Assembly (NCBI RefSeq): GCF_002831585.1 | Contig: NZ_CP025113.1 | Coordinates: 7,939,091-8,003,090 of the forward strand | Length of the DNA: 64,000 bases | Reading direction: 5' to 3' | Source: Bradyrhizobium sp. SK17 | Lineage (GTDB): Bacteria > Pseudomonadota > Alphaproteobacteria > Rhizobiales > Xanthobacteraceae | In this document: positions 1 to 64,000 of the stretch, piece after piece | Layout: each line of letters opens with the position of its first letter | Position numbering within the stretch: the first letter of the stretch is position 1 | The notes under the pieces: generated by a model | Told to the model about the DNA's origin: nothing | What the model saw: only the letters and a program-made list of their open reading frames with translations | Databases searched by the model: none | Position numbers and translations under genes: made by a program

Positions 1-1948
1 TCTTCGCCACCGCGCGCGCGGTGGTCTCGTTGTCGCCGGTCAGCATCACGATGCGCAGGCCTTCGGCACGCAACGCCTGCAACGCATTCGCCGCCGACGG
101 CTTGACCGGATCGGCGATCGCGATCACGCCCGCGACACGGCCATCGACCGCGACATAGATCGCGGTTGCGCCGTCGCGGCGGGCAGCTTCGGCCGCCAGG
201 TCCAGTGCTGCCGTCGCGATCTTCAGTTCGGCCATCAGCACAGCATTGCCGAGCGCAATTTGTCTGCCCTCGACCGTGCCGGTCGCGCCCTTGCCGGAGG
301 GCGAGGCAAAATTGCTGACGGCGAAAGCCGCGACCCCGCGCTCCGCAGCGGCCGCGATGATCGCCCGCGCCAGCGGATGCTCGCTGCCCTGCTCGACGCT
401 GGCGGCGAGACGCAGCAGGTCGTTGTCCTCGATGCCTTCGGCGGAGATAATGCGTACGACCTTCGGCTTGCCCTCCGTGAGCGTGCCGGTCTTGTCGATG
501 ACAAGCGTGTCGATCGCCTCCATCCGCTCGAGCGCCTGCGCGTCGCGGATCAGGATGCCGGAATGTGCGCCACGCCCGACGCCGACCATGATCGACATCG
601 GCGTCGCCAGGCCCAGCGCGCAGGGGCAGGCGATGATCAGCACCGTGACGGCTGCAACCAGCGCAAAGCTCAGCCGCGGCTCGGGGCCGAACACGGACCA
701 GGCGATGAAGGCCAGCACGGCGGCTGCGATCACCGCCGGCACGAACCAGCCGGCAACGCGGTCGGCGAGCCGCTGGATCGGCGCGCGCGAGCGCTGCGCC
801 TTCGCCACCATGTCGACGATGCGCGACAGCATGGTGTCGCGGCCGATCTTCTCGGCGCGCATCACGAGACCGCCGCTCTGGTTGACGGTGCCACCGATCA
901 CGCTCGCACCTTCCGCCTTCGTGACCGGCATCGATTCACCCGTCACCATGGATTCGTCGATGACGGCGCTACCCTCGATGACGACGCCGTCGACCGGCAC
1001 CTTCTCACCGGGGCGCACGCGCAGGCGATCGCCGACCTTGATCGCGTCGATGTCGATGTCCTCGTCGCCCTGGTCGGTGACGCGGCGCGCGGTCTTGGGC
1101 GCGAGGCCGAGCAGCGCCCGGATCGCACCCGAGGTCTGCGCGCGGGCGCGCAGCTCCAGCACCTGGCCGAGCAGCACCAGCACCGTAATCACGGCCGCCG
1201 CCTCGAAATACACCGCGACCGCGCCATGCATGTCGCGGAACGCCGGCGGGAACAGCTGCGGTGCCAGCGTCGCGATCACGCTGTAGAGATAGGCGACGCC
1301 GGTGCCGATCGCGATCAGCGTGAACATGTTGAGATTGCGCGTGACCAGCGATTGCCAGCCACGCACGAAGAACGGCGCGCCGGCCCACAGCACCACCGGC
1401 GTCGCCAGCACGGCCGAGATCCAGTTCGAGGTCGATTGCTGCACCAGGTGCATCAGCCCGAGATGGCTGCCCATCTCGAGCACGAACACCGGCAAGGTGA
1501 GCGCCAGCGCGATCCAGAACCGCCTGGTCATGTCGATCAGTTCGGGATCGGGACCGTCGTCGAGCGAGACCTGCTCGGGCTCCAGCGCCATGCCGCAGAT
1601 CGGGCAAGAGCCGGGACCGACCTGGCGCACCTCGGGGTGCATCGGGCAGGTGTAGATCGTGCCGGCAGGCGCCGGCGGCTCCGCCTCGCGCGGCTTGAGG
1701 AATTTCTCCGGCTCGGCCTCGAAGCGTTCGCGGCAGCGGCCGCTGCAAAACAGGTACTCTTCGTCCTTGTACGTGAAGCGATGCTTGGCGGTGGCACGAT
1801 TGACCTTCATGCCGCAGACCGGATCGATTGCGAACGCCGCATCGGCGGGCGTCGTGTCGTGATCATGCTTGCCGCCGCAGCAGGAATGCGCGGCCGCGCC
1901 ATGATGGTGTTGATCTTCGTGCGAATGGTCGTGCGTTGCCTGTGCCAC
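1..1948 (-). CDS. copA: Copper-translocating P1B-type ATPase (N-terminal part, cut by window edge)
   Basis: Inner-membrane ATPase that exports Cu(I). The GTG start at 1948 follows an AAGAG ribosome site; the C-terminal end lies beyond position 1, so about 649 residues are visible. The N-terminus is His-rich, then a YHS domain (about 38-84, IDPVCGM), then a short heavy-metal-binding module (about 98-125, YTCPMHP and CPICGM) in place of the usual HMA domain. The transport motif IACPCALGLATP, the phosphorylation motif DKTGTLTEGKPK, SEHPLA and the start of the GDN hinge motif are all present. It is divergent from a CsoR-type repressor with a shared operator, which supports copper rather than zinc or cadmium as substrate. 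Confidence 0.93.
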   Translation of the reverse strand, partial: MAQATHDHSHEDQHHHGAAAHSCCGGKHDHDTTPADAAFAIDPVCGMKVNRATAKHRFTYKDEEYLFCSGRCRERFEAEPEKFLKPREAEPPAPAGTIYTCPMHPEVRQVGPGSCPICGMALEPEQVSLDDGPDPELIDMTRRFWIALALTLPVFVLEMGSHLGLMHLVQQSTSNWISAVLATPVVLWAGAPFFVRGWQSLVTRNLNMFTLIAIGTGVAYLYSVIATLAPQLFPPAFRDMHGAVAVYFEAAAVITVLVLLGQVLELRARAQTSGAIRALLGLAPKTARRVTDQGDEDIDIDAIKVGDRLRVRPGEKVPVDGVVIEGSAVIDESMVTGESMPVTKAEGASVIGGTVNQSGGLVMRAEKIGRDTMLSRIVDMVAKAQRSRAPIQRLADRVAGWFVPAVIAAAVLAFIAWSVFGPEPRLSFALVAAVTVLIIACPCALGLATPMSIMVGVGRGAHSGILIRDAQALERMEAIDTLVIDKTGTLTEGKPKVVRIISAEGIEDNDLLRLAASVEQGSEHPLARAIIAAAAERGVAAFAVSNFASPSGKGATGTVEGRQIALGNAVLMAELKIATAALDLAAEAARRDGATAIYVAVDGRVAGVIAIADPVKPSAANALQALRAEGLRIVMLTGDNETTARAVAK

Positions 1949-1986
1949 GAAACTCTTCCCGGCCGTATCCCGGCCTCTTGATTTAC

Positions 1987-2003
1987 ATACCCTAGGGGGG
2001 TAT
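1987..2003. promoter_or_regulatory. Candidate CsoR operator between copA and csoR
   Basis: A 17-base near-palindrome, ATACCC-TAGGG-GGGTAT, lies between the divergent ATPase and CsoR genes. It fits the G/C-tract palindromes flanked by AT that CsoR-family copper sensors bind. It runs right up to the first possible csoR start codon (2004), so bound repressor would block its own gene as well as copA. The function is inferred from position and symmetry. Confidence 0.75.
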
Positions 2004-2288
2004 ATGCGTCGTATGAGAGACGAGGTCAAGACATCCTGTTTAAAACGGCTCAAACGGATCGAGGGTCAGATCCGCGGGTTGGCTACCATGGTCGAGGAAG
2101 ATCGTTACTGCATCGACGTGGTGACGCAGATCGCGGCCGCGCGCGCAGCGCTACGCCGCGTCGAGGAAGAGGTGCTGCGCGATCATGTGGCGCATTGCGT
2201 GGAGCATGCGATCTCGTCCGGCGACAAGGCCGACCAGCGGCGCAAGATCACCGAGCTGATGGACGTGATCGGGCGCGCGGATCGCTGA
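2004..2288 (+). CDS. csoR: CsoR-family copper-sensing transcriptional repressor
   Basis: Small all-helical metal-sensing repressor of the DUF156 family, 94 residues if started at 2004. The Cys-His-Cys Cu(I) ligand set is visible: Cys in DRYCIDV, then His and Cys in DHVAHCVEH, the pattern of copper sensors rather than the nickel or formaldehyde branches. ATG 2004 directly abuts the operator palindrome and would give an almost leaderless message; ATG 2013 is an alternative with the G-run as ribosome site about 12 bases upstream. It is divergent from the copper ATPase it presumably controls. Confidence 0.92.
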   Translation: MRRMRDEVKTSCLKRLKRIEGQIRGLATMVEEDRYCIDVVTQIAAARAALRRVEEEVLRDHVAHCVEHAISSGDKADQRRKITELMDVIGRADR

Positions 2289-2323
2289 GCGCGGTTTGGC
2301 CGTGCCTTGTCCGCATACTCGAT

Positions 2324-2454
2324 GTCGTCCCGGCGAAGGCCGGGACCGATAACCACAGGACTTGGTTGTTTGCGTGAGCTAGGGCCCCAGCGTGCTTGAT
2401 AACCACTCCCTGTGGTTATGGGTCCCGGGTCACGCTTCGCTTGCCCGGGACGAC
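2324..2454. repeat. Intergenic palindromic repeat, family A (copy 1)
   Basis: Starts GTCGTCCCGGCGAAGGCCGGGACC and ends with the matching CCCGGGACGAC, with an inner inverted pair ATAACCACAGG / CTGTGGTTAT. The whole 131-base unit can fold into a long imperfect hairpin. It fills the gap between csoR and ychF, which converge. Four more copies are in the window (12685, 15552, 16958, 43794). Confidence 0.85.
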
Positions 2455-2512
2455 GTGGGGAGAAAGCGGCGCTTAATTCACTGCCGCCTTGAGCGCCGCT
2501 AAAAATCGCCGA

Positions 2513-3610
2513 TCAGGTATTGAACCGGAAATGCATCACGTCGCCGTCGGCGACGACGTAGTCCTTGCCTTCGAGCCGCAGCTTGCCGGCGTCGCGCGCA
2601 CCGGCTTCGCCGTTGCCGGCGATGTAGTCGGCATAGGCGATGGTCTCGGCGCGGATGAAGCCCTTCTCGAAATCGGTATGGATCACGCCGGCGGCGGCGG
2701 GTGCCTTGGTGCCGCGGTCGATGGTCCAGGCGCGGGCCTCCTTCGGGCCGACGGTGAAATAGGTGATGAGGTCGAGCAGCTGGTAGCCGGCGCGGATCAG
2801 GCGATCGAGCCCGGCCTCTTCGAGGCCCAGCGTCTCCAGGAAGTCGACACGCTCTTCGCGCGACAGCGTCGCGATCTCGGATTCGATCTTGGCCGAGATC
2901 ACGACCGCGACCGCGCCCTCCGCCTTCGCACGCTCGAACACCGCCTTGGAGAAATTGTTGCCGTCCTTGGCCGAGCCTTCCTCGACGTTGCAGACATAGA
3001 GCACGGGCTTCGAGGTCAGGAGGCCGAGCATGCGGAACGCCCGCTCCTCCTCCGGCTTGCGTTCCATACCGCGGGCCGGCTTGCCGTCGCGCAGCAGCAC
3101 CAGCGCGCGATTGACCAGCTCGAGCTGCTCCTTGGCCTCCTTGTCGTTGCCCTTGGCCTTTTTCGACAGATTGTCGACGCGCTTCTCCAGGCTGTCGAGG
3201 TCGGAGAGCATCAGCTCGGTCTCGATGGTCTCGATGTCGGCGAGCGGCGCGATCTTGCCTTCGACATGGGTGATGTCGGAATCCTCGAAGCAGCGCACCA
3301 CATGGGCGATGGCGTCGACTTCGCGGATGTTGGCGAGGAACTGGTTGCCGAGGCCTTCGCCCTGCGAGGCGCCGCGCACCAAGCCGGCGATATCGACGAA
3401 GGTCAGCCGGGTCGGGATGATCTGCGCGGATTTCGCGATCGCCGACAGCTTCTCCAGCCGCGGATCGGGCACCGCCACCTCGCCGACATTCGGCTCGATG
3501 GTGCAGAACGGATAGTTCGCCGCCTGGGCGGCCGCCGTCTCGGTCAGCGCATTGAACAACGTCGACTTGCCGACGTTAGGCAGCCCGACGATCCCGCATT
3601 TGAATCCCAT
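2513..3610 (-). CDS. ychF: Redox-regulated ATPase YchF (Obg-like, OLA1 family)
   Basis: P-loop ATPase of the Obg/YchF family that associates with ribosomes. At 365 residues it has the family's normal length. The N-terminus MGFKCGIVGLPNVGKST carries the Walker A loop; DIAGLVRGASQGEGLGNQFL is the switch/G3 region, and the C-terminus carries the TGS-type domain ending in DVMHFRFNT. The ATG at 3610 is preceded by AGAGGA, and the in-frame codons upstream of it are not family-like. It follows pth by 58 bases, in the common rplY-pth-ychF order. Confidence 0.97.
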   Translation of the reverse strand: MGFKCGIVGLPNVGKSTLFNALTETAAAQAANYPFCTIEPNVGEVAVPDPRLEKLSAIAKSAQIIPTRLTFVDIAGLVRGASQGEGLGNQFLANIREVDAIAHVVRCFEDSDITHVEGKIAPLADIETIETELMLSDLDSLEKRVDNLSKKAKGNDKEAKEQLELVNRALVLLRDGKPARGMERKPEEERAFRMLGLLTSKPVLYVCNVEEGSAKDGNNFSKAVFERAKAEGAVAVVISAKIESEIATLSREERVDFLETLGLEEAGLDRLIRAGYQLLDLITYFTVGPKEARAWTIDRGTKAPAAAGVIHTDFEKGFIRAETIAYADYIAGNGEAGARDAGKLRLEGKDYVVADGDVMHFRFNT

Positions 3611-3668
3611 GTCTTCCTCTGTCCAGCTTGGTCGCGTCCGGCTCGCGCCGGGCATGACCACAAGGAGA

Positions 3669-4283
3669 TCAGGCCGGCCTGTCGCCGCCGTTCTCACCCT
3701 TGTCGAAAAATCCCTTGGCCTGCATCGTCAGATGCACCTTGTTGGCGAACGAGGCGTCCTGCCCCGCGGCCAGCAATCCGGCATTGTCGGCGACGGCCTG
3801 GCACAAGGCCTCCACCCACGCCCGGTCGCTCTTGGCGAAGTCCGACAGCACGTGGCTGTGCACGAGCTCCTTGACGCCGGGATGACCGATCCCGAGCCGC
3901 ACCCGCCGGTACTCGTTGCCGATATGTGCGGAGATCGAGCGCAGCCCGTTATGGCCGGCGATCCCGCCGCCGATCTTGACCCGCACCTTGGCCGGCGGCA
4001 GTTCGAGCTCGTCCTGGAATACGGTGATGTCGGCGGGGGCGAGCTTGAAGAAGTTCGCCGCTTCCTGCACCGCGCGCCCGGACTCGTTCATGTAGGTGGT
4101 CGGCTTCAGCAGCACGACCTTCTCACGATCGACCACGCCCTCGGAGGTCTCGCCCTGAAAGCGACGGCGCCATGGTGCGAAACCATGACGCCGTGCAATC
4201 TCATCGACTGCCAGGAAACCGATATTGTGCCGGTTGCTGGCGTATTTCGCACCGGGATTACCAAGACCAACAAAAAGGCGCAT
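3669..4283 (-). CDS. pth: Peptidyl-tRNA hydrolase
   Basis: Cytoplasmic enzyme that cleaves peptidyl-tRNA released by stalled ribosomes, recycling the tRNA. 204 residues, family-typical. Signatures: [20 protein letters not shown] at the N-terminus with the catalytic His in RHN, the Asn in the [10 protein letters not shown] segment, and the [13 protein letters not shown] loop. It lies 55 bases downstream of rplY and 58 upstream of ychF, all on the minus strand, so it is probably cotranscribed with both. Confidence 0.97.
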
Positions 4284-4338
4284 GGCACGGTATCCCGCAT
4301 CGGCGCGCCGTCAGATGACCGCGCGCCGACCTGATCGG

Positions 4339-5061
4339 TTACTTCTTCTTGTCGCCACCGCCGGCGGGAGCCTTGGCACCCGCGGCCGGAGCCGAAGCAC
4401 CCGCAGCCGGAGCGGCAGCGGCCGGAGCCGCAGCACCCGCGGCCGGAGCAGCGCCACCAGCAGCCGCCGCAGCCGCGGCCTTCTGCTCTTCGGCGTAGCC
4501 GGACGGCGGCACGATGGTGACCAGGGTTGCGTCCTCGCGGGTCAGCGACTTCACGCCCTTGGGCAGCTTGACGTCGGTGAGATGCAGCGAGTGGCTGATC
4601 TCGAGGCTGCCGACATCGGCTTCGATGTATTGCGGAATGTTGTCGACCGCGCACTCCAGTTCGAGCGCGTGGGTGACGATGTTCACGGTGCCACCGCGCT
4701 TGATGCCCGGGGCGGCTTCCGCGTTCACGACGTGCAGCGGCACGCTGACGCGGATGGTCGCGCCTTCGCCGAGCCGCATGAAGTCGACATGGAGCGGGAA
4801 GTCCTTGACCGGGTCGAGGTGGTAGTCGCGCGGAATCACGCGGTGCTTCTTGCCCTCGATATCGATATCGAACAGCGTGGTCAGGAACCGGCCCGCCAGG
4901 ATGCGCTGGCGCAGTTCACGATCGTCGACCGAGATGGTGACGGGGGGCTGGTTGTCTCCGTAGATCACTCCGGGAACTCTCCCGGCGCGACGCTCTGCCC
5001 GGGCGGCCCCCTTGCCGCTCTTCGGACGCGCGGTCGCCTTCAATTCCTTGACGGTCGCCAT
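4339..5061 (-). CDS. rplY: 50S ribosomal protein L25/general stress protein Ctc, with Ala/Pro/Gly-rich tail
   Basis: 5S-rRNA-binding large-subunit protein, 240 residues, of the long L25/Ctc (TL5-like) type. Residues about 1-95 form the L25 domain (ATARPKSGKGAARAERR, PGVIYGDNQPPV); about 96-185 form the beta-rich second domain. From about 190 on the protein is low-complexity Ala/Gly/Pro with a terminal KKK, a tail common in alphaproteobacterial L25 but variable in length. A short perfect hairpin (GGCCGC-agc-GCGGCC, 5093-5107) sits in its leader about 32 bases before the start codon. First gene of the rplY-pth-ychF group. Confidence 0.95.
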   Translation of the reverse strand: MATVKELKATARPKSGKGAARAERRAGRVPGVIYGDNQPPVTISVDDRELRQRILAGRFLTTLFDIDIEGKKHRVIPRDYHLDPVKDFPLHVDFMRLGEGATIRVSVPLHVVNAEAAPGIKRGGTVNIVTHALELECAVDNIPQYIEADVGSLEISHSLHLTDVKLPKGVKSLTREDATLVTIVPPSGYAEEQKAAAAAAAGGAAPAAGAAAPAAAAPAAGASAPAAGAKAPAGGGDKKK

Positions 5062-5257
5062 AGCGTTAAGTCCTTGTATTTAAAAAGTTAAAGGCCGCAG
5101 CGCGGCCCATGCTCAAGTCCACAGCAAGCCTCCAGGGGTGCGGGGGCCGCGGACGTGGCGGGCTTTTAGCCCCAAAGGGCCGAAATGACAAGGAAATGAA
5201 GGGATTTTTCTTGCGCGCCGCGAGACGCGAGGCCGTAGCCCGGATAGAGCGATTTGC

Positions 5258-5515
5258 CTAGCCGGCACCACCGAGCTTGGCTTCCAGCGCCGCGATCCGG
5301 GCCTTCAGCGCCTCGTTCTCCTCGCGCGCCAGGCGGGCCATGTCCTTGACCGCGTCGAACTCCTCGCGCTTGACCACGTCGAGGTCGCGCAGGATGCGTT
5401 CGGCCTGGTTGCGCATGACCGTGTCGACCTCGCGCTTGACGCCCTGGGCGGCGCCGGCGGCATCGTTCATCAGACGGCCGATCTCATCGAAGAACCGGTT
5501 GCTGGTCTGGGTCAT
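5258..5515 (-). CDS. ubiK: UbiK-family accessory factor for ubiquinone biosynthesis (BMFP domain)
   Basis: Short, 85-residue protein of the YqiC/UbiK family (formerly DUF526). The N-terminal half has RFFDEIGRLMNDAAGAAQG; the C-terminal half is a heptad-rich coiled coil ending EENEALKARIAALEAKLG, the family hallmark, used for trimerisation. Family members help ubiquinone synthesis and bind lipids. ATG 5515 is preceded by GGAGAG about nine bases upstream; a longer reading to 5581 has no family support. It is divergent from the hydrolase gene at 5694. Confidence 0.85.
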   Translation of the reverse strand: MTQTSNRFFDEIGRLMNDAAGAAQGVKREVDTVMRNQAERILRDLDVVKREEFDAVKDMARLAREENEALKARIAALEAKLGGAG

Positions 5516-5693
5516 CTGGCAAAACTCTCCGCGTTCACTGAATCGCGATAAGACAATGGCGATCCCCGCCATCGGGTTCAAGTCCGCCGCGAATGGCAGA
5601 TCTCGCGGGAGCTTGCCTTGTCATGCTCCGGTTTCCTTGCAATCGTATGAACTCACAACAGAAATCGCACATCACAACGCGAGCAGAAACGTC

Positions 5694-6425
5694 ATGATCG
5701 AGCACACCGTCGAGATCCCGACCAAGGACGGCAAGACCACCACCTTCATCACCCATCCCGAGCGCGGCGGCCCCTTCCCGGTCGTCATCTTCTACATGGA
5801 TGCGCCGGCGATCCGCGAGGAGCTGCGCGACATGGCGCGGCGGCTCGGCACCTCGGGCTATTACGTGATGCTGCCCAATATGTATTACCGCGCCGGCGTG
5901 ATGGAGCTCGGCCCGATCAATCCGGATCCGGAATCGCCGGAGCGCAAGCGCATGTTCGAGCTGATGCACTCGCTCAACATTCCGCTGGTCATGGAAGACA
6001 CCAAGGGCCTGCTCGCCTACGCCGAGACGCAGAAGGCCGCCAATACCAAGATCATCGGCACCGTCGGCTATTGCATGAGCGGTCGCTACGCGGTGAACGC
6101 CGCCACGCATTTCGGCGATCGGGTCAAGGCCGCGGCCTCGATCTACGGCACGCATCTGGCAACCGACCAGCCGGACAGCCCGCATCTCGCCGCGCAGAAG
6201 ACCAAGGCCGAGCTGTATTTCGCCTGCGCCGAGACCGACATCTACGCGCCGGCCGAGATCATCGAGCAGGTCAAGGCGGGCATGAAGGGCTCGAACAACG
6301 AGGTCGAGATCTATCCCGGCACGCATCACGGCTTCGCCTTCCCCAAGCGCCCGGTCTACGACCGCGACGCCGCCGAACGGCACTGGGAGCGGTTGCTCGC
6401 GCTCTACCGCCGCAACCTGGTCTGA
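5694..6425 (+). CDS. Dienelactone hydrolase family protein
   Basis: Alpha/beta-hydrolase of 243 residues in the carboxymethylenebutenolidase family. The nucleophile elbow GYCMSGR carries the family's Cys in place of Ser; the acid is probably Asp in AETDIYAP and the base His in GTHHGFAF. The N-terminus MIEHTVEIPTKDGKTTTFI is the usual family start. The true substrate is unknown, since most chromosomal members are not in chloroaromatic pathways and none of those genes are nearby. A GNAT acetyltransferase follows after 16 bases. Confidence 0.9.
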   Translation: MIEHTVEIPTKDGKTTTFITHPERGGPFPVVIFYMDAPAIREELRDMARRLGTSGYYVMLPNMYYRAGVMELGPINPDPESPERKRMFELMHSLNIPLVMEDTKGLLAYAETQKAANTKIIGTVGYCMSGRYAVNAATHFGDRVKAAASIYGTHLATDQPDSPHLAAQKTKAELYFACAETDIYAPAEIIEQVKAGMKGSNNEVEIYPGTHHGFAFPKRPVYDRDAAERHWERLLALYRRNLV

Positions 6426-6441
6426 GGCCGCAAAAGCCGGG

Positions 6442-6933
6442 ATGGCCGACCGCGCGCGCATTCGAGACTATCGAAGCTCCGATGCCGACGAGGTCAACCG
6501 GCTCGCAGTTGCCGCCTTCGACCAATTCCGCCACGCCTTCGACGACTGGCCGGCGATGCGCGCCGGCCTGTCGCGAAGCTCCGAGCTGAGTTCCAGCGGC
6601 GAGATCGTCGTCGCCGATCTCGGCCAACGGCTTGCCGGCGCAGTCGGCTATTTCGGGCCCGGCGTCAAAAAGGCCGCATTCTTCGACCAGTCATGGCCGG
6701 TCATCCGGATGCTGGTCGTCGACCCCGTCGACAGGGGCAAGGGACTCGGGCATGCGTTGACGTCGGAATGCCTTGCCAGAGCGCGGCGCGACCGGTGCCG
6801 GACCATCGCGCTTCACACGAGCCCCATCATGACGGTCGCCTTGCCGATGTATCTGAAGATGGGCTTCAGCAAGCTCCATGACGCTCCGCCAATTCATGGC
6901 GTGCCCTACGCCGTCTACACGAAAGCGCTCTGA
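6442..6933 (+). CDS. GNAT family N-acetyltransferase
   Basis: 163-residue acyl-CoA N-acyltransferase. The fold is indicated by the N-terminal [17 protein letters not shown] strand-helix and by motif A around [19 protein letters not shown] (acetyl-CoA pyrophosphate loop of R-x-x-G-x-G/A type), with a C-terminal LPMYLKMGF segment. The substrate cannot be predicted. It sits between the hydrolase and lgt, with only 5 bases to lgt, so the three may be cotranscribed. Confidence 0.88.
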
Positions 6934-6938
6934 TCCCG

Positions 6939-7796
6939 ATGCCGTTCCTGCTGATCGACTTTCCAGTGTTCGACCCCATCGCGCTCTCGCTCGGGCCGAT
7001 CGTGATCCGCTGGTATGCGCTGGCCTATATCGTCGGCATCGTGCTGGGCTGGATCTACGCCCGCTCGCTGATCAAGAAGGACCGGCTGTGGGGCGGCCCG
7101 GCGCCGATCACGCTGCCGCAGCTCGACGATTTCATCCTCTGGGTCACCATCGGCATCATCGTCGGTGGCCGCACCGGCTACGTGCTGTTCTACAATCTGC
7201 CGTTCTTCATCGCGCACCCCTCCGAGATCCTCGAATTGTGGAAGGGCGGCATGTCGTTCCACGGCGGCTTCCTCGGCTGCGTCGCCGCGGTGATGCTGTT
7301 TGCCCGCCGCAACAACATCCCGATCCTGTCGCTCGGCGACATCACCACCGCGGTCGCGCCGATCGGCCTGTTCCTCGGCCGGATCGCCAATTTCATCAAC
7401 AGCGAATTGTGGGGCCGCTACGCCGATCCAAGCCTGCCCTGGGCCATGATCTTCCCCAATGGCGGGCCGCTGCCGCGCCATCCGAGCCAGCTCTATGAGG
7501 CCGGCCTCGAGGGCATCGTACTGTTTACCGCGCTGGCGATCATGATCCGGCTCGGGGCGCTGAAGCGGCCCGGCCTGATCCTCGGCAGCTTCATTGCGAT
7601 CTACGGCATTGCCCGGATCATCGGCGAGCATTTCAGGGAGCCCGATCCGCAGCTCGGCTTCCTGTGGGGCGGATTAACCATGGGGATGCTGCTGTCCGTG
7701 CCAATGATCATTGTCGGCGCTATCATCATCACCGCCGCTCTCCGCCGCAAGCCGGACGGGCCGGCGCCGGGCTCGACGACAACAAGTTCAACGTAG
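6939..7796 (+). CDS. lgt: Prolipoprotein diacylglyceryl transferase
   Basis: Integral inner-membrane enzyme that transfers diacylglycerol from phosphatidylglycerol to the lipobox Cys of prolipoproteins. 285 residues with about seven hydrophobic segments. Signatures: [20 protein letters not shown] with the essential His, the Lgt signature [14 protein letters not shown], and HPSQLYE near the end. Its pathway partner lspA is also in the window (43950), and at least one clear lipoprotein substrate is at 10830. Confidence 0.97.
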
Positions 7797-7820
7797 CGCA
7801 CGTACAATCCAAGGAACGCC

Positions 7821-8939
7821 GTGAGCGAACCCTCCCCGCTGCTGGATGAGATCAGGAAGCTGATCAAGCTGTCCGGGCCGATGCCGGTCTGGCGCTACAT
7901 GGAATTGTGCCTGATGCATCCGCGCTACGGCTATTACCTGTCGCGCGATCCGCTGGGCCGCGAGGGCGATTTCACCACCTCGCCCGAGGTCAGCCAGATG
8001 TTCGGCGAGCTGCTCGGCCTGTGGAGCGCCTCGATCTGGCGCGCGATCGGCTCGCCGGAGACGCTCCGCCTGATCGAGCTCGGCCCCGGCCGCGGCACCA
8101 TGATGTCGGACGCGCTGCGTGCGCTGCGCGTGCTGCCGCCGCTCTACCAGTCGCTCAGCATCCACCTCGTCGAAGTCAATCCGGTGCTGCGCGAGAAGCA
8201 GCGCGCGACGCTGACGGGCGTGCGCAACGTCACCTGGCACGACAGCATCGACGATGTGCCCGAGGGACCGGCGGTGATCCTCGCCAACGAATATTTCGAC
8301 GTGCTGCCGGTGCACCAGATGGTCCGGCGCGAGACCGGCTGGCACGAGCGCACGGTCGGAATGGATGTCAATGGCAGCCTGTATTTCGCGCCTGCTGCCG
8401 AGCCGACGCCGCATTTCGAGGTGCTGCTGCCGCCGCTGGTGCGCGCCGCCCCGCTCGGCGCGGTGTTCGAGTGGCGGCCCGACAACGAGATCATGAAGCT
8501 GGCGACGCGGGTGCGCGACCAGGACGGCGCCGCGCTGATCATCGATTACGGCCATCTGCGCAGCGACGCCGGCGACACCTTCCAGGCGATCGCGCGCCAC
8601 AGCTTCGCCGACCCCTTGAAGAACCCGGGGCAGGCCGACGTGACTGCGCATGTCGATTTCCAGGCGTTGGCGCAGGCTGCCGAGGATGTCGGCGCACATG
8701 TGCACGGGCCGGCAACCCAGGGCGATTTCCTCAAGCGTCTCGGCGTCGAGGCGCGGGCCGCCGGACTGATGGCCAAGGCGACGCCGGAGGTCTCCGCCGA
8801 CGTCGCCAGCGCGCTGAAGCGCCTCACCGATTCCGGGCGCGGCGGGATGGGCTCGATGTTCAAGGTCATGGCCATCTCCGACCCGCGCCTCACCTCGATC
8901 GCAGGTCTCAGCGATCAGCCTGACGAGACCGAACAATGA
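7821..8939 (+). CDS. SAM-dependent methyltransferase, MidA/NDUFAF7 type (DUF185)
   Basis: 372-residue class I methyltransferase related to mitochondrial NDUFAF7/MidA, which methylates an Arg in a complex I subunit. The N-terminus has PMPVWRYMELCLMHPRYGYY and the family's FTTSPEVSQMFGELLG; the SAM loop is LIELGPGRGTMMSD. The GTG start at 7821 follows AAGGA. Stop and start overlap with pgeF (ATGA at 8936), so the two are translationally coupled. A complex I role is family knowledge; the bacterial substrate is not visible here. Confidence 0.92.
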   Translation: MSEPSPLLDEIRKLIKLSGPMPVWRYMELCLMHPRYGYYLSRDPLGREGDFTTSPEVSQMFGELLGLWSASIWRAIGSPETLRLIELGPGRGTMMSDALRALRVLPPLYQSLSIHLVEVNPVLREKQRATLTGVRNVTWHDSIDDVPEGPAVILANEYFDVLPVHQMVRRETGWHERTVGMDVNGSLYFAPAAEPTPHFEVLLPPLVRAAPLGAVFEWRPDNEIMKLATRVRDQDGAALIIDYGHLRSDAGDTFQAIARHSFADPLKNPGQADVTAHVDFQALAQAAEDVGAHVHGPATQGDFLKRLGVEARAAGLMAKATPEVSADVASALKRLTDSGRGGMGSMFKVMAISDPRLTSIAGLSDQPDETEQ

Positions 8940-9703
8940 CATTGGGATCACCGCTGCTGTCGGCCATTCCGGGCCTGCGCCACGCCTTCTTCTCGCGCGA
9001 GGGCGGCGTCTCCGAAGGCATCTATGCCGGCCTCAATGGCGGGCTCGGCTCGCACGACGATCCGGCCAAGGTCGCGGAGAACCGGCGGCGGATGGCGGCG
9101 CAACTCGGCGTGCCGTCCGACCATCTGATCAGCGTGCATCAGGTTCATTCGCCCGACGTCGTGGCCGTGAGCGGCCCGTGGAACGGCGCTGCGCGCCCGA
9201 AGGCCGATGCCCTCGTCACGCGCACCGAGGGCCTTGCGATCTCGGTCACGACGGCCGATTGCGGCCCGATCCTGTTCGTCGATCCCCATGCGCGGGTGAT
9301 CGGCGCCGCGCATGCCGGCTGGAAGGGCGCGCTGACCGGCGTGCTGGAATCGACCATCGATGCGATGGAGAAGCTCGGTGCCGAGCGCGGCGGCATCGTC
9401 GCCGCGATCGGGCCGTTGATCCGCAAGGAATCCTACGAGGTCGGCAACGAATTCGTGACGCGCTTCATCGAGGCCGATGCCGAGAACGGCATGTTCTTCA
9501 TGCCCACCGAGCGCGACGGTCATGCGATGTTCGATCTCGCCGGTTTCATCCGCATGCGGCTGGAGAACGCCGGCGTGCTGATGATCGACGACCTCGGCAT
9601 CGACACCTATTCCGACGAGCGCTGCTTCAGCTATCGCCGCTCCGTGCACCGCAAGGAAGCCGATTACGGCCGCCACGTCCACGCCATCGCGCTGGAAGGC
9701 TGA
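8936..9703 (+). CDS. pgeF: Peptidoglycan editing factor PgeF (YfiH/laccase-domain family)
   Basis: 255-residue Cu/Zn-site hydrolase of the former multicopper polyphenol oxidase (DUF152) family, which removes misincorporated residues from peptidoglycan precursors. The metal triad is present: His in SVHQVHSPDV, Cys in TTADCGPILF and His in GAAHAGWKG. The C-terminal CFSYRRS and ADYGRH motifs match the family. It overlaps the upstream methyltransferase by four bases, a linkage frequent in alphaproteobacteria. Confidence 0.95.
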   Translation: MTLGSPLLSAIPGLRHAFFSREGGVSEGIYAGLNGGLGSHDDPAKVAENRRRMAAQLGVPSDHLISVHQVHSPDVVAVSGPWNGAARPKADALVTRTEGLAISVTTADCGPILFVDPHARVIGAAHAGWKGALTGVLESTIDAMEKLGAERGGIVAAIGPLIRKESYEVGNEFVTRFIEADAENGMFFMPTERDGHAMFDLAGFIRMRLENAGVLMIDDLGIDTYSDERCFSYRRSVHRKEADYGRHVHAIALEG

Positions 9704-9777
9704 CGCCGGGCAGTCTCGCCATTTTTGTGCGACAAGCGGCTTGACTCTCCACCTGCTGGAGACCGGACAAGCGGCGC

Positions 9778-10710
9778 ATGACACAACGCACCTACAGCAT
9801 CGGCGAGGCGGCACGGCTCAGCGGAATGAGTGTTCGGAAGCTCCGCTTCTATTCGGATCAGGGCTTGCTGCCGCCGGCCGGCCGCACCGCGAGCGGCTAT
9901 CGCGTCTTCACCGACGACGAACTGGTTCGCCTCGACCTGATCCGATGCCTGCGCGACGCGGGGCTCGGTCTCGACGCCATCCGTGAGGTCCTGACCAAGG
10001 AACTCTCGCTCGTCGAAGCACTGAAGCTCCGCCTCGATACGCTGGAAGCGGAGATCGCGGCGCAGCGCCGCGTCGCCTCGGCCCTGCGGGCTGCGTTGCG
10101 TTCACCGCAACTCACCGAAGCAGATTTGAGGAGATTCCTGACCATGACGCAGCTGTCCCGCGCTGAGCGCCGCAACGTCGTCGAACGCTTTTTTGAGAAA
10201 GTGTCCGACGGCATCAATATCGACCGCGACTGGGTGCGGCAGATGATCGAGACGACGGTGCCCGAATTGCCGGATGAGCCGACGCCCGAGCAATGCGATG
10301 CATGGATCGAACTGTCCGCGATCCTCAACGATCCGTCCTTTGTCGCCAACATGCGCGCCAATGCCAGCGACGTCTGGGATCGCGACGTGCTCGATCCCTC
10401 CGCCTGGCAAAAGGCCAGCGAGCCGATGCTGACGCGGGCGCAGCAGGCGATCGCCGATGGCCTCGAACCGGGTTCGGACACCGGCAAGGCGCTGGCCCAT
10501 GAGTGGATGGAGACGTCGGCCCGGCTGCTGGGGCGACAGCCGGACCTCGCCTTCCGCAACTGGCTTCGCAGCAAATATGCGCTGCATGACGCACGCGCGG
10601 CCCGTTATTGGGAACTGGTCGCCATCATGCGCGGCCAGCCGCCCTGCGGCAGTCCCAACCGGGAATGGACCTGGATCACCGAGGCCATGCAGCATCATCT
10701 GGCCGACTGA
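9778..10710 (+). CDS. MerR family transcriptional regulator
   Basis: 310 residues. Residues 1-70 form the MerR winged helix-turn-helix (YSIGEAARLSGMSVRKLRFY, then GYRVFTDDELVRL); about 75-110 is the dimerisation helix. The C-terminal 190 residues form an unusually long effector domain that I cannot assign with certainty. It lacks the Cys set of metal sensors, so it is more likely a drug or small-molecule sensor of the TipA/BmrR kind. It lies 74 bases downstream of pgeF on the same strand; no obvious target gene adjoins it. Confidence 0.88.
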   Translation: MTQRTYSIGEAARLSGMSVRKLRFYSDQGLLPPAGRTASGYRVFTDDELVRLDLIRCLRDAGLGLDAIREVLTKELSLVEALKLRLDTLEAEIAAQRRVASALRAALRSPQLTEADLRRFLTMTQLSRAERRNVVERFFEKVSDGINIDRDWVRQMIETTVPELPDEPTPEQCDAWIELSAILNDPSFVANMRANASDVWDRDVLDPSAWQKASEPMLTRAQQAIADGLEPGSDTGKALAHEWMETSARLLGRQPDLAFRNWLRSKYALHDARAARYWELVAIMRGQPPCGSPNREWTWITEAMQHHLAD

Positions 10711-10796
10711 GCCGGGTGCATCGGCGAGGAATTCGGTCCTCCCCAGCGCCACAGCCCCGCCGGATCGGTTAAGGGCTGTGGCCGTCCTGCCCTAGA

Positions 10797-10814
10797 CGTT
10801 AAGCCGTTTTAACG
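10797..10814. promoter_or_regulatory. Palindrome CGTTAA-N6-TTAACG upstream of the lipoprotein gene
   Basis: Perfect 6-base inverted arms around a 6-base spacer, ending 16 bases before the ATG at 10830. It resembles a CtrA site (TTAA-N7-TTAA) but the TTAA-TTAA spacing is six, not seven, so the assignment is weak. Its closeness to the start codon suggests an operator rather than an upstream activator site. Confidence 0.4.
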
Positions 10815-10829
10815 ATATCGCAGGACGCA

Positions 10830-11444
10830 ATGAGGGAAGCGTCAAACCACCAGTTTCAAACTGGGACAGTCGTGCGTGCCACGCTCGCAGTCACGTGGCT
10901 GGCGATTGCGTGCGCGCTCGGCGGCTGCGCGGCCGGCGGCAATGTGGCCGACTCCTACGCCATGGCCACCCCGGCGAGCAGCGGCGCGACCGTCGCATTC
11001 GAATCGATCGACGGCCCGCCGCCGCAAGTGTTCGACCGCATGGTCGGCGTGCTCGACAGCGAATCCAAGCTGCGCAGCCTGTCGATCGTGTCGCGCGAGG
11101 GTGCTGCGGCCTATCGCGTGCGCAGCTATTTGTCGGCGCAGGTGGTGCGCGGCCGCACCATGATCGCATGGGTCTGGGACGTTTACGACAGCAACCAGCA
11201 GCGCGCGCTCCGCCTCTCGGGCGAAGAGCCCGCCGGCAAGGCCGGCCGCGACGCCTGGGGCGCCGCCGACGATCTGGTGCTGCGCAGGATCGCCCAGGCC
11301 GGCCTCAGCGGCCTCTCCAGCATGATCAATGGCGGCCCGGCAGACGGCCCGGCCCCGGCACCGGAGCTCCGTGGGCCGACGGTGGCCAGCGCCCCGGCCC
11401 CCGCCGCGCCCGAGACCGTGGCGCTCGGCTATTCCGCCAATTGA
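10830..11444 (+). CDS. Predicted outer-membrane lipoprotein of unknown function
   Basis: 204 residues. A type II signal peptide is visible: a hydrophobic run (about 16-30) ends in the lipobox LGGC, so the mature protein would begin at that Cys and be processed by Lgt and LspA. The mature part has a compact domain (about 50-170) with RVRSYLSAQVV and MIAWVWDVYDSNQQRALRLSGEE, and a Pro/Ala-rich tail. I do not recognise the family. The ATG at 10830 has AGGA upstream; GTG 10872 would give a more standard short signal peptide and is a credible alternative. Confidence 0.75.
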   Translation: MREASNHQFQTGTVVRATLAVTWLAIACALGGCAAGGNVADSYAMATPASSGATVAFESIDGPPPQVFDRMVGVLDSESKLRSLSIVSREGAAAYRVRSYLSAQVVRGRTMIAWVWDVYDSNQQRALRLSGEEPAGKAGRDAWGAADDLVLRRIAQAGLSGLSSMINGGPADGPAPAPELRGPTVASAPAPAAPETVALGYSAN

Positions 11445-11540
11445 AGCGTTTTCGAGCGAATTGGATACCGGTTCGCGTGAGGAAAACGCGTCACGACAAG
11501 AACCTGGGGCCCCGATCCGTTTCCACCGGAACGGGGCTCT
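11445..11540. repeat. Intergenic repeat, family B (copy 1)
   Basis: A 96-base unit containing GCGTTTTCGAGCGAATTGG, ATACCGGTTCGCGTGA, AAAACGCGTCA, AAGAACCT and an end pairing CCGATCCGTTTCCACCGGAACGGGGCTCT. It begins directly after the lipoprotein stop codon. A second copy, in reverse orientation, begins at the stop codon of the GMC gene (52056). The remaining bases to prs hold nothing else I recognise. Confidence 0.8.
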
Positions 11541-11721
11541 GAACCCCGTTATCTCCCGGGGAAGCGCGCTTTTTGCCCAGGAAAACGGCGGCGAAACCGG
11601 GCTAATGGGTTGCCAGCGGATGCGCCTGCCTGATATTCCCTCGCGCACCGAAAACCCGCCGGTTCTGTAAGGACTTGAGATGCTGAACGTCGTATCCAGC
11701 AAGGCGCGGGGGGAAGCATCG

Positions 11722-12675
11722 ATGTCGGCAAAGAACGGATCAATCAAGCTCGTCGCCGGCAACTCCAATCCTGCGCTGGCGCAGGACATCGCCAAGGGCC
11801 TTGGCATCGAACTGACCAAGGCCGTGGTCCGGCGTTTCGCCGACATGGAGATCTTCGTCGAGATCCAGGAGAACGTCCGCGGCTCGGACATGTTCATCCT
11901 GCAATCGACGTCGTTTCCGGCCAACGACAATTTGATGGAATTGCTGATCATCACCGACGCGCTGCGCCGTTCCTCGGCGCGCCGCATCACGGCGGTGATC
12001 CCCTATTTCGGCTACGCCAGGCAGGACCGCCGTTCCGGCTCGCGCACGCCGATCTCGGCCAAGCTGGTCGCCAACCTGATCGCCCATGCCGGCGTCGACC
12101 GCGTCATGACGCTCGACCTGCATGCCGGCCAGATCCAGGGCTTCTTCGATATCCCGACCGACAATCTGTTCGCGGCTCCCCTGATGGTGCGCGACATCCG
12201 TGAACGGTTCGACCTCGCCAAGGTGATGGTGGTGTCGCCCGACGTCGGCGGCGTGGCCCGTGCGCGCGGACTTGCCAAGCGCATCAACACCCCGCTCGCG
12301 ATCGTCGACAAGCGCCGCGAGCGTCCGGGTGAGTCCGAGGTGATGAACGTGATCGGCGACGTCGCCGGTTACAATTGCATCCTGGTCGACGACATCGTCG
12401 ACTCCGGCGGCACGCTGGTGAACGCCGCCGAGGCGCTGATCGCGCACGGCGCCAAGGAGGTCTCGGCCTACATCACCCACGGCGTGCTGTCCGGCGGCGC
12501 CGCCGCGCGCATCGCCTCGTCGCGGCTGAAGGAGCTGGTCATCACCGACTCGATCCTGCCGACGGAAGCCGTCAACAAGGCCCCGAACATCCGCACCATC
12601 TCGATCGCCGGCCTGATCGCCGAAGCGATCGGCCGTACCGCGGCGGAAGAGTCGGTCTCGAGCCTGTTCGATTGA
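11722..12675 (+). CDS. prs: Ribose-phosphate pyrophosphokinase
   Basis: Makes PRPP from ribose 5-phosphate and ATP for purine, pyrimidine, NAD, His and Trp synthesis. 317 residues from ATG 11722, chosen because GGGGGAA lies about seven bases upstream; an in-frame ATG at 11680 would add 14 residues outside the family. Signatures: [31 protein letters not shown], the PRPP-synthase signature region [14 protein letters not shown], and the ribose-5-phosphate loop [10 protein letters not shown]. Confidence 0.97.
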
Positions 12676-12684
12676 GACATTGCT

Positions 12685-12807
12685 GTCGTCCCGGCGAAAG
12701 CCGGGACCCATAACCACAGGATCGCGTTGCTGAAGCGAGCTGTGGCCCCAGCGTTGCGCAACAATTGGCAGTCGTGGTTATGGGTCCCGGCTCGAGGCCG
12801 GGACGAC
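12685..12807. repeat. Intergenic palindromic repeat, family A (copy 2)
   Basis: GTCGTCCCGGCGAAAGCCGGGACC at the left and CCCGGCTCGAGGCCGGGACGAC at the right, with inner CATAACCACAGG and GTGGTTATGGG arms. It fills the gap between the convergent prs and SDR genes, where a bidirectional hairpin could stop transcription from either side. Confidence 0.85.
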
Positions 12808-12831
12808 ACCGAGCTTGTGGATGCGGCGTCG

Positions 12832-13638
12832 CTAAAACCCCGGCCGCGGCACGTGGCTCATCAGCGTTCGCGCGTAGCCGCCATCGACGATGATCTCCTC
12901 GCCATTGACGTAGGACGACCTGTCGCTCGCCAGGAACAGGGTGGCGTCCGCCATGTCCTGCGGCGCGCCGATCCGGCGCATCGGCACCACGGCGGTGCGC
13001 CGCTCGGTAACCCCTGGCGTATCGTAGAATGCCTGGCTCATCGGCGTGACGACGAGACCGGGGCTGACCACATTGCTGCGGATGCCATGCGGTCCCCATT
13101 CGGCAGCGAGCTGCTGCGAGAGCATCACGACGGCGGCCTTGCTGACGCTATAGGCGCCGCTCTGGCCCTGCGCGTTGCTGGCCGCGATCGAGGCGACGTG
13201 GATCAGGCTGCCACGTCCTGCCTTGCGCATCTGGCGGCCGAACGCCTGCGCGCAGATGAAGTAGCCGGTGAGGTTCACCGCCAGCACCGCGTTCCACTCC
13301 GCGAGCGGCAGCGTATCGAGCCCGCCGGGCCGCAGCACTGCGGCGGTGTTGACGAGGATGTCGCAAGCACCGAGCGTGCGCACGACGGCGTCAGCGGCAT
13401 CAGCGACATTATCTTCGCTCGTCGTGTCGCAGCTTGCGACGAGATGGCTATCGCCGAACGCGCGAAGCTGGGCCTTGGTCTCCGCCAACCCACGCTCGTC
13501 GCGATCGAGCGCGGCGACCTTGGCGCCGGCGCGCGCGAAGCTGATGGCGGTGGCGCGGCCGATGCCACCGCCCCCGCCGGTGACGACGGCAACGCGGCCC
13601 GACAGGCCGAGCCAGTCGGAGGAATGTTGTTCGGTCAT
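12832..13638 (-). CDS. SDR family NAD(P)-dependent oxidoreductase
   Basis: 268-residue classical short-chain dehydrogenase. The cofactor loop is VVTGGGGGIGRATA, the structural motif is NTAA, the catalytic Ser is in HVASIAASN and the catalytic pair is in YSVSKAA. The C-terminus (ASDRSSYVNGEEIIVDGGY) is the common SDR ending. Asp in ALDRDERG after the second strand suggests an NAD preference. ATG 13638 is preceded by GGGAGG. The substrate is unknown; the gene converges on prs across a repeat. Confidence 0.9.
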   Translation of the reverse strand: MTEQHSSDWLGLSGRVAVVTGGGGGIGRATAISFARAGAKVAALDRDERGLAETKAQLRAFGDSHLVASCDTTSEDNVADAADAVVRTLGACDILVNTAAVLRPGGLDTLPLAEWNAVLAVNLTGYFICAQAFGRQMRKAGRGSLIHVASIAASNAQGQSGAYSVSKAAVVMLSQQLAAEWGPHGIRSNVVSPGLVVTPMSQAFYDTPGVTERRTAVVPMRRIGAPQDMADATLFLASDRSSYVNGEEIIVDGGYARTLMSHVPRPGF

Positions 13639-13758
13639 GGGCGCCTCCCGCGCGTTCTGATTATGCCGGCAGCATAACCGAACGCGCGACAAACGAGAGC
13701 GATCCCGGCATGCATGCCGGGATCGCTTTTGTGTCAGGCCTTGGACGTCGCTGGCGCC

Positions 13759-14340
13759 TTAGCCGGGAATCCCGGCGGCGACCTGGCCGCGCAGACGTTC
13801 CAGGCTGTGCAGCGTGTTGGCGCAGGCTTCCGCGACCTCGATCCCCTTGATCACGAAGTGCTTGCGGAAGAAGTCGTAATGCACCTCGGTCTCGTGGAAT
13901 TGCTGCGGCGTCAGCACCGCCGAGAACACCGGCACCTCGGTGCGCAATTGCACATCCATCAGCGCCTTGATCACGGTGTCGGCGACGAATTCGTGGCGGT
14001 AGATGCCACCATCGACGACCAGCCCGGCCGCCACGATCGCGGTGTAGCGGCGTGTCTTCGCCAGCAACTGCGCGTGCAGCGGGATCTCGAACGAGCCCGG
14101 CACCTCGAACACGTCGACATTGGTGATGTGATGCGCCTCGATCTCCTTCAGGAACGAGATGCGACACTCCTCCACCACGTCGCGGTGCCAGGACGACTGT
14201 ACGAAGGCAACGCGCTGCGGCTTGGCGAAGTGCGGATGCTCCGGCACCGGCGGATCAGCCGGCGTGTCGGGAGCATGCTCCGACTGCGGGGTTTGGACTT
14301 CAGCGTCTTGGATTTCAGCGTCTTGCAACATCTGATTCAT
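13759..14340 (-). CDS. ribH: 6,7-dimethyl-8-ribityllumazine synthase, type II (RibH2-like)
   Basis: Penultimate enzyme of riboflavin synthesis, condensing the aminouracil with dihydroxybutanone phosphate. 193 residues: a poorly conserved acidic extension (about 1-40), then the lumazine synthase core with AFVQSSWHRDVVEECR, VFEVPGSFEIPLHAQLL and GIYRHEFVADTVI. The His of GGIYRHEF occupies the catalytic position. The WHRD start of the core and the short C-terminus resemble the decameric type II enzymes of Brucella and Mesorhizobium. An FMN riboswitch precedes it, and AGAGGAAAGCC is its ribosome site. No other rib gene is adjacent; ribF is 24 kb away. Confidence 0.95.
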   Translation of the reverse strand: MNQMLQDAEIQDAEVQTPQSEHAPDTPADPPVPEHPHFAKPQRVAFVQSSWHRDVVEECRISFLKEIEAHHITNVDVFEVPGSFEIPLHAQLLAKTRRYTAIVAAGLVVDGGIYRHEFVADTVIKALMDVQLRTEVPVFSAVLTPQQFHETEVHYDFFRKHFVIKGIEVAEACANTLHSLERLRGQVAAGIPG

Positions 14341-14422
14341 GGCTTTCCTCTTTCAGGACCAGAATCAGGGCATACGGACAACGACAAGAGCCCACGCGAA
14401 ACTCGCGTTGGCTGCCGCAACC

Positions 14423-14570
14423 GTTCTCTTTCATCCGGACTGTGACCGTCGGCTTCGGAATTGCACCGAATCTGCTGACCCTTCCTCCCGCTTCGCGGAA
14501 CGAAGGCGCTCGCGGGCTTGGGCTCATCGCCCTTACCGCCGGTGGGGACTTTCACCCCGCCCTGAGAACA
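14423..14570 (-). promoter_or_regulatory. FMN riboswitch (RFN element) controlling ribH
   Basis: Read on the minus strand this stretch has the conserved RFN blocks in order: GGGCGGGGTGAAAGTCCCC, ACCGGCGGTAAGGGC, GCCCGCGAGC, CAGATTCGGTGCAATTCCGA, AGCCGACGGT and AGTCCGGATGAAAGAGAA. All six helices of the FMN aptamer can be drawn. Between it and the ribH start lies a short stem (CCCACGCGA-aac-TCGCGTTGG, read on the plus strand, about 14391-14412). That stem is followed by no strong U-tract, so control may be at translation or Rho-dependent rather than by an intrinsic terminator. Confidence 0.95.
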
Positions 14571-14642
14571 TCGGCACGCCCGGAATGGACGTGCCTGACG
14601 GGAAATATGACCAAACCGCGACGGCCGGGCAAGGTCCTTTGG

Positions 14643-14667
14643 CATGGGGAAACGGCATGTCCCCATG
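14643..14667. promoter_or_regulatory. Perfect inverted repeat CATGGGGA-N9-TCCCCATG in the riboswitch-ybjN gap
   Basis: 8-base perfect arms lie about 73 bases upstream of the FMN aptamer (minus strand) and 350 bases upstream of the YbjN-like gene (plus strand). It could be an operator for the riboswitch promoter. The rest of the 14571-15018 gap shows AT-richer promoter-like sequence around 14745-14800, with GGTTAACAAATCGTTTACC, but no gene that I can support. Confidence 0.4.
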
Positions 14668-15018
14668 AGCACGCTGCGGCTCTCGCACGACGACGTGAGC
14701 GCACCGGGAGGCTGATTCACGAACCCGGCGCAGCGCCGGCAAATGGTTAACAAATCGTTTACCGACCACGAAGATTCCGATTTGTTCGCAAAATCACAAG
14801 TGTGGCGGAGATCAGCTGTGGACGATGCGCGCTTTGGCTGTGGACGGACTCGGCGTGCGGTTGCGCGGATTCCGCAAATCACATCACTTCATCGGCGTCA
14901 GGTCCAGGGGCATCCGGAAGCCCAATCAAGGAGCTGCACTCGGCCACGACGCAGTATGTCGCAAGTGCCGGCTTCCGTGTGCGTATCAAGCGATCATAAG
15001 AACAAGGTCCGAGACGGC

Positions 15019-15519
15019 ATGTCCCTCCTCGAAAGCATTATCGATTCCCGGAACAACCCGCTTGCGGTGGTCGAAGATATCGCCACCGACAACAACTGGG
15101 CGTTCGAGCGTTCTGGCGAAGACGAGGTGACGATCGTCTCCAAGGGAGACTGGATCGACTATCAGCTCTCGTTCACCTGGATGGGTGAGATCGATGCGCT
15201 GCATCTCGCCTGCGCCTTCGACATGAAGATGCCGCAGGCGCGACGCGCCGAGGTGCAGCGTCTGGTCGCCGCGATCAACGAACAATTATGGGTCGGCCAT
15301 TTCGACCTGTGGACCCACACCGGCATGGTGATGCACCGCCAGGCGCTGGTGCTGCCCGGCGGCCTCACCGCTTCCACCGCGCAGTGCGAGGCCATGGTGG
15401 TCAATGCGATCCACGCCTGCGAGCGCTATTACCCGGCGTTCCAGTTCGTGGTGTGGGCCGGCAAGTCGACCGCCGAGGCGATGGCGGCGGCGATGTTCGA
15501 CACCGAGGGCGAAGCATAA
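15019..15519 (+). CDS. YbjN domain-containing protein
   Basis: 166-residue YbjN-like protein (DUF1790 type), related to type III secretion chaperone folds. Recognisable parts are NPLAVVEDIATDNNWAFERS at the N-terminus and FDLWTHTGMVMHRQALVLPG in the middle. Starting at ATG 15019 matches the family; in-frame codons further upstream read through non-coding-looking DNA. It directly precedes proC, a pairing I recall as common in alphaproteobacteria. Its biochemical function is not established. Confidence 0.85.
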   Translation: MSLLESIIDSRNNPLAVVEDIATDNNWAFERSGEDEVTIVSKGDWIDYQLSFTWMGEIDALHLACAFDMKMPQARRAEVQRLVAAINEQLWVGHFDLWTHTGMVMHRQALVLPGGLTASTAQCEAMVVNAIHACERYYPAFQFVVWAGKSTAEAMAAAMFDTEGEA

Positions 15520-15551
15520 GGGTTTCGTTCCGGCGCATCCACACATTCGAG

Positions 15552-15676
15552 GTCGTCCCGGCGAAGGCCGGGACCCGTACTCCGCGGCCCCTGGGCTTAA
15601 GCAAACTGCTTGTGGCTCCCGCTTCGCTTCACTAGAACCGCCTGTGGTTATGGGTCCCGGCCTTCGCCGGGACGAC
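15552..15676. repeat. Intergenic palindromic repeat, family A (copy 3), abutting the proC start
   Basis: GTCGTCCCGGCGAAGGCCGGGACCC on the left and GGGTCCCGGCCTTCGCCGGGACGAC on the right form long matching arms. The right arm ends two bases before the proC ATG at 15679. The hairpin therefore occupies the place of the proC ribosome-binding site. Confidence 0.85.
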
Positions 15677-15678
15677 GA

Positions 15679-16524
15679 ATGGTGGTGACAGCCGTGAACA
15701 CATCCAGCAGCTCGTTGAAAGGTTCATCCGGCACCATCGCGCTCGCGGGCGCGGGCAAGATGGGCGGCGCGATGCTGACCGGTTGGCTCGCGCAGGGCCT
15801 TTCGCCGCAGCAGGTCGTGGTGATCGATCCGCACCTTTCACCTGATATCTCCGCGCTCGGCGCAAGGGGCGTGCGGCTCAATCCGCAGGCGAAGGAGATC
15901 GGCACGGTCGACACGCTCGTCGTCGCCGTGAAGCCGCAATCGTTCCGCGACGCCGGCGCCGCGCTGAAGGCCCTCGTCGGTCCCTCGACGCTGGTGGTCT
16001 CGATCATGGCCGGCACGACCATGTCAGTTCTTGAAGAGGTGGTCGGCGGCGCTGTCGTGCGCGCGATGCCGAACACGCCGGCGGCGATCGGCCGCGGCAT
16101 CACGGTCGCGGTGCCGGCAAAGCGCGTCACCGCCGCGCAGCGCGCCATGACGGATGCACTGCTGAAGGCAACCGGTCTCGTCGAATGGGTCGACGATGAG
16201 AGCCTGATGGACGCGGTGACCGCGGTCTCCGGCTCCGGGCCGGCCTATGTCTTCCTGCTCGCCGAAGAACTGGCCCGCGCCGGCGTCGCGGCCGGCCTGC
16301 CCGAAGGGCTCGCGACCACGCTGGCGCGTGCGACCGTCGCCGGCTCCGGCGAGCTGCTGCACCGCTCCGATCTGCCGTCGGCGACGTTGCGGCAAAACGT
16401 CACCTCACCCGGCGGCACCACGGCCGCGGCGCTGGAGGTGCTGATGGCGAATGATGGCCTGCAACCGCTGATGACCCGCGCAATTGCCGCAGCGACGCGG
16501 CGCTCGAAGGAATTGGCGAAGTAG
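15679..16524 (+). CDS. proC: Pyrroline-5-carboxylate reductase
   Basis: Last step of proline synthesis, NAD(P)H-dependent. 281 residues if started at ATG 15679; GTG 15694 is also possible, as the family core begins about 20 residues in with TIALAGAGKMGGAML (Rossmann loop). Other signatures: VVAVKPQ, MPNTPAAIGRG, the dimer-helix signature AVSGSGPAYVFLLAEEL and VTSPGGTTAAALEVL. The repeat immediately upstream leaves no classical Shine-Dalgarno sequence, so translation may depend on the upstream gene or on the opened repeat. Confidence 0.96.
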   Translation: MVVTAVNTSSSSLKGSSGTIALAGAGKMGGAMLTGWLAQGLSPQQVVVIDPHLSPDISALGARGVRLNPQAKEIGTVDTLVVAVKPQSFRDAGAALKALVGPSTLVVSIMAGTTMSVLEEVVGGAVVRAMPNTPAAIGRGITVAVPAKRVTAAQRAMTDALLKATGLVEWVDDESLMDAVTAVSGSGPAYVFLLAEELARAGVAAGLPEGLATTLARATVAGSGELLHRSDLPSATLRQNVTSPGGTTAAALEVLMANDGLQPLMTRAIAAATRRSKELAK

Positions 16525-16531
16525 TCGCCTG

Positions 16532-16939
16532 CTACGCCTGCGCCGAAGTCCCGGCCAGCCGCTTGTTGAAACTCTCGACATTGATCAGGCCGCGCGCGTG
16601 GCGGCCTTCGCCGAGCTTGCGCGTGCCTTCGAAAGCCTCGACCTCGAAGCGGATCACGCGGCGCTCGACCGCGATCACTTTCGCGGTGGTGCGCACGGTG
16701 GCACCGACAAGCGCTGCCGCCAGATGGCGGATATCGACCTCGGTCCCGACCGTGACCCAGCCGGGCTGCAACGCCGCGCGGATGGCATCGCCCGACGCCA
16801 TCTCCATCTCGAGGATCATCATCGGCGTCGCATAGACCATCGGCATGCCCGGCACGAAATGCCCGACCGTGCGCTCCGGCGGCACCACCAGCATGCGCTC
16901 GGCGCTCATGCCGATCTTGATGAAGTCACGTGCGTCCAT
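16532..16939 (-). CDS. Hotdog-fold thioesterase-like protein (FlK type)
   Basis: 135 residues resembling the fluoroacetyl-CoA thioesterase-like hotdog family: PERTVGHFVPGMPMVYATPMMILEMEMA at the N-terminus (described here as PERTVGHFVPGMP then MILEMEMAS), GTEVDIRHLAAALVG in the middle and RHARGLINVESFNKR at the end. The HLAA and EMEMA segments occupy the positions of active-site residues in that family. The substrate is unknown. It converges on proC with only seven bases between stops. A family A repeat lies 18 bases before its start codon. Confidence 0.8.
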   Translation of the reverse strand: MDARDFIKIGMSAERMLVVPPERTVGHFVPGMPMVYATPMMILEMEMASGDAIRAALQPGWVTVGTEVDIRHLAAALVGATVRTTAKVIAVERRVIRFEVEAFEGTRKLGEGRHARGLINVESFNKRLAGTSAQA

Positions 16940-16957
16940 TGGTGCCTCAAGAAAGGT

Positions 16958-16983
16958 GTCGTCCCGGCGAAGGCCGGGACGAC
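16958..16983. repeat. Intergenic palindromic repeat, family A (minimal copy)
   Basis: Only the outer hairpin is present: GTCGTCCCGG-CGAAGG-CCGGGACGAC, a near-perfect 26-base palindrome. It lies between the tautomerase stop and the thioesterase start (both minus strand). It shows what the basic hairpin unit of the longer family A elements is. Confidence 0.85.
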
Positions 16984-16992
16984 GACGCTGGA

Positions 16993-17196
16993 TTATTTCT
17001 TCGCCGCCGCCGCGCGCTCGACGAACGACTTGCCGCCCTTCATCTTGTGATGCAGCGGCGCCTCGTTGATCTGGATCACGACGGCGTCGGCATCGACGCC
17101 GAGGTTCTTCACCAGCGCCTGGGTGATGTCGCGCATCATGCCGAGCTTCTGCTCGTCGGTGCGGCCGGCGGCCATGCTCACGGTGATCTCAGGCAT
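16993..17196 (-). CDS. 4-oxalocrotonate tautomerase family protein
   Basis: 67-residue tautomerase. After Met removal the N-terminal Pro (MPEITVSMAAGRTDEQK) is the catalytic base, and the AVVIQINEAPLHHKMKGGKSF segment forms the beta-strand and oligomer contacts. ATG 17196 is preceded by GGGAGA. Such chromosomal members often lack a known substrate. It lies 113 bases downstream of hisS on the same strand. Confidence 0.9.
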   Translation of the reverse strand: MPEITVSMAAGRTDEQKLGMMRDITQALVKNLGVDADAVVIQINEAPLHHKMKGGKSFVERAAAAKK

Positions 17197-17309
17197 TGCA
17201 TTATCTCCCTGGTTGTCGTTGACGCGCAAACCGGCGATCCGCCGGCTCGGCAGGCGCGCCATCTTTTTGAAGATGGCCGCGCGGGTCAAGCCCGCGCATG
17301 ACACACCAG

Positions 17310-18824
17310 CTATCCCCAGTTCACGCCGTGCCGCGCCAGGACCTCGCGGACCTTGGCGACCAGATCGGCCTCGGCACAGGAAAACTGCGCCGGCCGCGTT
17401 TCACGCCATTCCTGATTGGAGGCGATCGCGGCCGCAGCCTTGGCGCCCTCGATCAGATCCTTGATCTGCACCTCGCCGCGCGCCTTCTCGTCCGAGCCCT
17501 GGATGATGACGCAGGGCGAGTTGCGGCGGTCGGCATATTTGAGCTGGTTGCCCATGTTCTTCGGATTGCCGAGATAGAGCTCGGCGCGGATGCCGGCCTG
17601 GCGCAGCTCGGCGACCATCTTCTGATAGTCGGCGACGCGGTCGCGATCGAACACGGTGACGACGACGGGACCGAACTCGGCTTGCGAGTCGAGCTGACCG
17701 AGCATCGTCAGCGCGGCCTGCAAGCGCGACACGCCGATCGAGAAACCGGTCGCCGGCACCGGCTCGCCGCGGAAGCGCGAGACCAGGCCATCATAGCGGC
17801 CACCGCCGCCGACCGAGCCGAACCGCACCGGTCGGCCCTTCTCGTCCTTGGTGTCGAGCAGAAGCTCAACCTCGTAGACCGGGCCGGTGTAGTATTCGAG
17901 GCCGCGGACGACAGTGGGATCGATGCGGATGCGATCCGCCCCATAGCCGGACGCCGCAACCAGTTTTGCGATCTCTTCGAGCTCGCTCACGCCGGCCTGG
18001 CCAATCTCGCTCTTCGCCAGATGGGTCTCCGCCGCGGCGATCGCCTGTTTCCAGTCGTCGCGCTGTTGCGTGACGGCGAGCACGATATCGGCATCCGCCG
18101 GGCTCAGCTCGGCGCCCTTGGTGAAGTCGCCCTTGCCCTCTTCACCACCATCCCATCGCCCGGGTCCAAGCAGCTTGCGGACTTCATCGGCGGAAAACTT
18201 GTCGAGCTTGTCGATCGCACGCAGCACGGTGAGGCGACGGCCCGCATTCTGCTCGCCGCCGAGACCAATCGCCTCGAGCACACCGTCGAGCACCTTGCGG
18301 TTGTTCACCTTGACGACATAGGAGCCGCGCGGAATGCCGAGCGCTTCCATCGTGTCGGCCGCCATCATGCAGATCTCGGCGTCGGCCGCAGGCGTCGCCG
18401 AGCCGACCGTGTCGGCGTCGAACTGCATGAACTGGCGGAAGCGGCCGGGACCGGGCTTCTCGTTGCGGAACACATAGCCGAACCGATAGGACCGGTATGG
18501 CTTCGGCAGCGCGTCGAAATTCTCGGCAACATAGCGCGCCAGCGGCGCGGTGAGGTCGTAGCGCAGCGAGATCCACTGCTCGTCGTCATCCTGGAACGAG
18601 AACACGCCCTCGTTGGGCCGGTCCTGGTCGGGCAGGAACTTGCCGAGCGCGTCGGTGTATTCCATCGCCGGCGTCTCCACCGGCTCGAAGCCGTAGAGCT
18701 CGTAGACGGCGCGGATCTTCTCGACCATCGCCCGCGTGGCGTTGATCGCGGCCGGGCCGCGATCTTCCAGTCCGCGCGGCAGGCGCGCCTTCAGTTTCTG
18801 GGGCTTTTTGGGTTTTTCGGCCAT
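17310..18824 (-). CDS. hisS: Histidyl-tRNA synthetase
   Basis: Class II synthetase charging tRNA-His. 504 residues from ATG 18824; ATG 18848 is an alternative. Visible: [15 protein letters not shown] and [14 protein letters not shown] (motif 1 region), [20 protein letters not shown] (motif 2), the histidine-A motif [10 protein letters not shown], the Gly-rich [12 protein letters not shown], and motif 3 in [13 protein letters not shown]. The C-terminal anticodon-binding domain has [16 protein letters not shown] and a C-terminal extension. The length is typical of rhizobial HisS. Confidence 0.97.
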
Positions 18825-18922
18825 TGGGGTTCTTTGTCGGGCCTGCAAGTCAAAACTGACTTACACATATGAGCCCGAGTTAGCAGCGGACGCACTCTAC
18901 AGCAAGCGTCGGCCTATCTTAA

Positions 18923-19071
18923 CCTCGCCCCGCTCTTCTGCGGGGAGAGGTCGAAATTCGCGTGAGCGAATTTCGGGTGAGGGGCATGGCACGATGCCCG
19001 TTTCAAATCCGGTGCCGCGGAGAGAAGGCCCCTCACCCCACCCTCTCCCCGCAAGGCCGGGGCGAGGGAGT
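18923..19071. repeat. REP-like intergenic repeat, family D (copy 1)
   Basis: Contains CCTCGCCCCGCTCTTCTGCGGGGAGAGG, GGGTGAGGGGCATGGCACGATGCCC and CCCCTCACCCCACCCTCTCCCCGCAAGGCCGGGGCGAGGG. Two strong hairpins face each other across a spacer. It separates ilvE from hisS (both minus strand). Related copies lie at 40416 and 48231. Confidence 0.8.
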
Positions 19072-19088
19072 GAGAGAGCGCACCCACC

Positions 19089-20168
19089 TTACGCGACGCT
19101 GCGGATCCAGTTGTGCGGGTCGTTGGTGCGGCCGTACTGGATGTCGACCAGCTTCTTGCGCAGCCCCATGGCGACCGGGCCGGCGACGCCGCCGCTGATC
19201 TGGAAATCGCCGCTCGCCGAGCAGACCTTGCCGATCGGCGAGATCACGGCGGCGGTGCCGCAGGCGAACGCCTCTTTCAGCTTGCCGCTGGCGGCATCGG
19301 CGCGCCACTGCTGGATCGTATAGGGCTCCTCGCGCACGCGGGTGCCGGAATCCTTGGCGAGCGCGATGATCGAGTCGCGGGTGATGCCGGGCAGGATGGT
19401 GCCGAGCGGCGGCGTCGAGATCGAGCCGTCGTCGAACGCGAAGAAGATGTTCATGCCGCCGAGCTCCTCGATGTAGCGGCGCTCGACCGCATCGAGGAAC
19501 ACGACCTGGTCGCAGCCGCGATCGATCGCCTCGGCCTGCGCGCGCAGGCTGGCCGCGTAATTGCCGCCGCACTTGACCGCGCCAGTGCCGCCGATCGCGG
19601 CGCGCGTGTAGTTCTCCGACACCCAGATCGACACCGGCGCGGGGCCGCCCTTGAAATAGGAGCCGACCGGAGATGCGATCACCGAGAAGATGTATTCGGC
19701 CGACGGCTTCACGCCGAGAAAGATCTCGCTCGCGATCATGAACGGCCGCAGATAGAGACTGCCCTCGCCGCCCGGAATCCAGGCGCGATCGATCCGCACC
19801 AGTTGCTCGACCGCCTCGATGAACACGTCCTCGGGCAGCGGCGCCATCGCCATGCGCTTGGCCGAATCGTGGAAGCGGCGGGCATTGGCATCCGGACGGA
19901 ACAGGTTCACGCCGCCATCGTCGCGCTTGTAGGCCTTGAGGCCCTCGAAAATTTCCTGGGCGTAGTGCAGCACCGCGCCGGCCGGATCGAGCGGAAAATT
20001 CGCGCGGGCCTCGACGCGGGCGCTGTGCCAGCCCTTGCCCTGGCTGTAGCGGACGATCGCCATATGGTCGGTGAAGACGCGGCCGAAGCCCGGGTCCACG
20101 AGCTTCGCCGCGCGATCCTTGTCGGAGGTGGCGTTCGGCGAAGGCTGGATGTCGAATTTCAAAGTCAT
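19089..20168 (-). CDS. ilvE: Branched-chain amino acid aminotransferase
   Basis: PLP enzyme (fold type IV) interconverting Leu/Ile/Val with their 2-oxo acids. 359 residues from ATG 20168, the long form related to the BCAT2/eukaryotic type. Signatures: HYAQEIFEGLKAYKR, RPFMIASEIFLGV, GGNYAASLRAQAEA preceded by the PLP Lys in GAVKCGG, EELGGMNIFFAF and LPGITRDSIIALAKD. A GGAAAG ribosome site precedes the start. It is divergent from a MarR regulator across 326 bases that hold a strong palindrome. Confidence 0.96.
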   Translation of the reverse strand: MTLKFDIQPSPNATSDKDRAAKLVDPGFGRVFTDHMAIVRYSQGKGWHSARVEARANFPLDPAGAVLHYAQEIFEGLKAYKRDDGGVNLFRPDANARRFHDSAKRMAMAPLPEDVFIEAVEQLVRIDRAWIPGGEGSLYLRPFMIASEIFLGVKPSAEYIFSVIASPVGSYFKGGPAPVSIWVSENYTRAAIGGTGAVKCGGNYAASLRAQAEAIDRGCDQVVFLDAVERRYIEELGGMNIFFAFDDGSISTPPLGTILPGITRDSIIALAKDSGTRVREEPYTIQQWRADAASGKLKEAFACGTAAVISPIGKVCSASGDFQISGGVAGPVAMGLRKKLVDIQYGRTNDPHNWIRSVA

Positions 20169-20420
20169 TTTCTTGCTTTCCGCTGTCGCTGCCGGCGCGA
20201 TATCCGGCGCCGGTGTGTTTCCCCCGGGCCTGCCGGCTCGGCCTGGTACGGACGTCACCGCCGGCCGCAAGGCCGGTTTCCATCGCCAACATGCCGGTTA
20301 GACATGCTTTTGCGGAGTGCTGAAGTCCAGTATGTTTGCCGAGATGCCGCTCGACAATCGCACGGTAGTCCAATTTGCGGCCCAAACCGCCTCACAGGCT
20401 CTTTCAGGCCGCTTCAAACG

Positions 20421-20459
20421 CTGTCGGGGACGAAACGACTTAATGTTTCGTCGTGACAG
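20421..20459. promoter_or_regulatory. Candidate MarR-family operator in the ilvE-marR gap
   Basis: A perfect 8-base inverted repeat GACGAAAC-N8-GTTTCGTC (20429-20452) is nested in an outer pair CTGTC / GACAG (20421-20425 and 20455-20459). It lies 36 bases before the marR start at 20495 and 253 bases before ilvE. Size and symmetry fit a dimeric winged-helix regulator. Autoregulation of the MarR gene is the simplest reading. The rest of the 20169-20494 gap shows nothing else definite. Confidence 0.6.
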
Positions 20460-20494
20460 GCAGTTTTGTAACATTGAGACCAAGATACGTCAAT

Positions 20495-21043
20495 ATGACT
20501 GACATAAATTTCTCAGGCATGGCTGCCAAGCCCGATTCGCAGGGAGATGACCACTCTCCCTCGGCCGGCGCGCGCGACCTGCGCTGGGACATCATCGAGC
20601 TCCTGTTCTTCGCCTACCGCGACTTCGTCGGCGACGCCGACCAGGAGCTGGAGGCGTTCGGCTTCGGCCGCGCCCACCACCGCGTCATCCACTTCGTCAC
20701 CCGTTATCCGGGGCTGAAGGTCGCCGACCTGCTCGACGTGCTGCGCATCACCAAGCAGTCGCTCGGGCGGGTGCTCAAGCAGCTGCTGGACGAGGGTTAC
20801 ATCGTGCAGAAGACCGGCAACAATGACCGCCGGCAACGCCTGCTCTATGCCACGCCGAAGGGCGAGGCGCTGGTCGCCAAGCTCGCGGGGTTGCAGACCG
20901 ACCGCATTAACCGCGCGGTGGCCGGCATCGATCCGGCCGGCGTCGAGACGGTTCGCCAGTTCCTCCGCGCGATGATCGACCGCGACGATCCCGACAAGGT
21001 GCTCGAGGCGATCTTCGGCGGCGGCAGAAAAACAAGGGAGTGA
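20495..21043 (+). CDS. MarR family transcriptional regulator
   Basis: 182 residues from ATG 20495; ATG 20519 is also possible, and neither has a good Shine-Dalgarno sequence. The winged helix-turn-helix is at about 60-130: HRVIHFVTRYPGLKVADLLD, then the recognition helix ITKQSLGRVLKQLLDEGYI and the wing QKTGNNDRRQRLLYATPKG with the conserved D-x-R-x-R. It is followed immediately by a response regulator (stop at 21043, next start 21049) and then a sensor kinase, so the three are one transcription unit. Confidence 0.92.
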   Translation: MTDINFSGMAAKPDSQGDDHSPSAGARDLRWDIIELLFFAYRDFVGDADQELEAFGFGRAHHRVIHFVTRYPGLKVADLLDVLRITKQSLGRVLKQLLDEGYIVQKTGNNDRRQRLLYATPKGEALVAKLAGLQTDRINRAVAGIDPAGVETVRQFLRAMIDRDDPDKVLEAIFGGGRKTRE

Positions 21044-21048
21044 ACCTG

Positions 21049-21768
21049 GTGCAGGCTGCAACCATGATGCGCGCGCCGATCGAACCGGCCGACGACGCGC
21101 CGCACCTTCTGCTGGTCGACGACGACCGCCGCATTCGCGACCTGCTGTCGCGCTTTCTGTCCGGCGAAGGCTATCGCGTCACCACGGCGATGAGCGCCAC
21201 CGACGCCCGCGCCAAGCTGCTCGGACTGCACTTCGACCTCTTGATCCTCGACGTGATGATGCCCGGCGAGAACGGCTTCGACCTCGCCCGCTTCATCCGC
21301 AGTTCCTCGACGGTGCCGATCATCATGCTGACCGCCCGCCACGAGGCGGAGGCCCGCATCGAGGGCTTGCAGATCGGCGCCGATGATTACGTCGCCAAGC
21401 CGTTCGAGCCGCGCGAGCTGGTGCTGCGCATCGGCAATATCCTCAAGCGCACCGCGCCGCCGCAGACCGTGACTGTCGAGCAGATCGCCTTCGGCCCCTA
21501 CATCTTCCACATCGAGCGCAGCGAGCTGCGCCAGGGCGAGGAGATCATCCATCTCACCGACCGCGAGCGCGAGATGCTGCGCATCCTCGCGAGCGCGCCC
21601 GGCGAGACCGTGCCGCGCGCCGAGCTGACCTCTGGCGGCACCGTCAACGAGCGCGCGGTCGACGTGCAGATCAACCGGCTGCGCCGCAAGATCGAGCACG
21701 ATCCGGCCAATCCGCTGTTCCTACAGGCGGTGCGCGGCATCGGCTATCGCCTGGTGGCCGCCCCCTGA
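21049..21768 (+). CDS. OmpR/PhoB-type response regulator
   Basis: 239 residues. The receiver domain (about 15-125) has the acidic pair LLLVDDDRR, the phospho-acceptor Asp in LLILDVMMPGENGF, Thr in IMLTARHE and Lys in YVAKPFEPREL. The C-terminal winged-helix domain has LTDREREMLRILASAPGETV and DVQINRLRRKIEHDP ending RGIGYRL. GTG 21049 is chosen because AAGGGAG lies eight bases upstream; GTG 21040 (overlapping the marR stop) and ATG 21064 are alternatives. Its cognate kinase is at 21834. Confidence 0.95.
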   Translation: MQAATMMRAPIEPADDAPHLLLVDDDRRIRDLLSRFLSGEGYRVTTAMSATDARAKLLGLHFDLLILDVMMPGENGFDLARFIRSSSTVPIIMLTARHEAEARIEGLQIGADDYVAKPFEPRELVLRIGNILKRTAPPQTVTVEQIAFGPYIFHIERSELRQGEEIIHLTDREREMLRILASAPGETVPRAELTSGGTVNERAVDVQINRLRRKIEHDPANPLFLQAVRGIGYRLVAAP

Positions 21769-21773
21769 CTTGG

Positions 21774-21818
21774 GCATGATCTTGTCGGAAAACCGCTACA
21801 CACTTTTCCGGATCATGC
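21774..21818. repeat. Short intergenic repeat, family C (copy 1)
   Basis: A 45-base unit GCATGATCTTGTCGGAAAACC...CACTTTTCCGGATCATGC whose ends are inverted (GCATGATC / GATCATGC) and whose inner CGGAAAA / TTTTCCG arms also pair. It lies between the response regulator and its kinase, so it is transcribed within the operon. A second copy, reversed, is at 33106. Confidence 0.8.
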
Positions 21819-21833
21819 GTTAGAGCACCCGTC

Positions 21834-23219
21834 ATGAGCACGCTCGATACCGGCCTGACCCTGATCAAGAACGCCTCGCAGCGCGTCTCGAAGGCGAACG
21901 GCTGGATGGGCAACGCGTTCAAGAGCTGGATGCCGACCGGCCTCTATGCCCGCGCGCTGCTGATCATGATCGTGCCGATGGTGATCCTGCAAACCGTGGT
22001 CGCCTTCGTGTTCATGGAGCGGCACTGGAACACGGTGACGCGGCGGCTGTCGGCGGCTGTTGTCTCCGACATCGCCGCGCTGATCGACGTCTACAAGACC
22101 TATCCGCAGGACAAGGACCGCGCCCAGTTGCGCAGCATCGCCCAGAAGCTGCAACTGCTGGTCGACTTCCTCCCCGCCGGCGACATGCCGCCGCCGGGAC
22201 CGAAGCCGTTCTTCTCGCTGCTCGACCAGACGCTCTCGGTGCAGCTCGGCCGCCAGATCAGCCGCCCGTTCTGGATCGACACCGTCGGCAAGTCCAATCT
22301 GGTCGAGATCCGCGTCCAGCTCGACGATTCGGTGATGCGGATCTTCGCGCAGCGCAGCGCGGCCTACGCCTCCAATTCGGAGATCTTCATCTTCTGGATG
22401 CTCGGCACCTCGACCATCCTGTTGATCGTCGCGGTGCTGTTCCTGCGCAACCAGATCAAGCCGATCCTGCGGCTCGCTGATGCCGCGGAAAGTTTCGGCA
22501 AGGGCCGCGAGGCGCCGAACTTCCGGCCGCGCGGCGCGCGCGAGGTGCGGCGCGCGGCGCAGGCCTTCATCGAGATGAAGGCGCGCGTCGAGCGCTCGAT
22601 CGAGCAGCGCACCGCGATGCTCGCCGGCGTGTCACATGATCTGCGCACCATCCTGACCCGCTTCAAGCTCGAGCTGGCCCTGATCGGCGAAGGCCCCGAG
22701 ATCGACGCGATGCGCAAGGACGTCGACGAGATGTCGATGATGCTGGAGGACTATCTCGCCTTCGCGCGCGGCGATTCCGGCGAGGTCGCGCAGCCGACCG
22801 ACATGGCGCTGGCGCTGGAAGAGTTGCGCAGCGACGCCGAGCGTCACGGCCACATCGCGACCGTCGCGTTCCACGGCCTGCCGGTCGTCACGGTGAAGCC
22901 GGCCTCGTTCAAGCGCTGCCTCGCCAACCTCGTCTCCAATGCCGCCCGCCACGCCAACACGATCTCGATCACCGGCCAGCGCGACCACCGCTATCTCAAC
23001 ATCACGGTCGACGACGACGGCCCCGGCATCCCCGCCGCGATGCGCGAGGAAGTGTTCAAGCCGTTCCTGCGGCTCGACGATGCCCGCAACCAGGACGAAG
23101 GCGGCAGCGGGCTCGGCCTTGCGATCGCCCGCGACATCGCCCGCTCGCATGGCGGCGACATCATGCTCGGCGAAAGCCCGATGGGCGGCCTGCGCGCCGT
23201 GGTGCGGGTGCCGGTCTAG
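21834..23219 (+). CDS. Sensor histidine kinase (EnvZ/RstB-like)
   Basis: 461-residue inner-membrane kinase. Transmembrane segments at about 40-65 and about 180-202 enclose a periplasmic sensor loop; a HAMP domain follows (LRNQIKPILRLADAAE). The H-box is GVSHDLRTILTRFKLEL, with the phospho-accepting His but Ile where Pro is nearly always found (HDLRTPL). ATPase boxes: LANLVSNAARHA (N), DDDGPGIP (G1) and GGSGLGLAIARDIARSHGG (G2). It pairs with the response regulator upstream. The stimulus is not evident from the sequence. Confidence 0.93.
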   Translation: MSTLDTGLTLIKNASQRVSKANGWMGNAFKSWMPTGLYARALLIMIVPMVILQTVVAFVFMERHWNTVTRRLSAAVVSDIAALIDVYKTYPQDKDRAQLRSIAQKLQLLVDFLPAGDMPPPGPKPFFSLLDQTLSVQLGRQISRPFWIDTVGKSNLVEIRVQLDDSVMRIFAQRSAAYASNSEIFIFWMLGTSTILLIVAVLFLRNQIKPILRLADAAESFGKGREAPNFRPRGAREVRRAAQAFIEMKARVERSIEQRTAMLAGVSHDLRTILTRFKLELALIGEGPEIDAMRKDVDEMSMMLEDYLAFARGDSGEVAQPTDMALALEELRSDAERHGHIATVAFHGLPVVTVKPASFKRCLANLVSNAARHANTISITGQRDHRYLNITVDDDGPGIPAAMREEVFKPFLRLDDARNQDEGGSGLGLAIARDIARSHGGDIMLGESPMGGLRAVVRVPV

Positions 23220-23220
23220 C

Positions 23221-25524
23221 TTACCAACGATACGACAAGGTGCCGATGACCTGACGCCGGGCGCCCGAGTAACAATAGCCGGACTGACAGGTCTGGTACT
23301 GCGTGTCGAACAGGTTGGTCGCGTTCAGACGCATGGTGGCCCCGAGCATCCGCCGGTCGAGCTTGCCCAGATCGTAATCGATCACCGCATCGAACAGCGT
23401 CGTCGCCGCATTCTGGAACGTGTTCTGGTCGTTGCCGAAGTTGGTGCCGATGTAACGGACACCGAGGCCGAGCCCGAGCCCTTCGACCGGGACGCCGGAC
23501 TGGAAGGTGTATTTGCCGAACGCGGCGAAGGAATTGCGCGGGATGCCGGAGAGCTCATTGCCGGTCGTGTCGGGATTGCCCTGGTTGATGACGACGTTGA
23601 GATGGGTGTAGGCCGCGGTGAGATCGAATCCCTGCTTGAGCGCCAGCTTCGCCTCGAGCTCGACGCCCTTGGATTCGACCTGCCCGGTTGCCGCCTGGAA
23701 GGCCATGTTGCTGGGATCGGTGCGCAGCACGTTGTCCTGGGTGATGTCGAACACCGCGGCGGTCAACAGCAGTGGAACCTGCGGCATCTGGTACTTGATG
23801 CCGATCTCCTTCTGCTCGCCGGTGGTCGGCCTGAACGGCGATCCCGATACGTCGAGGCCGACCTGCGGGGCGAAGGCCGTCGCGTAGCTCACATAGGGCG
23901 CAATGCCGTTGTCGAACACGTAGGAGAGGCCCGCGCGGCCGGTGAAGGCGTTGGCCTTCTGCGTCGACGGCACGCCGTCGAGACCCGCCGTCGTGGTCTG
24001 GGAGACCCAGCTCTGGCGACCATTGAGTGTCAGGACGAAGCCGCCGAGCTTGGCCTGCTCCTGCACATAGACACCGACCTCGTCGGTGGACTGCTTGTTG
24101 AAGATCGAGAATGACGGCGTGGCAATGGCCTGGGCGCCGTAGTTCATCGTCAGCAGATTGAGGTCGGGCGCCGCTCCGTAACCGATCTTGTCGTTGTAGT
24201 AGGAATGACCGTAGTCGACGCCGAACAGCGCCGTGTTCCGGATCGCGCCGAGCATGAACTTGGCCTCGGCCTGGTTGTCGAGCGTGACGGTGTTGAAGCT
24301 GTCGAGGATCCGCCACGCGGAGCGCGAGGCCAGATTGGTGCTGCTGTCGATGGAATCGATCTGGGTGTATTTCGCGTCGACGTCGACCTGGTAGAAGCGG
24401 AAGTTCTGCCGCACCGTCCACACGTCGTCGACATTGTGCTCGAACGCGTAGCCGATCCGATACTGCTTCTGGTCCATCGCGCTGAACGCCGGATCGTTCG
24501 AATAGATGTTGGTCAATTGTCCGTCGGGCGAGCGGAAATTGCCGATGCTCGCGGCGGTCCGGCTGGTTTGATATTCGCTCAGGATGGTGAAGGACGTATC
24601 GGCGTCCGGCCGCCAGGTCAGGGCCGGCGCGATATAGGCGCGATCGTCGTCATTGCCGGGATACCAGGTCTTGGCGTCACGCAGCAGACCGGTCAGGCGG
24701 TAGTACAATTGGTCGCTGCCGGGCACCGGGCCACCGATATCGAAGCTGCCCTGGTAACGATCATAGTTGCCGGCTTGAAGCTGCACCTCGCCGAACGGCG
24801 TCATGGTCGGCCGCTTGGTGGTGACGTCGACGATGCCTCCGGGAGAGCCAAGGCCGTAGAGGCCGGAAGCCGGGCCACGCAGGATCGACACGCTGTCGAG
24901 ACCCCAAGGCTCGATCTTGGGAATGGCGAAGTTGCCGCCGCCCTGGCGCAGCCCGTCGCGATAGATCCCGGTATAGGTCGCATCGAAGCCGCGGATGTAG
25001 AAACTGTCGAACCGCGGATCATAGCCGAACGCCGTCGTCGTCACGCCGGGCGTGTAGTCGACGGCATCCTTGAGCGTCTGAACGTTGCGATCCCTGAGCT
25101 CCTTTTGCGTGACCACGGAAAGCGACTGCGGCGTCTCGATCAGCGCGGTGTTGGTCTTGGTGCCCGCCGTGCTGCCGGTCGCGACATAGCCGGTCGTCGT
25201 GCCGATCGTGCCGCCGGCACCCTGCGACCGCGGAGCCTGACTCTGAGCGGGCGTTGCAGCGCCAAGGCGGCGGCTCGCCGCGGCCGCGCGCGAGGCGCTG
25301 GCGCGGCGAGTTGAAGCGACGGCACTGCGCTTCCTGGCGGCGCCGGGATCGTCGACCGTGACTGCGGGAAGCGCGGTCGTGTTATTTTGCAGGGCGCTGC
25401 TCTGTGCCTGGGCGCTGGCGACGTTCGTGCTCATTGGCACAAGCAAGACCGAACCGAGAAACGCTGCATTGATCGCAGCCGTTGATGCAAGCAAGCCATG
25501 CTTGCGTCGCGACCCCATTCCCAC
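23221..25524 (-). CDS. TonB-dependent siderophore receptor
   Basis: Outer-membrane receptor of about 767 residues for ferric siderophore uptake. A signal peptide (about 5-40) is followed by a low-complexity Ser/Arg/Ala segment, a TonB-box-like region, and a plug domain with ETPQSLSVVTQKELRDRNVQT and SILRGPASGLYGLGSPGGIVD. The 22-strand barrel ends in the usual aromatic, GTLSYRW. The SVVTQ and RGPAS motifs put it in the FhuA/FpvA/hydroxamate group. GTG 25524 has GGGGA eight bases upstream; ATG 25518 is an alternative. Its stop converges on the sensor kinase stop one base away. No siderophore synthesis genes are nearby. Confidence 0.93.
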   Translation of the reverse strand: MGMGSRRKHGLLASTAAINAAFLGSVLLVPMSTNVASAQAQSSALQNNTTALPAVTVDDPGAARKRSAVASTRRASASRAAAASRRLGAATPAQSQAPRSQGAGGTIGTTTGYVATGSTAGTKTNTALIETPQSLSVVTQKELRDRNVQTLKDAVDYTPGVTTTAFGYDPRFDSFYIRGFDATYTGIYRDGLRQGGGNFAIPKIEPWGLDSVSILRGPASGLYGLGSPGGIVDVTTKRPTMTPFGEVQLQAGNYDRYQGSFDIGGPVPGSDQLYYRLTGLLRDAKTWYPGNDDDRAYIAPALTWRPDADTSFTILSEYQTSRTAASIGNFRSPDGQLTNIYSNDPAFSAMDQKQYRIGYAFEHNVDDVWTVRQNFRFYQVDVDAKYTQIDSIDSSTNLASRSAWRILDSFNTVTLDNQAEAKFMLGAIRNTALFGVDYGHSYYNDKIGYGAAPDLNLLTMNYGAQAIATPSFSIFNKQSTDEVGVYVQEQAKLGGFVLTLNGRQSWVSQTTTAGLDGVPSTQKANAFTGRAGLSYVFDNGIAPYVSYATAFAPQVGLDVSGSPFRPTTGEQKEIGIKYQMPQVPLLLTAAVFDITQDNVLRTDPSNMAFQAATGQVESKGVELEAKLALKQGFDLTAAYTHLNVVINQGNPDTTGNELSGIPRNSFAAFGKYTFQSGVPVEGLGLGLGVRYIGTNFGNDQNTFQNAATTLFDAVIDYDLGKLDRRMLGATMRLNATNLFDTQYQTCQSGYCYSGARRQVIGTLSYRW

Positions 25525-25907
25525 CGAACAAATCCCCAGATGCCCCGATTGATCTTCGATCGAGCCGCTCGCGCGTGATGAGGCGAGCGACGATCGAGGC
25601 GGACTTCTATCGGCGCGATGAGTGAAACTCCACACGCGCAAAATAGAATCGATAGAAGCACGCGCGACGCACGACATTGGAGCGATTCAAAACCGACATG
25701 TTGTCGCAGCAAGCTCTTCAACGCGATGAGCCGATGCGCGTCTTCGCTCTCACATATCTCTCGCACCAGGTGTCATGCGCCCTCGCAATGATGTTGATTT
25801 CATCTTGCGGCGCTCGCGTACATGACGTGGTCGCGCGCGATGTCTTCGACATCGACAATCCGCGTCATTGCGACGTGACGCATCGCAGTCTGCGTGCAGT
25901 GATGGGT
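25525..25907. other. Gap upstream of the siderophore receptor, no gene supported
   Basis: This stretch should hold the receptor promoter (minus strand). I looked for a Fur box or an Irr-type TTTAGAA/TTCTAAA element and found only fragments (for example AAATAGAATCGATAG near 25640). Short open frames here have no family character. Confidence 0.5.
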
Positions 25908-25944
25908 CAAAAGCAAAACGGCCTCTCCGCATCGGAGAGGCCGT
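25908..25944 (-). terminator. Intrinsic terminator of the DUF3617 gene
   Basis: A perfect 12-base-pair stem (ACGGCCTCTCCG / CGGAGAGGCCGT, 3-base loop, 25918-25944) is followed on the minus strand by TTTTGCTTTT. It lies 36 bases beyond the stop codon at 25980. Confidence 0.85.
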
Positions 25945-25979
25945 GTTCAACTATCGGGCGGCAGACGAATGGGCTGCGG

Positions 25980-26510
25980 CTATTTCTGCTTGGGCAGCAG
26001 GCCCTTCAGCTTTTCCATGTCCTTGACGTTCATCTTCATGCCGCCGGGCATGATGATGTCGCCCGGCTTCTGGTCGCTCTTGCAGGCGCCGAGCCACTTC
26101 GCCTCGATGGTCATCGTGGTGTCGCGGGTCCCGGCCGCGCCGCCCTCGGAGTGCGAGGTGCTCTTGACCGTATAGGCGGAATTGAAATCGCCGACGATCT
26201 CGGAGTGCCCCTGCACCGTCATGCCCGCGACGCTGCACACGCTATCGCTGACATAGCCGGTAGCGGTCTTCTGGACGTCGTGCTTGGAACAGACTTCCTT
26301 GGCCATCGGCGAGGCCGCCGCGCTCATTTCCTTGTCGGTGGTCTCGTCGGTGCAGTGCTGCATGGTGATTTCCGGCATCGGTCCGCCGGTGCGCAGCATT
26401 TTCATTTCCCACAGGCCCGGTTTGCGGATCGGCAGGTCGACGGCGCTTGCGGCGCCGGTGGACAGGACGAGGCAAATGGCCGAACCAAACAAGGCAAGCT
26501 GTCGGGTCAT
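25980..26510 (-). CDS. DUF3617 domain-containing periplasmic protein
   Basis: 176 residues. A signal peptide (about 1-23, ending ASA) is followed by the DUF3617 pattern: LPIRKPGLWEMKML, an acidic MQHCTDETTD segment, and Cys pairs (EVCSKHDV, SVCSVAGM, WLGACKSDQKPGD) likely to form disulphides. Function unknown. Family members are small secreted proteins common in Proteobacteria. A clear intrinsic terminator follows it. Confidence 0.85.
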   Translation of the reverse strand: MTRQLALFGSAICLVLSTGAASAVDLPIRKPGLWEMKMLRTGGPMPEITMQHCTDETTDKEMSAAASPMAKEVCSKHDVQKTATGYVSDSVCSVAGMTVQGHSEIVGDFNSAYTVKSTSHSEGGAAGTRDTTMTIEAKWLGACKSDQKPGDIIMPGGMKMNVKDMEKLKGLLPKQK

Positions 26511-26552
26511 GCGGTGAGCTCCCGGCTGGACGATCGAGGAATTGAGAGCGCC

Positions 26553-26852
26553 TCAGTACCGCGTGCGCAGCGGTCTCTCAGCCGCCCCATAGGGCACCCA
26601 GCGGCAGGCGAACGAAACGTAGCCGCCCGGATAGCGCTGCGCCGCGAGGAACTTGGCGACCTTGCCGTAGGAGGCGCAGTGATCGACGGCGAGCTGCCGC
26701 GCGTCGGTCTGGGTCGCCAGTGAGTAGGCGATGATACCGCCGGTATCATTGCCCTTGAACGCCGGCACCGGCTGCAACCAATCGGCCCGCGCCGAACCAA
26801 CGGCCAGCATCCCGCAAACGGCAACCAGGCACGCGGCCAACTTCCTTCGCAT
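26553..26852 (-). CDS. Small secreted protein of unknown function
   Basis: 99 residues from ATG 26852, chosen because GGAG lies six bases upstream. It has a signal peptide (about 1-23, MRRKLAACLVAVCG then ARA) and a 75-residue mature part containing WLQPVPAFKGNDTGGIIAYS and SFACRWVPYG, with two Cys that could pair. I do not recognise the family; the AVDHCASYGK segment suggests a compact secreted domain. It precedes the DUF3617 gene on the same strand by 42 bases. Confidence 0.7.
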   Translation of the reverse strand: MRRKLAACLVAVCGMLAVGSARADWLQPVPAFKGNDTGGIIAYSLATQTDARQLAVDHCASYGKVAKFLAAQRYPGGYVSFACRWVPYGAAERPLRTRY

Positions 26853-27018
26853 CGCAGACTCCATTTCGCTGAGGCCCAACATAGAGTGCGCCGGCCACCC
26901 TGAAAAGAACGAGCCGGCCGCCAGAGGCGGACTTCTCCGCAGGTGTTGCCGCGCTGCACTTGACCTTGCCTGGGCTTCACGGCACCGTCCGCCGCATCGG
27001 ATAATCGGGTGGATTCCC

Positions 27019-27495
27019 ATGCGCAACCTGTTCAACTCCCGCAATAAACTCGGCCAAAGCCTCGGTGTCGGTGCCGCACTTGTGTTCGGCCTTTTGGCGT
27101 TCGGCGGTACGGCCCAGGCGGCCAATCCGTTCGAATTGAATTTCGGGCTGTCGGGACCGCGTTACGACGGCAATGTGGCACCGTGCGAGCGGGCCCTGCC
27201 GTCGATCAGCTATCAATTCAATGAGAAGGAAGCCACCTTCTGGAATTCGCCGCTGGTGATCACCGGCTTCAGCCGGATCCACGAAACCGCGTTTCGGCCC
27301 TGGCAGTCCGACAACATTCCGCGCCGCTACTGCGCGGGCGACGTGATGCTGAGCGACGGCAAGGTCCGCACCGTGCACTACTCGATCATAGAGGACGGCG
27401 GCTTCAGCGGATTTGCCGACGGCGTCGAATGGTGCGTGACCGGGCTCGACCGCAACTGGGCGTACAACCCGTCTTGCAGGGCCGCGCGGCCCTGA
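27019..27495 (+). CDS. Secreted hypothetical protein
   Basis: 158 residues with a clear signal peptide (about 1-34, ending GTAQA). The mature domain has four Cys (VAPCERALP, RRYCAGDVM, VEWCVTGLD, NPSCRAAR), so two disulphides are likely, and conserved-looking motifs FNEKEATFWNSPLVI and VHYSIIEDGGFSGFADGVEW. GGTGGA precedes the start. I do not know a function; similar proteins occur in Bradyrhizobium and Methylobacterium as far as I recall. It is divergent from the small secreted protein at 26553. Confidence 0.75.
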   Translation: MRNLFNSRNKLGQSLGVGAALVFGLLAFGGTAQAANPFELNFGLSGPRYDGNVAPCERALPSISYQFNEKEATFWNSPLVITGFSRIHETAFRPWQSDNIPRRYCAGDVMLSDGKVRTVHYSIIEDGGFSGFADGVEWCVTGLDRNWAYNPSCRAARP

Positions 27496-27608
27496 TCTCC
27501 GGCCAGCTTGGTCAAACGGAAGCCGCCGCCATCCAGACGGCGGCTTTTGTTCTTGTAATGTTCCAAATGCCTGCTAGGCTTGGAACAGTCGCGTGAGGGG
27601 AGCGTTTG

Positions 27609-28295
27609 ATGCCTCGGTTGGTCACCATTTCCCGATTTCTGATTTCCGCTGCCTTGATGCTGTGCGGTGCGGCTGGTGCCTCGGCCCAGGATCGCCGCCA
27701 GAACGCGCCAGGTGAGTTCGATTTCTACGTGCTGTCGCTGTCATGGTCGCCCTCGTTCTGCGAGGCGGCGAGCGAGCGCGGCAACAATGGCCGCGGCACG
27801 CAGGCGCAATGCGGCGGACGTCCCTACTCCTTCGTGGTGCACGGGCTGTGGCCGCAATATGAGCGAGGCTTTCCGGAATACTGCCAGCGGCCCTCGCCGC
27901 GGCTCGCGCGCAACATCATGACCTCGATGCTCGACCTGATGCCCGCGCCCGGGCTGATCTACAATGAGTGGGACAAGCACGGCACCTGCTCCGGCCTCGG
28001 CGAACGCGCCTATTTCGAAGCGATCCGCAAGGCGCGCGCCGCGGTGAAGATCCCCGAGGAATTCCTGCAATTGTCGGAGCCGAAGACGATCGCGCCCGAC
28101 GAGCTGGAAACCGCGTTCATCAAGGCCAATCCGGGGCTCAGCAACTCGGCGATCTCGGTGACCTGCAACAGCGGCCGGCTCAGTGAGGTGCGGATCTGCA
28201 TGAGCAAGGACCTGCAATTCCGCGCCTGCGAGGAAGTCGATCGCCGCGCCTGCCGCCGCGATCAGGTGGTGATGCCGCCGGTTCGCGGCGGCTGA
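27609..28295 (+). CDS. Ribonuclease T2 family protein
   Basis: 228-residue secreted endoribonuclease with a signal peptide (about 1-26, ending ASA). Both catalytic segments are intact: CAS I VVHGLWPQYE and CAS II NEWDKHGTCSG, giving two His, Glu and Lys in family positions. Cys residues FCEAAS and CGGRPY, and the later CMSKD/RACRRD, fit the disulphide pattern of periplasmic RNase I. It probably degrades RNA in the periplasm or outside the cell. Confidence 0.93.
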   Translation: MPRLVTISRFLISAALMLCGAAGASAQDRRQNAPGEFDFYVLSLSWSPSFCEAASERGNNGRGTQAQCGGRPYSFVVHGLWPQYERGFPEYCQRPSPRLARNIMTSMLDLMPAPGLIYNEWDKHGTCSGLGERAYFEAIRKARAAVKIPEEFLQLSEPKTIAPDELETAFIKANPGLSNSAISVTCNSGRLSEVRICMSKDLQFRACEEVDRRACRRDQVVMPPVRGG

Positions 28296-28459
28296 AGCCC
28301 TCCCCATCGCTGCCGGGCGGAAGGGTGCGCGCCTTCGTGCGCACCGTCCGGCTATCGACGTCGTCACGAAACAAGCTGATGTCGCGTAGATGGCCGGGAC
28401 AAGCGCGGGCATCACGCAGTACAACATGCACTCCCTTTGGAGCGCAGCGCGATCACAGC

Positions 28460-29320
28460 ATGAACTACCGTCACGCCTTTCATGCCGGCAACTTTGCCGA
28501 CGTCATCAAGCACATCGTGCTGGTCCGCATGCTCACCTATCTACAGGACAAGCAGGCCGCGTTCCGCGTCATCGACACCCATGCCGGCGCCGGACTCTAT
28601 GACCTGACGTCGAGCGAAGCGCAGCGCGGCGGCGAATGGCTCACCGGCATCGCGCGGCTGATGCAGGCGCGGCTCTCCGACCAGGCGCTGCCATTGATCG
28701 CGCCCTATCTCGACATCGTCAGGGCATTCAATCCGCGCGGCGAACTGAAAGCCTATCCCGGCTCACCGCTGATCGCTCGCGCGCTGCTGCGTCCGCAAGA
28801 CCGCCTCACCGCCTGCGAGATCGAACCGACCGCGCGCAAGCAATTGATCGACGCATTGCGGCGCGATGCGCAGGCACGCGTCGTCGATCTCGACGGCTGG
28901 ACGGCGCTGCCCGCATTCGTGCCGCCGAACGAGCGGCGTGGCCTGGTGCTGATCGATCCGCCGTTCGAGGCAAAGGACGAGTTCGAGCGGCTGGCCCGTG
29001 CGTTCGCCGAAGCGTACGCGAAGTGGCCGACCGGTGCCTATCTCTTGTGGTACCCCGTAAAATCCCGGAGAGCCACCGACGAGCTCGCGCGCAGCGTGGC
29101 TGCCGCAGCAGCAAGCAGCCGGCCCGCCGGCAAGTGCTTGCGTTTGGAATTCAGTGTGGCACCGCAAGAAGCCGACGCCGGCCTCGTTTCCACCGGTCTT
29201 TTGATCGTGAATCCGCCATGGACGCTGGCGGGCGAACTGAAGATCATCCTGCCCGAACTCGAGAAGCCGCTTGGTCAGGGCGGCGCAGCGCGCTTCAGAC
29301 TCGAGACGCCTAAACCTTGA
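28460..29320 (+). CDS. rlmJ: 23S rRNA (adenine(2030)-N(6))-methyltransferase
   Basis: 286 residues, family-typical for RlmJ (YhiR). The N-terminus MNYRHAFHAGNFADVIKH is diagnostic; DTHAGAGLYDL is the SAM loop and VLIDPPFEAKDEF contains the DPPF catalytic motif. The C-terminus LIVNPPWTLAGELKIILPEL also matches. Members methylate A2030 in 23S rRNA and let E. coli use DNA as a carbon source. The stand-alone gene is preceded by 164 bases without recognisable features. Confidence 0.95.
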   Translation: MNYRHAFHAGNFADVIKHIVLVRMLTYLQDKQAAFRVIDTHAGAGLYDLTSSEAQRGGEWLTGIARLMQARLSDQALPLIAPYLDIVRAFNPRGELKAYPGSPLIARALLRPQDRLTACEIEPTARKQLIDALRRDAQARVVDLDGWTALPAFVPPNERRGLVLIDPPFEAKDEFERLARAFAEAYAKWPTGAYLLWYPVKSRRATDELARSVAAAAASSRPAGKCLRLEFSVAPQEADAGLVSTGLLIVNPPWTLAGELKIILPELEKPLGQGGAARFRLETPKP

Positions 29321-29527
29321 TCGACAGCACCCACTGAAAAGTTCGATTTTGAGCATAGGCAATCTGCGCGGAACCGTATTATGCTCATCCTGTTACGACT
29401 GGCTTTACGTTCCGCTTCCGCGAATGGTTGCGGCGGAGTGACAAGGCCGAAATAAAATCCAGGCAGACCGGCGGCGTGACGCCGGCCTGTTCAGGTGGCC
29501 AGGCTTCCGACAAGCGAATGTCGGTCA

Positions 29528-29554
29528 ACCGCTACGCGGCGTGCGCGTAGCGGT
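29528..29554 (+). promoter_or_regulatory. Perfect hairpin in the cold-shock gene leader
   Basis: 10-base perfect arms ACCGCTACGC / GCGTAGCGGT around a 7-base loop, ending 28 bases before the start codon and 15 before the GGGGGAGGAG ribosome site. It has no U-tract, so it is not a terminator for upstream genes. Structured leaders that change with temperature are known for cspA mRNAs; that role here is inferred. Confidence 0.5.
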
Positions 29555-29581
29555 GGAGCAATACGGGGGAGGAGTTTCCCG

Positions 29582-29794
29582 ATGGCCATGACTGGGACAG
29601 TCAAGTTCTTCAACGGAGAGCGGGGCTACGGCTTCATCAAACCTGACGATGGCGGCCGCGATGTGTTCGTTCACATCACTGCTGTCGAGCGTGCAGGATT
29701 GAAGGACCTGACTGAAGGACAGCGCATTAGTTTCGAGGTTGAACCCGACAAGAAGGGCAAGGGCCCGAAGGCGGTCAACCTGGTGGTTTCATGA
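29582..29794 (+). CDS. Cold-shock domain protein
   Basis: 70-residue CspA-type single-strand nucleic-acid-binding protein. RNP1 is GYGFIKP and RNP2 is VFVHI, preceded by TGTVKFFNGERGYG. The C-terminus VEPDKKGKGPKAVNLVV is family-typical. A very strong ribosome site, GGGGGAGGAG, and a perfect leader hairpin suggest post-transcriptional control. Confidence 0.96.
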   Translation: MAMTGTVKFFNGERGYGFIKPDDGGRDVFVHITAVERAGLKDLTEGQRISFEVEPDKKGKGPKAVNLVVS

Positions 29795-30008
29795 TGAGCG
29801 CTCGCGTTGCGCTGCCCGTGATGAAAGCCGATTGAAACGTTGCGTGTGAGTTGACTGCCGAGCGCGCTCGCGCTCGCTGCACGACCAACCTGCATGATGC
29901 GGACGCGACTGGCGCCGCCCGCATATTCGAAGCGTGCGGCCCACCGATTTGATCGGCGGATGCCGCGGCGCATGCTGCCGCACGCAACGTCGAGATCGTC
30001 AGCACAAA

Positions 30009-30039
30009 GAAAAACCCGGCCGCGCGAGGCGCGGCCGGG
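30009..30039 (-). terminator. Intrinsic terminator of the Omp25-like gene
   Basis: Perfect 11-base stem CCCGGCCGCGC / GCGCGGCCGGG with a 3-base loop, followed on the minus strand by TTTTTCTTTG. It lies 27 bases after the stop codon at 30066. Confidence 0.9.
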
Positions 30040-30065
30040 AGTTGAGATCAGACGTTTTCTTGTTC

Positions 30066-30689
30066 TCAGAAGTGATAGTTGATGCCGGCGCGAACCAGGC
30101 TGAAGCTGTAGCCGTTCGACGCACCGCCGGTGATCGTGAAGTTGCTGTTGGCGAGATCGACGTAGAGATACTCGATCTTGGCGCTCCAGTTCGGGGCAAA
30201 GCCCATTTCGGCGCCGGCGCCGACGGTGAAGCCGGCGTTGGTGTGGCTCTCTGATACACCGAAGGTCTCGCCGCGAAGCTCGCCGAAGGCGAGACCGCCA
30301 GTCGCATAGAACAGCACGTTGTTGACCGCATAGCCGGCGCGGCCACGCACCGTGCCGAACCACGGGTTGGAGAATTTCCAGGGTGCGAACCGGTCATCCG
30401 CGGTGGTGCCCTGGATATCGGCCTCGAAACCGAACACCCAGGGTGAGCCGTTCTGGAAATTGTAGCCGGCCTGCACGCCGCCGGCGAAGCCCGACGGCTT
30501 GGTCGGGTTGTTCTCGACCGAACCCCAGCCGTAACCGATGTTGCCGCCAAGATAGGGGCCGGCCCAGCTATAGGCATTGAGCGGCTGATAGACGGTGTAG
30601 GGCGATCCGTAGTTGAGGTCGGCCGCCACGGCCGAGCTCATCCAGCCTGCGACGATCAATGCGAGCGCACGCGCAACAAACCGGGTCAT
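30066..30689 (-). CDS. Outer membrane beta-barrel protein, Omp25/RopB-like
   Basis: 207 residues. A signal peptide (about 1-23, ending AVA) is followed by an eight-strand barrel of the Omp25/Omp31 class: WAGPYLGGNIGYGWG, GGVQAGYNFQNGSPWVFGFEAD, RGRAGYAVNNVLFYATGGLAFG, WSAKIEYLYVDL and the terminal strand LVRAGINYHF ending in Phe as BAM substrates do. Such porin-like proteins stabilise the rhizobial outer membrane. A CtrA-type motif lies about 100 bases upstream, and an intrinsic terminator follows. Confidence 0.94.
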   Translation of the reverse strand: MTRFVARALALIVAGWMSSAVAADLNYGSPYTVYQPLNAYSWAGPYLGGNIGYGWGSVENNPTKPSGFAGGVQAGYNFQNGSPWVFGFEADIQGTTADDRFAPWKFSNPWFGTVRGRAGYAVNNVLFYATGGLAFGELRGETFGVSESHTNAGFTVGAGAEMGFAPNWSAKIEYLYVDLANSNFTITGGASNGYSFSLVRAGINYHF

Positions 30690-30788
30690 TGGTACTCTCC
30701 ACCACGCAACTGCCGCAGCCCGCGGGCCCAGGGCCGGCGTGGTTACGGAATTCCACTTTTTTCGCTAAGGTTTATCGAGAGTTTTAAG

Positions 30789-30803
30789 TTAAAGGGCTGT
30801 TAA
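30789..30803. promoter_or_regulatory. Candidate CtrA-binding site
   Basis: TTAA-AGGGCTG-TTAA is an exact TTAA-N7-TTAA full site; on the minus strand it reads TTAACAGCCCTTTAAC, matching the extended consensus. It is 100 bases upstream of the Omp25-like gene and 151 upstream of uvrC. CtrA control of outer membrane protein genes is known in Brucella, so the barrel gene is the likelier target. Confidence 0.5.
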
Positions 30804-30953
30804 GCCCGGTTACCGTCCCGCTCATCAGTCTTAACAAGATGTTACCGGCCCGCTCCGGCGGTCGTGCAGCGGCAGTAACCTGCTGCAATCGGGGTTGTTT
30901 TTGAACACCGCCAACGCTGGCGACCGGTCGCCCGAGCGCTTAGTTTACGGCCC

Positions 30954-33059
30954 ATGGTTCACGATTCTCCCGAGAGTCCGGCGCCGGACCCCAAGATCAA
31001 GGGGCGGCGCGGTTCAAAGTCCGATCTGCCGCAGGATGACCTGACAAGGGCCGACCTGACGCTCGACACCAGCGACGTCGATCCCGAAACCTCCGCCGCC
31101 GAGGACGAGGATGACGCACGCCTGCCCGACGCCGCGGAGGACGGCAACGAGGCGGTTGCCGAGGGAACGCTCTCGGTCGGTCATGCCGCGATCGAGAACG
31201 CGGTGCGGCTGGCCCCGACCTCGCCCGGCGTCTACCGCATGCTCAACGCCGCCAACGACGTGCTCTATGTCGGCAAGGCGAAGAACGTCAAAAAGCGGCT
31301 ATCGTCCTACGCGCGGGCCAACGCGCCGCTACCGGCACGCATCCTGCGGATGATCGCGGCTACCACGCATGTCGAGATCGTCTCGACCATGACCGAGACC
31401 GAGGCGCTGCTGCTCGAAGCCAATCTGATCAAGCAGCTTCGTCCACGTTTCAATGTGCAACTGCGCGATGACAAATCATTTCCATATATTCTGATCTCGG
31501 GCGACCACTGGGCGCCGCAGATCCTCAAGCATCGCGGCGCGCAGTCGCGGCCCGGCCGCTATTTCGGCCCGTTCGCCAATGCCGGCGCGGTCAACCGCAC
31601 CATCACGGCGCTGCAGCGCGCCTTCCTGATCCGCTCCTGCACCGACGGCTTCTTCGAAAGCCGCACCCGGCCCTGCCTGCTCTATCAGATCAAGCGCTGC
31701 GCCGGCCCCTGCACCCGCGAGATCGATTTCCCCGGCTACAGCGAGCTGGTGCGCGAGGCGACCGAATTCCTCTCCGGCCGCAGCCACGCGGTGAAGGAGT
31801 TGCTCGCCGCCGAGATGGAGAAGGCTTCCGGCGAGCTCGAGTTCGAGACCGCGGCACTGTATCGGGACCGCCTCGCGGCGCTGTCGGCGATCCAGTCGCA
31901 GCAGGGCATCAATCCGCGCACGGTGGAAGAAGCCGATGTGTTCGCGATCCACCAGGAGGGCGGCTATTCCTGCGTCGAGGTGTTCTTCTTCCGCACCGGC
32001 CAGAACTGGGGCAACCGCGCCTATTTCCCGAAAGCCGAGAAGAGCTTCACGCCCGAGGAGGTGCTGTCCTCCTTCCTCGCGCAATTCTACGACGACAAGC
32101 CGCCGCCGAAGCTGATCCTGCTGTCGCACGAGATCGAGGAAAGCGCGCTGCTCGCCGACGCGCTCTCGGTCAAGGCCGGATCCAAGGTCGAGGTCTCGGT
32201 GCCGAAGCGCGGCGAGAAGAAAGAACTGATCGGCCACGCGCTCACCAACGCGCGTGAAGCGCTCGGCCGCAAGCTCGCCGACACCGCAACCCAGAGCCGG
32301 CTGCTGGAGGGCATGGTCACCACGCTCGGCCTGCCGCATACGCCAAAGCGCATCGAGGTCTACGACAACAGCCACATCCAGGGCACCAACGCAGTCGGCG
32401 CGATGATCGTGGCCGGGCCCGACGGGTTCATGAAGAACCAGTACCGCAAGTTCAACATCAAGTCGCAGGGGCTGACGCCCGGCGACGACTACGGGATGAT
32501 GCGCGAGGTGCTGGAACGTCGCTTCAAGCGGCTCCTGAAACCGCCGGAGGATGAGGCCGCCAAGGACGGCGCAAACGACAAGGCGGACGACGATTCGTTC
32601 CCGCAATGGCCTGACCTCGTCATCATCGACGGCGGCCGCGGCCAGCTCAACGCGGTGAGAGAGATCTTCCAGAACCTCGGACTGACCCAGGTCTCGCTGA
32701 TGGCGGTGGCCAAGGGTCCGGAGCGCGACGCCGGGCGCGAAACCCTGTTCATGCCGGACCGCGAGGCCATCAAGCTGGAGCCGCGCGACCCGGTGCTCTA
32801 TTTCATCCAGCGGCTGCGCGACGAGGCCCACCGCTTCGTGATCGGCTCGCACCGCAAGCTGCGCAAGAAGGACATCCGCGAGGCCGGATTGCAGGAGATC
32901 CCGGGGATCGGCCCGTCGCGCAAACGTGCCTTGCTGCATCACTTCGGAACGCTCAAGGAGATCGAGCGGGCCTCGATCGCCGATCTTGGCAAGGTTCCAG
33001 GCGTCAGCGCCGAGAGCGCCCGCAAGATTTTCGAGTTTTTCCACGCCCAGCCGGGCTAG
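30954..33059 (+). CDS. uvrC: UvrABC excinuclease subunit C
   Basis: Dual-incision nuclease of nucleotide excision repair, 701 residues. An acidic low-complexity extension (about 1-78) precedes the GIY-YIG domain ([27 protein letters not shown]); a Cys-rich segment follows ([13 protein letters not shown]). The UVR motif is [16 protein letters not shown], the RNase H-like domain has [11 protein letters not shown] and [12 protein letters not shown], and the C-terminal helix-hairpin-helix pair is [20 protein letters not shown]. The long N-terminal extension is common in alphaproteobacterial UvrC, but the exact start is uncertain. Confidence 0.97.
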
Positions 33060-33105
33060 ACCAAAGGCTATTCATCAGGGCGTCGCCTGCGACAGGGCAT
33101 CTAGG

Positions 33106-33150
33106 GCATGATGCGGAAAAGTGTCAGGCAACGTTCCGAAAAGATCACGC
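33106..33150. repeat. Short intergenic repeat, family C (copy 2)
   Basis: A 45-base unit beginning GCATGATGCGGAAAAGTGTC and ending CGAAAAGATCACGC. Its reverse complement lines up with the copy at 21774 over the full length. It lies in the uvrC-pgsA gap; the remaining bases to 33251 show nothing else definite. Confidence 0.75.
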
Positions 33151-33251
33151 TTGAACAACGAGCTGAGGCGCCATGACGATTCCGCGTAATGTTGCCGCGC
33201 TTTGGCGCCCGCACGGTTGACCTTCTTGCTTCAGCGGTATTGGTAGGACGG

Positions 33252-33866
33252 ATGAACATCGCCACGACCCGGGGACAGACCAAGACCATGTCCCTCCCGA
33301 ATATCCTGACCTACGCCCGGATCGCCGCGATCCCGGTGGTGATCGGCTGCGTCTACTGGCAGTCGATCCTGGACGGCCCGCTGTGGCTACGCTGGGTGGC
33401 GCTGGCGGTATTCATTGCGGCGGGGATCACCGACTATCTCGACGGCTACTATGCCCGGATGTGGGACCAGCAGTCCGCCTTCGGCCGGATGCTCGATCCG
33501 ATCGCCGACAAGCTCCTGGTCGCCTCCAGCCTGCTGATGCTGGCCGCCGACAACTCGATCCATGGCTGGACGCTGTGGGCGGCGATCGTGATCCTGTGCC
33601 GCGAGATCCTGGTCTCGGGCCTGCGCGAATATCTCGCGGGGCTCAGGGTCAGCGTTCCCGTCACCAAGCTGGCGAAATGGAAGACCACGATCCAGCTGGT
33701 GGCGATCGGCTTCCTGATCGCCGGTGAAGCCGGCGAGCAGGTCTTTCCCGCCACCACCCTGATCGGCATCGTGCTGCTCTGGATGTCGGCGATCTTCACG
33801 ATCTACACCGGCTGGGATTACTTCCGCGCCGGCATCCATCACCTCATCAAGGAGGATGAGGGATGA
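33252..33866 (+). CDS. pgsA: CDP-diacylglycerol-glycerol-3-phosphate 3-phosphatidyltransferase
   Basis: Inner-membrane enzyme committing CDP-diacylglycerol to phosphatidylglycerol synthesis. 204 residues from ATG 33252 (AGGACGG just upstream); ATG 33288, giving MSLPNILTYARI, is equally plausible. The CDP-alcohol phosphotransferase signature is complete: DYLDGYYAR then GRMLDPIADKLL. About five hydrophobic segments. Its stop overlaps moaD (ATGA at 33863). It feeds Lgt, which uses phosphatidylglycerol. Confidence 0.96.
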   Translation: MNIATTRGQTKTMSLPNILTYARIAAIPVVIGCVYWQSILDGPLWLRWVALAVFIAAGITDYLDGYYARMWDQQSAFGRMLDPIADKLLVASSLLMLAADNSIHGWTLWAAIVILCREILVSGLREYLAGLRVSVPVTKLAKWKTTIQLVAIGFLIAGEAGEQVFPATTLIGIVLLWMSAIFTIYTGWDYFRAGIHHLIKEDEG

Positions 33867-34114
33867 AGCTGAAATACTTCGCCTGGGTCCGCGAGCGCGT
33901 CGGCAAGGCTGAGGAGACCGTCGAGCCGCCGGCCGAGGTGCGCACCGTCGCAGACCTGATCGGCTGGCTCACCGCGCGTGACGACGCCTACGCTTATGCC
34001 TTCGAGAAGCCCACGGTGATCCGCGCCGCGATCGACCACGCCCATGTCAAGCAGGATGCGGCGATCGTCGGCGCCCGCGAGATCGCGTTCTTCCCGCCGA
34101 TGACCGGCGGTTAA
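33863..34114 (+). CDS. moaD: Molybdopterin synthase sulfur-carrier subunit
   Basis: 83-residue ubiquitin-like protein ending in the Gly-Gly that MoeB-type enzymes adenylate and thiocarboxylate (IAFFPPMTGG). The N-terminus MKLKYFAWVRERVGK is typical. It overlaps pgsA by four bases and precedes moaE by seven, so it is cotranslated with both. With MoaE it converts cyclic pyranopterin phosphate to molybdopterin. Confidence 0.96.
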   Translation: MKLKYFAWVRERVGKAEETVEPPAEVRTVADLIGWLTARDDAYAYAFEKPTVIRAAIDHAHVKQDAAIVGAREIAFFPPMTGG

Positions 34115-34121
34115 ATTCCCC

Positions 34122-34589
34122 ATGGCCGTCGCTGCAACCATCCGTATCCAGCAAGCCGACTTCGATGTCGCGCGCGAGATCGCAGGCCTCAGCCAGGGGC
34201 GCACCGATATCGGCGCGGTCGTCAGCTTCAGCGGCATCTGCCGCGGCAGCGAGCAGGGCGAGCCGATCGCAGCACTGACGCTCGAACATTACCCTGAAAT
34301 GGCGGAAGCCGAGATTGGGCGTCACGCCGACGAGGCGCTGGCGCGCTGGCCGTTGCAGGGCCTTACCGTCATCCATCGCTTCGGCCGCATCGCGCCGGGC
34401 GAGAACATCGTGCTGGTCGTGACCGCCTCGGCGCACCGGCAGGCCGCATTCGAGGCCGCCGAGTTCCTGATGGACTATCTCAAGACCAACGCGCCGTTCT
34501 GGAAGCGCGAGGAAAGTGCCCGCGGCACGAACTGGATCGAAGCGCGCGACCACGACGACGCGGCCGCCGCGCGCTGGACCAAATCCTGA
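34122..34589 (+). CDS. moaE: Molybdopterin synthase catalytic subunit
   Basis: 155 residues. Recognisable: GAVVSFSGICRG, LTLEHYPEMAEAEI, VIHRFGRIAPGENIVLVV, and the active-site Lys segment LKTNAPFWKREES, matching the Lys pair that MoaE uses to transfer two sulfurs from MoaD. Its TGA stop overlaps the ATG of the next gene at 34589. Confidence 0.96.
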   Translation: MAVAATIRIQQADFDVAREIAGLSQGRTDIGAVVSFSGICRGSEQGEPIAALTLEHYPEMAEAEIGRHADEALARWPLQGLTVIHRFGRIAPGENIVLVVTASAHRQAAFEAAEFLMDYLKTNAPFWKREESARGTNWIEARDHDDAAAARWTKS

Positions 34590-35572
34590 TGGCCAAGCGC
34601 AGCAAGGTGCCGGCGAGGCGCATCCCGGCCGTGTCGAAAGCGTCCAACAAAGCGTCCGTGAAGGCGCCCAAGGTCGGCGCCGGCGAGCTGCACACCCTGT
34701 TCGATTTCCTGCGCTATGCGACGAGCCGCTTCAACGCGGCCCAACTGGTGTTCGCGCACGGCACCACCGATCCGGTGGCCGAGGCCGCCTTCCTGATCTC
34801 CGAGACGCTGCATCTGCATCCCGACCAGTTCGAGAATTTTGCCAACGCCCGCGTCACGGTGAGCGAAGGCAAGCAGATCCTCGACCTGATCGAGCGCCGG
34901 GTCGCGACGCGCAAACCGGCGGCCTATCTCGTCAACAAGGTCTACATGCGCGGCCTGCCGTTCTACGTCGACGAGCGCACCATCGTGCCGCGCTCCTTCA
35001 TCGGCGAATTGCTGGATTCGCATTTCGGCGGCGACGAGGACGGCAGTTCGCTGATCGGCGATCCCGCGGAGGTTGGCAGCGTGCTCGACCTCTGCACCGG
35101 CTCCGGCTGCCTCGCGATCCTGGCCGCCCGGCATTTCGCCAACGCCGCGGTCGATGCGGTCGATATCTCAAAGGATGCGCTCGAGGTCGCCGCGCGCAAC
35201 GTCGCCGACCACGGCCTCAACGACCGCCTGACGCTGCATCGGGGCGACCTGTTTAAGCCGCTCGGCGACAACAGCTACAACCTGATCATTTCCAACCCGC
35301 CCTATGTCGACGCCGAGGGCATGGCCGCGCTGCCGCGCGAGTGCCGCGCCGAGCCGAAGATCGCATTCGACGGTGGCCCCGACGGGCTCGACATCGTCCG
35401 CCGCCTGCTTGACGAGGCGAAGCAGCATCTCACCCCGCAAGGCGGCCTGCTGTGCGAGATCGGCCGCGGCCGCGACAATCTCGAAGCCGCCTATCCGAAC
35501 CTGCCGCTGCTCTGGCTCGACACCGAGGACTCCGAGGGCGAGGTGTTCTGGATCGCCGCCGCCGACCTCTGA
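34589..35572 (+). CDS. prmB: Ribosomal protein L3 glutamine methyltransferase (PrmB-type)
   Basis: 327-residue N5-glutamine methyltransferase. After a basic N-terminus (about 1-30) comes the helical substrate domain, then the SAM loop VLDLCTGSGCLAILAARHF and the catalytic NPPYVD. The YLVNKVYMRGLPFYVDERTIVPRS segment and C-terminal LDTEDSEGEVFWI favour PrmB (L3) over PrmC (release factors). It overlaps moaE by one base; the operon is pgsA-moaD-moaE-prmB. Confidence 0.9.
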   Translation: MAKRSKVPARRIPAVSKASNKASVKAPKVGAGELHTLFDFLRYATSRFNAAQLVFAHGTTDPVAEAAFLISETLHLHPDQFENFANARVTVSEGKQILDLIERRVATRKPAAYLVNKVYMRGLPFYVDERTIVPRSFIGELLDSHFGGDEDGSSLIGDPAEVGSVLDLCTGSGCLAILAARHFANAAVDAVDISKDALEVAARNVADHGLNDRLTLHRGDLFKPLGDNSYNLIISNPPYVDAEGMAALPRECRAEPKIAFDGGPDGLDIVRRLLDEAKQHLTPQGGLLCEIGRGRDNLEAAYPNLPLLWLDTEDSEGEVFWIAAADL

Positions 35573-35726
35573 CCGAACCCGGCCCGGTCCGGAGCATTAC
35601 GGTCCCCGGCGAAGCGAAAATCATGTGCAGCTCCAGCCGGTTCCCCAGATCACTGCCGCGTCGAATCAACAATGATGCTAAGGTCGCTTTCCGGGGACGC
35701 ACGGACGGAGGGCGCGGGCGCGCGAC

Positions 35727-37162
35727 ATGATTCGGATTTCGACGATCTTCATCGCCACCTGCATGGTGCTGGTCGCAGCCTCTTTGGGCTTCGTCCTGTA
35801 CTCGGTGGCGGGCATCAGCGGATCGGAATCGGCGATCGTGGCGCTCACCGCCCTCACCTGCCTGATCCTCTACAACGCCGTCTCGATGCGATTGCGCGAC
35901 CGCAGCGATGTCGGCAGCCAAATCGCGGACCTGTCGCGTGGCACCGCCGACCTCGCCCGCCAGGTCGCCGAATTCGGCCGGCGGCTGGCCGCGGTCGAGG
36001 GCCGGGTCGCGTCGGCCAATTCCACCGGCGCCGACCGGATGCAGGGCATGGCCGGCGAGATCAACGAGCTCGGCGGACTGGTGCGGCAGCTCGCGGCATC
36101 CGTCGCCCACCATGAGGATCTGCTGGCTTCGGGTCCGGCGGTGCAGCCTGTCGCTGCTCCTATGGCGCAGCCCGTCGCGCCGCCGCGGGCCGACCTGCTG
36201 CAACCGATGCCGCCGGCGCCGACCGTCGTCTTCGCGCCGCCGCCCCCCCCTCGCCGCAATCGGCGATCTCGCGCGGCCAGGCCCAGCTTGTCGGCGCGAT
36301 CAGAAACGCGATCGAGCAGAACCGCCTCGACATCTACCTTCAGCCGATGGTGACCTTGCCGCAGCGCAAGGTGCGCTACTACGAGGCGGTGACGCGGCTG
36401 CGCGACGAGCGCGACCAGGTGCTCGCCGCCGACGACTTCATCGAGGCGGCCGAGGCCGGCGGCCTGATCGGGCGCATCGATCACATGGTGATGCTTCGCT
36501 GCGTCCAGGTGCTGCGCCGCCTGATGATCCGCAGCAAGGATGTCGGCGTGTTCTGCAACGTATCGGCGGCGACGCTGTCGGACCCGACGCATTTCACCCA
36601 GTGTCTCGACTTCCTCGAAGCCAACCGCGCGCTGGCGCCGTCCTTCGTGCTCGAGTTCAAGCAGGCCACCTTCCGCAACCTCGGTCCCGTCGAGAGCGAG
36701 AACCTCGCGGCGCTGTCGCAGCGCGGCTACCGGTTCTCGATCGATCATGTCAGCGACCTTCGCCTCGAGCCGCGCGAGCTGGCCGATCGCGGCGTCCGCT
36801 TCATCAAGGTGCCGGCGGCGCTGCTGCTCGACACCGCGCAGAGCGCGGCTTCCGATATCCATCCCTCCGACCTGTCCGACCTGCTCGGCCGCTACGGCAT
36901 CGACCTGATCGCCGAACGGATCGAGGGCGAGCGCTCGGTGGTCGACCTGCTCGACTACGACGTCCGGTTCGGCCAGGGGTTCCTGTTCGCGCCGCCGCGG
37001 CCGTTGCGGCCGGAGGGGGCATCTGCTACCGCCGAGGCTCCGCAGGCCAACCCCCAGGACCTCAATGGCGCCAGCACGTCAGCACCTGTCTCCAGCCCCG
37101 CAGCTCCGCCGCGCACGACCGGCAGCGCCGCACTGGCACGCCGCGCGCTCGGTCCAAATTAA
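35727..37162 (+). pseudogene. TipF-like EAL-domain protein, reading frame broken at a C8 tract
   Basis: Two frames together make one protein. Frame 1 (35727 on) gives an N-terminal membrane segment, a second hydrophobic stretch, a coiled-coil region (about 60-130, LARQVAEFGRRLAAVEGR) and a Pro-rich linker. At the run of eight C (36243-36250) the frame is lost and runs to 36353. The other frame, open from 36251 to 37162, begins SPQSAISRGQAQLVGAIRN and continues as an EAL domain (DIYLQPMV, EAVTRLRDE, FCNVSAATLSD, IKVPAALL, AERIEGE, GQGFLFAPPRPL). Nine C would restore a 478-residue protein. The usual DDFG pair reads IDHVSD and LEITE reads LEFKQ, so c-di-GMP binding without strong hydrolysis is likely, as in Caulobacter TipF. 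Confidence 0.8.
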
Positions 37163-37177
37163 CCGGCAGTTCGCATC

Positions 37178-38032
37178 ATGACCTCGCTGCGTTTCGTCGA
37201 GCAGCTGCGCCACCTCGTCGACAATGTCGACGTCGTGCTGTCGGACATCTGGGGCGTCGTGCACAACGGGCTCGAATCGTTTCCCGAGGCCTGCGAGGCG
37301 CTGCACACATTTCGTCAGCGCGGCGGCACCGTCATCCTGATCACCAACGCGCCGCGGCCGGCCGATTCGGTGCAACGGCAGCTACGCAAGCTCGGCGTCG
37401 CGGACGACACCTATGACGCGATCGTCTCCTCCGGCGATCTGACGCGCCACTTCGTGGCCGATCATCCCGGCCAGAAGATCTTCTGGATCGGCCCGGAGCG
37501 CGACAGCTCGATCCATCGCGGCCTCGATGCAACGATGGTGCCGCTGGAGCAGGCGGACTACATCATCTGCACCGGCCTGTTCGACGACGAGACCGAATCC
37601 GCCGAGGACTATCGCGAGACCCTGCTAAAGGCGCTTCAGCGCAAGCTGACGCTGGTCTGCGCCAATCCGGACATCGTGGTCGAGCGCGGCGACCGGCTGA
37701 TCTACTGCGCCGGCGCGGTCGCCGAACTCTATCGCGAGCTCGGCGGCGAGGTGATCTTCTACGGCAAGCCACACCGGCCGATCTACGAGCGCGCGATGGC
37801 GCTGGCCGCCGAGCGCCGCGGAAAACCGACCGAGCTCGGCCGCGTGCTCGCGATCGGGGATTCCGTGCGCACTGACCTCACCGGCGCCCATGCCTTCGGC
37901 ATCGACCTGTTGTTCGTCACCCGCGGCATCCATTCCGAGGAGTTCGAGGGCATCGAGCAGCTCGATCCGGCCTCGGTGAAGGAATTGTTCGGCCATCCGC
38001 CGCGCGCGCTGATGCGCGAGCTGAAGTGGTAG
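37178..38032 (+). CDS. HAD-superfamily subfamily IIA phosphatase (TIGR01459 type)
   Basis: 284 residues of the NagD-like class. Motif I is VVLSDIWGVVHNGLESF (Asp nucleophile; Trp two positions on, typical of this subfamily), motif II is ILITNAPRP, the cap-domain region has CANPDIVVERG and YGKPHRPIY, and motif IV is AIGDSVRTDLTGA. The substrate is unknown, probably a sugar phosphate or nucleotide. It starts 15 bases after the EAL frame ends. In alphaproteobacteria it often neighbours ribF, as here (819 bases away). Confidence 0.92.
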   Translation: MTSLRFVEQLRHLVDNVDVVLSDIWGVVHNGLESFPEACEALHTFRQRGGTVILITNAPRPADSVQRQLRKLGVADDTYDAIVSSGDLTRHFVADHPGQKIFWIGPERDSSIHRGLDATMVPLEQADYIICTGLFDDETESAEDYRETLLKALQRKLTLVCANPDIVVERGDRLIYCAGAVAELYRELGGEVIFYGKPHRPIYERAMALAAERRGKPTELGRVLAIGDSVRTDLTGAHAFGIDLLFVTRGIHSEEFEGIEQLDPASVKELFGHPPRALMRELKW

Positions 38033-38175
38033 GGGCAGTTCCGCAGGGGCTCACTGCCAAAATATCGAAAACAACCCCATGCAAAGCAGCCCGCGGCGTC
38101 CGGCGTTCGACCGGTCGCCTTGACATGTCGGGCAACTCAGGGTTAGATTTCTAATATTCCGAAATCTTATACACG

Positions 38176-38209
38176 CAAAAACGCAAATGCCCGGGGCAAG
38201 CCCGGGCAT
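38176..38209 (-). terminator. Probable terminator of the CheY-like gene
   Basis: Perfect 9-base stem ATGCCCGGG / CCCGGGCAT with a 5-base loop (38187-38209), followed on the minus strand by TTGCGTTTTTGCG. It lies 31 bases past the stop at 38241. The same stem-loop could also act on the HAD gene reading the other way. Confidence 0.65.
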
Positions 38210-38240
38210 GACGTGAATGTCGGTTGATGCGAACGGCGTC

Positions 38241-38636
38241 TTACGCCGTCGCCATGTCCGGGAACACCGCCTCGATCTTGGTCTTCAGCGTGGCGGCGTT
38301 GAACGGCTTGACGATGTAGTTGTTGACGCCGGCCTTCTTGGCCGCGATCACGTTCTCGGTCTTGGATTCCGCCGTGATCATGATGAAGGGCGTGGTCGCG
38401 AGATTGGGATCGGCGCGGACTTCCTTGAGCAGATCGTAGCCGGTCATCGGCTCCATATTCCAGTCGGAGATCACCAGGCCATATTTCTTGCCGCGCATCT
38501 TGTTGAGCGCCGCGGAGCCGTCGGAGGCATCGTCGATATTCTCGAATCCAAGCTGCTTGAGGAGATTCCGGATGATGCGGATCATGGTGCTGTAGTCATC
38601 GACCACCAGAACCGGCATGGACAAATCAACCGCCAT
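38241..38636 (-). CDS. CheY-like single-domain response regulator
   Basis: 131 residues, receiver domain only. Acid pair PVLVVDDYSTMIRII, phospho-acceptor Asp in GLVISDWNMEPMTGYDLL, Thr/Ser in FIMITAES and Lys in YIVKPFNAATLKTKI. The DWNMEPMTG and VIAAKKAGVNNY strings are close to alphaproteobacterial CheY proteins. ATG 38636 follows GGGGGGAAAG. No che operon is present, so it may serve an unlinked chemotaxis or motility system; the TipF-like gene 1.1 kb away is also motility-related. Confidence 0.93.
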   Translation of the reverse strand: MAVDLSMPVLVVDDYSTMIRIIRNLLKQLGFENIDDASDGSAALNKMRGKKYGLVISDWNMEPMTGYDLLKEVRADPNLATTPFIMITAESKTENVIAAKKAGVNNYIVKPFNAATLKTKIEAVFPDMATA

Positions 38637-38850
38637 CTTTCCCCCCAAAACGACTAACGCAACCTGGCTTCTGCACGAACGCAGCTTTCCGCCAACGACT
38701 ACCAGCAGGCGTTAAACAGCGCGTTAACCGGCTGAATCCGGATTGTTACGGATTTGACGCGATTTTCGCTATGCTTGACTTCCACGCCGCTGCCGCGTCA
38801 CGGTCCGGCCCGCAACGATCATGCTTAAGAATCCTTGAAGAACACCTGAC

Positions 38851-39822
38851 ATGAGCACCGGCTTTATTGTTATCCGCGACAACACCCCCGCGAGCGCCAT
38901 CCCGAAGGGCGCCGTCGTCGCAATGGGGAATTTCGACGGCGTCCATCTCGGTCACCGCGCGGTGATCGGCGCCGCGCTCGCGATGAGCAAGGCGCGCGGC
39001 GTACCCGCGCTGGCCGTGACCTTCGAGCCGCATCCGCGCAGCTTCTTCAGCCCGAACACTCCGCAATTCCGTCTCACGGACGAGACCAACAAGCTGCGGC
39101 TGCTCGCGGCCACCGGGCTCGCCGGCGCCGTCGTCATGACATTCGACAAAGCGCGCGCCGGGACCTCGGCGCAGGATTTCATCCATCACGACCTGATCGG
39201 CCGGCTCGGCATCAGCGGGATCGCCGTCGGCTACGACTTCCATTTCGGCAAGGGCCGGGTCGGCTCGCCAAGCCTGCTGGTCAGCGAGGCGCCGCGGCTC
39301 GGCATCGAGGTCGATGTGCAGGCCCATGTCGACATCGAAGAACGCCCGGTATCCTCCAGCGCCATTCGCATGGCGCTCGCCGAGGGGCAAGTCGCTGACG
39401 CGACCACGATGCTGGGCGGGCCGTGGTTCGTCACCGGCAAGGTGATCCATGGCGAGAAGCGCGGCCGCGATCTCGGCTATCCTACCGCCAATATCCGCCT
39501 CGACAAGCATTGCGGCCTGAAGCATGGCATCTATGCGGTGCGGGTCGGCAAGGGCGCGCAACGGTTCGACGGTGTCGCAAGCTTCGGACGCCGTCCGACC
39601 TTCGACAACGGCGCGCCGCTGCTCGAAGTGTTCCTGTTCGACTTCAAGGGCGACCTCTACGACACGGTCCTTGATGTCGCATTCATCGGTTTCATTCGCG
39701 AAGAGCTGAAATTCGACACCATCGAGGCGTTGATACGCCAGATGGATGACGACAGCGCCAAGGCGCGCGCGCAACTTGCCGCCGCGCCGGACGCGTTCCC
39801 ACAGCTCGGAGTGATTGATTGA
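38851..39822 (+). CDS. ribF: Bifunctional riboflavin kinase/FAD synthetase
   Basis: 323 residues. The N-terminal nucleotidyltransferase domain has MGNFDGVHLGHRAVI (HxGH-like), FEPHPRSFF and the FVEDF-like segment HHDLIGRLGISGIAVGYDF. The C-terminal kinase domain has the conserved LGYPTANIRL and GVASFGRRPTFDNG. It makes FMN, then FAD, the FMN product being the ligand of the riboswitch at 14423. The stop overlaps the next gene by four bases. Confidence 0.97.
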   Translation: MSTGFIVIRDNTPASAIPKGAVVAMGNFDGVHLGHRAVIGAALAMSKARGVPALAVTFEPHPRSFFSPNTPQFRLTDETNKLRLLAATGLAGAVVMTFDKARAGTSAQDFIHHDLIGRLGISGIAVGYDFHFGKGRVGSPSLLVSEAPRLGIEVDVQAHVDIEERPVSSSAIRMALAEGQVADATTMLGGPWFVTGKVIHGEKRGRDLGYPTANIRLDKHCGLKHGIYAVRVGKGAQRFDGVASFGRRPTFDNGAPLLEVFLFDFKGDLYDTVLDVAFIGFIREELKFDTIEALIRQMDDDSAKARAQLAAAPDAFPQLGVID

Positions 39823-40370
39823 ACAAGACTGAAAAGCAAAAAATGCTGGCGGGCGAGCTGTATCGCCCGGATGCAGAGATCGCCGCCGACCATACCGCGG
39901 CGGAACACTGGATGGCGCGCTACAATGCGTCGGGCGCTGCTTCCGCGGCCGAACTGAACGCGTTGCTCGCCGAACGCTTCCGCAAGGTCGGCAAGGACGT
40001 CCTGATCCGGCCGCCGTTCTTCTGCGATTACGGTAGCAATATCAGCCTCGGCGATGGCGTGTTCCTCAACTTCAACTGCGTCATCCTCGACGTCGTCGAG
40101 GTCGAGATCGGCGACCGCACCCAGATCGGGCCCGCGGTGCAGATCTATACCGCCGACCACCCGCGCGACGCCGAAACCCGCCGCGCCGGGCTGGAATTCG
40201 GTCGCCCGATCCGGATCGGCAGCGACGTCTGGATCGGCGGTGGCGCCATCATCCTGCCCGGCGTCACGATCGGCGACGGTGCCCTGGTCGGGGCCGGCAG
40301 CGTGGTGACACGGGACGTCGCCGCCGGCACGATTGTGGCCGGAAATCCGGCCCGGCGGCGGCAGCCTTAG
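39819..40370 (+). CDS. Sugar O-acetyltransferase (maltose/galactoside acetyltransferase type)
   Basis: 183-residue left-handed beta-helix acetyltransferase. The N-terminal MLAGELYRPD motif is diagnostic of the Maa/LacA group; hexapeptide repeats follow (IGDRTQIGPAVQI, IGSDVWIGGGAIILPGVTIGDGALVGAGSVV) with the catalytic His in TADHP. TTG 39819 overlaps the ribF stop and has CGGAG eight bases upstream; ATG 39843 is an alternative. The physiological acceptor is unknown. Confidence 0.93.
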   Translation: MNKTEKQKMLAGELYRPDAEIAADHTAAEHWMARYNASGAASAAELNALLAERFRKVGKDVLIRPPFFCDYGSNISLGDGVFLNFNCVILDVVEVEIGDRTQIGPAVQIYTADHPRDAETRRAGLEFGRPIRIGSDVWIGGGAIILPGVTIGDGALVGAGSVVTRDVAAGTIVAGNPARRRQP

Positions 40371-40415
40371 GACGGGATGAAGTCAGGTTAGATCAGCTTG
40401 ACCGCGGGTTCGGTC

Positions 40416-40538
40416 CACCTCTCCCCGGTGGGGAGAGGTCGGCGCGCAGCGCCGGGTGAGGGCTCTTGCTCTCTCGATAGACCGCAACCCCTCACCCGAT
40501 TTGCTGCGCAAATCGACCTCTCCCCAAGGGAGAGGTGG
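40416..40538. repeat. REP-like intergenic repeat, family D (copy 2)
   Basis: CACCTCTCCCCGGTGGGGAGAGGTC, GCGCGCAGCGC, GGGTGAGGG at the left; CCCTCACCCGATTTGC and GACCTCTCCCCAAGGGAGAGGTGG at the right. The outer arms (CACCTCTCCCC / GGGAGAGGTG) pair across the unit. The remaining bases to ileS (40771) hold no supported gene or clear regulatory motif. Confidence 0.8.
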
Positions 40539-40770
40539 CACCTCCGCCGCCGCCCCAGGGGCGCTCCCGCGGGACGGTCCGGCCGGCCAACCGGGGCTTT
40601 GCGAATTCCCCGCTTGGCTGCTAAGGAAACCCGATGTTTTCGCGGCGCATCATACGGATTAGCGGCCCGGCTTCCGCCTGAGCCTGAGGGCTCGGCGCAA
40701 GACCGGGATTTCGTCGTTTTACCCCGATTGATCGCGTTCCCGCGCCCTCACCTGCCAGATCAGAGCCTTC

Positions 40771-43700
40771 ATGTCCGACAAGCCGCAAAAGACCGACGCC
40801 CAAAAGACTGACACCAGGGACTATTCCAAGACCCTCTACCTGCCGCAAACGGAATTCCCGATGCGCGCCGGCCTGCCCCAGCGCGAGCCCGAAATCCTGA
40901 ACTACTGGAACGAGATCGGCCTCTACGACAGGCTGCGCCGGGAAGCCGAGGGCCGCGCCAAATTCGTGCTGCATGACGGCCCGCCCTACGCCAACGGCAA
41001 CATCCACATTGGGCACGCGCTGAACAAGATCCTCAAGGACGTCGTGACCAAGAGCCAGCAGATGCTCGGCTTCGACTCCAACTACGTGCCGGGCTGGGAC
41101 TGCCACGGCCTGCCGATCGAATGGAAGATCGAGGAGGAGAACTACCGCTCCAAGGGCAAGCAGAAGCCGGATTTCCGCGACTCTGCCGCGATGGTCGCGT
41201 TCCGCAGGGAATGCCGCGCCTATGCCACGCACTGGATCAACGTGCAGCGCGAGGAGTTCAAGCGACTCGGCATCATCGGCGACTGGGATCATCCCTACCA
41301 GACGATGAGCTATCCGGCCGAGGCCCAGATCGCCCGCGAGCTGATGAAGTTCGCCGCCAACGGCACGCTGTATCGCGGCTCCAAGCCGGTGATGTGGAGC
41401 GTGGTCGAGAAGACCGCGCTCGCCGAAGCCGAAGTCGAATACGAGGACTACACCTCCGACATGGTGTGGGTGAAATTCCCGGTCACCTCGCCGGCGCATG
41501 GCGCGCTGGCCAATGCCTCGGTCGTGATCTGGACCACCACGCCGTGGACACTGCCCGGCAACCGCGCGATCTCGTTCTCGCCGAAGATCGCCTATGGCCT
41601 CTATAAGGTGACGGATGCGCCGGATGCGAAATGGGCGAAGCCGGGCGACCTCCTGATCCTGGCCGACGCGCTGGCGGCAGAAGTGTTCAAGAAGGCACGC
41701 GTCGCCGCCTATGAGAAGCTGCGCGACATCCCCGGCGACACGCTAGACGCCGTCGAATGCGCCCATCCGCTGCGCGGCTTCAGCGGCGGCTATGAATTCA
41801 CCGTGCCGCTGCTCGCCGGCGACCACGTCACCGACGACACCGGTACCGGTTTCGTGCACACCGCACCTGGCCACGGCCGCGAGGACTTCGACGTCTGGAT
41901 GGCGAACGGGCGAGAGCTTGCCGACCGCAGCATCTCGACCGCGATCCCCTACACTGTGGACGAAAATGGCGCCTATACCGCGCAAGCGCCCGGCTTCATC
42001 GGCAAGCGCGTGATCACCGACGAGGGCGAGAAGGGCGACGCCAACGATGCGGTGATCAAGGAATTGATCGGAGCCGGCAAGCTGCTCGCGCGCGGCACCC
42101 TCAAGCACCAGTATCCGCATTCCTGGCGCTCCAAGAAGCCGGTGATCTTCCGCAACACACCACAATGGTTCATCGCGATGGACAAGGACATCGCGGAGAA
42201 CGGCCACGCCAGGAAGGGCGACACGCTGCGCGCCCGCGCTCTGCACGCGATCTCGGTCACGCAATGGGTGCCGCCGGCCGGCGAGAACCGCATCAACGGC
42301 ATGATCGCCAACCGTCCGGACTGGGTGATCTCGCGGCAGCGTGCCTGGGGCGTGCCGATCGCGGTGTTCGTGCGCGAGAACGGCGACGGCTCGGCCGAGA
42401 TCCTGCAAGACGAGGTCGTCAACCAGCGCATCGCCGAGGCCTTCATGGAGGAAGGCGCCGACGCCTGGTACATGGACGGCGCCCGCGAGCGCTTCCTCGG
42501 CACCCGCGCCTCGGAAGACTGGAAGAAGGTCGACGACATCTGCGACGTCTGGTTCGATTCCGGCTCGACGCACGCCTTCGTGCTGGAGGACCGCCAAAAC
42601 TTCCCGCAGCTCGGCAACATCGTCCGCAAGGTCGACGGCGGCAACGACACCGTGATGTACCTGGAAGGGAGCGACCAGCATCGCGGCTGGTTCCACTCCT
42701 CGCTGCTGGAAAGCGCCGGCACGCGCGGCCGCGCGCCCTATGACATCGTGCTTACCCACGGCTTCACGCTGGACGAGAACGGCCGCAAGATGTCGAAGTC
42801 GCTCGGCAACACGGTCCAGCCGCAGGACGTGATCGCAAATTCCGGCGCGGATATCCTGCGCCTCTGGGTCTGCGCCACCGACTACGCCGACGACCAGCGC
42901 ATCGGTCCGGAGATCCTGAAGAACACCGTCGAGACCTATCGCAAGCTGCGCAACTCGATCCGCTGGATGCTCGGCACGCTGCATCACTTCAAGCAAGCTG
43001 AGAAGGTTGGCTTTGCCGAGATGCCCGAGCTTGAACGGCTGATGCTGCACGAACTGGCCGGCCACGCCGAGACCATCCGCAACGCCTATGCCGCGTTCGA
43101 CTACAAGACCGTGGTCGCGAGCCTCGCGGCGTTCATGAACTCCGAGCTGTCGGCGTTCTATTTCGATATCCGCAAGGACACGCTGTATTGCGATCCGCCG
43201 TCCTCGGTGGCGCGCAAGGCGGCGCTGACCACGATCGACCTGCTGTGCGACGCGATCCTGAAATGGCTGGCGCCGATCCTGAGCTTCACGACCGACGAAG
43301 CCTGGCGGATGTACCGGCCGAATGCCGAGCTCTCGGTGCATCTCACGCTATTCCCGGAAGGTCTCGAGCAGTTCCGCAACGACGCCCTGGCGGCGAAATG
43401 GGAGACGATCCGCAACGTCCGCCGCGTCGTCACCGGCGCGCTCGAACTGGAGCGCAAGGACAAGAAGATCGGCTCGTCGCTCGAAGCCTCACCGGTGATC
43501 TACGTCGCCGACAGACAGATGCTGGCCGCGCTGTTCGACATCGATCTCGCCGAGGTCTGCATCACCTCGAACTACGAGGTGCGCGAGGGCGAGGCGCCGG
43601 CCACCGCGTTCCGCCTCGATGCGGTGCCGGGTGTTGCCGTCGTGGTCGAGAAGGCGGTCGGCACCAAATGCGCGCGTTCGTGGAAGATCCTCCCCACGGT

Positions 43701-43785
43701 CGGCGAGGACCCTGAGTATCCCGACGTCTCGCCGCGCGATGCGCAAGCGTTGCGCGAATGGAAGGCGCTGGGGAGCACGGCCTGA
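40771..43785 (+). CDS. ileS: Isoleucyl-tRNA synthetase
   Basis: Class I synthetase of 1004 residues, charging and proofreading tRNA-Ile. HIGH motif in [20 protein letters not shown]; the CP1 editing domain has [14 protein letters not shown] and [16 protein letters not shown]; the KMSKS motif is in [15 protein letters not shown]; the anticodon domain is C-terminal. It lacks the C-terminal zinc-binding Cys cluster seen in some bacterial IleS, as is usual for the alphaproteobacterial form. lspA follows beyond a family A repeat. Confidence 0.98.
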
Positions 43786-43793
43786 CATGTACC

Positions 43794-43934
43794 GTCGTCC
43801 CGGCCGAGTGCGCAATTGCGCACGGGGCCGGGACCCACAACCACCGCTGTCTCGATTGGACGAAGATTGATGACCCCAAGTCATTCAAACAACACCCGGC
43901 ACGGCGTATGGGTCCCGGCCTGCGCCGGGACGAC
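43794..43934. repeat. Intergenic palindromic repeat, family A (copy 5)
   Basis: GTCGTCCCGGCCGAGTGCGCAATTGCGCACGGGGCCGGGACC, containing its own GTGCGCAATTGCGCAC palindrome, then ATGGGTCCCGGCCTGCGCCGGGACGAC. It fills the gap between ileS and lspA and ends 15 bases before the lspA start. Confidence 0.85.
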
Positions 43935-43949
43935 GGCTACGATCGACCG

Positions 43950-44447
43950 ATGACCGCTCCCGTTCGCGCCGGTGCGCTGGCGGCGGTCATCACCCTGATC
44001 GCCGACCAGGCCTCCAAGCTCTGGCTGCTCCATGTCCTCGACATCGCGCGCCATGCCCCGGTGACGGTGACGCCGTTCTTCGACCTGGTGCTGGCCATGA
44101 ATCCCGGCATCAGCTTCGGCTGGTTCCAGAGCGAGACCCCGTCGGCCCAGATCCTGCTGATGGCGATCAAGGCCGCTGCCGTGATCGCGCTGGCGATCTG
44201 GATGGCGCGGTCGCGGACCTGGCTTGCGACACTTTCGCTCGGCTTGATCATCGGCGGCGCCATCGGCAACGGGATCGACCGTTTTGCCTATGGCGCGGTG
44301 GTCGATTTCGCCCTGTTTCACGTCGAGATCGCCGGAAAAACCTATAATTGGTACATTTTCAACCTCGCCGATGTGGCGATCGTTGCTGGGGTGGCGGCCC
44401 TGCTGTATGATTCCGTGTTGGGGACCCCCGCCGTAAAAGCGCCCTGA
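43950..44447 (+). CDS. lspA: Lipoprotein signal peptidase
   Basis: 165-residue inner-membrane aspartyl protease cleaving diacylglyceryl prolipoproteins. Four hydrophobic segments. LIADQASKLWLL near the N-terminus, MNPGISFGWF, and the two catalytic Asp motifs GGAIGNGIDRFAYGAVVDF and FNLADVAIVAG are all in place. It starts at ATG 43950 just after a family A repeat. It completes the lipoprotein pathway with lgt (6939). Confidence 0.96.
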   Translation: MTAPVRAGALAAVITLIADQASKLWLLHVLDIARHAPVTVTPFFDLVLAMNPGISFGWFQSETPSAQILLMAIKAAAVIALAIWMARSRTWLATLSLGLIIGGAIGNGIDRFAYGAVVDFALFHVEIAGKTYNWYIFNLADVAIVAGVAALLYDSVLGTPAVKAP

Positions 44448-44546
44448 TCCCGGCCGATACGAGCCGGTCGGCAGTCAACCTGCATCGAGCGAAACTGTGC
44501 TTAAGCCGGTGATCGCTTTGGCGAATTTTGAGATGGGAATGGCGCG

Positions 44547-45278
44547 ATGCGCAACACCAAAGTCCGCGGTTACCTGATCGAGACGTCCCGGCTGCCGCTG
44601 ATGCGCGGCCTGCGTCTGGCTTTCGTCGCGGCCGGGATCGGCCTTGTCATGACGGCCGGCCCGGTGCGTGCCGGCGACGATGACGATGACGGCGACGACG
44701 GGCTGACCTTCGAAGAGCGGATCATCGACAATCTGATGACCGGCCTTGGCGCCAAGAGCGCGGCCAGCAAGGGCATCGACTACCGCGAACGCTCGCCGCT
44801 GGTGGTGCCGCCGAAGCTCGATTTGCCGCCCCCCTCCTCGGCCGCCCAGGTCAACGCGCCGAACTGGCCGAAGGACCCGGATATCGCCGCCCGCAAGGCT
44901 GCGATCGCGGCACGCAAGAAGGAAGTCAAGAAGGAGCCGTGGCAGTCGGCGGTGGCGTTGACGCCGGCCGAGATCGAGGCCGGCCGCAAGCAGCAGACCG
45001 CGACCGACGGCCGCAAGGAGCCGCTCGAGCCCGGCGCCAACACCAATCCGTCGCTGATGCCGAGCCAGCTCGGCTACACCGGCGGCCTGCTCGGCATGTT
45101 CAAGGGAAACAGCAGCGAATCCAAGCCGTTCACGGGCGAGCCGACGCGCGAATCCCTGACCGAGCCGCCGCCGGGCTATCAGACACCGTCCTCGGGCTTT
45201 GCCTATGGCACCGGCCCGATGAAGCCGAAGGTGAATGACGGCCAGTACGACGTCATGACCGGAAAGCCGATCCAGTGA
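44547..45278 (+). CDS. Secreted hypothetical protein between lspA and the M16 proteases
   Basis: 243 residues. A hydrophobic signal segment (about 20-42) is followed by an acidic GDDDDDGDDG stretch, then extended low-complexity sequence rich in Pro, Lys and Ala: SPLVVPPKLDLPPPSSAAQV, KAAIAARKKEVKKEPW, GYQTPSSGFAYGTG. The VVPPKLDLPPP segment resembles alphaproteobacterial DUF3035 proteins, which also sit beside lspA and M16 proteases. That assignment is tentative. The protein is probably periplasmic and largely unstructured. Confidence 0.75.
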   Translation: MRNTKVRGYLIETSRLPLMRGLRLAFVAAGIGLVMTAGPVRAGDDDDDGDDGLTFEERIIDNLMTGLGAKSAASKGIDYRERSPLVVPPKLDLPPPSSAAQVNAPNWPKDPDIAARKAAIAARKKEVKKEPWQSAVALTPAEIEAGRKQQTATDGRKEPLEPGANTNPSLMPSQLGYTGGLLGMFKGNSSESKPFTGEPTRESLTEPPPGYQTPSSGFAYGTGPMKPKVNDGQYDVMTGKPIQ

Positions 45279-45433
45279 TCGCTTGGCCTTTGCGGTCGAA
45301 GGCTGACATGAGCAAAGCTTAATGCGGGGCGGCGTGTGTTTCTCCGCTTCGTGACGACGGACACGGCCACGACCGTGTACGATGGCTTGCTTTCGCACCC
45401 CGGCCATCCGTCCGGGCTTTCATAAGGACCGTG

Positions 45434-46822
45434 ATGCGCTCTCGCCGCTCGATTGCCCTGCTCGCTGCCGCCTTTGTCTCCACGATCCCGTTGTCGGGCG
45501 CCGGCCTCCGCGCCCAGACCACCGTCACCTCGGAACGCCCCGCGAGCTTCACGCTCGACAACGGGTTGCAGGTGGTGGTGATCCCCGATCACCGCACGCC
45601 GGTCGTGACGCAGATGATCTGGTACAAGGTCGGCTCGGCCGACGAGACGCCCGGCAAATCGGGGCTCGCGCATTTCCTCGAACATCTGATGTTCAAGGGC
45701 ACCTCCAAGCATCCGGCCGGCGAGTTCTCGCAGACCGTGCTGCGCGTCGGCGGCAACGAGAACGCCTTCACCTCGACCGACTACACCGGCTACTTCCAGC
45801 GCGTGCCGCGCGATCAGCTCGCCTCCATGATGGAGTTCGAGGCCGACCGCATGACCGGCCTGATCCTCAAGGACGAGAACGTGCTGCCCGAACGCGACGT
45901 CGTGCTCGAAGAGTACAACATGCGGGTCGCCAACAACCCGGACGCGCGGCTGACCGAACAGATCATGGCCGCGCTCTATCTCAACCATCCCTACGGCCGG
46001 CCGGTGATCGGCTGGCATCAGGAGATCGAGAAGCTCGACCGCGAGGATGCGCTCGCCTTCTACCGGCGCTTCTACGCTCCGAACAACGCGATCCTGGTGA
46101 TCGCCGGCGACGTCGACGTCAAGGACATCCGCCCGCTGGTCGAGAAGAATTTCGGCCCGATCCCGGCCCAGCGCGCGATCCCCGAGAAGCGCATCCGGCC
46201 GCAGGAGCCGACGCCGGCCGCACCGCGCACCGTGACGCTGTCGGATCCGCGCGTCGAACAGCCCGGACTGCGCCGCTACTATCTGGTGCCGTCGGCAACG
46301 ACCGCGGCAGCAGGCGAGAGCCAGGCGCTCGACGTGCTTGCGCAATTGATGGGCGGCGGCGCCAACTCCTACCTCTATCGTTCGCTTGTCATCGACAAGG
46401 GCCTCGCGATCTCGACCGGCGCCGGCTATCAGGGCACCGCGCTCGATCCGTCGCAATTCTCGATCTCGGTGACGCCGAAGCCGGGCGTCGCGTTCGCCCA
46501 GATCGAAGATGCGATCGACAAGGTGATCGCCGACCTCGCGCAGAACCCGGCGCGTGCCGAGGATCTCGAACGGGTCAAGACCCAGCTCATTGCGGAAGCG
46601 ATCTACGCCCAGGACAACCAGGCGACGCTGGCACGCTGGTATGGCGGAGCGCTGACCACCGGGCTCAGCATCGACGACATCAGGAGCTGGCCGGATCGGA
46701 TCCGCGCGGTGACCGCCGAGCAGGTGCGCGCTGCTGCCGCCACCTGGCTCGACAAGAAGCGGTCGGTGACCGGCTATCTGATCAAGGATACTGCGCCGAA
46801 ACGCGAGGAGAAGCGCTCGTGA
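45434..46822 (+). CDS. M16 family zinc peptidase, catalytic subunit
   Basis: 462 residues with a signal peptide (about 1-27), so periplasmic. The inverted zinc motif HFLEH is in GLAHFLEHLMFKG, and the distal ligand Glu is in VLEEYNMRV. The C-terminal half has the non-catalytic M16 domain (GGANSYLYRSLVIDKGLA). ATG 45434 has AAGGA five bases upstream. It overlaps a second M16 gene that lacks the zinc motif; the two probably form an active/inactive heterodimer like mitochondrial processing peptidase and paired bacterial M16B enzymes. Confidence 0.95.
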   Translation: MRSRRSIALLAAAFVSTIPLSGAGLRAQTTVTSERPASFTLDNGLQVVVIPDHRTPVVTQMIWYKVGSADETPGKSGLAHFLEHLMFKGTSKHPAGEFSQTVLRVGGNENAFTSTDYTGYFQRVPRDQLASMMEFEADRMTGLILKDENVLPERDVVLEEYNMRVANNPDARLTEQIMAALYLNHPYGRPVIGWHQEIEKLDREDALAFYRRFYAPNNAILVIAGDVDVKDIRPLVEKNFGPIPAQRAIPEKRIRPQEPTPAAPRTVTLSDPRVEQPGLRRYYLVPSATTAAAGESQALDVLAQLMGGGANSYLYRSLVIDKGLAISTGAGYQGTALDPSQFSISVTPKPGVAFAQIEDAIDKVIADLAQNPARAEDLERVKTQLIAEAIYAQDNQATLARWYGGALTTGLSIDDIRSWPDRIRAVTAEQVRAAAATWLDKKRSVTGYLIKDTAPKREEKRS

Positions 46823-48183
46823 TCTATTCCCTCACCCGACGTGCGGCGCTGATCGGCGGCGCCTGCGCCGCGATGCTGGCGATGTCATCGGCGCCATCGC
46901 AGGCCGCCGCCAAGATCCAGCGGCTGGTGTCGCCCGGCGGCATCGAAGCCTGGTTCGTACAGGATGCGACCGTGCCGCTGATCGCGATGGAATATTCCTT
47001 CAGCGGCGGCGCCAGCCAGGACCCGCCCGGCAAGCCCGGCGTCGGCAATCTGGTCGCCGACCTGCTCGACGAGGGTTCCGGCGATCTCGATTCCAAGACC
47101 TATCACGAGCGGCTCGAGCGCCGCGCCATCGAGCTCAGCTTCCAGGCGAACCGCGATCAATTCCGCGGCTCGCTGCGCATGCTCAAGGACAACAAGGACG
47201 AGGCCTACGACCTGCTGCGGATGGCGCTGACCTCGCCGCGGTTCGAGCCGAAGGATGTCGAGCGGATCCGCGCCCAGACGATCTCGAACCTGCGCCGCGA
47301 ATCGACCAATCCGTCGACGCTGGCCGGCCGCAAGTTCCTCGAACTGGCATTCGGCGATCATCCCTATGCCCGGACGGCCACCGGCACGCTCGAAAGCGTG
47401 CCGACCATCGAGATCTCCGACCTCAAGGACTATGTCCGCCGCATCATCGCCAAGGATACGCTGCGCATCGCTGTCGTCGGCGACGTCGACCCCGATACGC
47501 TCGGCAAGCTGCTCGACAAGACGTTCGGCAGCCTGCCGGCGAAGGCCGAGCTGACGCCGATACCCGATGTCGTCGCGACCAAGCCGCCGCAGCGCGCCTT
47601 CGTGCCGCTCGACGTGCCGCAGACCGTCGTCACCTTCGGCGGCCCCGGCATCAACCGGCACGACCCGGATTTCATGCCCGCCTATGTGGTGAACCACATT
47701 CTCGGCGGCGGCGGGTTGTCGTCGCGGCTCTACAAGGAAGTGCGCGAGAAGCGCGGCCTGGCCTATTCGATCTACGAGGCGCTGCTCTGGATGGATCACT
47801 CGGCGCTGTTCATCGGCAACACCGGCACCCGTGCCGACCGCGCCGGCGAGACCGTCGATGCGATCGATACCGAAGTCCGCCGCATCGCCGAGCAGGGTCC
47901 GACACAGCAGGAGCTCGACGAGGCGAAGTCCTATCTGAAGGGCTCGCAGATGCTGGCACTCGACACCTCCTCCAAGCTCGCGCAGGCGATGCTGCAATAC
48001 CAGCTCGACAAGCTGCCGATCGACTACATCGAGAAGCGCAACGCCATCGTCGATGCGGTGACGCTCGACGACGCCAAGCGGGTCGCCAAGAAGCTCTGGG
48101 GCAACGGCCTGCTCACCGTGATCGTCGGCCGCGCCCCGCAAGCCGCCGCCCAGCCGGCGTCCGCGCCGCCAAAGGCGAACTGA
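46819..48183 (+). CDS. M16 family peptidase-like protein, zinc site lost
   Basis: 454 residues from GTG 46819, overlapping the upstream stop by four bases, with GAGGAG in front. Signal peptide (about 1-31, ending QAAA). The position of HxxEH reads VADLLDEGSGD, so no metal site. The substrate-binding motif of the second M16 domain is intact (GGGGLSSRLYKEVREKRGLAYS). It is therefore the structural partner of the catalytic subunit. The tail is Ala/Pro-rich. Confidence 0.93.
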   Translation: MIYSLTRRAALIGGACAAMLAMSSAPSQAAAKIQRLVSPGGIEAWFVQDATVPLIAMEYSFSGGASQDPPGKPGVGNLVADLLDEGSGDLDSKTYHERLERRAIELSFQANRDQFRGSLRMLKDNKDEAYDLLRMALTSPRFEPKDVERIRAQTISNLRRESTNPSTLAGRKFLELAFGDHPYARTATGTLESVPTIEISDLKDYVRRIIAKDTLRIAVVGDVDPDTLGKLLDKTFGSLPAKAELTPIPDVVATKPPQRAFVPLDVPQTVVTFGGPGINRHDPDFMPAYVVNHILGGGGLSSRLYKEVREKRGLAYSIYEALLWMDHSALFIGNTGTRADRAGETVDAIDTEVRRIAEQGPTQQELDEAKSYLKGSQMLALDTSSKLAQAMLQYQLDKLPIDYIEKRNAIVDAVTLDDAKRVAKKLWGNGLLTVIVGRAPQAAAQPASAPPKAN

Positions 48184-48230
48184 CGCGCACTCGAAGTGCG
48201 GCCCTCCTTCATTCACAGCACCGTTGTGGC

Positions 48231-48381
48231 CACCCCTCTCCCCACCCTCCCCCGCAAGGGGGGAGGAAGCCCGAGAGGTGTGCTCTCCTCACATCACTGC
48301 TGACATTCAAGCTTGGATCGTCAGGGACGCACCGGCGCGCGGGCTCCCTCCCCTTGCGGGGGAGGGTTGGGGAGAGGGGTG
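48231..48381. repeat. REP-like intergenic repeat, family D (copy 3)
   Basis: CACCCCTCTCCCCACCCTCCCCCGCAAGGGGGGAGG at the left and CTCCCTCCCCTTGCGGGGGAGGGTTGGGGAGAGGGGTG at the right are full inverted arms about 80 bases apart. It fills most of the gap between the second M16 gene and arfB. Nothing else is supported in 48184-48487. Confidence 0.8.
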
Positions 48382-48487
48382 AGCCGCAGGCTCAGACAGC
48401 AGACGTAACCGCCCCATCAACACCACCCAAGCGGAGCCAAACCCGCTATCTTGCGGCCAGCCGATTCTTCCCTCACCGGGTGCTGTC

Positions 48488-48907
48488 ATGCTGCGGGTGT
48501 CCCGCGACCTTACGATCGACGAGAACGACATTGAGATTGTGTTTGTCCGCGCCTCCGGTCCGGGCGGACAGAACGTCAACAAGGTCTCGACCGCGGCACA
48601 GCTCCGCTTCGACACGACGAAGATCGCGCTGCCGGCGGACGCGGCGCAACGGCTGGCGCGGCTGGCCGGCAGCCGCATGACCAAGGACGGCGTGATAGTG
48701 ATCCAGGCGTTCCGGTTCCGCACCCAGGAACGCAACCGGGCCGATGCGATCGAGCGACTGCTCGAGATGTTGAAGGAAGCGATGGTGCGGCCGACGCCGC
48801 GACGGCCGACCAAGCCGACGCTCGGCTCCAAGCAGCGCCGGCTCGAGGGCAAGAAACGCCGCAGCGACATCAAGGCCGGTCGCGGCACACGGCGTTTCGA
48901 CGATTGA
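48488..48907 (+). CDS. arfB: Alternative ribosome-rescue factor, aminoacyl-tRNA hydrolase
   Basis: 139 residues of the ArfB/YaeJ (ICT1-like) family. The catalytic GGQ is in VRASGPGGQNVNKVSTA; the basic C-terminal tail that enters the mRNA channel is present (KPTLGSKQRRLEGKKRR, SDIKAGRGTRR). It releases peptides from ribosomes stalled without a stop codon. Confidence 0.96.
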   Translation: MLRVSRDLTIDENDIEIVFVRASGPGGQNVNKVSTAAQLRFDTTKIALPADAAQRLARLAGSRMTKDGVIVIQAFRFRTQERNRADAIERLLEMLKEAMVRPTPRRPTKPTLGSKQRRLEGKKRRSDIKAGRGTRRFDD

Positions 48908-49056
48908 GGAACGCCGGATACGGCGCGTAGACCGCCGGGCGGCCATGTCCACCGTACCGGTTCCGCTGGCCGGTTTTGTTCTGCGGTGAAACAGCCCGCT
49001 ACTACCACCGGCAGTTTTCGGCCTCCTACAGTCACTGCAAACAAGCGGTGGTGTGG

Positions 49057-49482
49057 ATGACAAGACTGCGCGCACGACTGTCGACCGGGCTTGCGATCGG
49101 GCTTGCGATCGGGCTCGGATTTTGCAGCGCGATGCTTGCAGTGCAAATCGCGGCAGCGCAAATGCCCTTGCCAGCCGCCAAGCCGCCTGACGGCCCGACG
49201 CTGTTCAAGCAGCAATGCGCGACCTGCCACACCAACAACGCATCCGATCCCGTGCGACAGGGACCGTCGCTGTTCAAGGTGGTCGGTCGCCATGCCGGCA
49301 AGGCCGACGGTTTCAAATATTCCGCAGGCTTCGCCAAGGCCGATTTCGTCTGGGACGACGCTCACCTCGATGCCTGGCTGACCAATCCGCAAGAGCTGAT
49401 CCCCGGCGCCGTGATGGCCTATCGGCAGGCCAAGCCGGAGACCCGCGCCATGATCATCGCCTATCTGAAGGAGCTGAACTGA
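49057..49482 (+). CDS. Class I c-type cytochrome
   Basis: 141 residues from ATG 49057. A signal peptide (about 1-35, ending AAAQ) precedes a single haem-c domain: CATCH haem site in FKQQCATCHTNN, GPSLFKVVGRHAGK, and the sixth-ligand Met probably in PGAVMAYRQAKPE. It resembles cytochrome c2/c550 of rhizobia. It ends directly at the start of the glyoxalase gene and is followed by a Tat-exported subunit and a GMC dehydrogenase, so it may take electrons from them; that link is inferred from gene order. Confidence 0.92.
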   Translation: MTRLRARLSTGLAIGLAIGLGFCSAMLAVQIAAAQMPLPAAKPPDGPTLFKQQCATCHTNNASDPVRQGPSLFKVVGRHAGKADGFKYSAGFAKADFVWDDAHLDAWLTNPQELIPGAVMAYRQAKPETRAMIIAYLKELN

Positions 49483-49878
49483 ATGGCGAAACCCGTGCAT
49501 TCGATGATCCGCGTGTTCGACGAGGCCAAGGCGCTCGACTTCTATCACCGCGCCTTCGGGCTGGAGATCGCCGACAATCTGCGCTTTGCCGATTTCGCGC
49601 TGATCTATCTGCGCCATCCGTCGTCGCCGTTCGAGGTCGAGCTCACGGTGAATTTCGACCGCAAGGAGCCCTACGCGCTCGGCGACGGCTACGGCCATCT
49701 CGCCGTCGTCGTCGATGACGTCGATGCCGAGCACGCGCGCTTCGAGCAGGAGAAGCTGTCGCCGGGGCCGCTGCGTGACTTCAAGCATGACGGCAAGACG
49801 CTGGCGCGCTTCTTCTTCGTCGCAGATCCCGACGGCTACAAGATCGAGGTGATCCAGCGCGGCGGGCGCTTCGGCTAA
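49483..49878 (+). CDS. VOC family glyoxalase
   Basis: 131 residues with the glyoxalase I pattern. Metal-ligand positions fit His in VHSMIRVFD, Glu in FEVELTVN, His in GYGHLAVVV and Glu in YKIEVIQ. The N-terminus MIRVFDEAKALDFYHRAFGLE and the ADPDGYKIEVIQR end are typical of lactoylglutathione lyase. It starts in the base after the cytochrome stop, so it is cotranscribed with it. Its place in a dehydrogenase cluster is unusual. Confidence 0.92.
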   Translation: MAKPVHSMIRVFDEAKALDFYHRAFGLEIADNLRFADFALIYLRHPSSPFEVELTVNFDRKEPYALGDGYGHLAVVVDDVDAEHARFEQEKLSPGPLRDFKHDGKTLARFFFVADPDGYKIEVIQRGGRFG

Positions 49879-49910
49879 CTCAATCATAAAAATGATCTAC
49901 GGAGGAAACC

Positions 49911-50459
49911 ATGAGAGAAATCGATCGACGCAGCAGATATGACCGGCGCGTGTTTCTCAAAGGCGCGGCGGCCACCGCACCGGCGGTCGCGATCGCGACA
50001 TCGACCGGGCTCGGCATCACCGATGCGTGGGCCGACGAAGCCGGCACGCTGACGCCGGCGACCATGAAGACGCTGTTGAAGATGGCGCGCGACATCTATC
50101 CGCACGATTTCCTCGGCGACAGTTACTACATCACGGCGGTCAAGCCGTGGGACGACAAGGCCGCCAAGGACCCGGCGGTCAAGTCGCTGATCAATGACGG
50201 CGTCGCGCGGCTCGATCAGGAGGCCAACGACCGCCACAAGATGCCCTACGCGCAGGTCGCCTGGGAGAACGATCGCGTCGCGCTGCTGCAACGGATCGAG
50301 GAGAGCGCGTTCTTCCAGAAGATCCGCGGCGACCTCGTCGTCTCGCTCTACAATAACAAGGAGGTATGGCCGCGGTTCGGCTACGAGGGCTCCTCCGCCG
50401 AGCATGGCGGCTACATCAAGCGCGGCTTCGCCGATATCGACTGGCTGCCCAAGGCCTGA
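49911..50459 (+). CDS. Tat-exported small subunit, gluconate 2-dehydrogenase subunit 3-like
   Basis: 182 residues. A twin-arginine signal (YDRRVFLKGAAA, hydrophobic stretch, ADE cleavage region) is followed by a helical domain: TMKTLLKMARDIYPHDFLGD, AQVAWENDRVALLQRIEES, FFQKIRGDLVVSLYNN and EVWPRFGYEGSSAEHGGYI. This is the pattern of the gamma subunit that carries a partner FAD enzyme through the Tat system. The GMC oxidoreductase 29 bases downstream has no signal of its own, which fits such hitch-hiker export. Substrate unknown. Confidence 0.85.
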   Translation: MREIDRRSRYDRRVFLKGAAATAPAVAIATSTGLGITDAWADEAGTLTPATMKTLLKMARDIYPHDFLGDSYYITAVKPWDDKAAKDPAVKSLINDGVARLDQEANDRHKMPYAQVAWENDRVALLQRIEESAFFQKIRGDLVVSLYNNKEVWPRFGYEGSSAEHGGYIKRGFADIDWLPKA

Positions 50460-50488
50460 ATCGGACAACGAACGCTCGGGAGGACACA

Positions 50489-52057
50489 ATGGCAAAATTC
50501 GATCTGAATGACAGCGGCGTTGTCGTGATCGTCGGCTCCGGTGCCGGCGGCGGAACGCTCGGCAATGAACTGGCGCAGAAGGGCATCAAGGTGGTGATCC
50601 TGGAGGCCGGCCCGCGCATCGAGAACCAGGACTTCATCAACGATGAATGGGACAGTTTTTCCCAGCTCGCCTGGTCGGATGCGCGCACCACGTCGGGGAC
50701 CTGGCGCGTCCACAAGGACTTCCCCAATCTGCCGGCCTGGATCGTCAAGGCGGTCGGCGGCTCGACCACGCATTGGGCCGGCGCGTCGCTGCGCTTCGAC
50801 GAGCACGAGTTCAAGATCAAGTCGGCCTATGGCGGCATCCCCGGCGCCAATCTCTTGGACTGGCCGATCACGCTCGCCGAGATGGAGCCGTGGTACGCCA
50901 AGGCCGAGGACAAGATGGGCGTCACCCGCACCAACGGCATCCCCGGGCTGCCCGGCAACAATAACTTCAAGGTGCTTGAGGCCGGCGCCAAGAAGCTCGG
51001 CTACAAGGAGGTGCACACCGGGCGGATGGCGATCAACAGCGAGCCGCGCGACGGCCGCGGCTCCTGCCAGCAGATCGGCTTCTGCTTCCAGGGCTGCAAG
51101 TCGGGCGCCAAATGGTCGACGCTCTACACCGAGATCCCGAAGGGCGAAGCCACCGGCAATCTCGAGGTGCGCCCAAGCAGCATGGTGATCAAGATCGAGC
51201 ATGACCAGTCCGGCAAGGTCACCGGCGTGGTCTATGCCGATGCGAGCGGCGCGATGCAGCGCCAGAAGGCGCGCGTGGTCGCGGTCGCCGGCAATTCGAT
51301 CGAGAGCCCGCGGCTGTTGCTCAACAGCGCCTCCAGCATGTTCCCGGACGGGCTCGCCAATTCATCGGGCCAGGTCGGCCGCAACTACATGCGGCACATG
51401 ACCGGCAGCGTGTATGCGAGCTTCGAGAAGTCGGTGCACATGTATCGCGGCACCACGATGGCCGGCATCATCCGCGACGAGGCTGCGAACAACCCGAAGC
51501 GCGGCTTCGTCGGCGGCTACGAGATGGAGACGCTGTCGCTCGGCCTGCCCTTCATGGCCGCGTTCCTCAACCCCGGCGCCTGGGGCCGCAGCTTCACCGG
51601 CGCGATGGAGGGCTATCCGCGGATGGCCGGGATGTGGCTGGTCGGCGAGGACATGCCGCAGGAGACCAACCGCATCACGCTCGATCCGAAGGTCAAGGAC
51701 AAGTTCGGCATGCCGGTCGCCAGCGTGCATTTCGACGATCACCCCAACGATCTCGCGATGCGCGATCACGCCTACAAGCAGGGCTCCGCGGTGTACGAGG
51801 CGGTCGGCGCCACCGTGACCTATCCGACGCCGCCCTATCCCTCGACCCACAACATGGGCACCAACCGGATGAGCGAGAAGCCGCGCGACGGCGTGGTCAA
51901 CAAGTTCGGCCAAACCCACGACGTCAAGAACCTGTTCGTGTCCGACGGCAGCCAGTTCACATCAGGCGCGGCGTGCAATCCGACGCTGACGATCGTGTCG
52001 CTGGCGATCCGCCAGGCCGATCACATCGCCGGCGCGATGCAGCGCAAGGAGATCTAG
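50489..52057 (+). CDS. GMC family FAD-dependent dehydrogenase
   Basis: 522 residues from ATG 50489 with GGGAGG upstream. FAD loop VVIVGSGAGGGTLGNELAQ with ILEAGPR; KAVGGSTTHWAG is the second GMC signature; the active-site His is in STHNMGTNRMS and the Asn in FTSGAACNPTLTIVSLAIRQ. It belongs to the choline/gluconate-dehydrogenase side of GMC. No signal peptide, so it is probably exported with the Tat-tagged subunit upstream and oxidises a sugar or alcohol in the periplasm. Electron acceptor probably a c-type cytochrome. Confidence 0.93.
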   Translation: MAKFDLNDSGVVVIVGSGAGGGTLGNELAQKGIKVVILEAGPRIENQDFINDEWDSFSQLAWSDARTTSGTWRVHKDFPNLPAWIVKAVGGSTTHWAGASLRFDEHEFKIKSAYGGIPGANLLDWPITLAEMEPWYAKAEDKMGVTRTNGIPGLPGNNNFKVLEAGAKKLGYKEVHTGRMAINSEPRDGRGSCQQIGFCFQGCKSGAKWSTLYTEIPKGEATGNLEVRPSSMVIKIEHDQSGKVTGVVYADASGAMQRQKARVVAVAGNSIESPRLLLNSASSMFPDGLANSSGQVGRNYMRHMTGSVYASFEKSVHMYRGTTMAGIIRDEAANNPKRGFVGGYEMETLSLGLPFMAAFLNPGAWGRSFTGAMEGYPRMAGMWLVGEDMPQETNRITLDPKVKDKFGMPVASVHFDDHPNDLAMRDHAYKQGSAVYEAVGATVTYPTPPYPSTHNMGTNRMSEKPRDGVVNKFGQTHDVKNLFVSDGSQFTSGAACNPTLTIVSLAIRQADHIAGAMQRKEI

Positions 52058-52157
52058 AGCCTTTCCCGTTCCTATGGAATCGGAACGGGGCTCTAGGTTC
52101 TTGTCTTGACGCGTTTTCTTCACGCGAACCGGTATCCACTTCGCTCGAAAACGCTCT
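52056..52157. repeat. Intergenic repeat, family B (copy 2, reversed)
   Basis: Reverse complement of the unit at 11445: starts AGAGCCTTTCCCGTTCC, contains GGAATCGGAACGGGGCTCT, AGGTTCTTGTCTTGACGCG, TTTTCTTCACGCGAACCGG and ends CGCTCGAAAACGCTCT. It begins at the stop codon of the GMC gene and precedes that gene's terminator. Confidence 0.8.
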
Positions 52158-52175
52158 AAGATCCCTCGAACTGAA

Positions 52176-52211
52176 GCGGCCTTGTCCTGCACGGGACAAG
52201 GCCGCTTTTTT
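52176..52211 (+). terminator. Intrinsic terminator after the GMC gene
   Basis: Stem GCGGCCTTGTCC / GGGACAAGGCCGC with a 5-base loop, followed by TTTTTT (52206-52211). It lies about 120 bases after the stop codon, beyond the family B repeat, and closes the cytochrome-to-GMC unit. Confidence 0.9.
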
Positions 52212-52236
52212 CTTGCGCGGTTGATTTGCGCTGAAA

Positions 52237-52461
52237 CTATTCCGCGGCATCCATGCAGCCGGGCGAAAGGGTGGCGAGGAATTTGGCCAAGGTCATACCT
52301 TCCTTGGCCGCGATCTCCTCGAGCGTATCCCAGAACGACATTTCCAGCCGGATCAAGGTGCAATGGTCGTCGATCCGCAACGATCGGGTCTGCGATCCAT
52401 CGTCGCGTTGCGCGCCGTCGCGCTCGCGATGGCTAACGCATCGGATTCCCGGCAACGACAT
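52237..52461 (-). pseudogene. Shortened copy of a ribbon-helix-helix gene
   Basis: By eye, bases 52270-52396 match 59924-60050 with about 8 mismatches in 127. The encoded SQTRSLRIDDHC, LIRLEMSFWDTLEEIAAKEG and MTLAKFLATL repeat the intact protein at 59768. The next 41 codons are missing in frame, and both copies end MDAAE. The upstream part has lost the intact copy's ATG and its GGAGGAA ribosome site; the only in-frame ATG is at 52461 without one. Probably a decaying duplicate, though a 74-residue protein is not excluded. Confidence 0.75.
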
Positions 52462-52838
52462 CGATAGCGGAATGGAAACGTAGATAGCGACATGACGGCG
52501 GCAAATGGCCGCATCGAACAGATTTAGGAAATAGGTATGGTCCCAAGGAACGATGAGAAAGCCAAGCTTGGTCTCGCATTGCACAAAATGTGTGTAATTT
52601 TTGGGAGATCTGGGAGCTTGTATACTGGTCAACCCGCCAGTAGGCTTCACTATCGAAAATTGAGTATGGAAAAATACGGCACCAAGCCGCCAGCTCATCC
52701 AAGGAGAGGACGCGCATGATGCCCGGGATTGTTCATTCCGCACACGGTCTTCGGTCGCGCCTTCGCCTCGCCGTGCGTCTGTCCGATGTCAAGCATAGTC
52801 TCCGCTGCCATTCGCGCCGTGACGTCTGGCGCTAGCCG
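52462..52838. other. AT-richer leader of the ABC operon
   Basis: This gap is visibly lower in GC than the rest of the window (for example around 52560-52680). It should carry the promoter of the transporter operon that starts at 52839. No open frame here looks like a real gene. A perfect palindrome within it is listed separately. Confidence 0.55.
52623..52642. promoter_or_regulatory. Palindrome TACTGG-N8-CCAGTA ahead of the ABC operon
   Basis: Perfect 6-base arms with an 8-base spacer, 197 bases upstream of the first permease gene. Twenty bases is a usual size for a TetR-type operator, and a double-TetR regulator ends this cluster, so it is a reasonable candidate for its binding site. This is inference from symmetry and position only. 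Confidence 0.45.
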
Positions 52839-53792
52839 ATGCGTGCCTACATCGTCCGGAGGCTGCTGGCCCTGATCCCGACCCTGATCTTCGCCAGCAT
52901 GATCGTGTTCATCACGGTCAGGCTGATCCCGGGTGACGTGATCGACATGATGCTGAGCCAGAACGACATCGGCGCAGATAAACTGAGCCGTGAGCAGCTC
53001 GAGCACGTGCTCGGCTTCGACCGACCGATGGCGCAACAATACGTGGTGTGGATCTTCGGCATCTTGCGCGGCGATCTCGGCAACTCGTTATGGCGTTCGA
53101 CACCGGTGCTCGACGACATGCTGCAGCGTTTGCCGGTTACTTTCGAACTCGGCCTCCTGGCGCTCATCGTCGCGCTGTCGATCGCGTTGCCGATCGGCGT
53201 TTATTCCGCGATACGGCAGGATACGGCGGGCGACATCATCGCGCGCTCGTTCTCAATCTTGCTGCTGGCGGTACCGAGCTTCTGGCTGGGCACCATGGTG
53301 GTGGTGTTTCCCTCGATCTGGTGGGGTTGGTCACCGGAAGTCAATTATGTTCCCTTCAGCGCGGCCCCGCTGCAGAACCTCAAGCAGATGATCGTGCCGG
53401 CTATCGTGCTGGGCGCGGGTCTCTCCGCCGTGACCATGCGGATGACGCGAACCATGATGCTGGAGGTTCTTCGGCAGGATTACATTCGGACCGCCTGGGC
53501 GAAGGGTCTTCCGGAGCAGTTGGTGGTCATGCGGCACGCGCTGCGCAATGCCCTCATTCCGGTGATCACCCTGATCGGGCTGCAAGCCCCGCTGCTGATC
53601 GGCGGCGCCGTAATCATCGAACAGATCTTCGTCATTCCCGGCATGGGGTCGTTGCTGCTGGAGGCCGTCAACCAGCGTGACTATCCCGTCATCACCGGCG
53701 TGTTTCTGGTGGTCGGTGTTGCCGTGATGCTGATCAACCTGATCGTGGACCTGAGCTATGGCCTGCTCGATCCGCGGGTGAGGCACCGATGA
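52839..53792 (+). CDS. Peptide-type ABC transporter permease (DppB/OppB family)
   Basis: 317-residue inner-membrane permease with about six hydrophobic segments. The N-terminus MRAYIVRRLLALIPTLIFAS is the classic DppB/OppB start, and the EAA loop is in YIRTAWAKGLPEQLVVMRHALRN. It overlaps the next permease by four bases. First gene of a five-gene transporter operon (two permeases, binding protein, two ATPases). Substrate not predictable: peptides, nickel, opines or glycosides are all seen in this class. Confidence 0.95.
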   Translation: MRAYIVRRLLALIPTLIFASMIVFITVRLIPGDVIDMMLSQNDIGADKLSREQLEHVLGFDRPMAQQYVVWIFGILRGDLGNSLWRSTPVLDDMLQRLPVTFELGLLALIVALSIALPIGVYSAIRQDTAGDIIARSFSILLLAVPSFWLGTMVVVFPSIWWGWSPEVNYVPFSAAPLQNLKQMIVPAIVLGAGLSAVTMRMTRTMMLEVLRQDYIRTAWAKGLPEQLVVMRHALRNALIPVITLIGLQAPLLIGGAVIIEQIFVIPGMGSLLLEAVNQRDYPVITGVFLVVGVAVMLINLIVDLSYGLLDPRVRHR

Positions 53793-54685
53793 ATTCGCTG
53801 ACCGAAGCCAGCCCGATGAAACGGCGGGCCTCGCCAGGCGCCCTGAGGCAGTTCGTGGCGCGGCTGATCCGAGAGCAGCCGGTGGGCGCGGCGGCGGGGG
53901 TCGTGTTCGTTCTCTTCCTGTTTTGCGGTGTGTTCGCGCATCTGCTGGCGCCCTACGGCTTCAACGAGATCAGCCCGATCGAGCGGTTGAAGCCACCATC
54001 GCTGCGACATCTGTTCGGAACCGACAATCTCGGCCGCGACGTGCTGTCGCGCTGCCTTTATGGCGCCCGGCTGTCGGTGATTATCGGTCTCTCGGCAGCC
54101 GCGCTCGCTACCGTGATATCGGTGACCATCGGTACCATAACCGCCTATATCGGTGGCCGATTCGACATGATCGCGCAGCGGTTCGTCGACGCCTACATGT
54201 CGTTTCCTGAGCTGGTGATCTTGATCGCGGTGGTATCGGTGCTTGGCCCCGGCATGATCCAGATCATCGGTATCCTCAGTCTGGTGCTTGGCATTGCGGG
54301 CTCCCGCATCATCCGCAGCGCCGTGCTGTCGGCGCGGGAGAACCTGTATGTGCATGCAGCACAGTCGATCGGTGCCTCGACTGGCCGCATCCTGTGGCGG
54401 CACATCCTGCCAAACATCATGCCGCCGATCATCGTGTTGTTCACCACCCGCGTCGGCGCGGTGATCCTTGCGGAATCCGGCCTGTCGTTCCTCGGTCTCG
54501 GCGTACCGCCGCCCGCGCCCACCTGGGGCGGCATGCTTTCCGGCAGCGCCCGCACGTACATGTTCCAGGGACCATGGCTGGCGCTCGCGCCTGGGCTTTG
54601 TCTGACGGTGGTCGTTTACGCCACCAACGTATTCGGCGACGCGCTACGCGACCTGCTTGATCCGCGCATGCGCAACTCGCGCTAG
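53789..54685 (+). CDS. Peptide-type ABC transporter permease (DppC/OppC family)
   Basis: 298 residues, six hydrophobic segments, with the DppC-type periplasmic LFGTDNLGRDVLSRCLYGARLS motif (LFGTDNLGRDVLSR) and an EAA-like loop LYVHAAQSIGASTGRILWRH. The C-terminus LAPGLCLTVVVYATNVFGDALRDLLDPR is family-typical. The start overlaps the dppB-like stop, so the two are translationally coupled. Confidence 0.95.
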   Translation: MNSLTEASPMKRRASPGALRQFVARLIREQPVGAAAGVVFVLFLFCGVFAHLLAPYGFNEISPIERLKPPSLRHLFGTDNLGRDVLSRCLYGARLSVIIGLSAAALATVISVTIGTITAYIGGRFDMIAQRFVDAYMSFPELVILIAVVSVLGPGMIQIIGILSLVLGIAGSRIIRSAVLSARENLYVHAAQSIGASTGRILWRHILPNIMPPIIVLFTTRVGAVILAESGLSFLGLGVPPPAPTWGGMLSGSARTYMFQGPWLALAPGLCLTVVVYATNVFGDALRDLLDPRMRNSR

Positions 54686-54721
54686 GGACAATCAACGGAA
54701 CGAGACGGGGAGAAACACACG

Positions 54722-56443
54722 ATGCGAAAGCCAACGACCGGACTGGGATCGATTGCAAGAACGTTGCGCGCACTGTCGCTGGCTGGCGCGTTGACGCTAC
54801 CGGCTGGGTTGGCATCCGCAGGCGAAGCGGTGCCGCAACGCGGCGGGACCCTCAACATCGGCAACGTCTATGTCACGCTTTCGCCCCTCACCTGGGATCC
54901 GGCCGACTGGGCGTGGAAGTTCCAGCAGGACACCGGCCTGATGTACGAGCAATTGTTCGCCGCCGACCTCAGCAAGTCGAAGCGGCACGGCGGCCCCTAC
55001 TCGTTCGTACCGGACGCGTGGCTTCCGTCGGACGCGATTCGCGGTGAACTCGCCGAGAGTTGGCAGTGGAAGCAAGATCCGCCGCGCGTGGAGATCAAGC
55101 TCCGTCAGGGCGTGATGTTTCCGGAGAAACCCGGCGTAATGGCGGCGCGCGAACTCGTGGCCGAGGACGTGGTGCAGAGCTACGAACGGCTCAACAACAG
55201 TCCGAAGAAGATTCCGACCTATTTTGACCACATCGCAAAGGTCGAGGCGACCGACAAGCACACCGTCGTGTTTACGTTCAAGACCTATTTCTCCGAGTGG
55301 GACTATCGGTTCGGCTGGGGCTACTACTCCGGCATCGTGCCGAAGGAGGTCGCCGACGCGGGCGCGGGAAACTGGAAGAACGCCAATGGAACGGGGCCAT
55401 TCCGGCTCACGGACTACGTGCAGGGCAACGCGGCCACATTCTCCAAGAACGACAAGTACTGGGACAAGGAAGTCATCGACGGCAAGTCCTATCAGTTGCC
55501 GTTCGTGGACAAGATCGTCTATCGCACCATCAAGGACGAGGCCACGTTCCTCGCCGCGCTGCGGACCGGCAAGCTCGACCTGCTGGAATCCATCCGATGG
55601 AGCGCGGTGGAAGAGCTCAAGAAGAGCGCGCCCAAGCTGCAGTGGTCACGCTGGCTTGCCACTGGGGGCACGTTCCTCGCCATGCGCAACGACACGAAGC
55701 CGTTCGACGACGTACGGGTACGCCGCGCGCTCAACATGGCGGTGAACAAGCAGGAGATTCTGAGCTCGTTCTACAATGGCGAGGGGCAGTTGTTCGCATA
55801 CCCGCAACACCCCGACTACATCGGCTATTTCGAGCCTCTTGAGCAGATGCCGGACTCGATCAAGGAGCTCTACACCTACAATCCGAAGAAGGCGAAAGCG
55901 CTGCTCGCGGAGGCCGGCTATCCGAACGGCTTCTCCTTCAAGGTTCAGGTGTGCTCCTGCTCGCCCGACCACATGGACCTGTTGCCATTGGTGGCAGCCT
56001 ATCTGGAGCAGGTCGGCGTCAAGATCGAAATTCAGCCGATGGAATACGGCGCATTCCTGTCGGCGATGACCACCAAGACCAACGCCGCTGGCTATTTCAT
56101 GCTCAACGGCCATACCAACCCGACCACCACGCTGCGCAAGAGCTTCGTCACGAAGCAGACGTGGAATCCGTCGCAGTTCTCCGATCCCGACATCGACCGC
56201 AAGATGAACGAGGCCTATCAGGAGCAGGACGAAGGCAAGCGTCAGGCAATGCTCAAGGAGATGACGCGGTCGATCATCGACAAGGCGCCCTACATCTTCC
56301 TGCCCGTCCCCTATGTCTATACGGCCTGGTGGCCGTGGGTGAAGAACTATGGTGGCGAGTTGCGCGCTGGCGCAGAGCGTCCGGGCCCGATCCACGCGCG
56401 GATATGGATCGACCAGGAAATGAAGAAGGGGATGGGCTATTGA
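54722..56443 (+). CDS. Periplasmic substrate-binding protein, SBP_bac_5 family
   Basis: 573 residues with a signal peptide (about 1-33, ending ASA). The cluster C binding protein pattern is present: GGTLNIGNVYV, LYEQLF-like MYEQLFAADL, LAESWQWKQDPPRVEIKLRQ, NGTGPFRLTDYVQGN, RRALNMAVNKQEIL, and KAKALLAEAGYPNGFSF. It captures the ligand for the two permeases just upstream. Peptide-binding specificity cannot be read from sequence. A TTG start for the next ATPase overlaps its stop. Confidence 0.95.
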   Translation: MRKPTTGLGSIARTLRALSLAGALTLPAGLASAGEAVPQRGGTLNIGNVYVTLSPLTWDPADWAWKFQQDTGLMYEQLFAADLSKSKRHGGPYSFVPDAWLPSDAIRGELAESWQWKQDPPRVEIKLRQGVMFPEKPGVMAARELVAEDVVQSYERLNNSPKKIPTYFDHIAKVEATDKHTVVFTFKTYFSEWDYRFGWGYYSGIVPKEVADAGAGNWKNANGTGPFRLTDYVQGNAATFSKNDKYWDKEVIDGKSYQLPFVDKIVYRTIKDEATFLAALRTGKLDLLESIRWSAVEELKKSAPKLQWSRWLATGGTFLAMRNDTKPFDDVRVRRALNMAVNKQEILSSFYNGEGQLFAYPQHPDYIGYFEPLEQMPDSIKELYTYNPKKAKALLAEAGYPNGFSFKVQVCSCSPDHMDLLPLVAAYLEQVGVKIEIQPMEYGAFLSAMTTKTNAAGYFMLNGHTNPTTTLRKSFVTKQTWNPSQFSDPDIDRKMNEAYQEQDEGKRQAMLKEMTRSIIDKAPYIFLPVPYVYTAWWPWVKNYGGELRAGAERPGPIHARIWIDQEMKKGMGY

Positions 56444-57459
56444 ACGGCCCGGCGAATCTTCCGGACGCTGTTGGGGACGGTGGCGCGCAGCCACCGCCCC
56501 TGCTGCGGGTGCGCAATCTGACGACACGCTTTCGCATCGACCGCGGCGCGATCACCGCGGTCAATCGCGTTTCCTTCGACGTGGATGCGGGCGAGACGCT
56601 GGCCATCGTCGGCGAGTCCGGTTCGGGCAAGAGCATGACGGCGCTGTCGATCCTGCGGCTGATCCCGAACCCGCCCGGCCGGATCGAGGACGGTGAAATC
56701 CTGTTCGACGGGCTGGACCTGCTGAAGCTGTCCGATGCGGAAATTCGCGACATCCGCGGCAACAAGATCGCCATGATCTTCCAGGAGCCGATGAGTTCGC
56801 TGAACCCGGCGCTGACGGTCGGCCTCCAGGTCGGCGAGCCCATCAACCGCCACGGCGGCGCGCCGTGGTCGAAAGCCTTGCTTGCTGCGCGCGACCTGCT
56901 TGGACGGGTGAGGATGTCCGACCCCGCTTCGCGCGTTAACGCCTATCCGCACCAATTCTCCGGCGGCATGCGCCAGCGCGCGATGATCGCGATGGCCATG
57001 GCCTGCCAGCCGAGGCTGATCATCGCCGATGAACCGACCACAGCACTCGATGTCACGGTGCAGGCGCAAATCCTGGACCTGCTCAAGGATCTGGCGCTGC
57101 GCTCGCGCTCGGCATTGATCCTGATCACGCACGACCTCGGCGTGGTCGCGCGGTACGCCGACCGCGTCGCCGTCATGTATGCCGGGCGCATCGTGGAGAC
57201 GGCCCCGGCACGGGAGTTGTATTCGCGGCCGCGGCATCCCTACACCCGCGGGCTCATGGCCTCGGTGCCCCGGCTGGACAGCGATACGCACCAACGTCTG
57301 GTTCCCATCGAGGGCCAGCCACCGAACCTCGCGGCGCTGCCACCCGGCTGCGCATTCGCGCCGCGCTGCCGCCAGGCCGTCGACGCTTGCAAGCAGGCCC
57401 CGCCCCCGCTGCGCGAAGTCGGCCCGCGTCACAGCGCGGCCTGCATCATGGAGGGCTGA
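56440..57459 (+). CDS. ABC transporter ATPase (DppD/OppD family)
   Basis: 339 residues from TTG 56440, overlapping the binding-protein stop by four bases; GAAGGGG lies eight bases upstream and no nearer start fits. Walker [14 protein letters not shown], signature [16 protein letters not shown], Walker [13 protein letters not shown], switch His in [10 protein letters not shown]. The C-terminal Cys-rich oligopeptide domain ([17 protein letters not shown]) is present, as in DppD/OppD, where these Cys can bind an iron-sulfur cluster. Confidence 0.94.
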
Positions 57460-57462
57460 CCG

Positions 57463-58449
57463 ATGTCGCAACAGCTGCTGCAAGTCCGCGATCTGAAGGT
57501 CCATTTTCCGATCAGTGCTGGCACCCTGTTGCGAAAGCAGGTCGGAGCGGTGCGTGCGGTCGATGGCGTATCGTTCTCGCTGGCGCGCGGCGAGACGCTT
57601 GGTCTCGTCGGGGAAAGTGGCTGCGGCAAGTCGACCACGGGCCTGGCGATCCTGAAGATGCAGGCGCTGACCTCCGGCCGCATCGAGTTCGAGGGCCAGG
57701 ACATCACGTCCTACGACCGCAAGCAGATGCAGCCGCTGCGGCGGCGGATTCAGATGGTCTATCAGGATCCCTACGGCTCGCTCAATCCGCGCATGACAGT
57801 GCGTGATATTATCGGCGAGCCCCTGGTGGTGCATGGGCTTGCAGGAGATCGCGAGGCCTATGAGGAGCGAATTGCCACATTGATGCGCACGGTCGGCTTG
57901 TTGCCGGACATGGCGGGCCGCTATCCACATCAATTCTCGGGCGGCCAGCGCCAGCGCATTGGCATCGCAAGGGCTCTGGCGCTCGAGCCTAGCCTTATCA
58001 TCTGCGACGAGCCGGTATCGGCGCTCGACGTCTCGATCCAGGCCCAAGTGGTGAACGTGTTTGTCGAACTGCAGGAGCGGCTCGGCCTTGCCTACTTGTT
58101 CATTGCCCACGACCTGGCCGTTGTCCGCCATGTCAGCCATCGCATAGCGGTGATGTATCTGGGACGGATCGTGGAAATCGCCCCACGCGACGCCCTCTAC
58201 ACGTCGCCGCTACATCCCTACACGCAGGCCCTCCTCGCGGCCGTGCCGGTGGCGGACCCCGAGGTCGAGGCGGCACGACCGCGGGCGATCATCAGCGGCG
58301 AAGTGCCGAGCGCAACCAATCCGCCACCGGGCTGTCGCTTCCACACCCGCTGCCCGCAGGCGTTTGCGCGCTGCCGAACCCAAAGTCCGGAGTTGCGCGA
58401 CCTCGGCAGCGGTCAGGCCGTCGCCTGCCATTTGCACGACACTCTCTGA
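57463..58449 (+). CDS. ABC transporter ATPase (DppF/OppF family)
   Basis: 328 residues. Walker [16 protein letters not shown], the Q-loop in [16 protein letters not shown], signature [17 protein letters not shown], Walker [19 protein letters not shown], switch His in [11 protein letters not shown]. The C-terminus has [18 protein letters not shown], the second Cys-rich domain. It starts three bases after the DppD-like stop. The asymmetric ATPase pair is typical of peptide and nickel importers. Confidence 0.95.
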
Positions 58450-58468
58450 TCGTCCTAACGTGGACGCC

Positions 58469-59701
58469 ATGAAGCTCAAGCCGAACACCAAGGGCGACGT
58501 CACCCGAACCCGGAAGTTCGTCGCCAAACAAGATGCCATTCTTGATGCCGCCGCCCGCCAGTTCAATCGGCTTGGTCTCAAGGGAGCGACCTTCACCGAC
58601 ATCGCTGGCAGCGTCGGCCTGCTCACCAACAGCGTCACCTATTACTATCACCGCAAGGATGACCTGGCGGCGGCCTGCCTGATCAAGGCGATCGGCTCGG
58701 GGCATGCGTTGGCCGACGCGGCGCTCGGCGCCGGCGATCCAGAGGCCAGGATCCGCCATCTGATCCATGGACACGCCGATGTACTCGCCGGAATCGCCCG
58801 CGGTCAACGCGACGCGTTGGTCAACTTCAACGATATCCGGGCACTGAAGGCCCCCGAGGCCGATCGCGTATTTGCCGCCTATACCGAGATGTTTCGCAGC
58901 GTTCGGAAGCTGCTACCGAAGGACATCCTGGGACCGCAGGAGCGGAACGCGCGGGCGCATCTGCTGGTGTCGCTGACCAACTGGATGCGCCGCTGGATCT
59001 CCCGCTACGAGCCCGACGACTACGCATACGCCGCGGCGCGCATGAGCGACATCGTGATCAACGGGCTCGCTCGCCGGCGCGGTCAATGGAAGGAGTTGGC
59101 CGGGCTGGAGATCGACTGGTCACAATCCGACTCAGCCGATACCCCCACTCCCGACGCCTTCCTGCGCGCGGCAACCGTGCTGGCCAACGACGAGGGCTAT
59201 CGCGGCGCCTCCGTCGATCGCATCGCAAGACGCCTGAACCTCACCAAAGGGTCCTTCTATCACCACTATGATAGCAAGGAGGAGCTGGTTGCGTCATGTT
59301 TCGAACGGACCTTCGACATCATTCGCCGCACCCAGACACTGGCGCGTCAGCGCCATGACTCAGGCTGGGCGCGGCTGATGGCGGCTGCGCAGGCGCAGGT
59401 TCGAATTCAGCTATCGGATCATGGGCCCTTGATCCGAACCTCGGCATGGAATGCCTTGCCTGAGCCAATCCGCGAGAATTGCAGGCAAGCGCTCGACCGC
59501 CTGACCGAGCAACTGGGCGTGTTCGTGGTAGAAGCCATGCTCAACGGAGACGTTCGCCTGCTTGATACATCGATTGCCGCCGAACAGGTTACGGGGATGA
59601 TCAATGCTGCCTCCGAGCTCGACCGCTGGGTACCTGCGCTGGCCAGGGACCGCGCCGTCGACTTGTTCGCGCGACCACTCTTTGAAGGCATCCTGTCGTA
59701 G
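58469..59701 (+). CDS. Double-TetR transcriptional regulator
   Basis: 410 residues from ATG 58469, about twice the length of a normal TetR protein, because two complete TetR units are fused. Unit 1 (about 1-215): KQDAILDAAARQFNRLGLKG, FTDIAGSVGLLTNSVTYYYH. Unit 2 (about 225-410): FLRAATVLANDEGYRGASVD, IARRLNLTKGSFYHHYDSKE. Each helix-turn-helix is followed by its own helical domain. A single chain could thus supply both DNA-binding heads of a dimer. It starts 19 bases after the ATPase gene and probably controls the transporter. Confidence 0.92.
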   Translation: MKLKPNTKGDVTRTRKFVAKQDAILDAAARQFNRLGLKGATFTDIAGSVGLLTNSVTYYYHRKDDLAAACLIKAIGSGHALADAALGAGDPEARIRHLIHGHADVLAGIARGQRDALVNFNDIRALKAPEADRVFAAYTEMFRSVRKLLPKDILGPQERNARAHLLVSLTNWMRRWISRYEPDDYAYAAARMSDIVINGLARRRGQWKELAGLEIDWSQSDSADTPTPDAFLRAATVLANDEGYRGASVDRIARRLNLTKGSFYHHYDSKEELVASCFERTFDIIRRTQTLARQRHDSGWARLMAAAQAQVRIQLSDHGPLIRTSAWNALPEPIRENCRQALDRLTEQLGVFVVEAMLNGDVRLLDTSIAAEQVTGMINAASELDRWVPALARDRAVDLFARPLFEGILS

Positions 59702-59767
59702 CTACCACAATCCCGATCCGATGTGCCTGCTCGGGAATACGCATCGGTCCTTTCAGATACGGCGTGC

Positions 59768-60091
59768 CTATTCCGCCGCGTCCATGATCGGCGCCGTCGT
59801 CCCGCGATAGTCCGGAACCACGGCCGGCGCATTCGCCTTGGCGCGATAGATCAGGCAGGAGCAGCGCAGCAGCGAGGCGAAATTGTTCACCTCGCCGTGA
59901 TGGTCGAGCACCTCGTTGTGCAGGGTGGTGAGGAACTTGGCCAGCGTCATGCCTTCCTTGGCCGCGATCTCCTCGAGCGTGTCCCAGAACGACATTTCCA
60001 GCCGGATCGAGGTGCAATGGCCGTCGATCCGCAACGATCGGGTCTGCGATTCATAGTCACGCTGCGGCTGGTGCGCGAAAAGATGGCACAT
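59768..60091 (-). CDS. Ribbon-helix-helix domain protein
   Basis: 107 residues. The RHH_4-type domain (about 15-85) has QTRSLRIDGHCTSIRLEMSF (the strand is RSLRIDGHCTSIRL), FWDTLEEIAAKEGMTLAKFL and HNEVLDHHGEVNNFASLLRC. A tail of about 20 residues ends MDAAE. RHH_4 proteins are small DNA-binding proteins widespread in alphaproteobacteria, with little known of their targets. A strong GGAGGAA ribosome site precedes ATG 60091. A shortened second copy lies at 52237 in the same orientation, so the ABC/TetR block is bracketed by direct repeats. Confidence 0.9.
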   Translation of the reverse strand: MCHLFAHQPQRDYESQTRSLRIDGHCTSIRLEMSFWDTLEEIAAKEGMTLAKFLTTLHNEVLDHHGEVNNFASLLRCSCLIYRAKANAPAVVPDYRGTTAPIMDAAE

Positions 60092-60324
60092 GGCGTTCCT
60101 CCGGCGAGAACTTATAATTTTTCTAAACGATATACCTGTGCGTGCGGCCCCACAATCGCGACGTAGGGCGTAACGCGCGAGCCCTCGAAGGCGAACGACT
60201 TCAAGGCCATAGCCCGGAATCATCCCCAGCCCGTGGCGGCATCGGCGCCTCCGTCCCATGCATTTGCCGGCGCGGCCATTTATAGTGGCGTCCAGCCTCG
60301 AATCGTGTTCCCGACAGTCGATCC

Positions 60325-62145
60325 ATGCCCGTCCGCCAACTTCCCGAACAGCTCGTCAACCGCATCGCCGCCGGCGAGGTGGTCGAACGTCCTGCGAGCG
60401 TGGTCAAGGAACTGGTCGAGAACGCGATCGACGCCGGCGCCAGCCGGATCGACGTCTTCACCGATGGCGGCGGACGGCGCCGGATCGGCATCACCGATGA
60501 CGGCGGCGGCATGACGCGGTCAGACCTTGCGCTTGCGGTCGACCGCCACGCCACCTCCAAGCTCGATGACGAAGACCTCCTGCGCATCCGCACCCTCGGG
60601 TTCCGCGGCGAGGCGCTGCCGTCGATCGGCGCGGTGGCCAAACTCGGCATCACCACGCGCCACGCCAGCGAGCCGCATGCGTGGTCGCTGGCGGTCGAAG
60701 GCGGCGAGAAATCGGAGATCATGCCTGCCGCGCTCGGCCAGGGCACCCGCGTCGAGGTCAATGAACTGTTCTACGCCACGCCGGCGCGGCTGAAATTCCT
60801 CAAGACCGACCGTACCGAGGCAGAGGCGATCCGCGAAGTGGTACGGCGCCTCGGCATGGCGCGGCCCGACATCGCCTTCACGCTGGCCGGCGAGGAGCGT
60901 GCGCCGGTGACCTGGGCCGCCGCGCTGCCCGGCGCGGCCGGCCGGCTGACCCGGCTCGGCGATATCCTCGGCGCGGATTTTCGCGCCAGTGCGATCGAAG
61001 TGCGATCCGAACGCGAAGGCGTCGTGGTCGAGGGCTTTGCCGCCGCGCCGTCGCTGACCCGCGCCAATGCGCTCGGGCAATATCTGTTCGTCAATGGCCG
61101 CCCGGTGCGCGACAAGCTGATCCTCGGTGCGGTGCGTGCGGCCTATTCCGACTATCTTCCGCGCGACCGCCATCCCGTGGTGGCACTGTTCGTGACCTGC
61201 GACCCGCAAGAGGTCGACGCCAATGTGCATCCGGCCAAGACCGAGGTGCGCTTCCGCAACGCCGGCCTGGTGCGCGCGCTGATCGTGCACGCGCTGAAGG
61301 ACGGCCTGGCGCGCGAGGGAAGGCGCACCGCGGCCAACACCGCCGACGGCGCGACCTTGCAGGCGTTCCGCCCCGCTTTCACGCCGCCGCCGCGGCCGGG
61401 CAATTGGGACTGGCGCTCTTCGCCGTCCTATCCGGCTGGTCCGATGCGCGGCTTCGAAGCCGCGGCGGCGACCGCCTTTGCCGAGCCGGGACAGGCCGCC
61501 TTCGATGTCGGCACCCCGACCGCCGATGTGCGCTTCGAAGCGGCACCCGCGCCCGACATGCTGGACCGTCCGCTCGGCGCCGCACGCACCCAGATCCACG
61601 AGACCTACATCGTCTCGCAGACCCGCGATGGCCTCATCGTGGTCGACCAGCACGCGGCCCATGAGCGCATCGTCTATGAGCGGCTGAAGGCCTCGCTGGC
61701 GAAGAACGGCGTGCAGCGCCAGATCCTCTTGATCCCCGAGATCGTCGAACTCGACGAGGCGACCGTCGAGAAGCTGCTCGATCGCGCCGAAGAGCTGTGC
61801 TCGTTCGGACTTGCGATCGAATCCTTCGGCCCCGGCGCCGTTGCCGTGCGCGAGACGCCCTCGCTGCTCGGCAAGGCCAACGCGGCCGGCCTGTTGCGCG
61901 ATCTCGCCGAACACATGGCGGAATGGGACGAGGCGCTGCCGCTGGAGCGCCGGCTGATGCATGTCGCCGCCACCATGGCCTGCCACGGCTCGGTCCGCGC
62001 CGGCCGCCGCCTCAAGCCGGAAGAGATGAACGCGCTGCTGCGCGAAATGGAAGACACCCCGAATTCCGGCCAGTGCAACCACGGCCGCCCGACCTATGTC
62101 GAGCTGAAGCTCAGTGATATCGAGAAGCTGTTCGGGCGTAGATAG
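60325..62145 (+). CDS. mutL: DNA mismatch repair protein MutL
   Basis: 606 residues. The GHKL ATPase has IAAGEVVERPASVVKELVEN, ITDDGGGM, RHATSKL and GFRGEALPSIGAVAKL. After a Pro-rich linker (about 340-415) the C-terminal domain has the endonuclease motif DQHAAHERIVYE (DQHAX2EX4E), ACHGSVRAGRRL and QCNHGRP. MutL is therefore a nicking enzyme itself, as in bacteria without MutH. The 60092-60324 gap upstream holds divergent promoters but no clear motif. Confidence 0.97.
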   Translation: MPVRQLPEQLVNRIAAGEVVERPASVVKELVENAIDAGASRIDVFTDGGGRRRIGITDDGGGMTRSDLALAVDRHATSKLDDEDLLRIRTLGFRGEALPSIGAVAKLGITTRHASEPHAWSLAVEGGEKSEIMPAALGQGTRVEVNELFYATPARLKFLKTDRTEAEAIREVVRRLGMARPDIAFTLAGEERAPVTWAAALPGAAGRLTRLGDILGADFRASAIEVRSEREGVVVEGFAAAPSLTRANALGQYLFVNGRPVRDKLILGAVRAAYSDYLPRDRHPVVALFVTCDPQEVDANVHPAKTEVRFRNAGLVRALIVHALKDGLAREGRRTAANTADGATLQAFRPAFTPPPRPGNWDWRSSPSYPAGPMRGFEAAAATAFAEPGQAAFDVGTPTADVRFEAAPAPDMLDRPLGAARTQIHETYIVSQTRDGLIVVDQHAAHERIVYERLKASLAKNGVQRQILLIPEIVELDEATVEKLLDRAEELCSFGLAIESFGPGAVAVRETPSLLGKANAAGLLRDLAEHMAEWDEALPLERRLMHVAATMACHGSVRAGRRLKPEEMNALLREMEDTPNSGQCNHGRPTYVELKLSDIEKLFGRR

Positions 62146-62160
62146 ATCTTGCACGATTCC

Positions 62161-62244
62161 GTAGGATGGGTGGAGCGCAGCGATACCCATCAACTTTCGT
62201 TCCGCGGCACCATGATGGGTTTCGCTGCGCTCTACCCATCCTAC
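62161..62244. repeat. Intergenic inverted repeat, family E
   Basis: GTAGGATGGGTGGAGCGCAGCGATACCCATC on the left and GATGGGTTTCGCTGCGCTCTACCCATCCTAC on the right are nearly perfect inverted arms around a 22-base centre. It lies between the convergent mutL and the hypothetical gene and could act as a bidirectional terminator. I recall closely similar elements in many Rhizobiales genomes. Confidence 0.85.
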
Positions 62245-62250
62245 AAGTTC

Positions 62251-62859
62251 TTACCGCGCGAACACCTCGAGTGCGGTGCGCAACTGCGCGATCCATTCAT
62301 CGCCGTCCTTGAAGCCACCTGCCGCGATGCGGGCGCAGACCTGATCGAGATCATCGCCGCTGGCCGGACGCTTGCCGATCTGCCGCACGATCGCGGCATA
62401 GCCATCCACCAGCAGCACGAGACCGGGCGCATTCGCCGCGGCATAGTGTCCGCGCGCATCGGAGAACAGCCCGGTCGCCTCGTCGTACCGGCCGAGCGCC
62501 AGGTCAAAAGCGCCGACCAGCCAGATGCCGGTTGCGACGCGCAGCGGCCCGAGCTCGAGCCTCTCGACGAGGCGCAGCGAGCACTCCGCGAGTTCGCGCG
62601 CCGCCAGCAGATGATCCGGGTCGATCGGCCTCTCCGAAACGCTCCAGCCCGGCCAGCAATCGGCTGCGGCGTTGAACGTCAACCGCTGCGCCACCTTCAG
62701 CGCTTCGGTCCGGTCACTGTCCGGCGCGCCACGATGGCGTTCGATCTGGTCGGCGGCGTGACGCGCGGCCGCAAGCAATGCCGCGTCATCGCCTGCGCCG
62801 CGCAACGCCTTGACGCGCGCCTCCAATTGATTTGCGAGCATGGCGAGAGTGTCGGTCAT
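62251..62859 (-). CDS. Conserved hypothetical helical protein, TPR-like
   Basis: 202 residues, almost entirely helical by composition, without a signal peptide or membrane segment. HLLAARELAECSLRLVERLELGPLRV and WLVGAFDLALGRYDEATGLFSDARGHY (the ALGRYDEATGLFSDA part is a TPR-like helix pair) suggest tetratricopeptide-type repeats. I do not recognise the family. It lies 44 bases after rsmD on the same strand and may belong to that operon. Confidence 0.75.
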   Translation of the reverse strand: MTDTLAMLANQLEARVKALRGAGDDAALLAAARHAADQIERHRGAPDSDRTEALKVAQRLTFNAAADCWPGWSVSERPIDPDHLLAARELAECSLRLVERLELGPLRVATGIWLVGAFDLALGRYDEATGLFSDARGHYAAANAPGLVLLVDGYAAIVRQIGKRPASGDDLDQVCARIAAGGFKDGDEWIAQLRTALEVFAR

Positions 62860-62903
62860 GCATGCAGCATAACGTCGTCAAATGACGCCGGCGCTGAACC
62901 GCC

Positions 62904-63461
62904 CTACACTTTTTCGCGAAGGAACACGAATTCGGTATCGTCGTACGCGCGCCGCTCGACTTCCTCAAAGCCCTCGGGAGCCGCGAATGCCGCAGCCTTG
63001 GCCTCCTCGACCACAAGCAATGCGCTCGGCGTCAGCCAACCGCCATCGCGTAGCGAGGCGAGCGCCTTTTCGGCGAGGCCCTTGCCATAGGGCGGGTCGA
63101 GAAACACCAACGCGAACGGCTCGACCGGATGCGCCGGTCCGAGGTCGGTGGCATCGCGGCGGTAGACTTTTGTGGTCCCGCCGAGGCCGAGCGATTCCAC
63201 ATTGTTGCGCAGCAGCGCCCGCGCCTCGGCGCCATTGTCGACGAACAGCGTGAATTTGGCGCCGCGCGAGACTGCCTCGATCCCGAGCGCGCCGGTGCCG
63301 GCAAACAGATCGAGCACGCGGGCGTCCTCGATCGGGTTGTCATAGGCATGGACCAGGATGTTGAACACGGACTCGCGCAAGCGGTCCGCGGTCGGCCGGA
63401 TCTCGCGGCCCGACGGCGACGCGAGATTGCGGCCCTTCAGCCTGCCCCCGACGACACGCAT
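62904..63461 (-). CDS. rsmD: 16S rRNA (guanine(966)-N(2))-methyltransferase
   Basis: 185 residues, family length. MRVVGGRLKGRNLASPSGRE and RPTADRLRESVFNIL at the N-terminus, SAM loop VLDLFAGTGALGIEAVSRGA, and catalytic LVFLDPPYGKGLAEKAL. It methylates G966 of 16S rRNA in the 30S subunit. It begins six bases after the RluB-type stop; this rluB-rsmD pairing is common in alphaproteobacteria. Confidence 0.97.
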   Translation of the reverse strand: MRVVGGRLKGRNLASPSGREIRPTADRLRESVFNILVHAYDNPIEDARVLDLFAGTGALGIEAVSRGAKFTLFVDNGAEARALLRNNVESLGLGGTTKVYRRDATDLGPAHPVEPFALVFLDPPYGKGLAEKALASLRDGGWLTPSALLVVEEAKAAAFAAPEGFEEVERRAYDDTEFVFLREKV

Positions 63462-63467
63462 CGACCG

Positions 63468-64000
63468 CTACTCGTCCTGCGGCTTGAGATCGCGCTTGCC
63501 GTGATAGCCGCGCTTGGGACGGCGCGGCGGGCCGTAGCCGTTGGCCTCGTCCTCGTTGCGGGCGCGCGCTTCCTCGCTGCCGGTGCGCTGCACCAGCACG
63601 CGGCGACCCTTGCGGTCGTTGATGGTCTCGCGCTTGCTCGGCTTCGGCTTCCTCGCTGGCGCACCGTCGCCGTCAGCGGCGTCGCGCTGCTCCGGACGTG
63701 TGAAGTCGGCACCGGCGATCTTGGCGATCTTCTCGCCGAGCTGCTCGCGCAGCACCCGGGTCTTGACCTCCTCGACCTTGCCCTCCTCGAGCTCGCCGAG
63801 CTGGAACGGGCCGTAGGAGATCCGGAATCAGCCGGTTTCACCTCGAGCCCGAGATGCGCCATCACGTTGCGCACCTCGCGGTTCTTGCCCTCGCGGATCG
63901 CGAACACCACCCAGACGTTGGAGCTCTGATCGCGCTCCAGCGTCGCCTCGATCGGGCCGTATTTGACGCCGTCGACCTCGACGCCGTCCTTGAGCTGGTC
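63468..64000 (-). pseudogene. RluB-type 23S rRNA pseudouridine synthase, C-terminal part, frame disrupted
   Basis: Enters from the right edge reading DGVEVDGVKYGPIEATLERD and WVVFAIREGKNREVRNVMAHLGLEV, the conserved end of the RluB/RsuA family. Near 63826-63838 two extra bases (one A and one T, 10 or so bases apart) break the frame: GTGAAACCGGCTGATTCCGGATC stands where GTGAACCGGCTGATCCGGATC would encode VNRLIRI. In the shifted frame the expected continuation appears (SYGPFQLGELEEGKVEEVKT, then the basic tail KPSKRETINDRKG). Either a real lesion or sequence error; the catalytic domain is outside the window. Confidence 0.8.

Follow-up and report, generated by a model that had tools for sequence, protein, structure and literature searches.

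Organization of the importer locus

The window, a 64,000-nucleotide stretch of the Bradyrhizobium sp. SK17 genome, contains a peptide-class importer operon and a double-TetR regulator gene lying between two direct copies of a ribbon-helix-helix (RHH) gene. The features of the locus are as follows (positions in the window).

50489..52057, plus strand: GMC oxidoreductase, left flank; GMC_oxred_N/C (scanned on 50366-52057)
52055..52160, no strand: dispersed repeat of ~105 nt in the GMC-RHH spacer, from a search of the own genome
52173..52208, plus strand: terminator-like hairpin between GMC and the left RHH copy, common to the spacers of close relatives
52237..52412, minus strand: left RHH copy, with a probably resident 3' end and an internal deletion; first ~8 codons and promoter missing
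52413..52650, no strand: junction filler, 52% GC (52.1%)
52651..52838, plus strand: 5' region of the operon, conserved with genome G356
52839..53792, plus strand: DppB/OppB-type permease (PF00528, PF19300)
53789..54685, plus strand: DppC/OppC-type permease (PF00528)
54722..56443, plus strand: substrate-binding protein, SBP_bac_5 (PF00496)
56443..57459, plus strand: DppD/OppD-type ATPase (PF00005, PF08352 (oligo_HPY))
57463..58449, plus strand: DppF/OppF-type ATPase (PF00005, PF08352; NF008453 barely over the cut-off)
58469..59701, plus strand: double-TetR regulator, 410 aa (PF00440 (TetR_N) in two stretches of one chain, PF17932)
59768..60091, minus strand: right, intact RHH_4 gene (Pfam), collinear with close relatives from 59760-59768 into mutL
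60325..62145, plus strand: mutL, right flank (Pfam)

The Pfam scan showed all the parts of a PepT-class importer operon (DppBCDF/OppBCDF type, Pfam SBP_bac_5). As in such operons, two BPD_transp_1 permeases, one SBP_bac_5 binding protein and two ABC ATPases with oligo_HPY are encoded in one operon. The locus differs from them in its linked double-TetR regulator and in that the second ATPase is the sole importer protein to pass an NCBIfam cut-off among the matches listed (for the ATPases, the best 25 of 185). The dN/dS values of the operon genes relative to those of G356, a genome of another genus in the same family, range from 0.06 to 0.17, indicating that the genes are under purifying selection. 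A small peptide-like or similar solute is the most likely substrate of the importer, and the double-TetR protein is most likely the local repressor of the operon. The initial annotation had read a five-gene peptide-type importer and its likely regulator between the repeats and had taken them for one functional unit. The domain assignments confirm the DppBC/OppDF-type genes and the double TetR, and the unity of the block is borne out by the same six genes occurring elsewhere in the same order.

The window spans C1:7939091-8003090 of genome G000. Its end is the end of the contig, and the head of the contig (C1:1-23681) corresponds to window positions 40300-64000 at 99.85% identity, with one substitution and 34 gap positions. 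A second locus at the contig head was therefore ruled out in favor of an untrimmed circular overlap of 23.7 kb. Since the contig head repeats the last 23.7 kb, the two contig-end matches were counted as one place. In the contig-head version of the overlap, the match to the substrate-binding protein is broken into two frames.

The two RHH copies

A mechanical repeat search found a 145-nt direct repeat at 52268-52412 and 59922-60066, with a spacing of 7654. The two arms are 92% identical, differing by 12 mismatches across 145 nt and sharing three exact runs of 27-29 nt. An earlier count by eye, of about 8 mismatches in 127 bases, agrees with this alignment, in which exactly 8 of the 12 mismatches fall inside that 127-base interval. 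Recombination across the repeat could in principle excise 7.65 kb. Both copies match RHH_4 (PF13467) on the minus strand, the right copy covering profile positions 2-66 of 67 and the left copy positions 2-43. Elsewhere in the same genome, the RHH search returned a distant match at 36% identity (E 3.1e-7) and another at 30% (E 0.26).

The right copy is arranged as in close relatives from its stop codon through the promoter and on into mutL. The left copy, described in the initial annotation as shortened, does cover less of the profile, but it is not simply shortened: the native 3' end of the gene is kept, with the MDAAE stop at 52237-52255, and an internal stretch is missing. Homology resumes at 52268 and is lost at 52412, 25 nt short of the start-codon position. 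In 8 of 15 close relatives, the spacer and the final codons of the left copy can be aligned at 79-83%; more distant relatives gave no alignment of this part (20 loci compared). Extension of the left copy into the promoter was considered and rejected. Past 52412, local alignments to 16 targets were mostly no better than those of letter shuffles, and for the best targets 24 and 27 of 300 shuffles reached the score, none clearly standing out.

The insertion site in related genomes

The site was compared with the loci of 35 relatives, taken by RHH similarity, for spread, or for carrying the operon elsewhere. All 35 have a GMC oxidoreductase gene followed by one RHH gene, with no importer or TetR gene in the stretch; mutL adjoins RHH in 34 of them and was not found in the stretch of the remaining genome (G017). 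The reading of the block as an insertion, put forward in the initial annotation, is upheld by these loci, and none of the relatives examined shows the order in which two RHH copies surround the operon. At E<=1e-12, RHH matches occur in 167 of 265 genus genomes (own included), and five genomes have more than one. In four of the five (G138, G149, G159 and G249), the second RHH lies megabases off or on another contig and has 48-70% identity. A linked second RHH was found in the present genome (G000) only, at a threshold that weaker remnants would escape.

In 31 of the 35 relatives, GMC and RHH are separated by 68-421 bp; in the remaining four, the gap is 2.9-3.8 kb long and contains other genes. 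In G024, G001 and G114 the gap is 3.6-3.8 kb; that of G024 holds a Beta-lactamase-family (PF00144) and a flavin-monooxygenase-like frame, and near-identical frames were seen by eye in G001 and G114. The 2.9-kb gap of G031 holds a transposase (PF05598). Since four relatives (L025, L028, L031 and L036) carry inserts here besides the window, the GMC-RHH spacer is a recurrent insertion point. Comparison of the loci gives good support to the view that the importer block was inserted at the GMC-RHH-mutL site and was, presumably, acquired horizontally.

The operon at other places

The operon is absent from the site in the relatives examined, and the operon, its 5' region and the double-TetR gene form a unit that is found elsewhere. 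In G356, at a different place, the block is collinear over 52651-59702, from the 5' region to the TetR stop, with 82.8% identity at the DNA level. The operon and the double TetR occur at 56-57% in five other genus genomes (G081, G037, G129, G213 and G073); G085 and G012 have the transporter genes and no TetR match within the stretch. A scan of named genomes confirmed 235 relatives of the binding protein, and 78 loci were kept, from Reyranella, Cupriavidus, Chelatococcus and others. A TetR relative is present in 25 of these 78 loci, several of the stretches being cut by contig ends, and the GMC, RHH or mutL genes of the window were found in none of the 78 within the stretch examined per locus. 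Several operon relatives (L038, L043, L049, L056, L066 and others) have two to four substrate-binding protein genes close together. In G356, a tandem RHH pair lies beside GMC with no insert (L147:7756-8617), and no mutL match was found in the 18-kb stretch.

Alleles of the left and right copies

At seven of the 12 sites that differ between the left and right copies, either state is also found in other species. Five left-copy base states at differing sites are absent from all 35 relatives, and codon reading by eye showed that the same five states are amino-acid changes between the two copies. None of the right-copy states at the differing sites is unique when compared with 15 close relatives. 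At 52321, the two copies share a state that none of the 35 relatives has, which points instead toward duplication in situ. In a tree of 37 rows built on the 145 nt, the left and the right copy belong to one moderately supported group of 16 rows (89/86, not starred) and not to separate old clades, the outcome that the initial annotation had named as contrary to its proposal. The same tree leaves the placement of left and right as sisters unsettled, a left-right clade not being rejected (AU p 0.308).

The left allele was also met in a public protein, P0123, of 66 aa, compared with 107 aa in the intact gene, encoded on a single contig of 1121 bases. P0123 has the intact MCHLFAHQP start followed by the exact left allele, with the deletion and all five changed residues. 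This form, the deleted allele with a start, is not encoded in the window. To judge from P0123, the decayed left allele does exist in a form uncut by the operon. Because P0123 carries the deletion together with an intact start, decay of the resident RHH gene probably preceded the arrival of the block. That P0123 might be a chimera assembled from the left and right copies was judged unlikely, as a switch within one of the three long exact runs would leave right-type residues on the start side, and all five are left-type. The initial annotation had the insertion duplicate the flanking RHH gene; this step is probably wrong, since the left deletion and the five changes are already present in P0123 with its intact start. 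Likewise, because P0123 holds the deletion and the five changes of the left allele, it is improbable that the intact right copy was freshly made from that resident allele. From these alleles, import of the right RHH gene with the block, or its survival from an older tandem pair, appears likelier than a fresh duplicate.

The left junction is found in further public records. P0122, a leader-fused left copy, occurs on 9 contigs, the longest of 419,912 bases; some of these contigs may belong to other assemblies of the present strain. P0242, on a 767-base ENA contig, is a leader-fused left copy that differs slightly, with the junction as in P0122. As the junction is also present in the P0122 and P0242 contigs, an assembly error is unlikely. 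On the right side, P0001 (98% to the TetR protein) and P0125 (in the cluster of the right RHH) each list a longest contig of 20,640 bases, which suggests that the two are neighbors on a contig of that length. The filler at 52413-52650 has no match beyond chance elsewhere in the own genome and none in plasmids.

Order of events

On sequence grounds, we consider it somewhat probable that a complete regulated importer operon of the peptide class (~7.35 kb, 52413-59765) was acquired beside an already decayed resident RHH gene and brought an intact RHH gene along, in a joining like that of homology-facilitated illegitimate recombination (HFIR). The resident RHH gene would have decayed first, through the internal deletion. 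The DNA that entered would have carried the operon and, adjoining it, an undamaged RHH gene of close Bradyrhizobium origin. On the right, this DNA may have been joined through homologous recombination within the RHH-mutL region; on the left, the joint may have formed without homology, within the resident RHH gene, in the manner of HFIR. This would leave the truncated remnant of the resident gene at the left end and an undamaged RHH gene at the right. In a coarse table of segments, the nearest relative did not change at mutL in a way that would mark the end of donor DNA. Nor was any strain seen that has the operon next to RHH but lacks the left remnant; both observations count against this reading. 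More tentatively, and with rather less than an even chance of being right, the operon may travel with the intact RHH gene as a homology arm, so that one additive event both delivered the cargo and supplied the recipient with an intact version of its decayed gene, at a spacer holding other cargo in other lineages.

A tandem duplication of the RHH gene could instead have come first, with the left copy decaying and the operon later inserting between the copies, removing the left start and promoter. The RHH pair beside GMC without an insert in G356 is a precedent for such a state, and the private state at 52321 and the tree, which does not reject a left-right clade, are in keeping with it. However, this order requires an extra event with no insertion agent visible, and at E<=1e-12 the genus yielded no tandem pair: of the 167 of 265 genomes with a match, only the present one has a linked second copy. 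We regard it as unlikely.

In Campbell-type integration, the operon and an RHH fragment would have arrived on a circular molecule, with one crossover in the resident RHH gene producing the direct repeats and its reversal excising the 7.65 kb. A truncated left copy and a complete right copy in direct orientation fit a single crossover, and the repeat holds three exact runs of 27-29 nt. If P0123 represents the resident allele, however, all five diagnostic sites up to 52401 are of the resident type in the left copy, and the crossover would be confined to the last 11 nt of the 145-nt homology. In addition, neither a replicon gene nor an integrase gene is present in the block, plasmids gave no match to the leader, and the binding protein reaches only 68.5% in two Cupriavidus records, making this origin improbable.

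The version of the initial annotation, in which decay of the left copy followed a duplication of the resident RHH gene by operon insertion, would explain direct repeats that flank an insert not seen at the site in relatives and copies that are 92% identical and in one tree group, but it is very improbable given an uncut decayed left allele with its start in P0123 and left-right differences at seven sites where both states occur in other species.

Comparison with known systems

One report (PMC3240628) describes HFIR of linear DNA in three naturally competent species and, at low frequency, in E. coli conjugation. The joining favored here, next to a decayed resident RHH gene, would resemble the process described there in its one homologous and one non-homologous end and its additive gain of foreign DNA without a transposase. 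It differs in being read from the product alone.

The locus resembles integrative elements and genomic islands with direct-repeat ends in that the block is absent from relatives and lies between direct repeats. Unlike in those elements, there is no integrase or transposase among the scanned proteins and no tRNA at the site, and in place of a short att site, the repeat consists of the body of an RHH gene in two unequal alleles. The lack of a visible transposase or integrase, already remarked in the initial annotation, held in the Pfam scan of the six main genes and six short edge frames. Among 72,556 plasmid records, two matched the binding protein at E<=1e-60, both from Cupriavidus metallidurans at 68.5%, and the leader had no match among plasmids. 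Viral contigs gave no match to six peptide patterns of the binding protein and none to a DNA pattern of the left copy. Judged by title, none of the papers found on horizontal transfer and insertion of ABC transporter genes in Bradyrhizobium concerns this locus.

The acquisition of this accessory operon is ordinary but well resolved, and its junctions are informative. It offers a clean case in which a transport operon, its 5' region and its regulator moved as one piece, with no mobile element visible, and the related alleles at both ends allow the order of decay, import and truncation to be read. Direct gene repeats that flank a block need not imply duplication by insertion.

Flanking features and base composition

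Base composition was a check proposed in the initial annotation. The GC content is 63.2% in the operon, 65.1% in the left flank, 67.7% in the right flank and 52.1% in the filler. The block as a whole has 62.8%, below the 65.2% median of the 7,340-base stretches of the window, but this is a weak sign; the lowest stretch (62.0%) starts at 49001 and overlaps the block.

Alignments to close relatives break at the dispersed repeat at 52055-52160. With 40 of 104 candidates scored, this ~105-nt repeat has at least 40 matches at E<=1e-8 in the own genome, two of which are this place; it was also noted at window positions 11446-11492. No riboswitch or other RNA was found in the leader. Weak matches to the Brucella sRNA families BASRCI27 and BASRCI408 (E 0.0028 and 0.064), below the gathering scores, cover the dispersed repeat and its surroundings (52018-52177). 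Just after mutL, at 62161-62244, there is a 32-nt inverted repeat whose arms are 94% complementary and separated by 20 nt.
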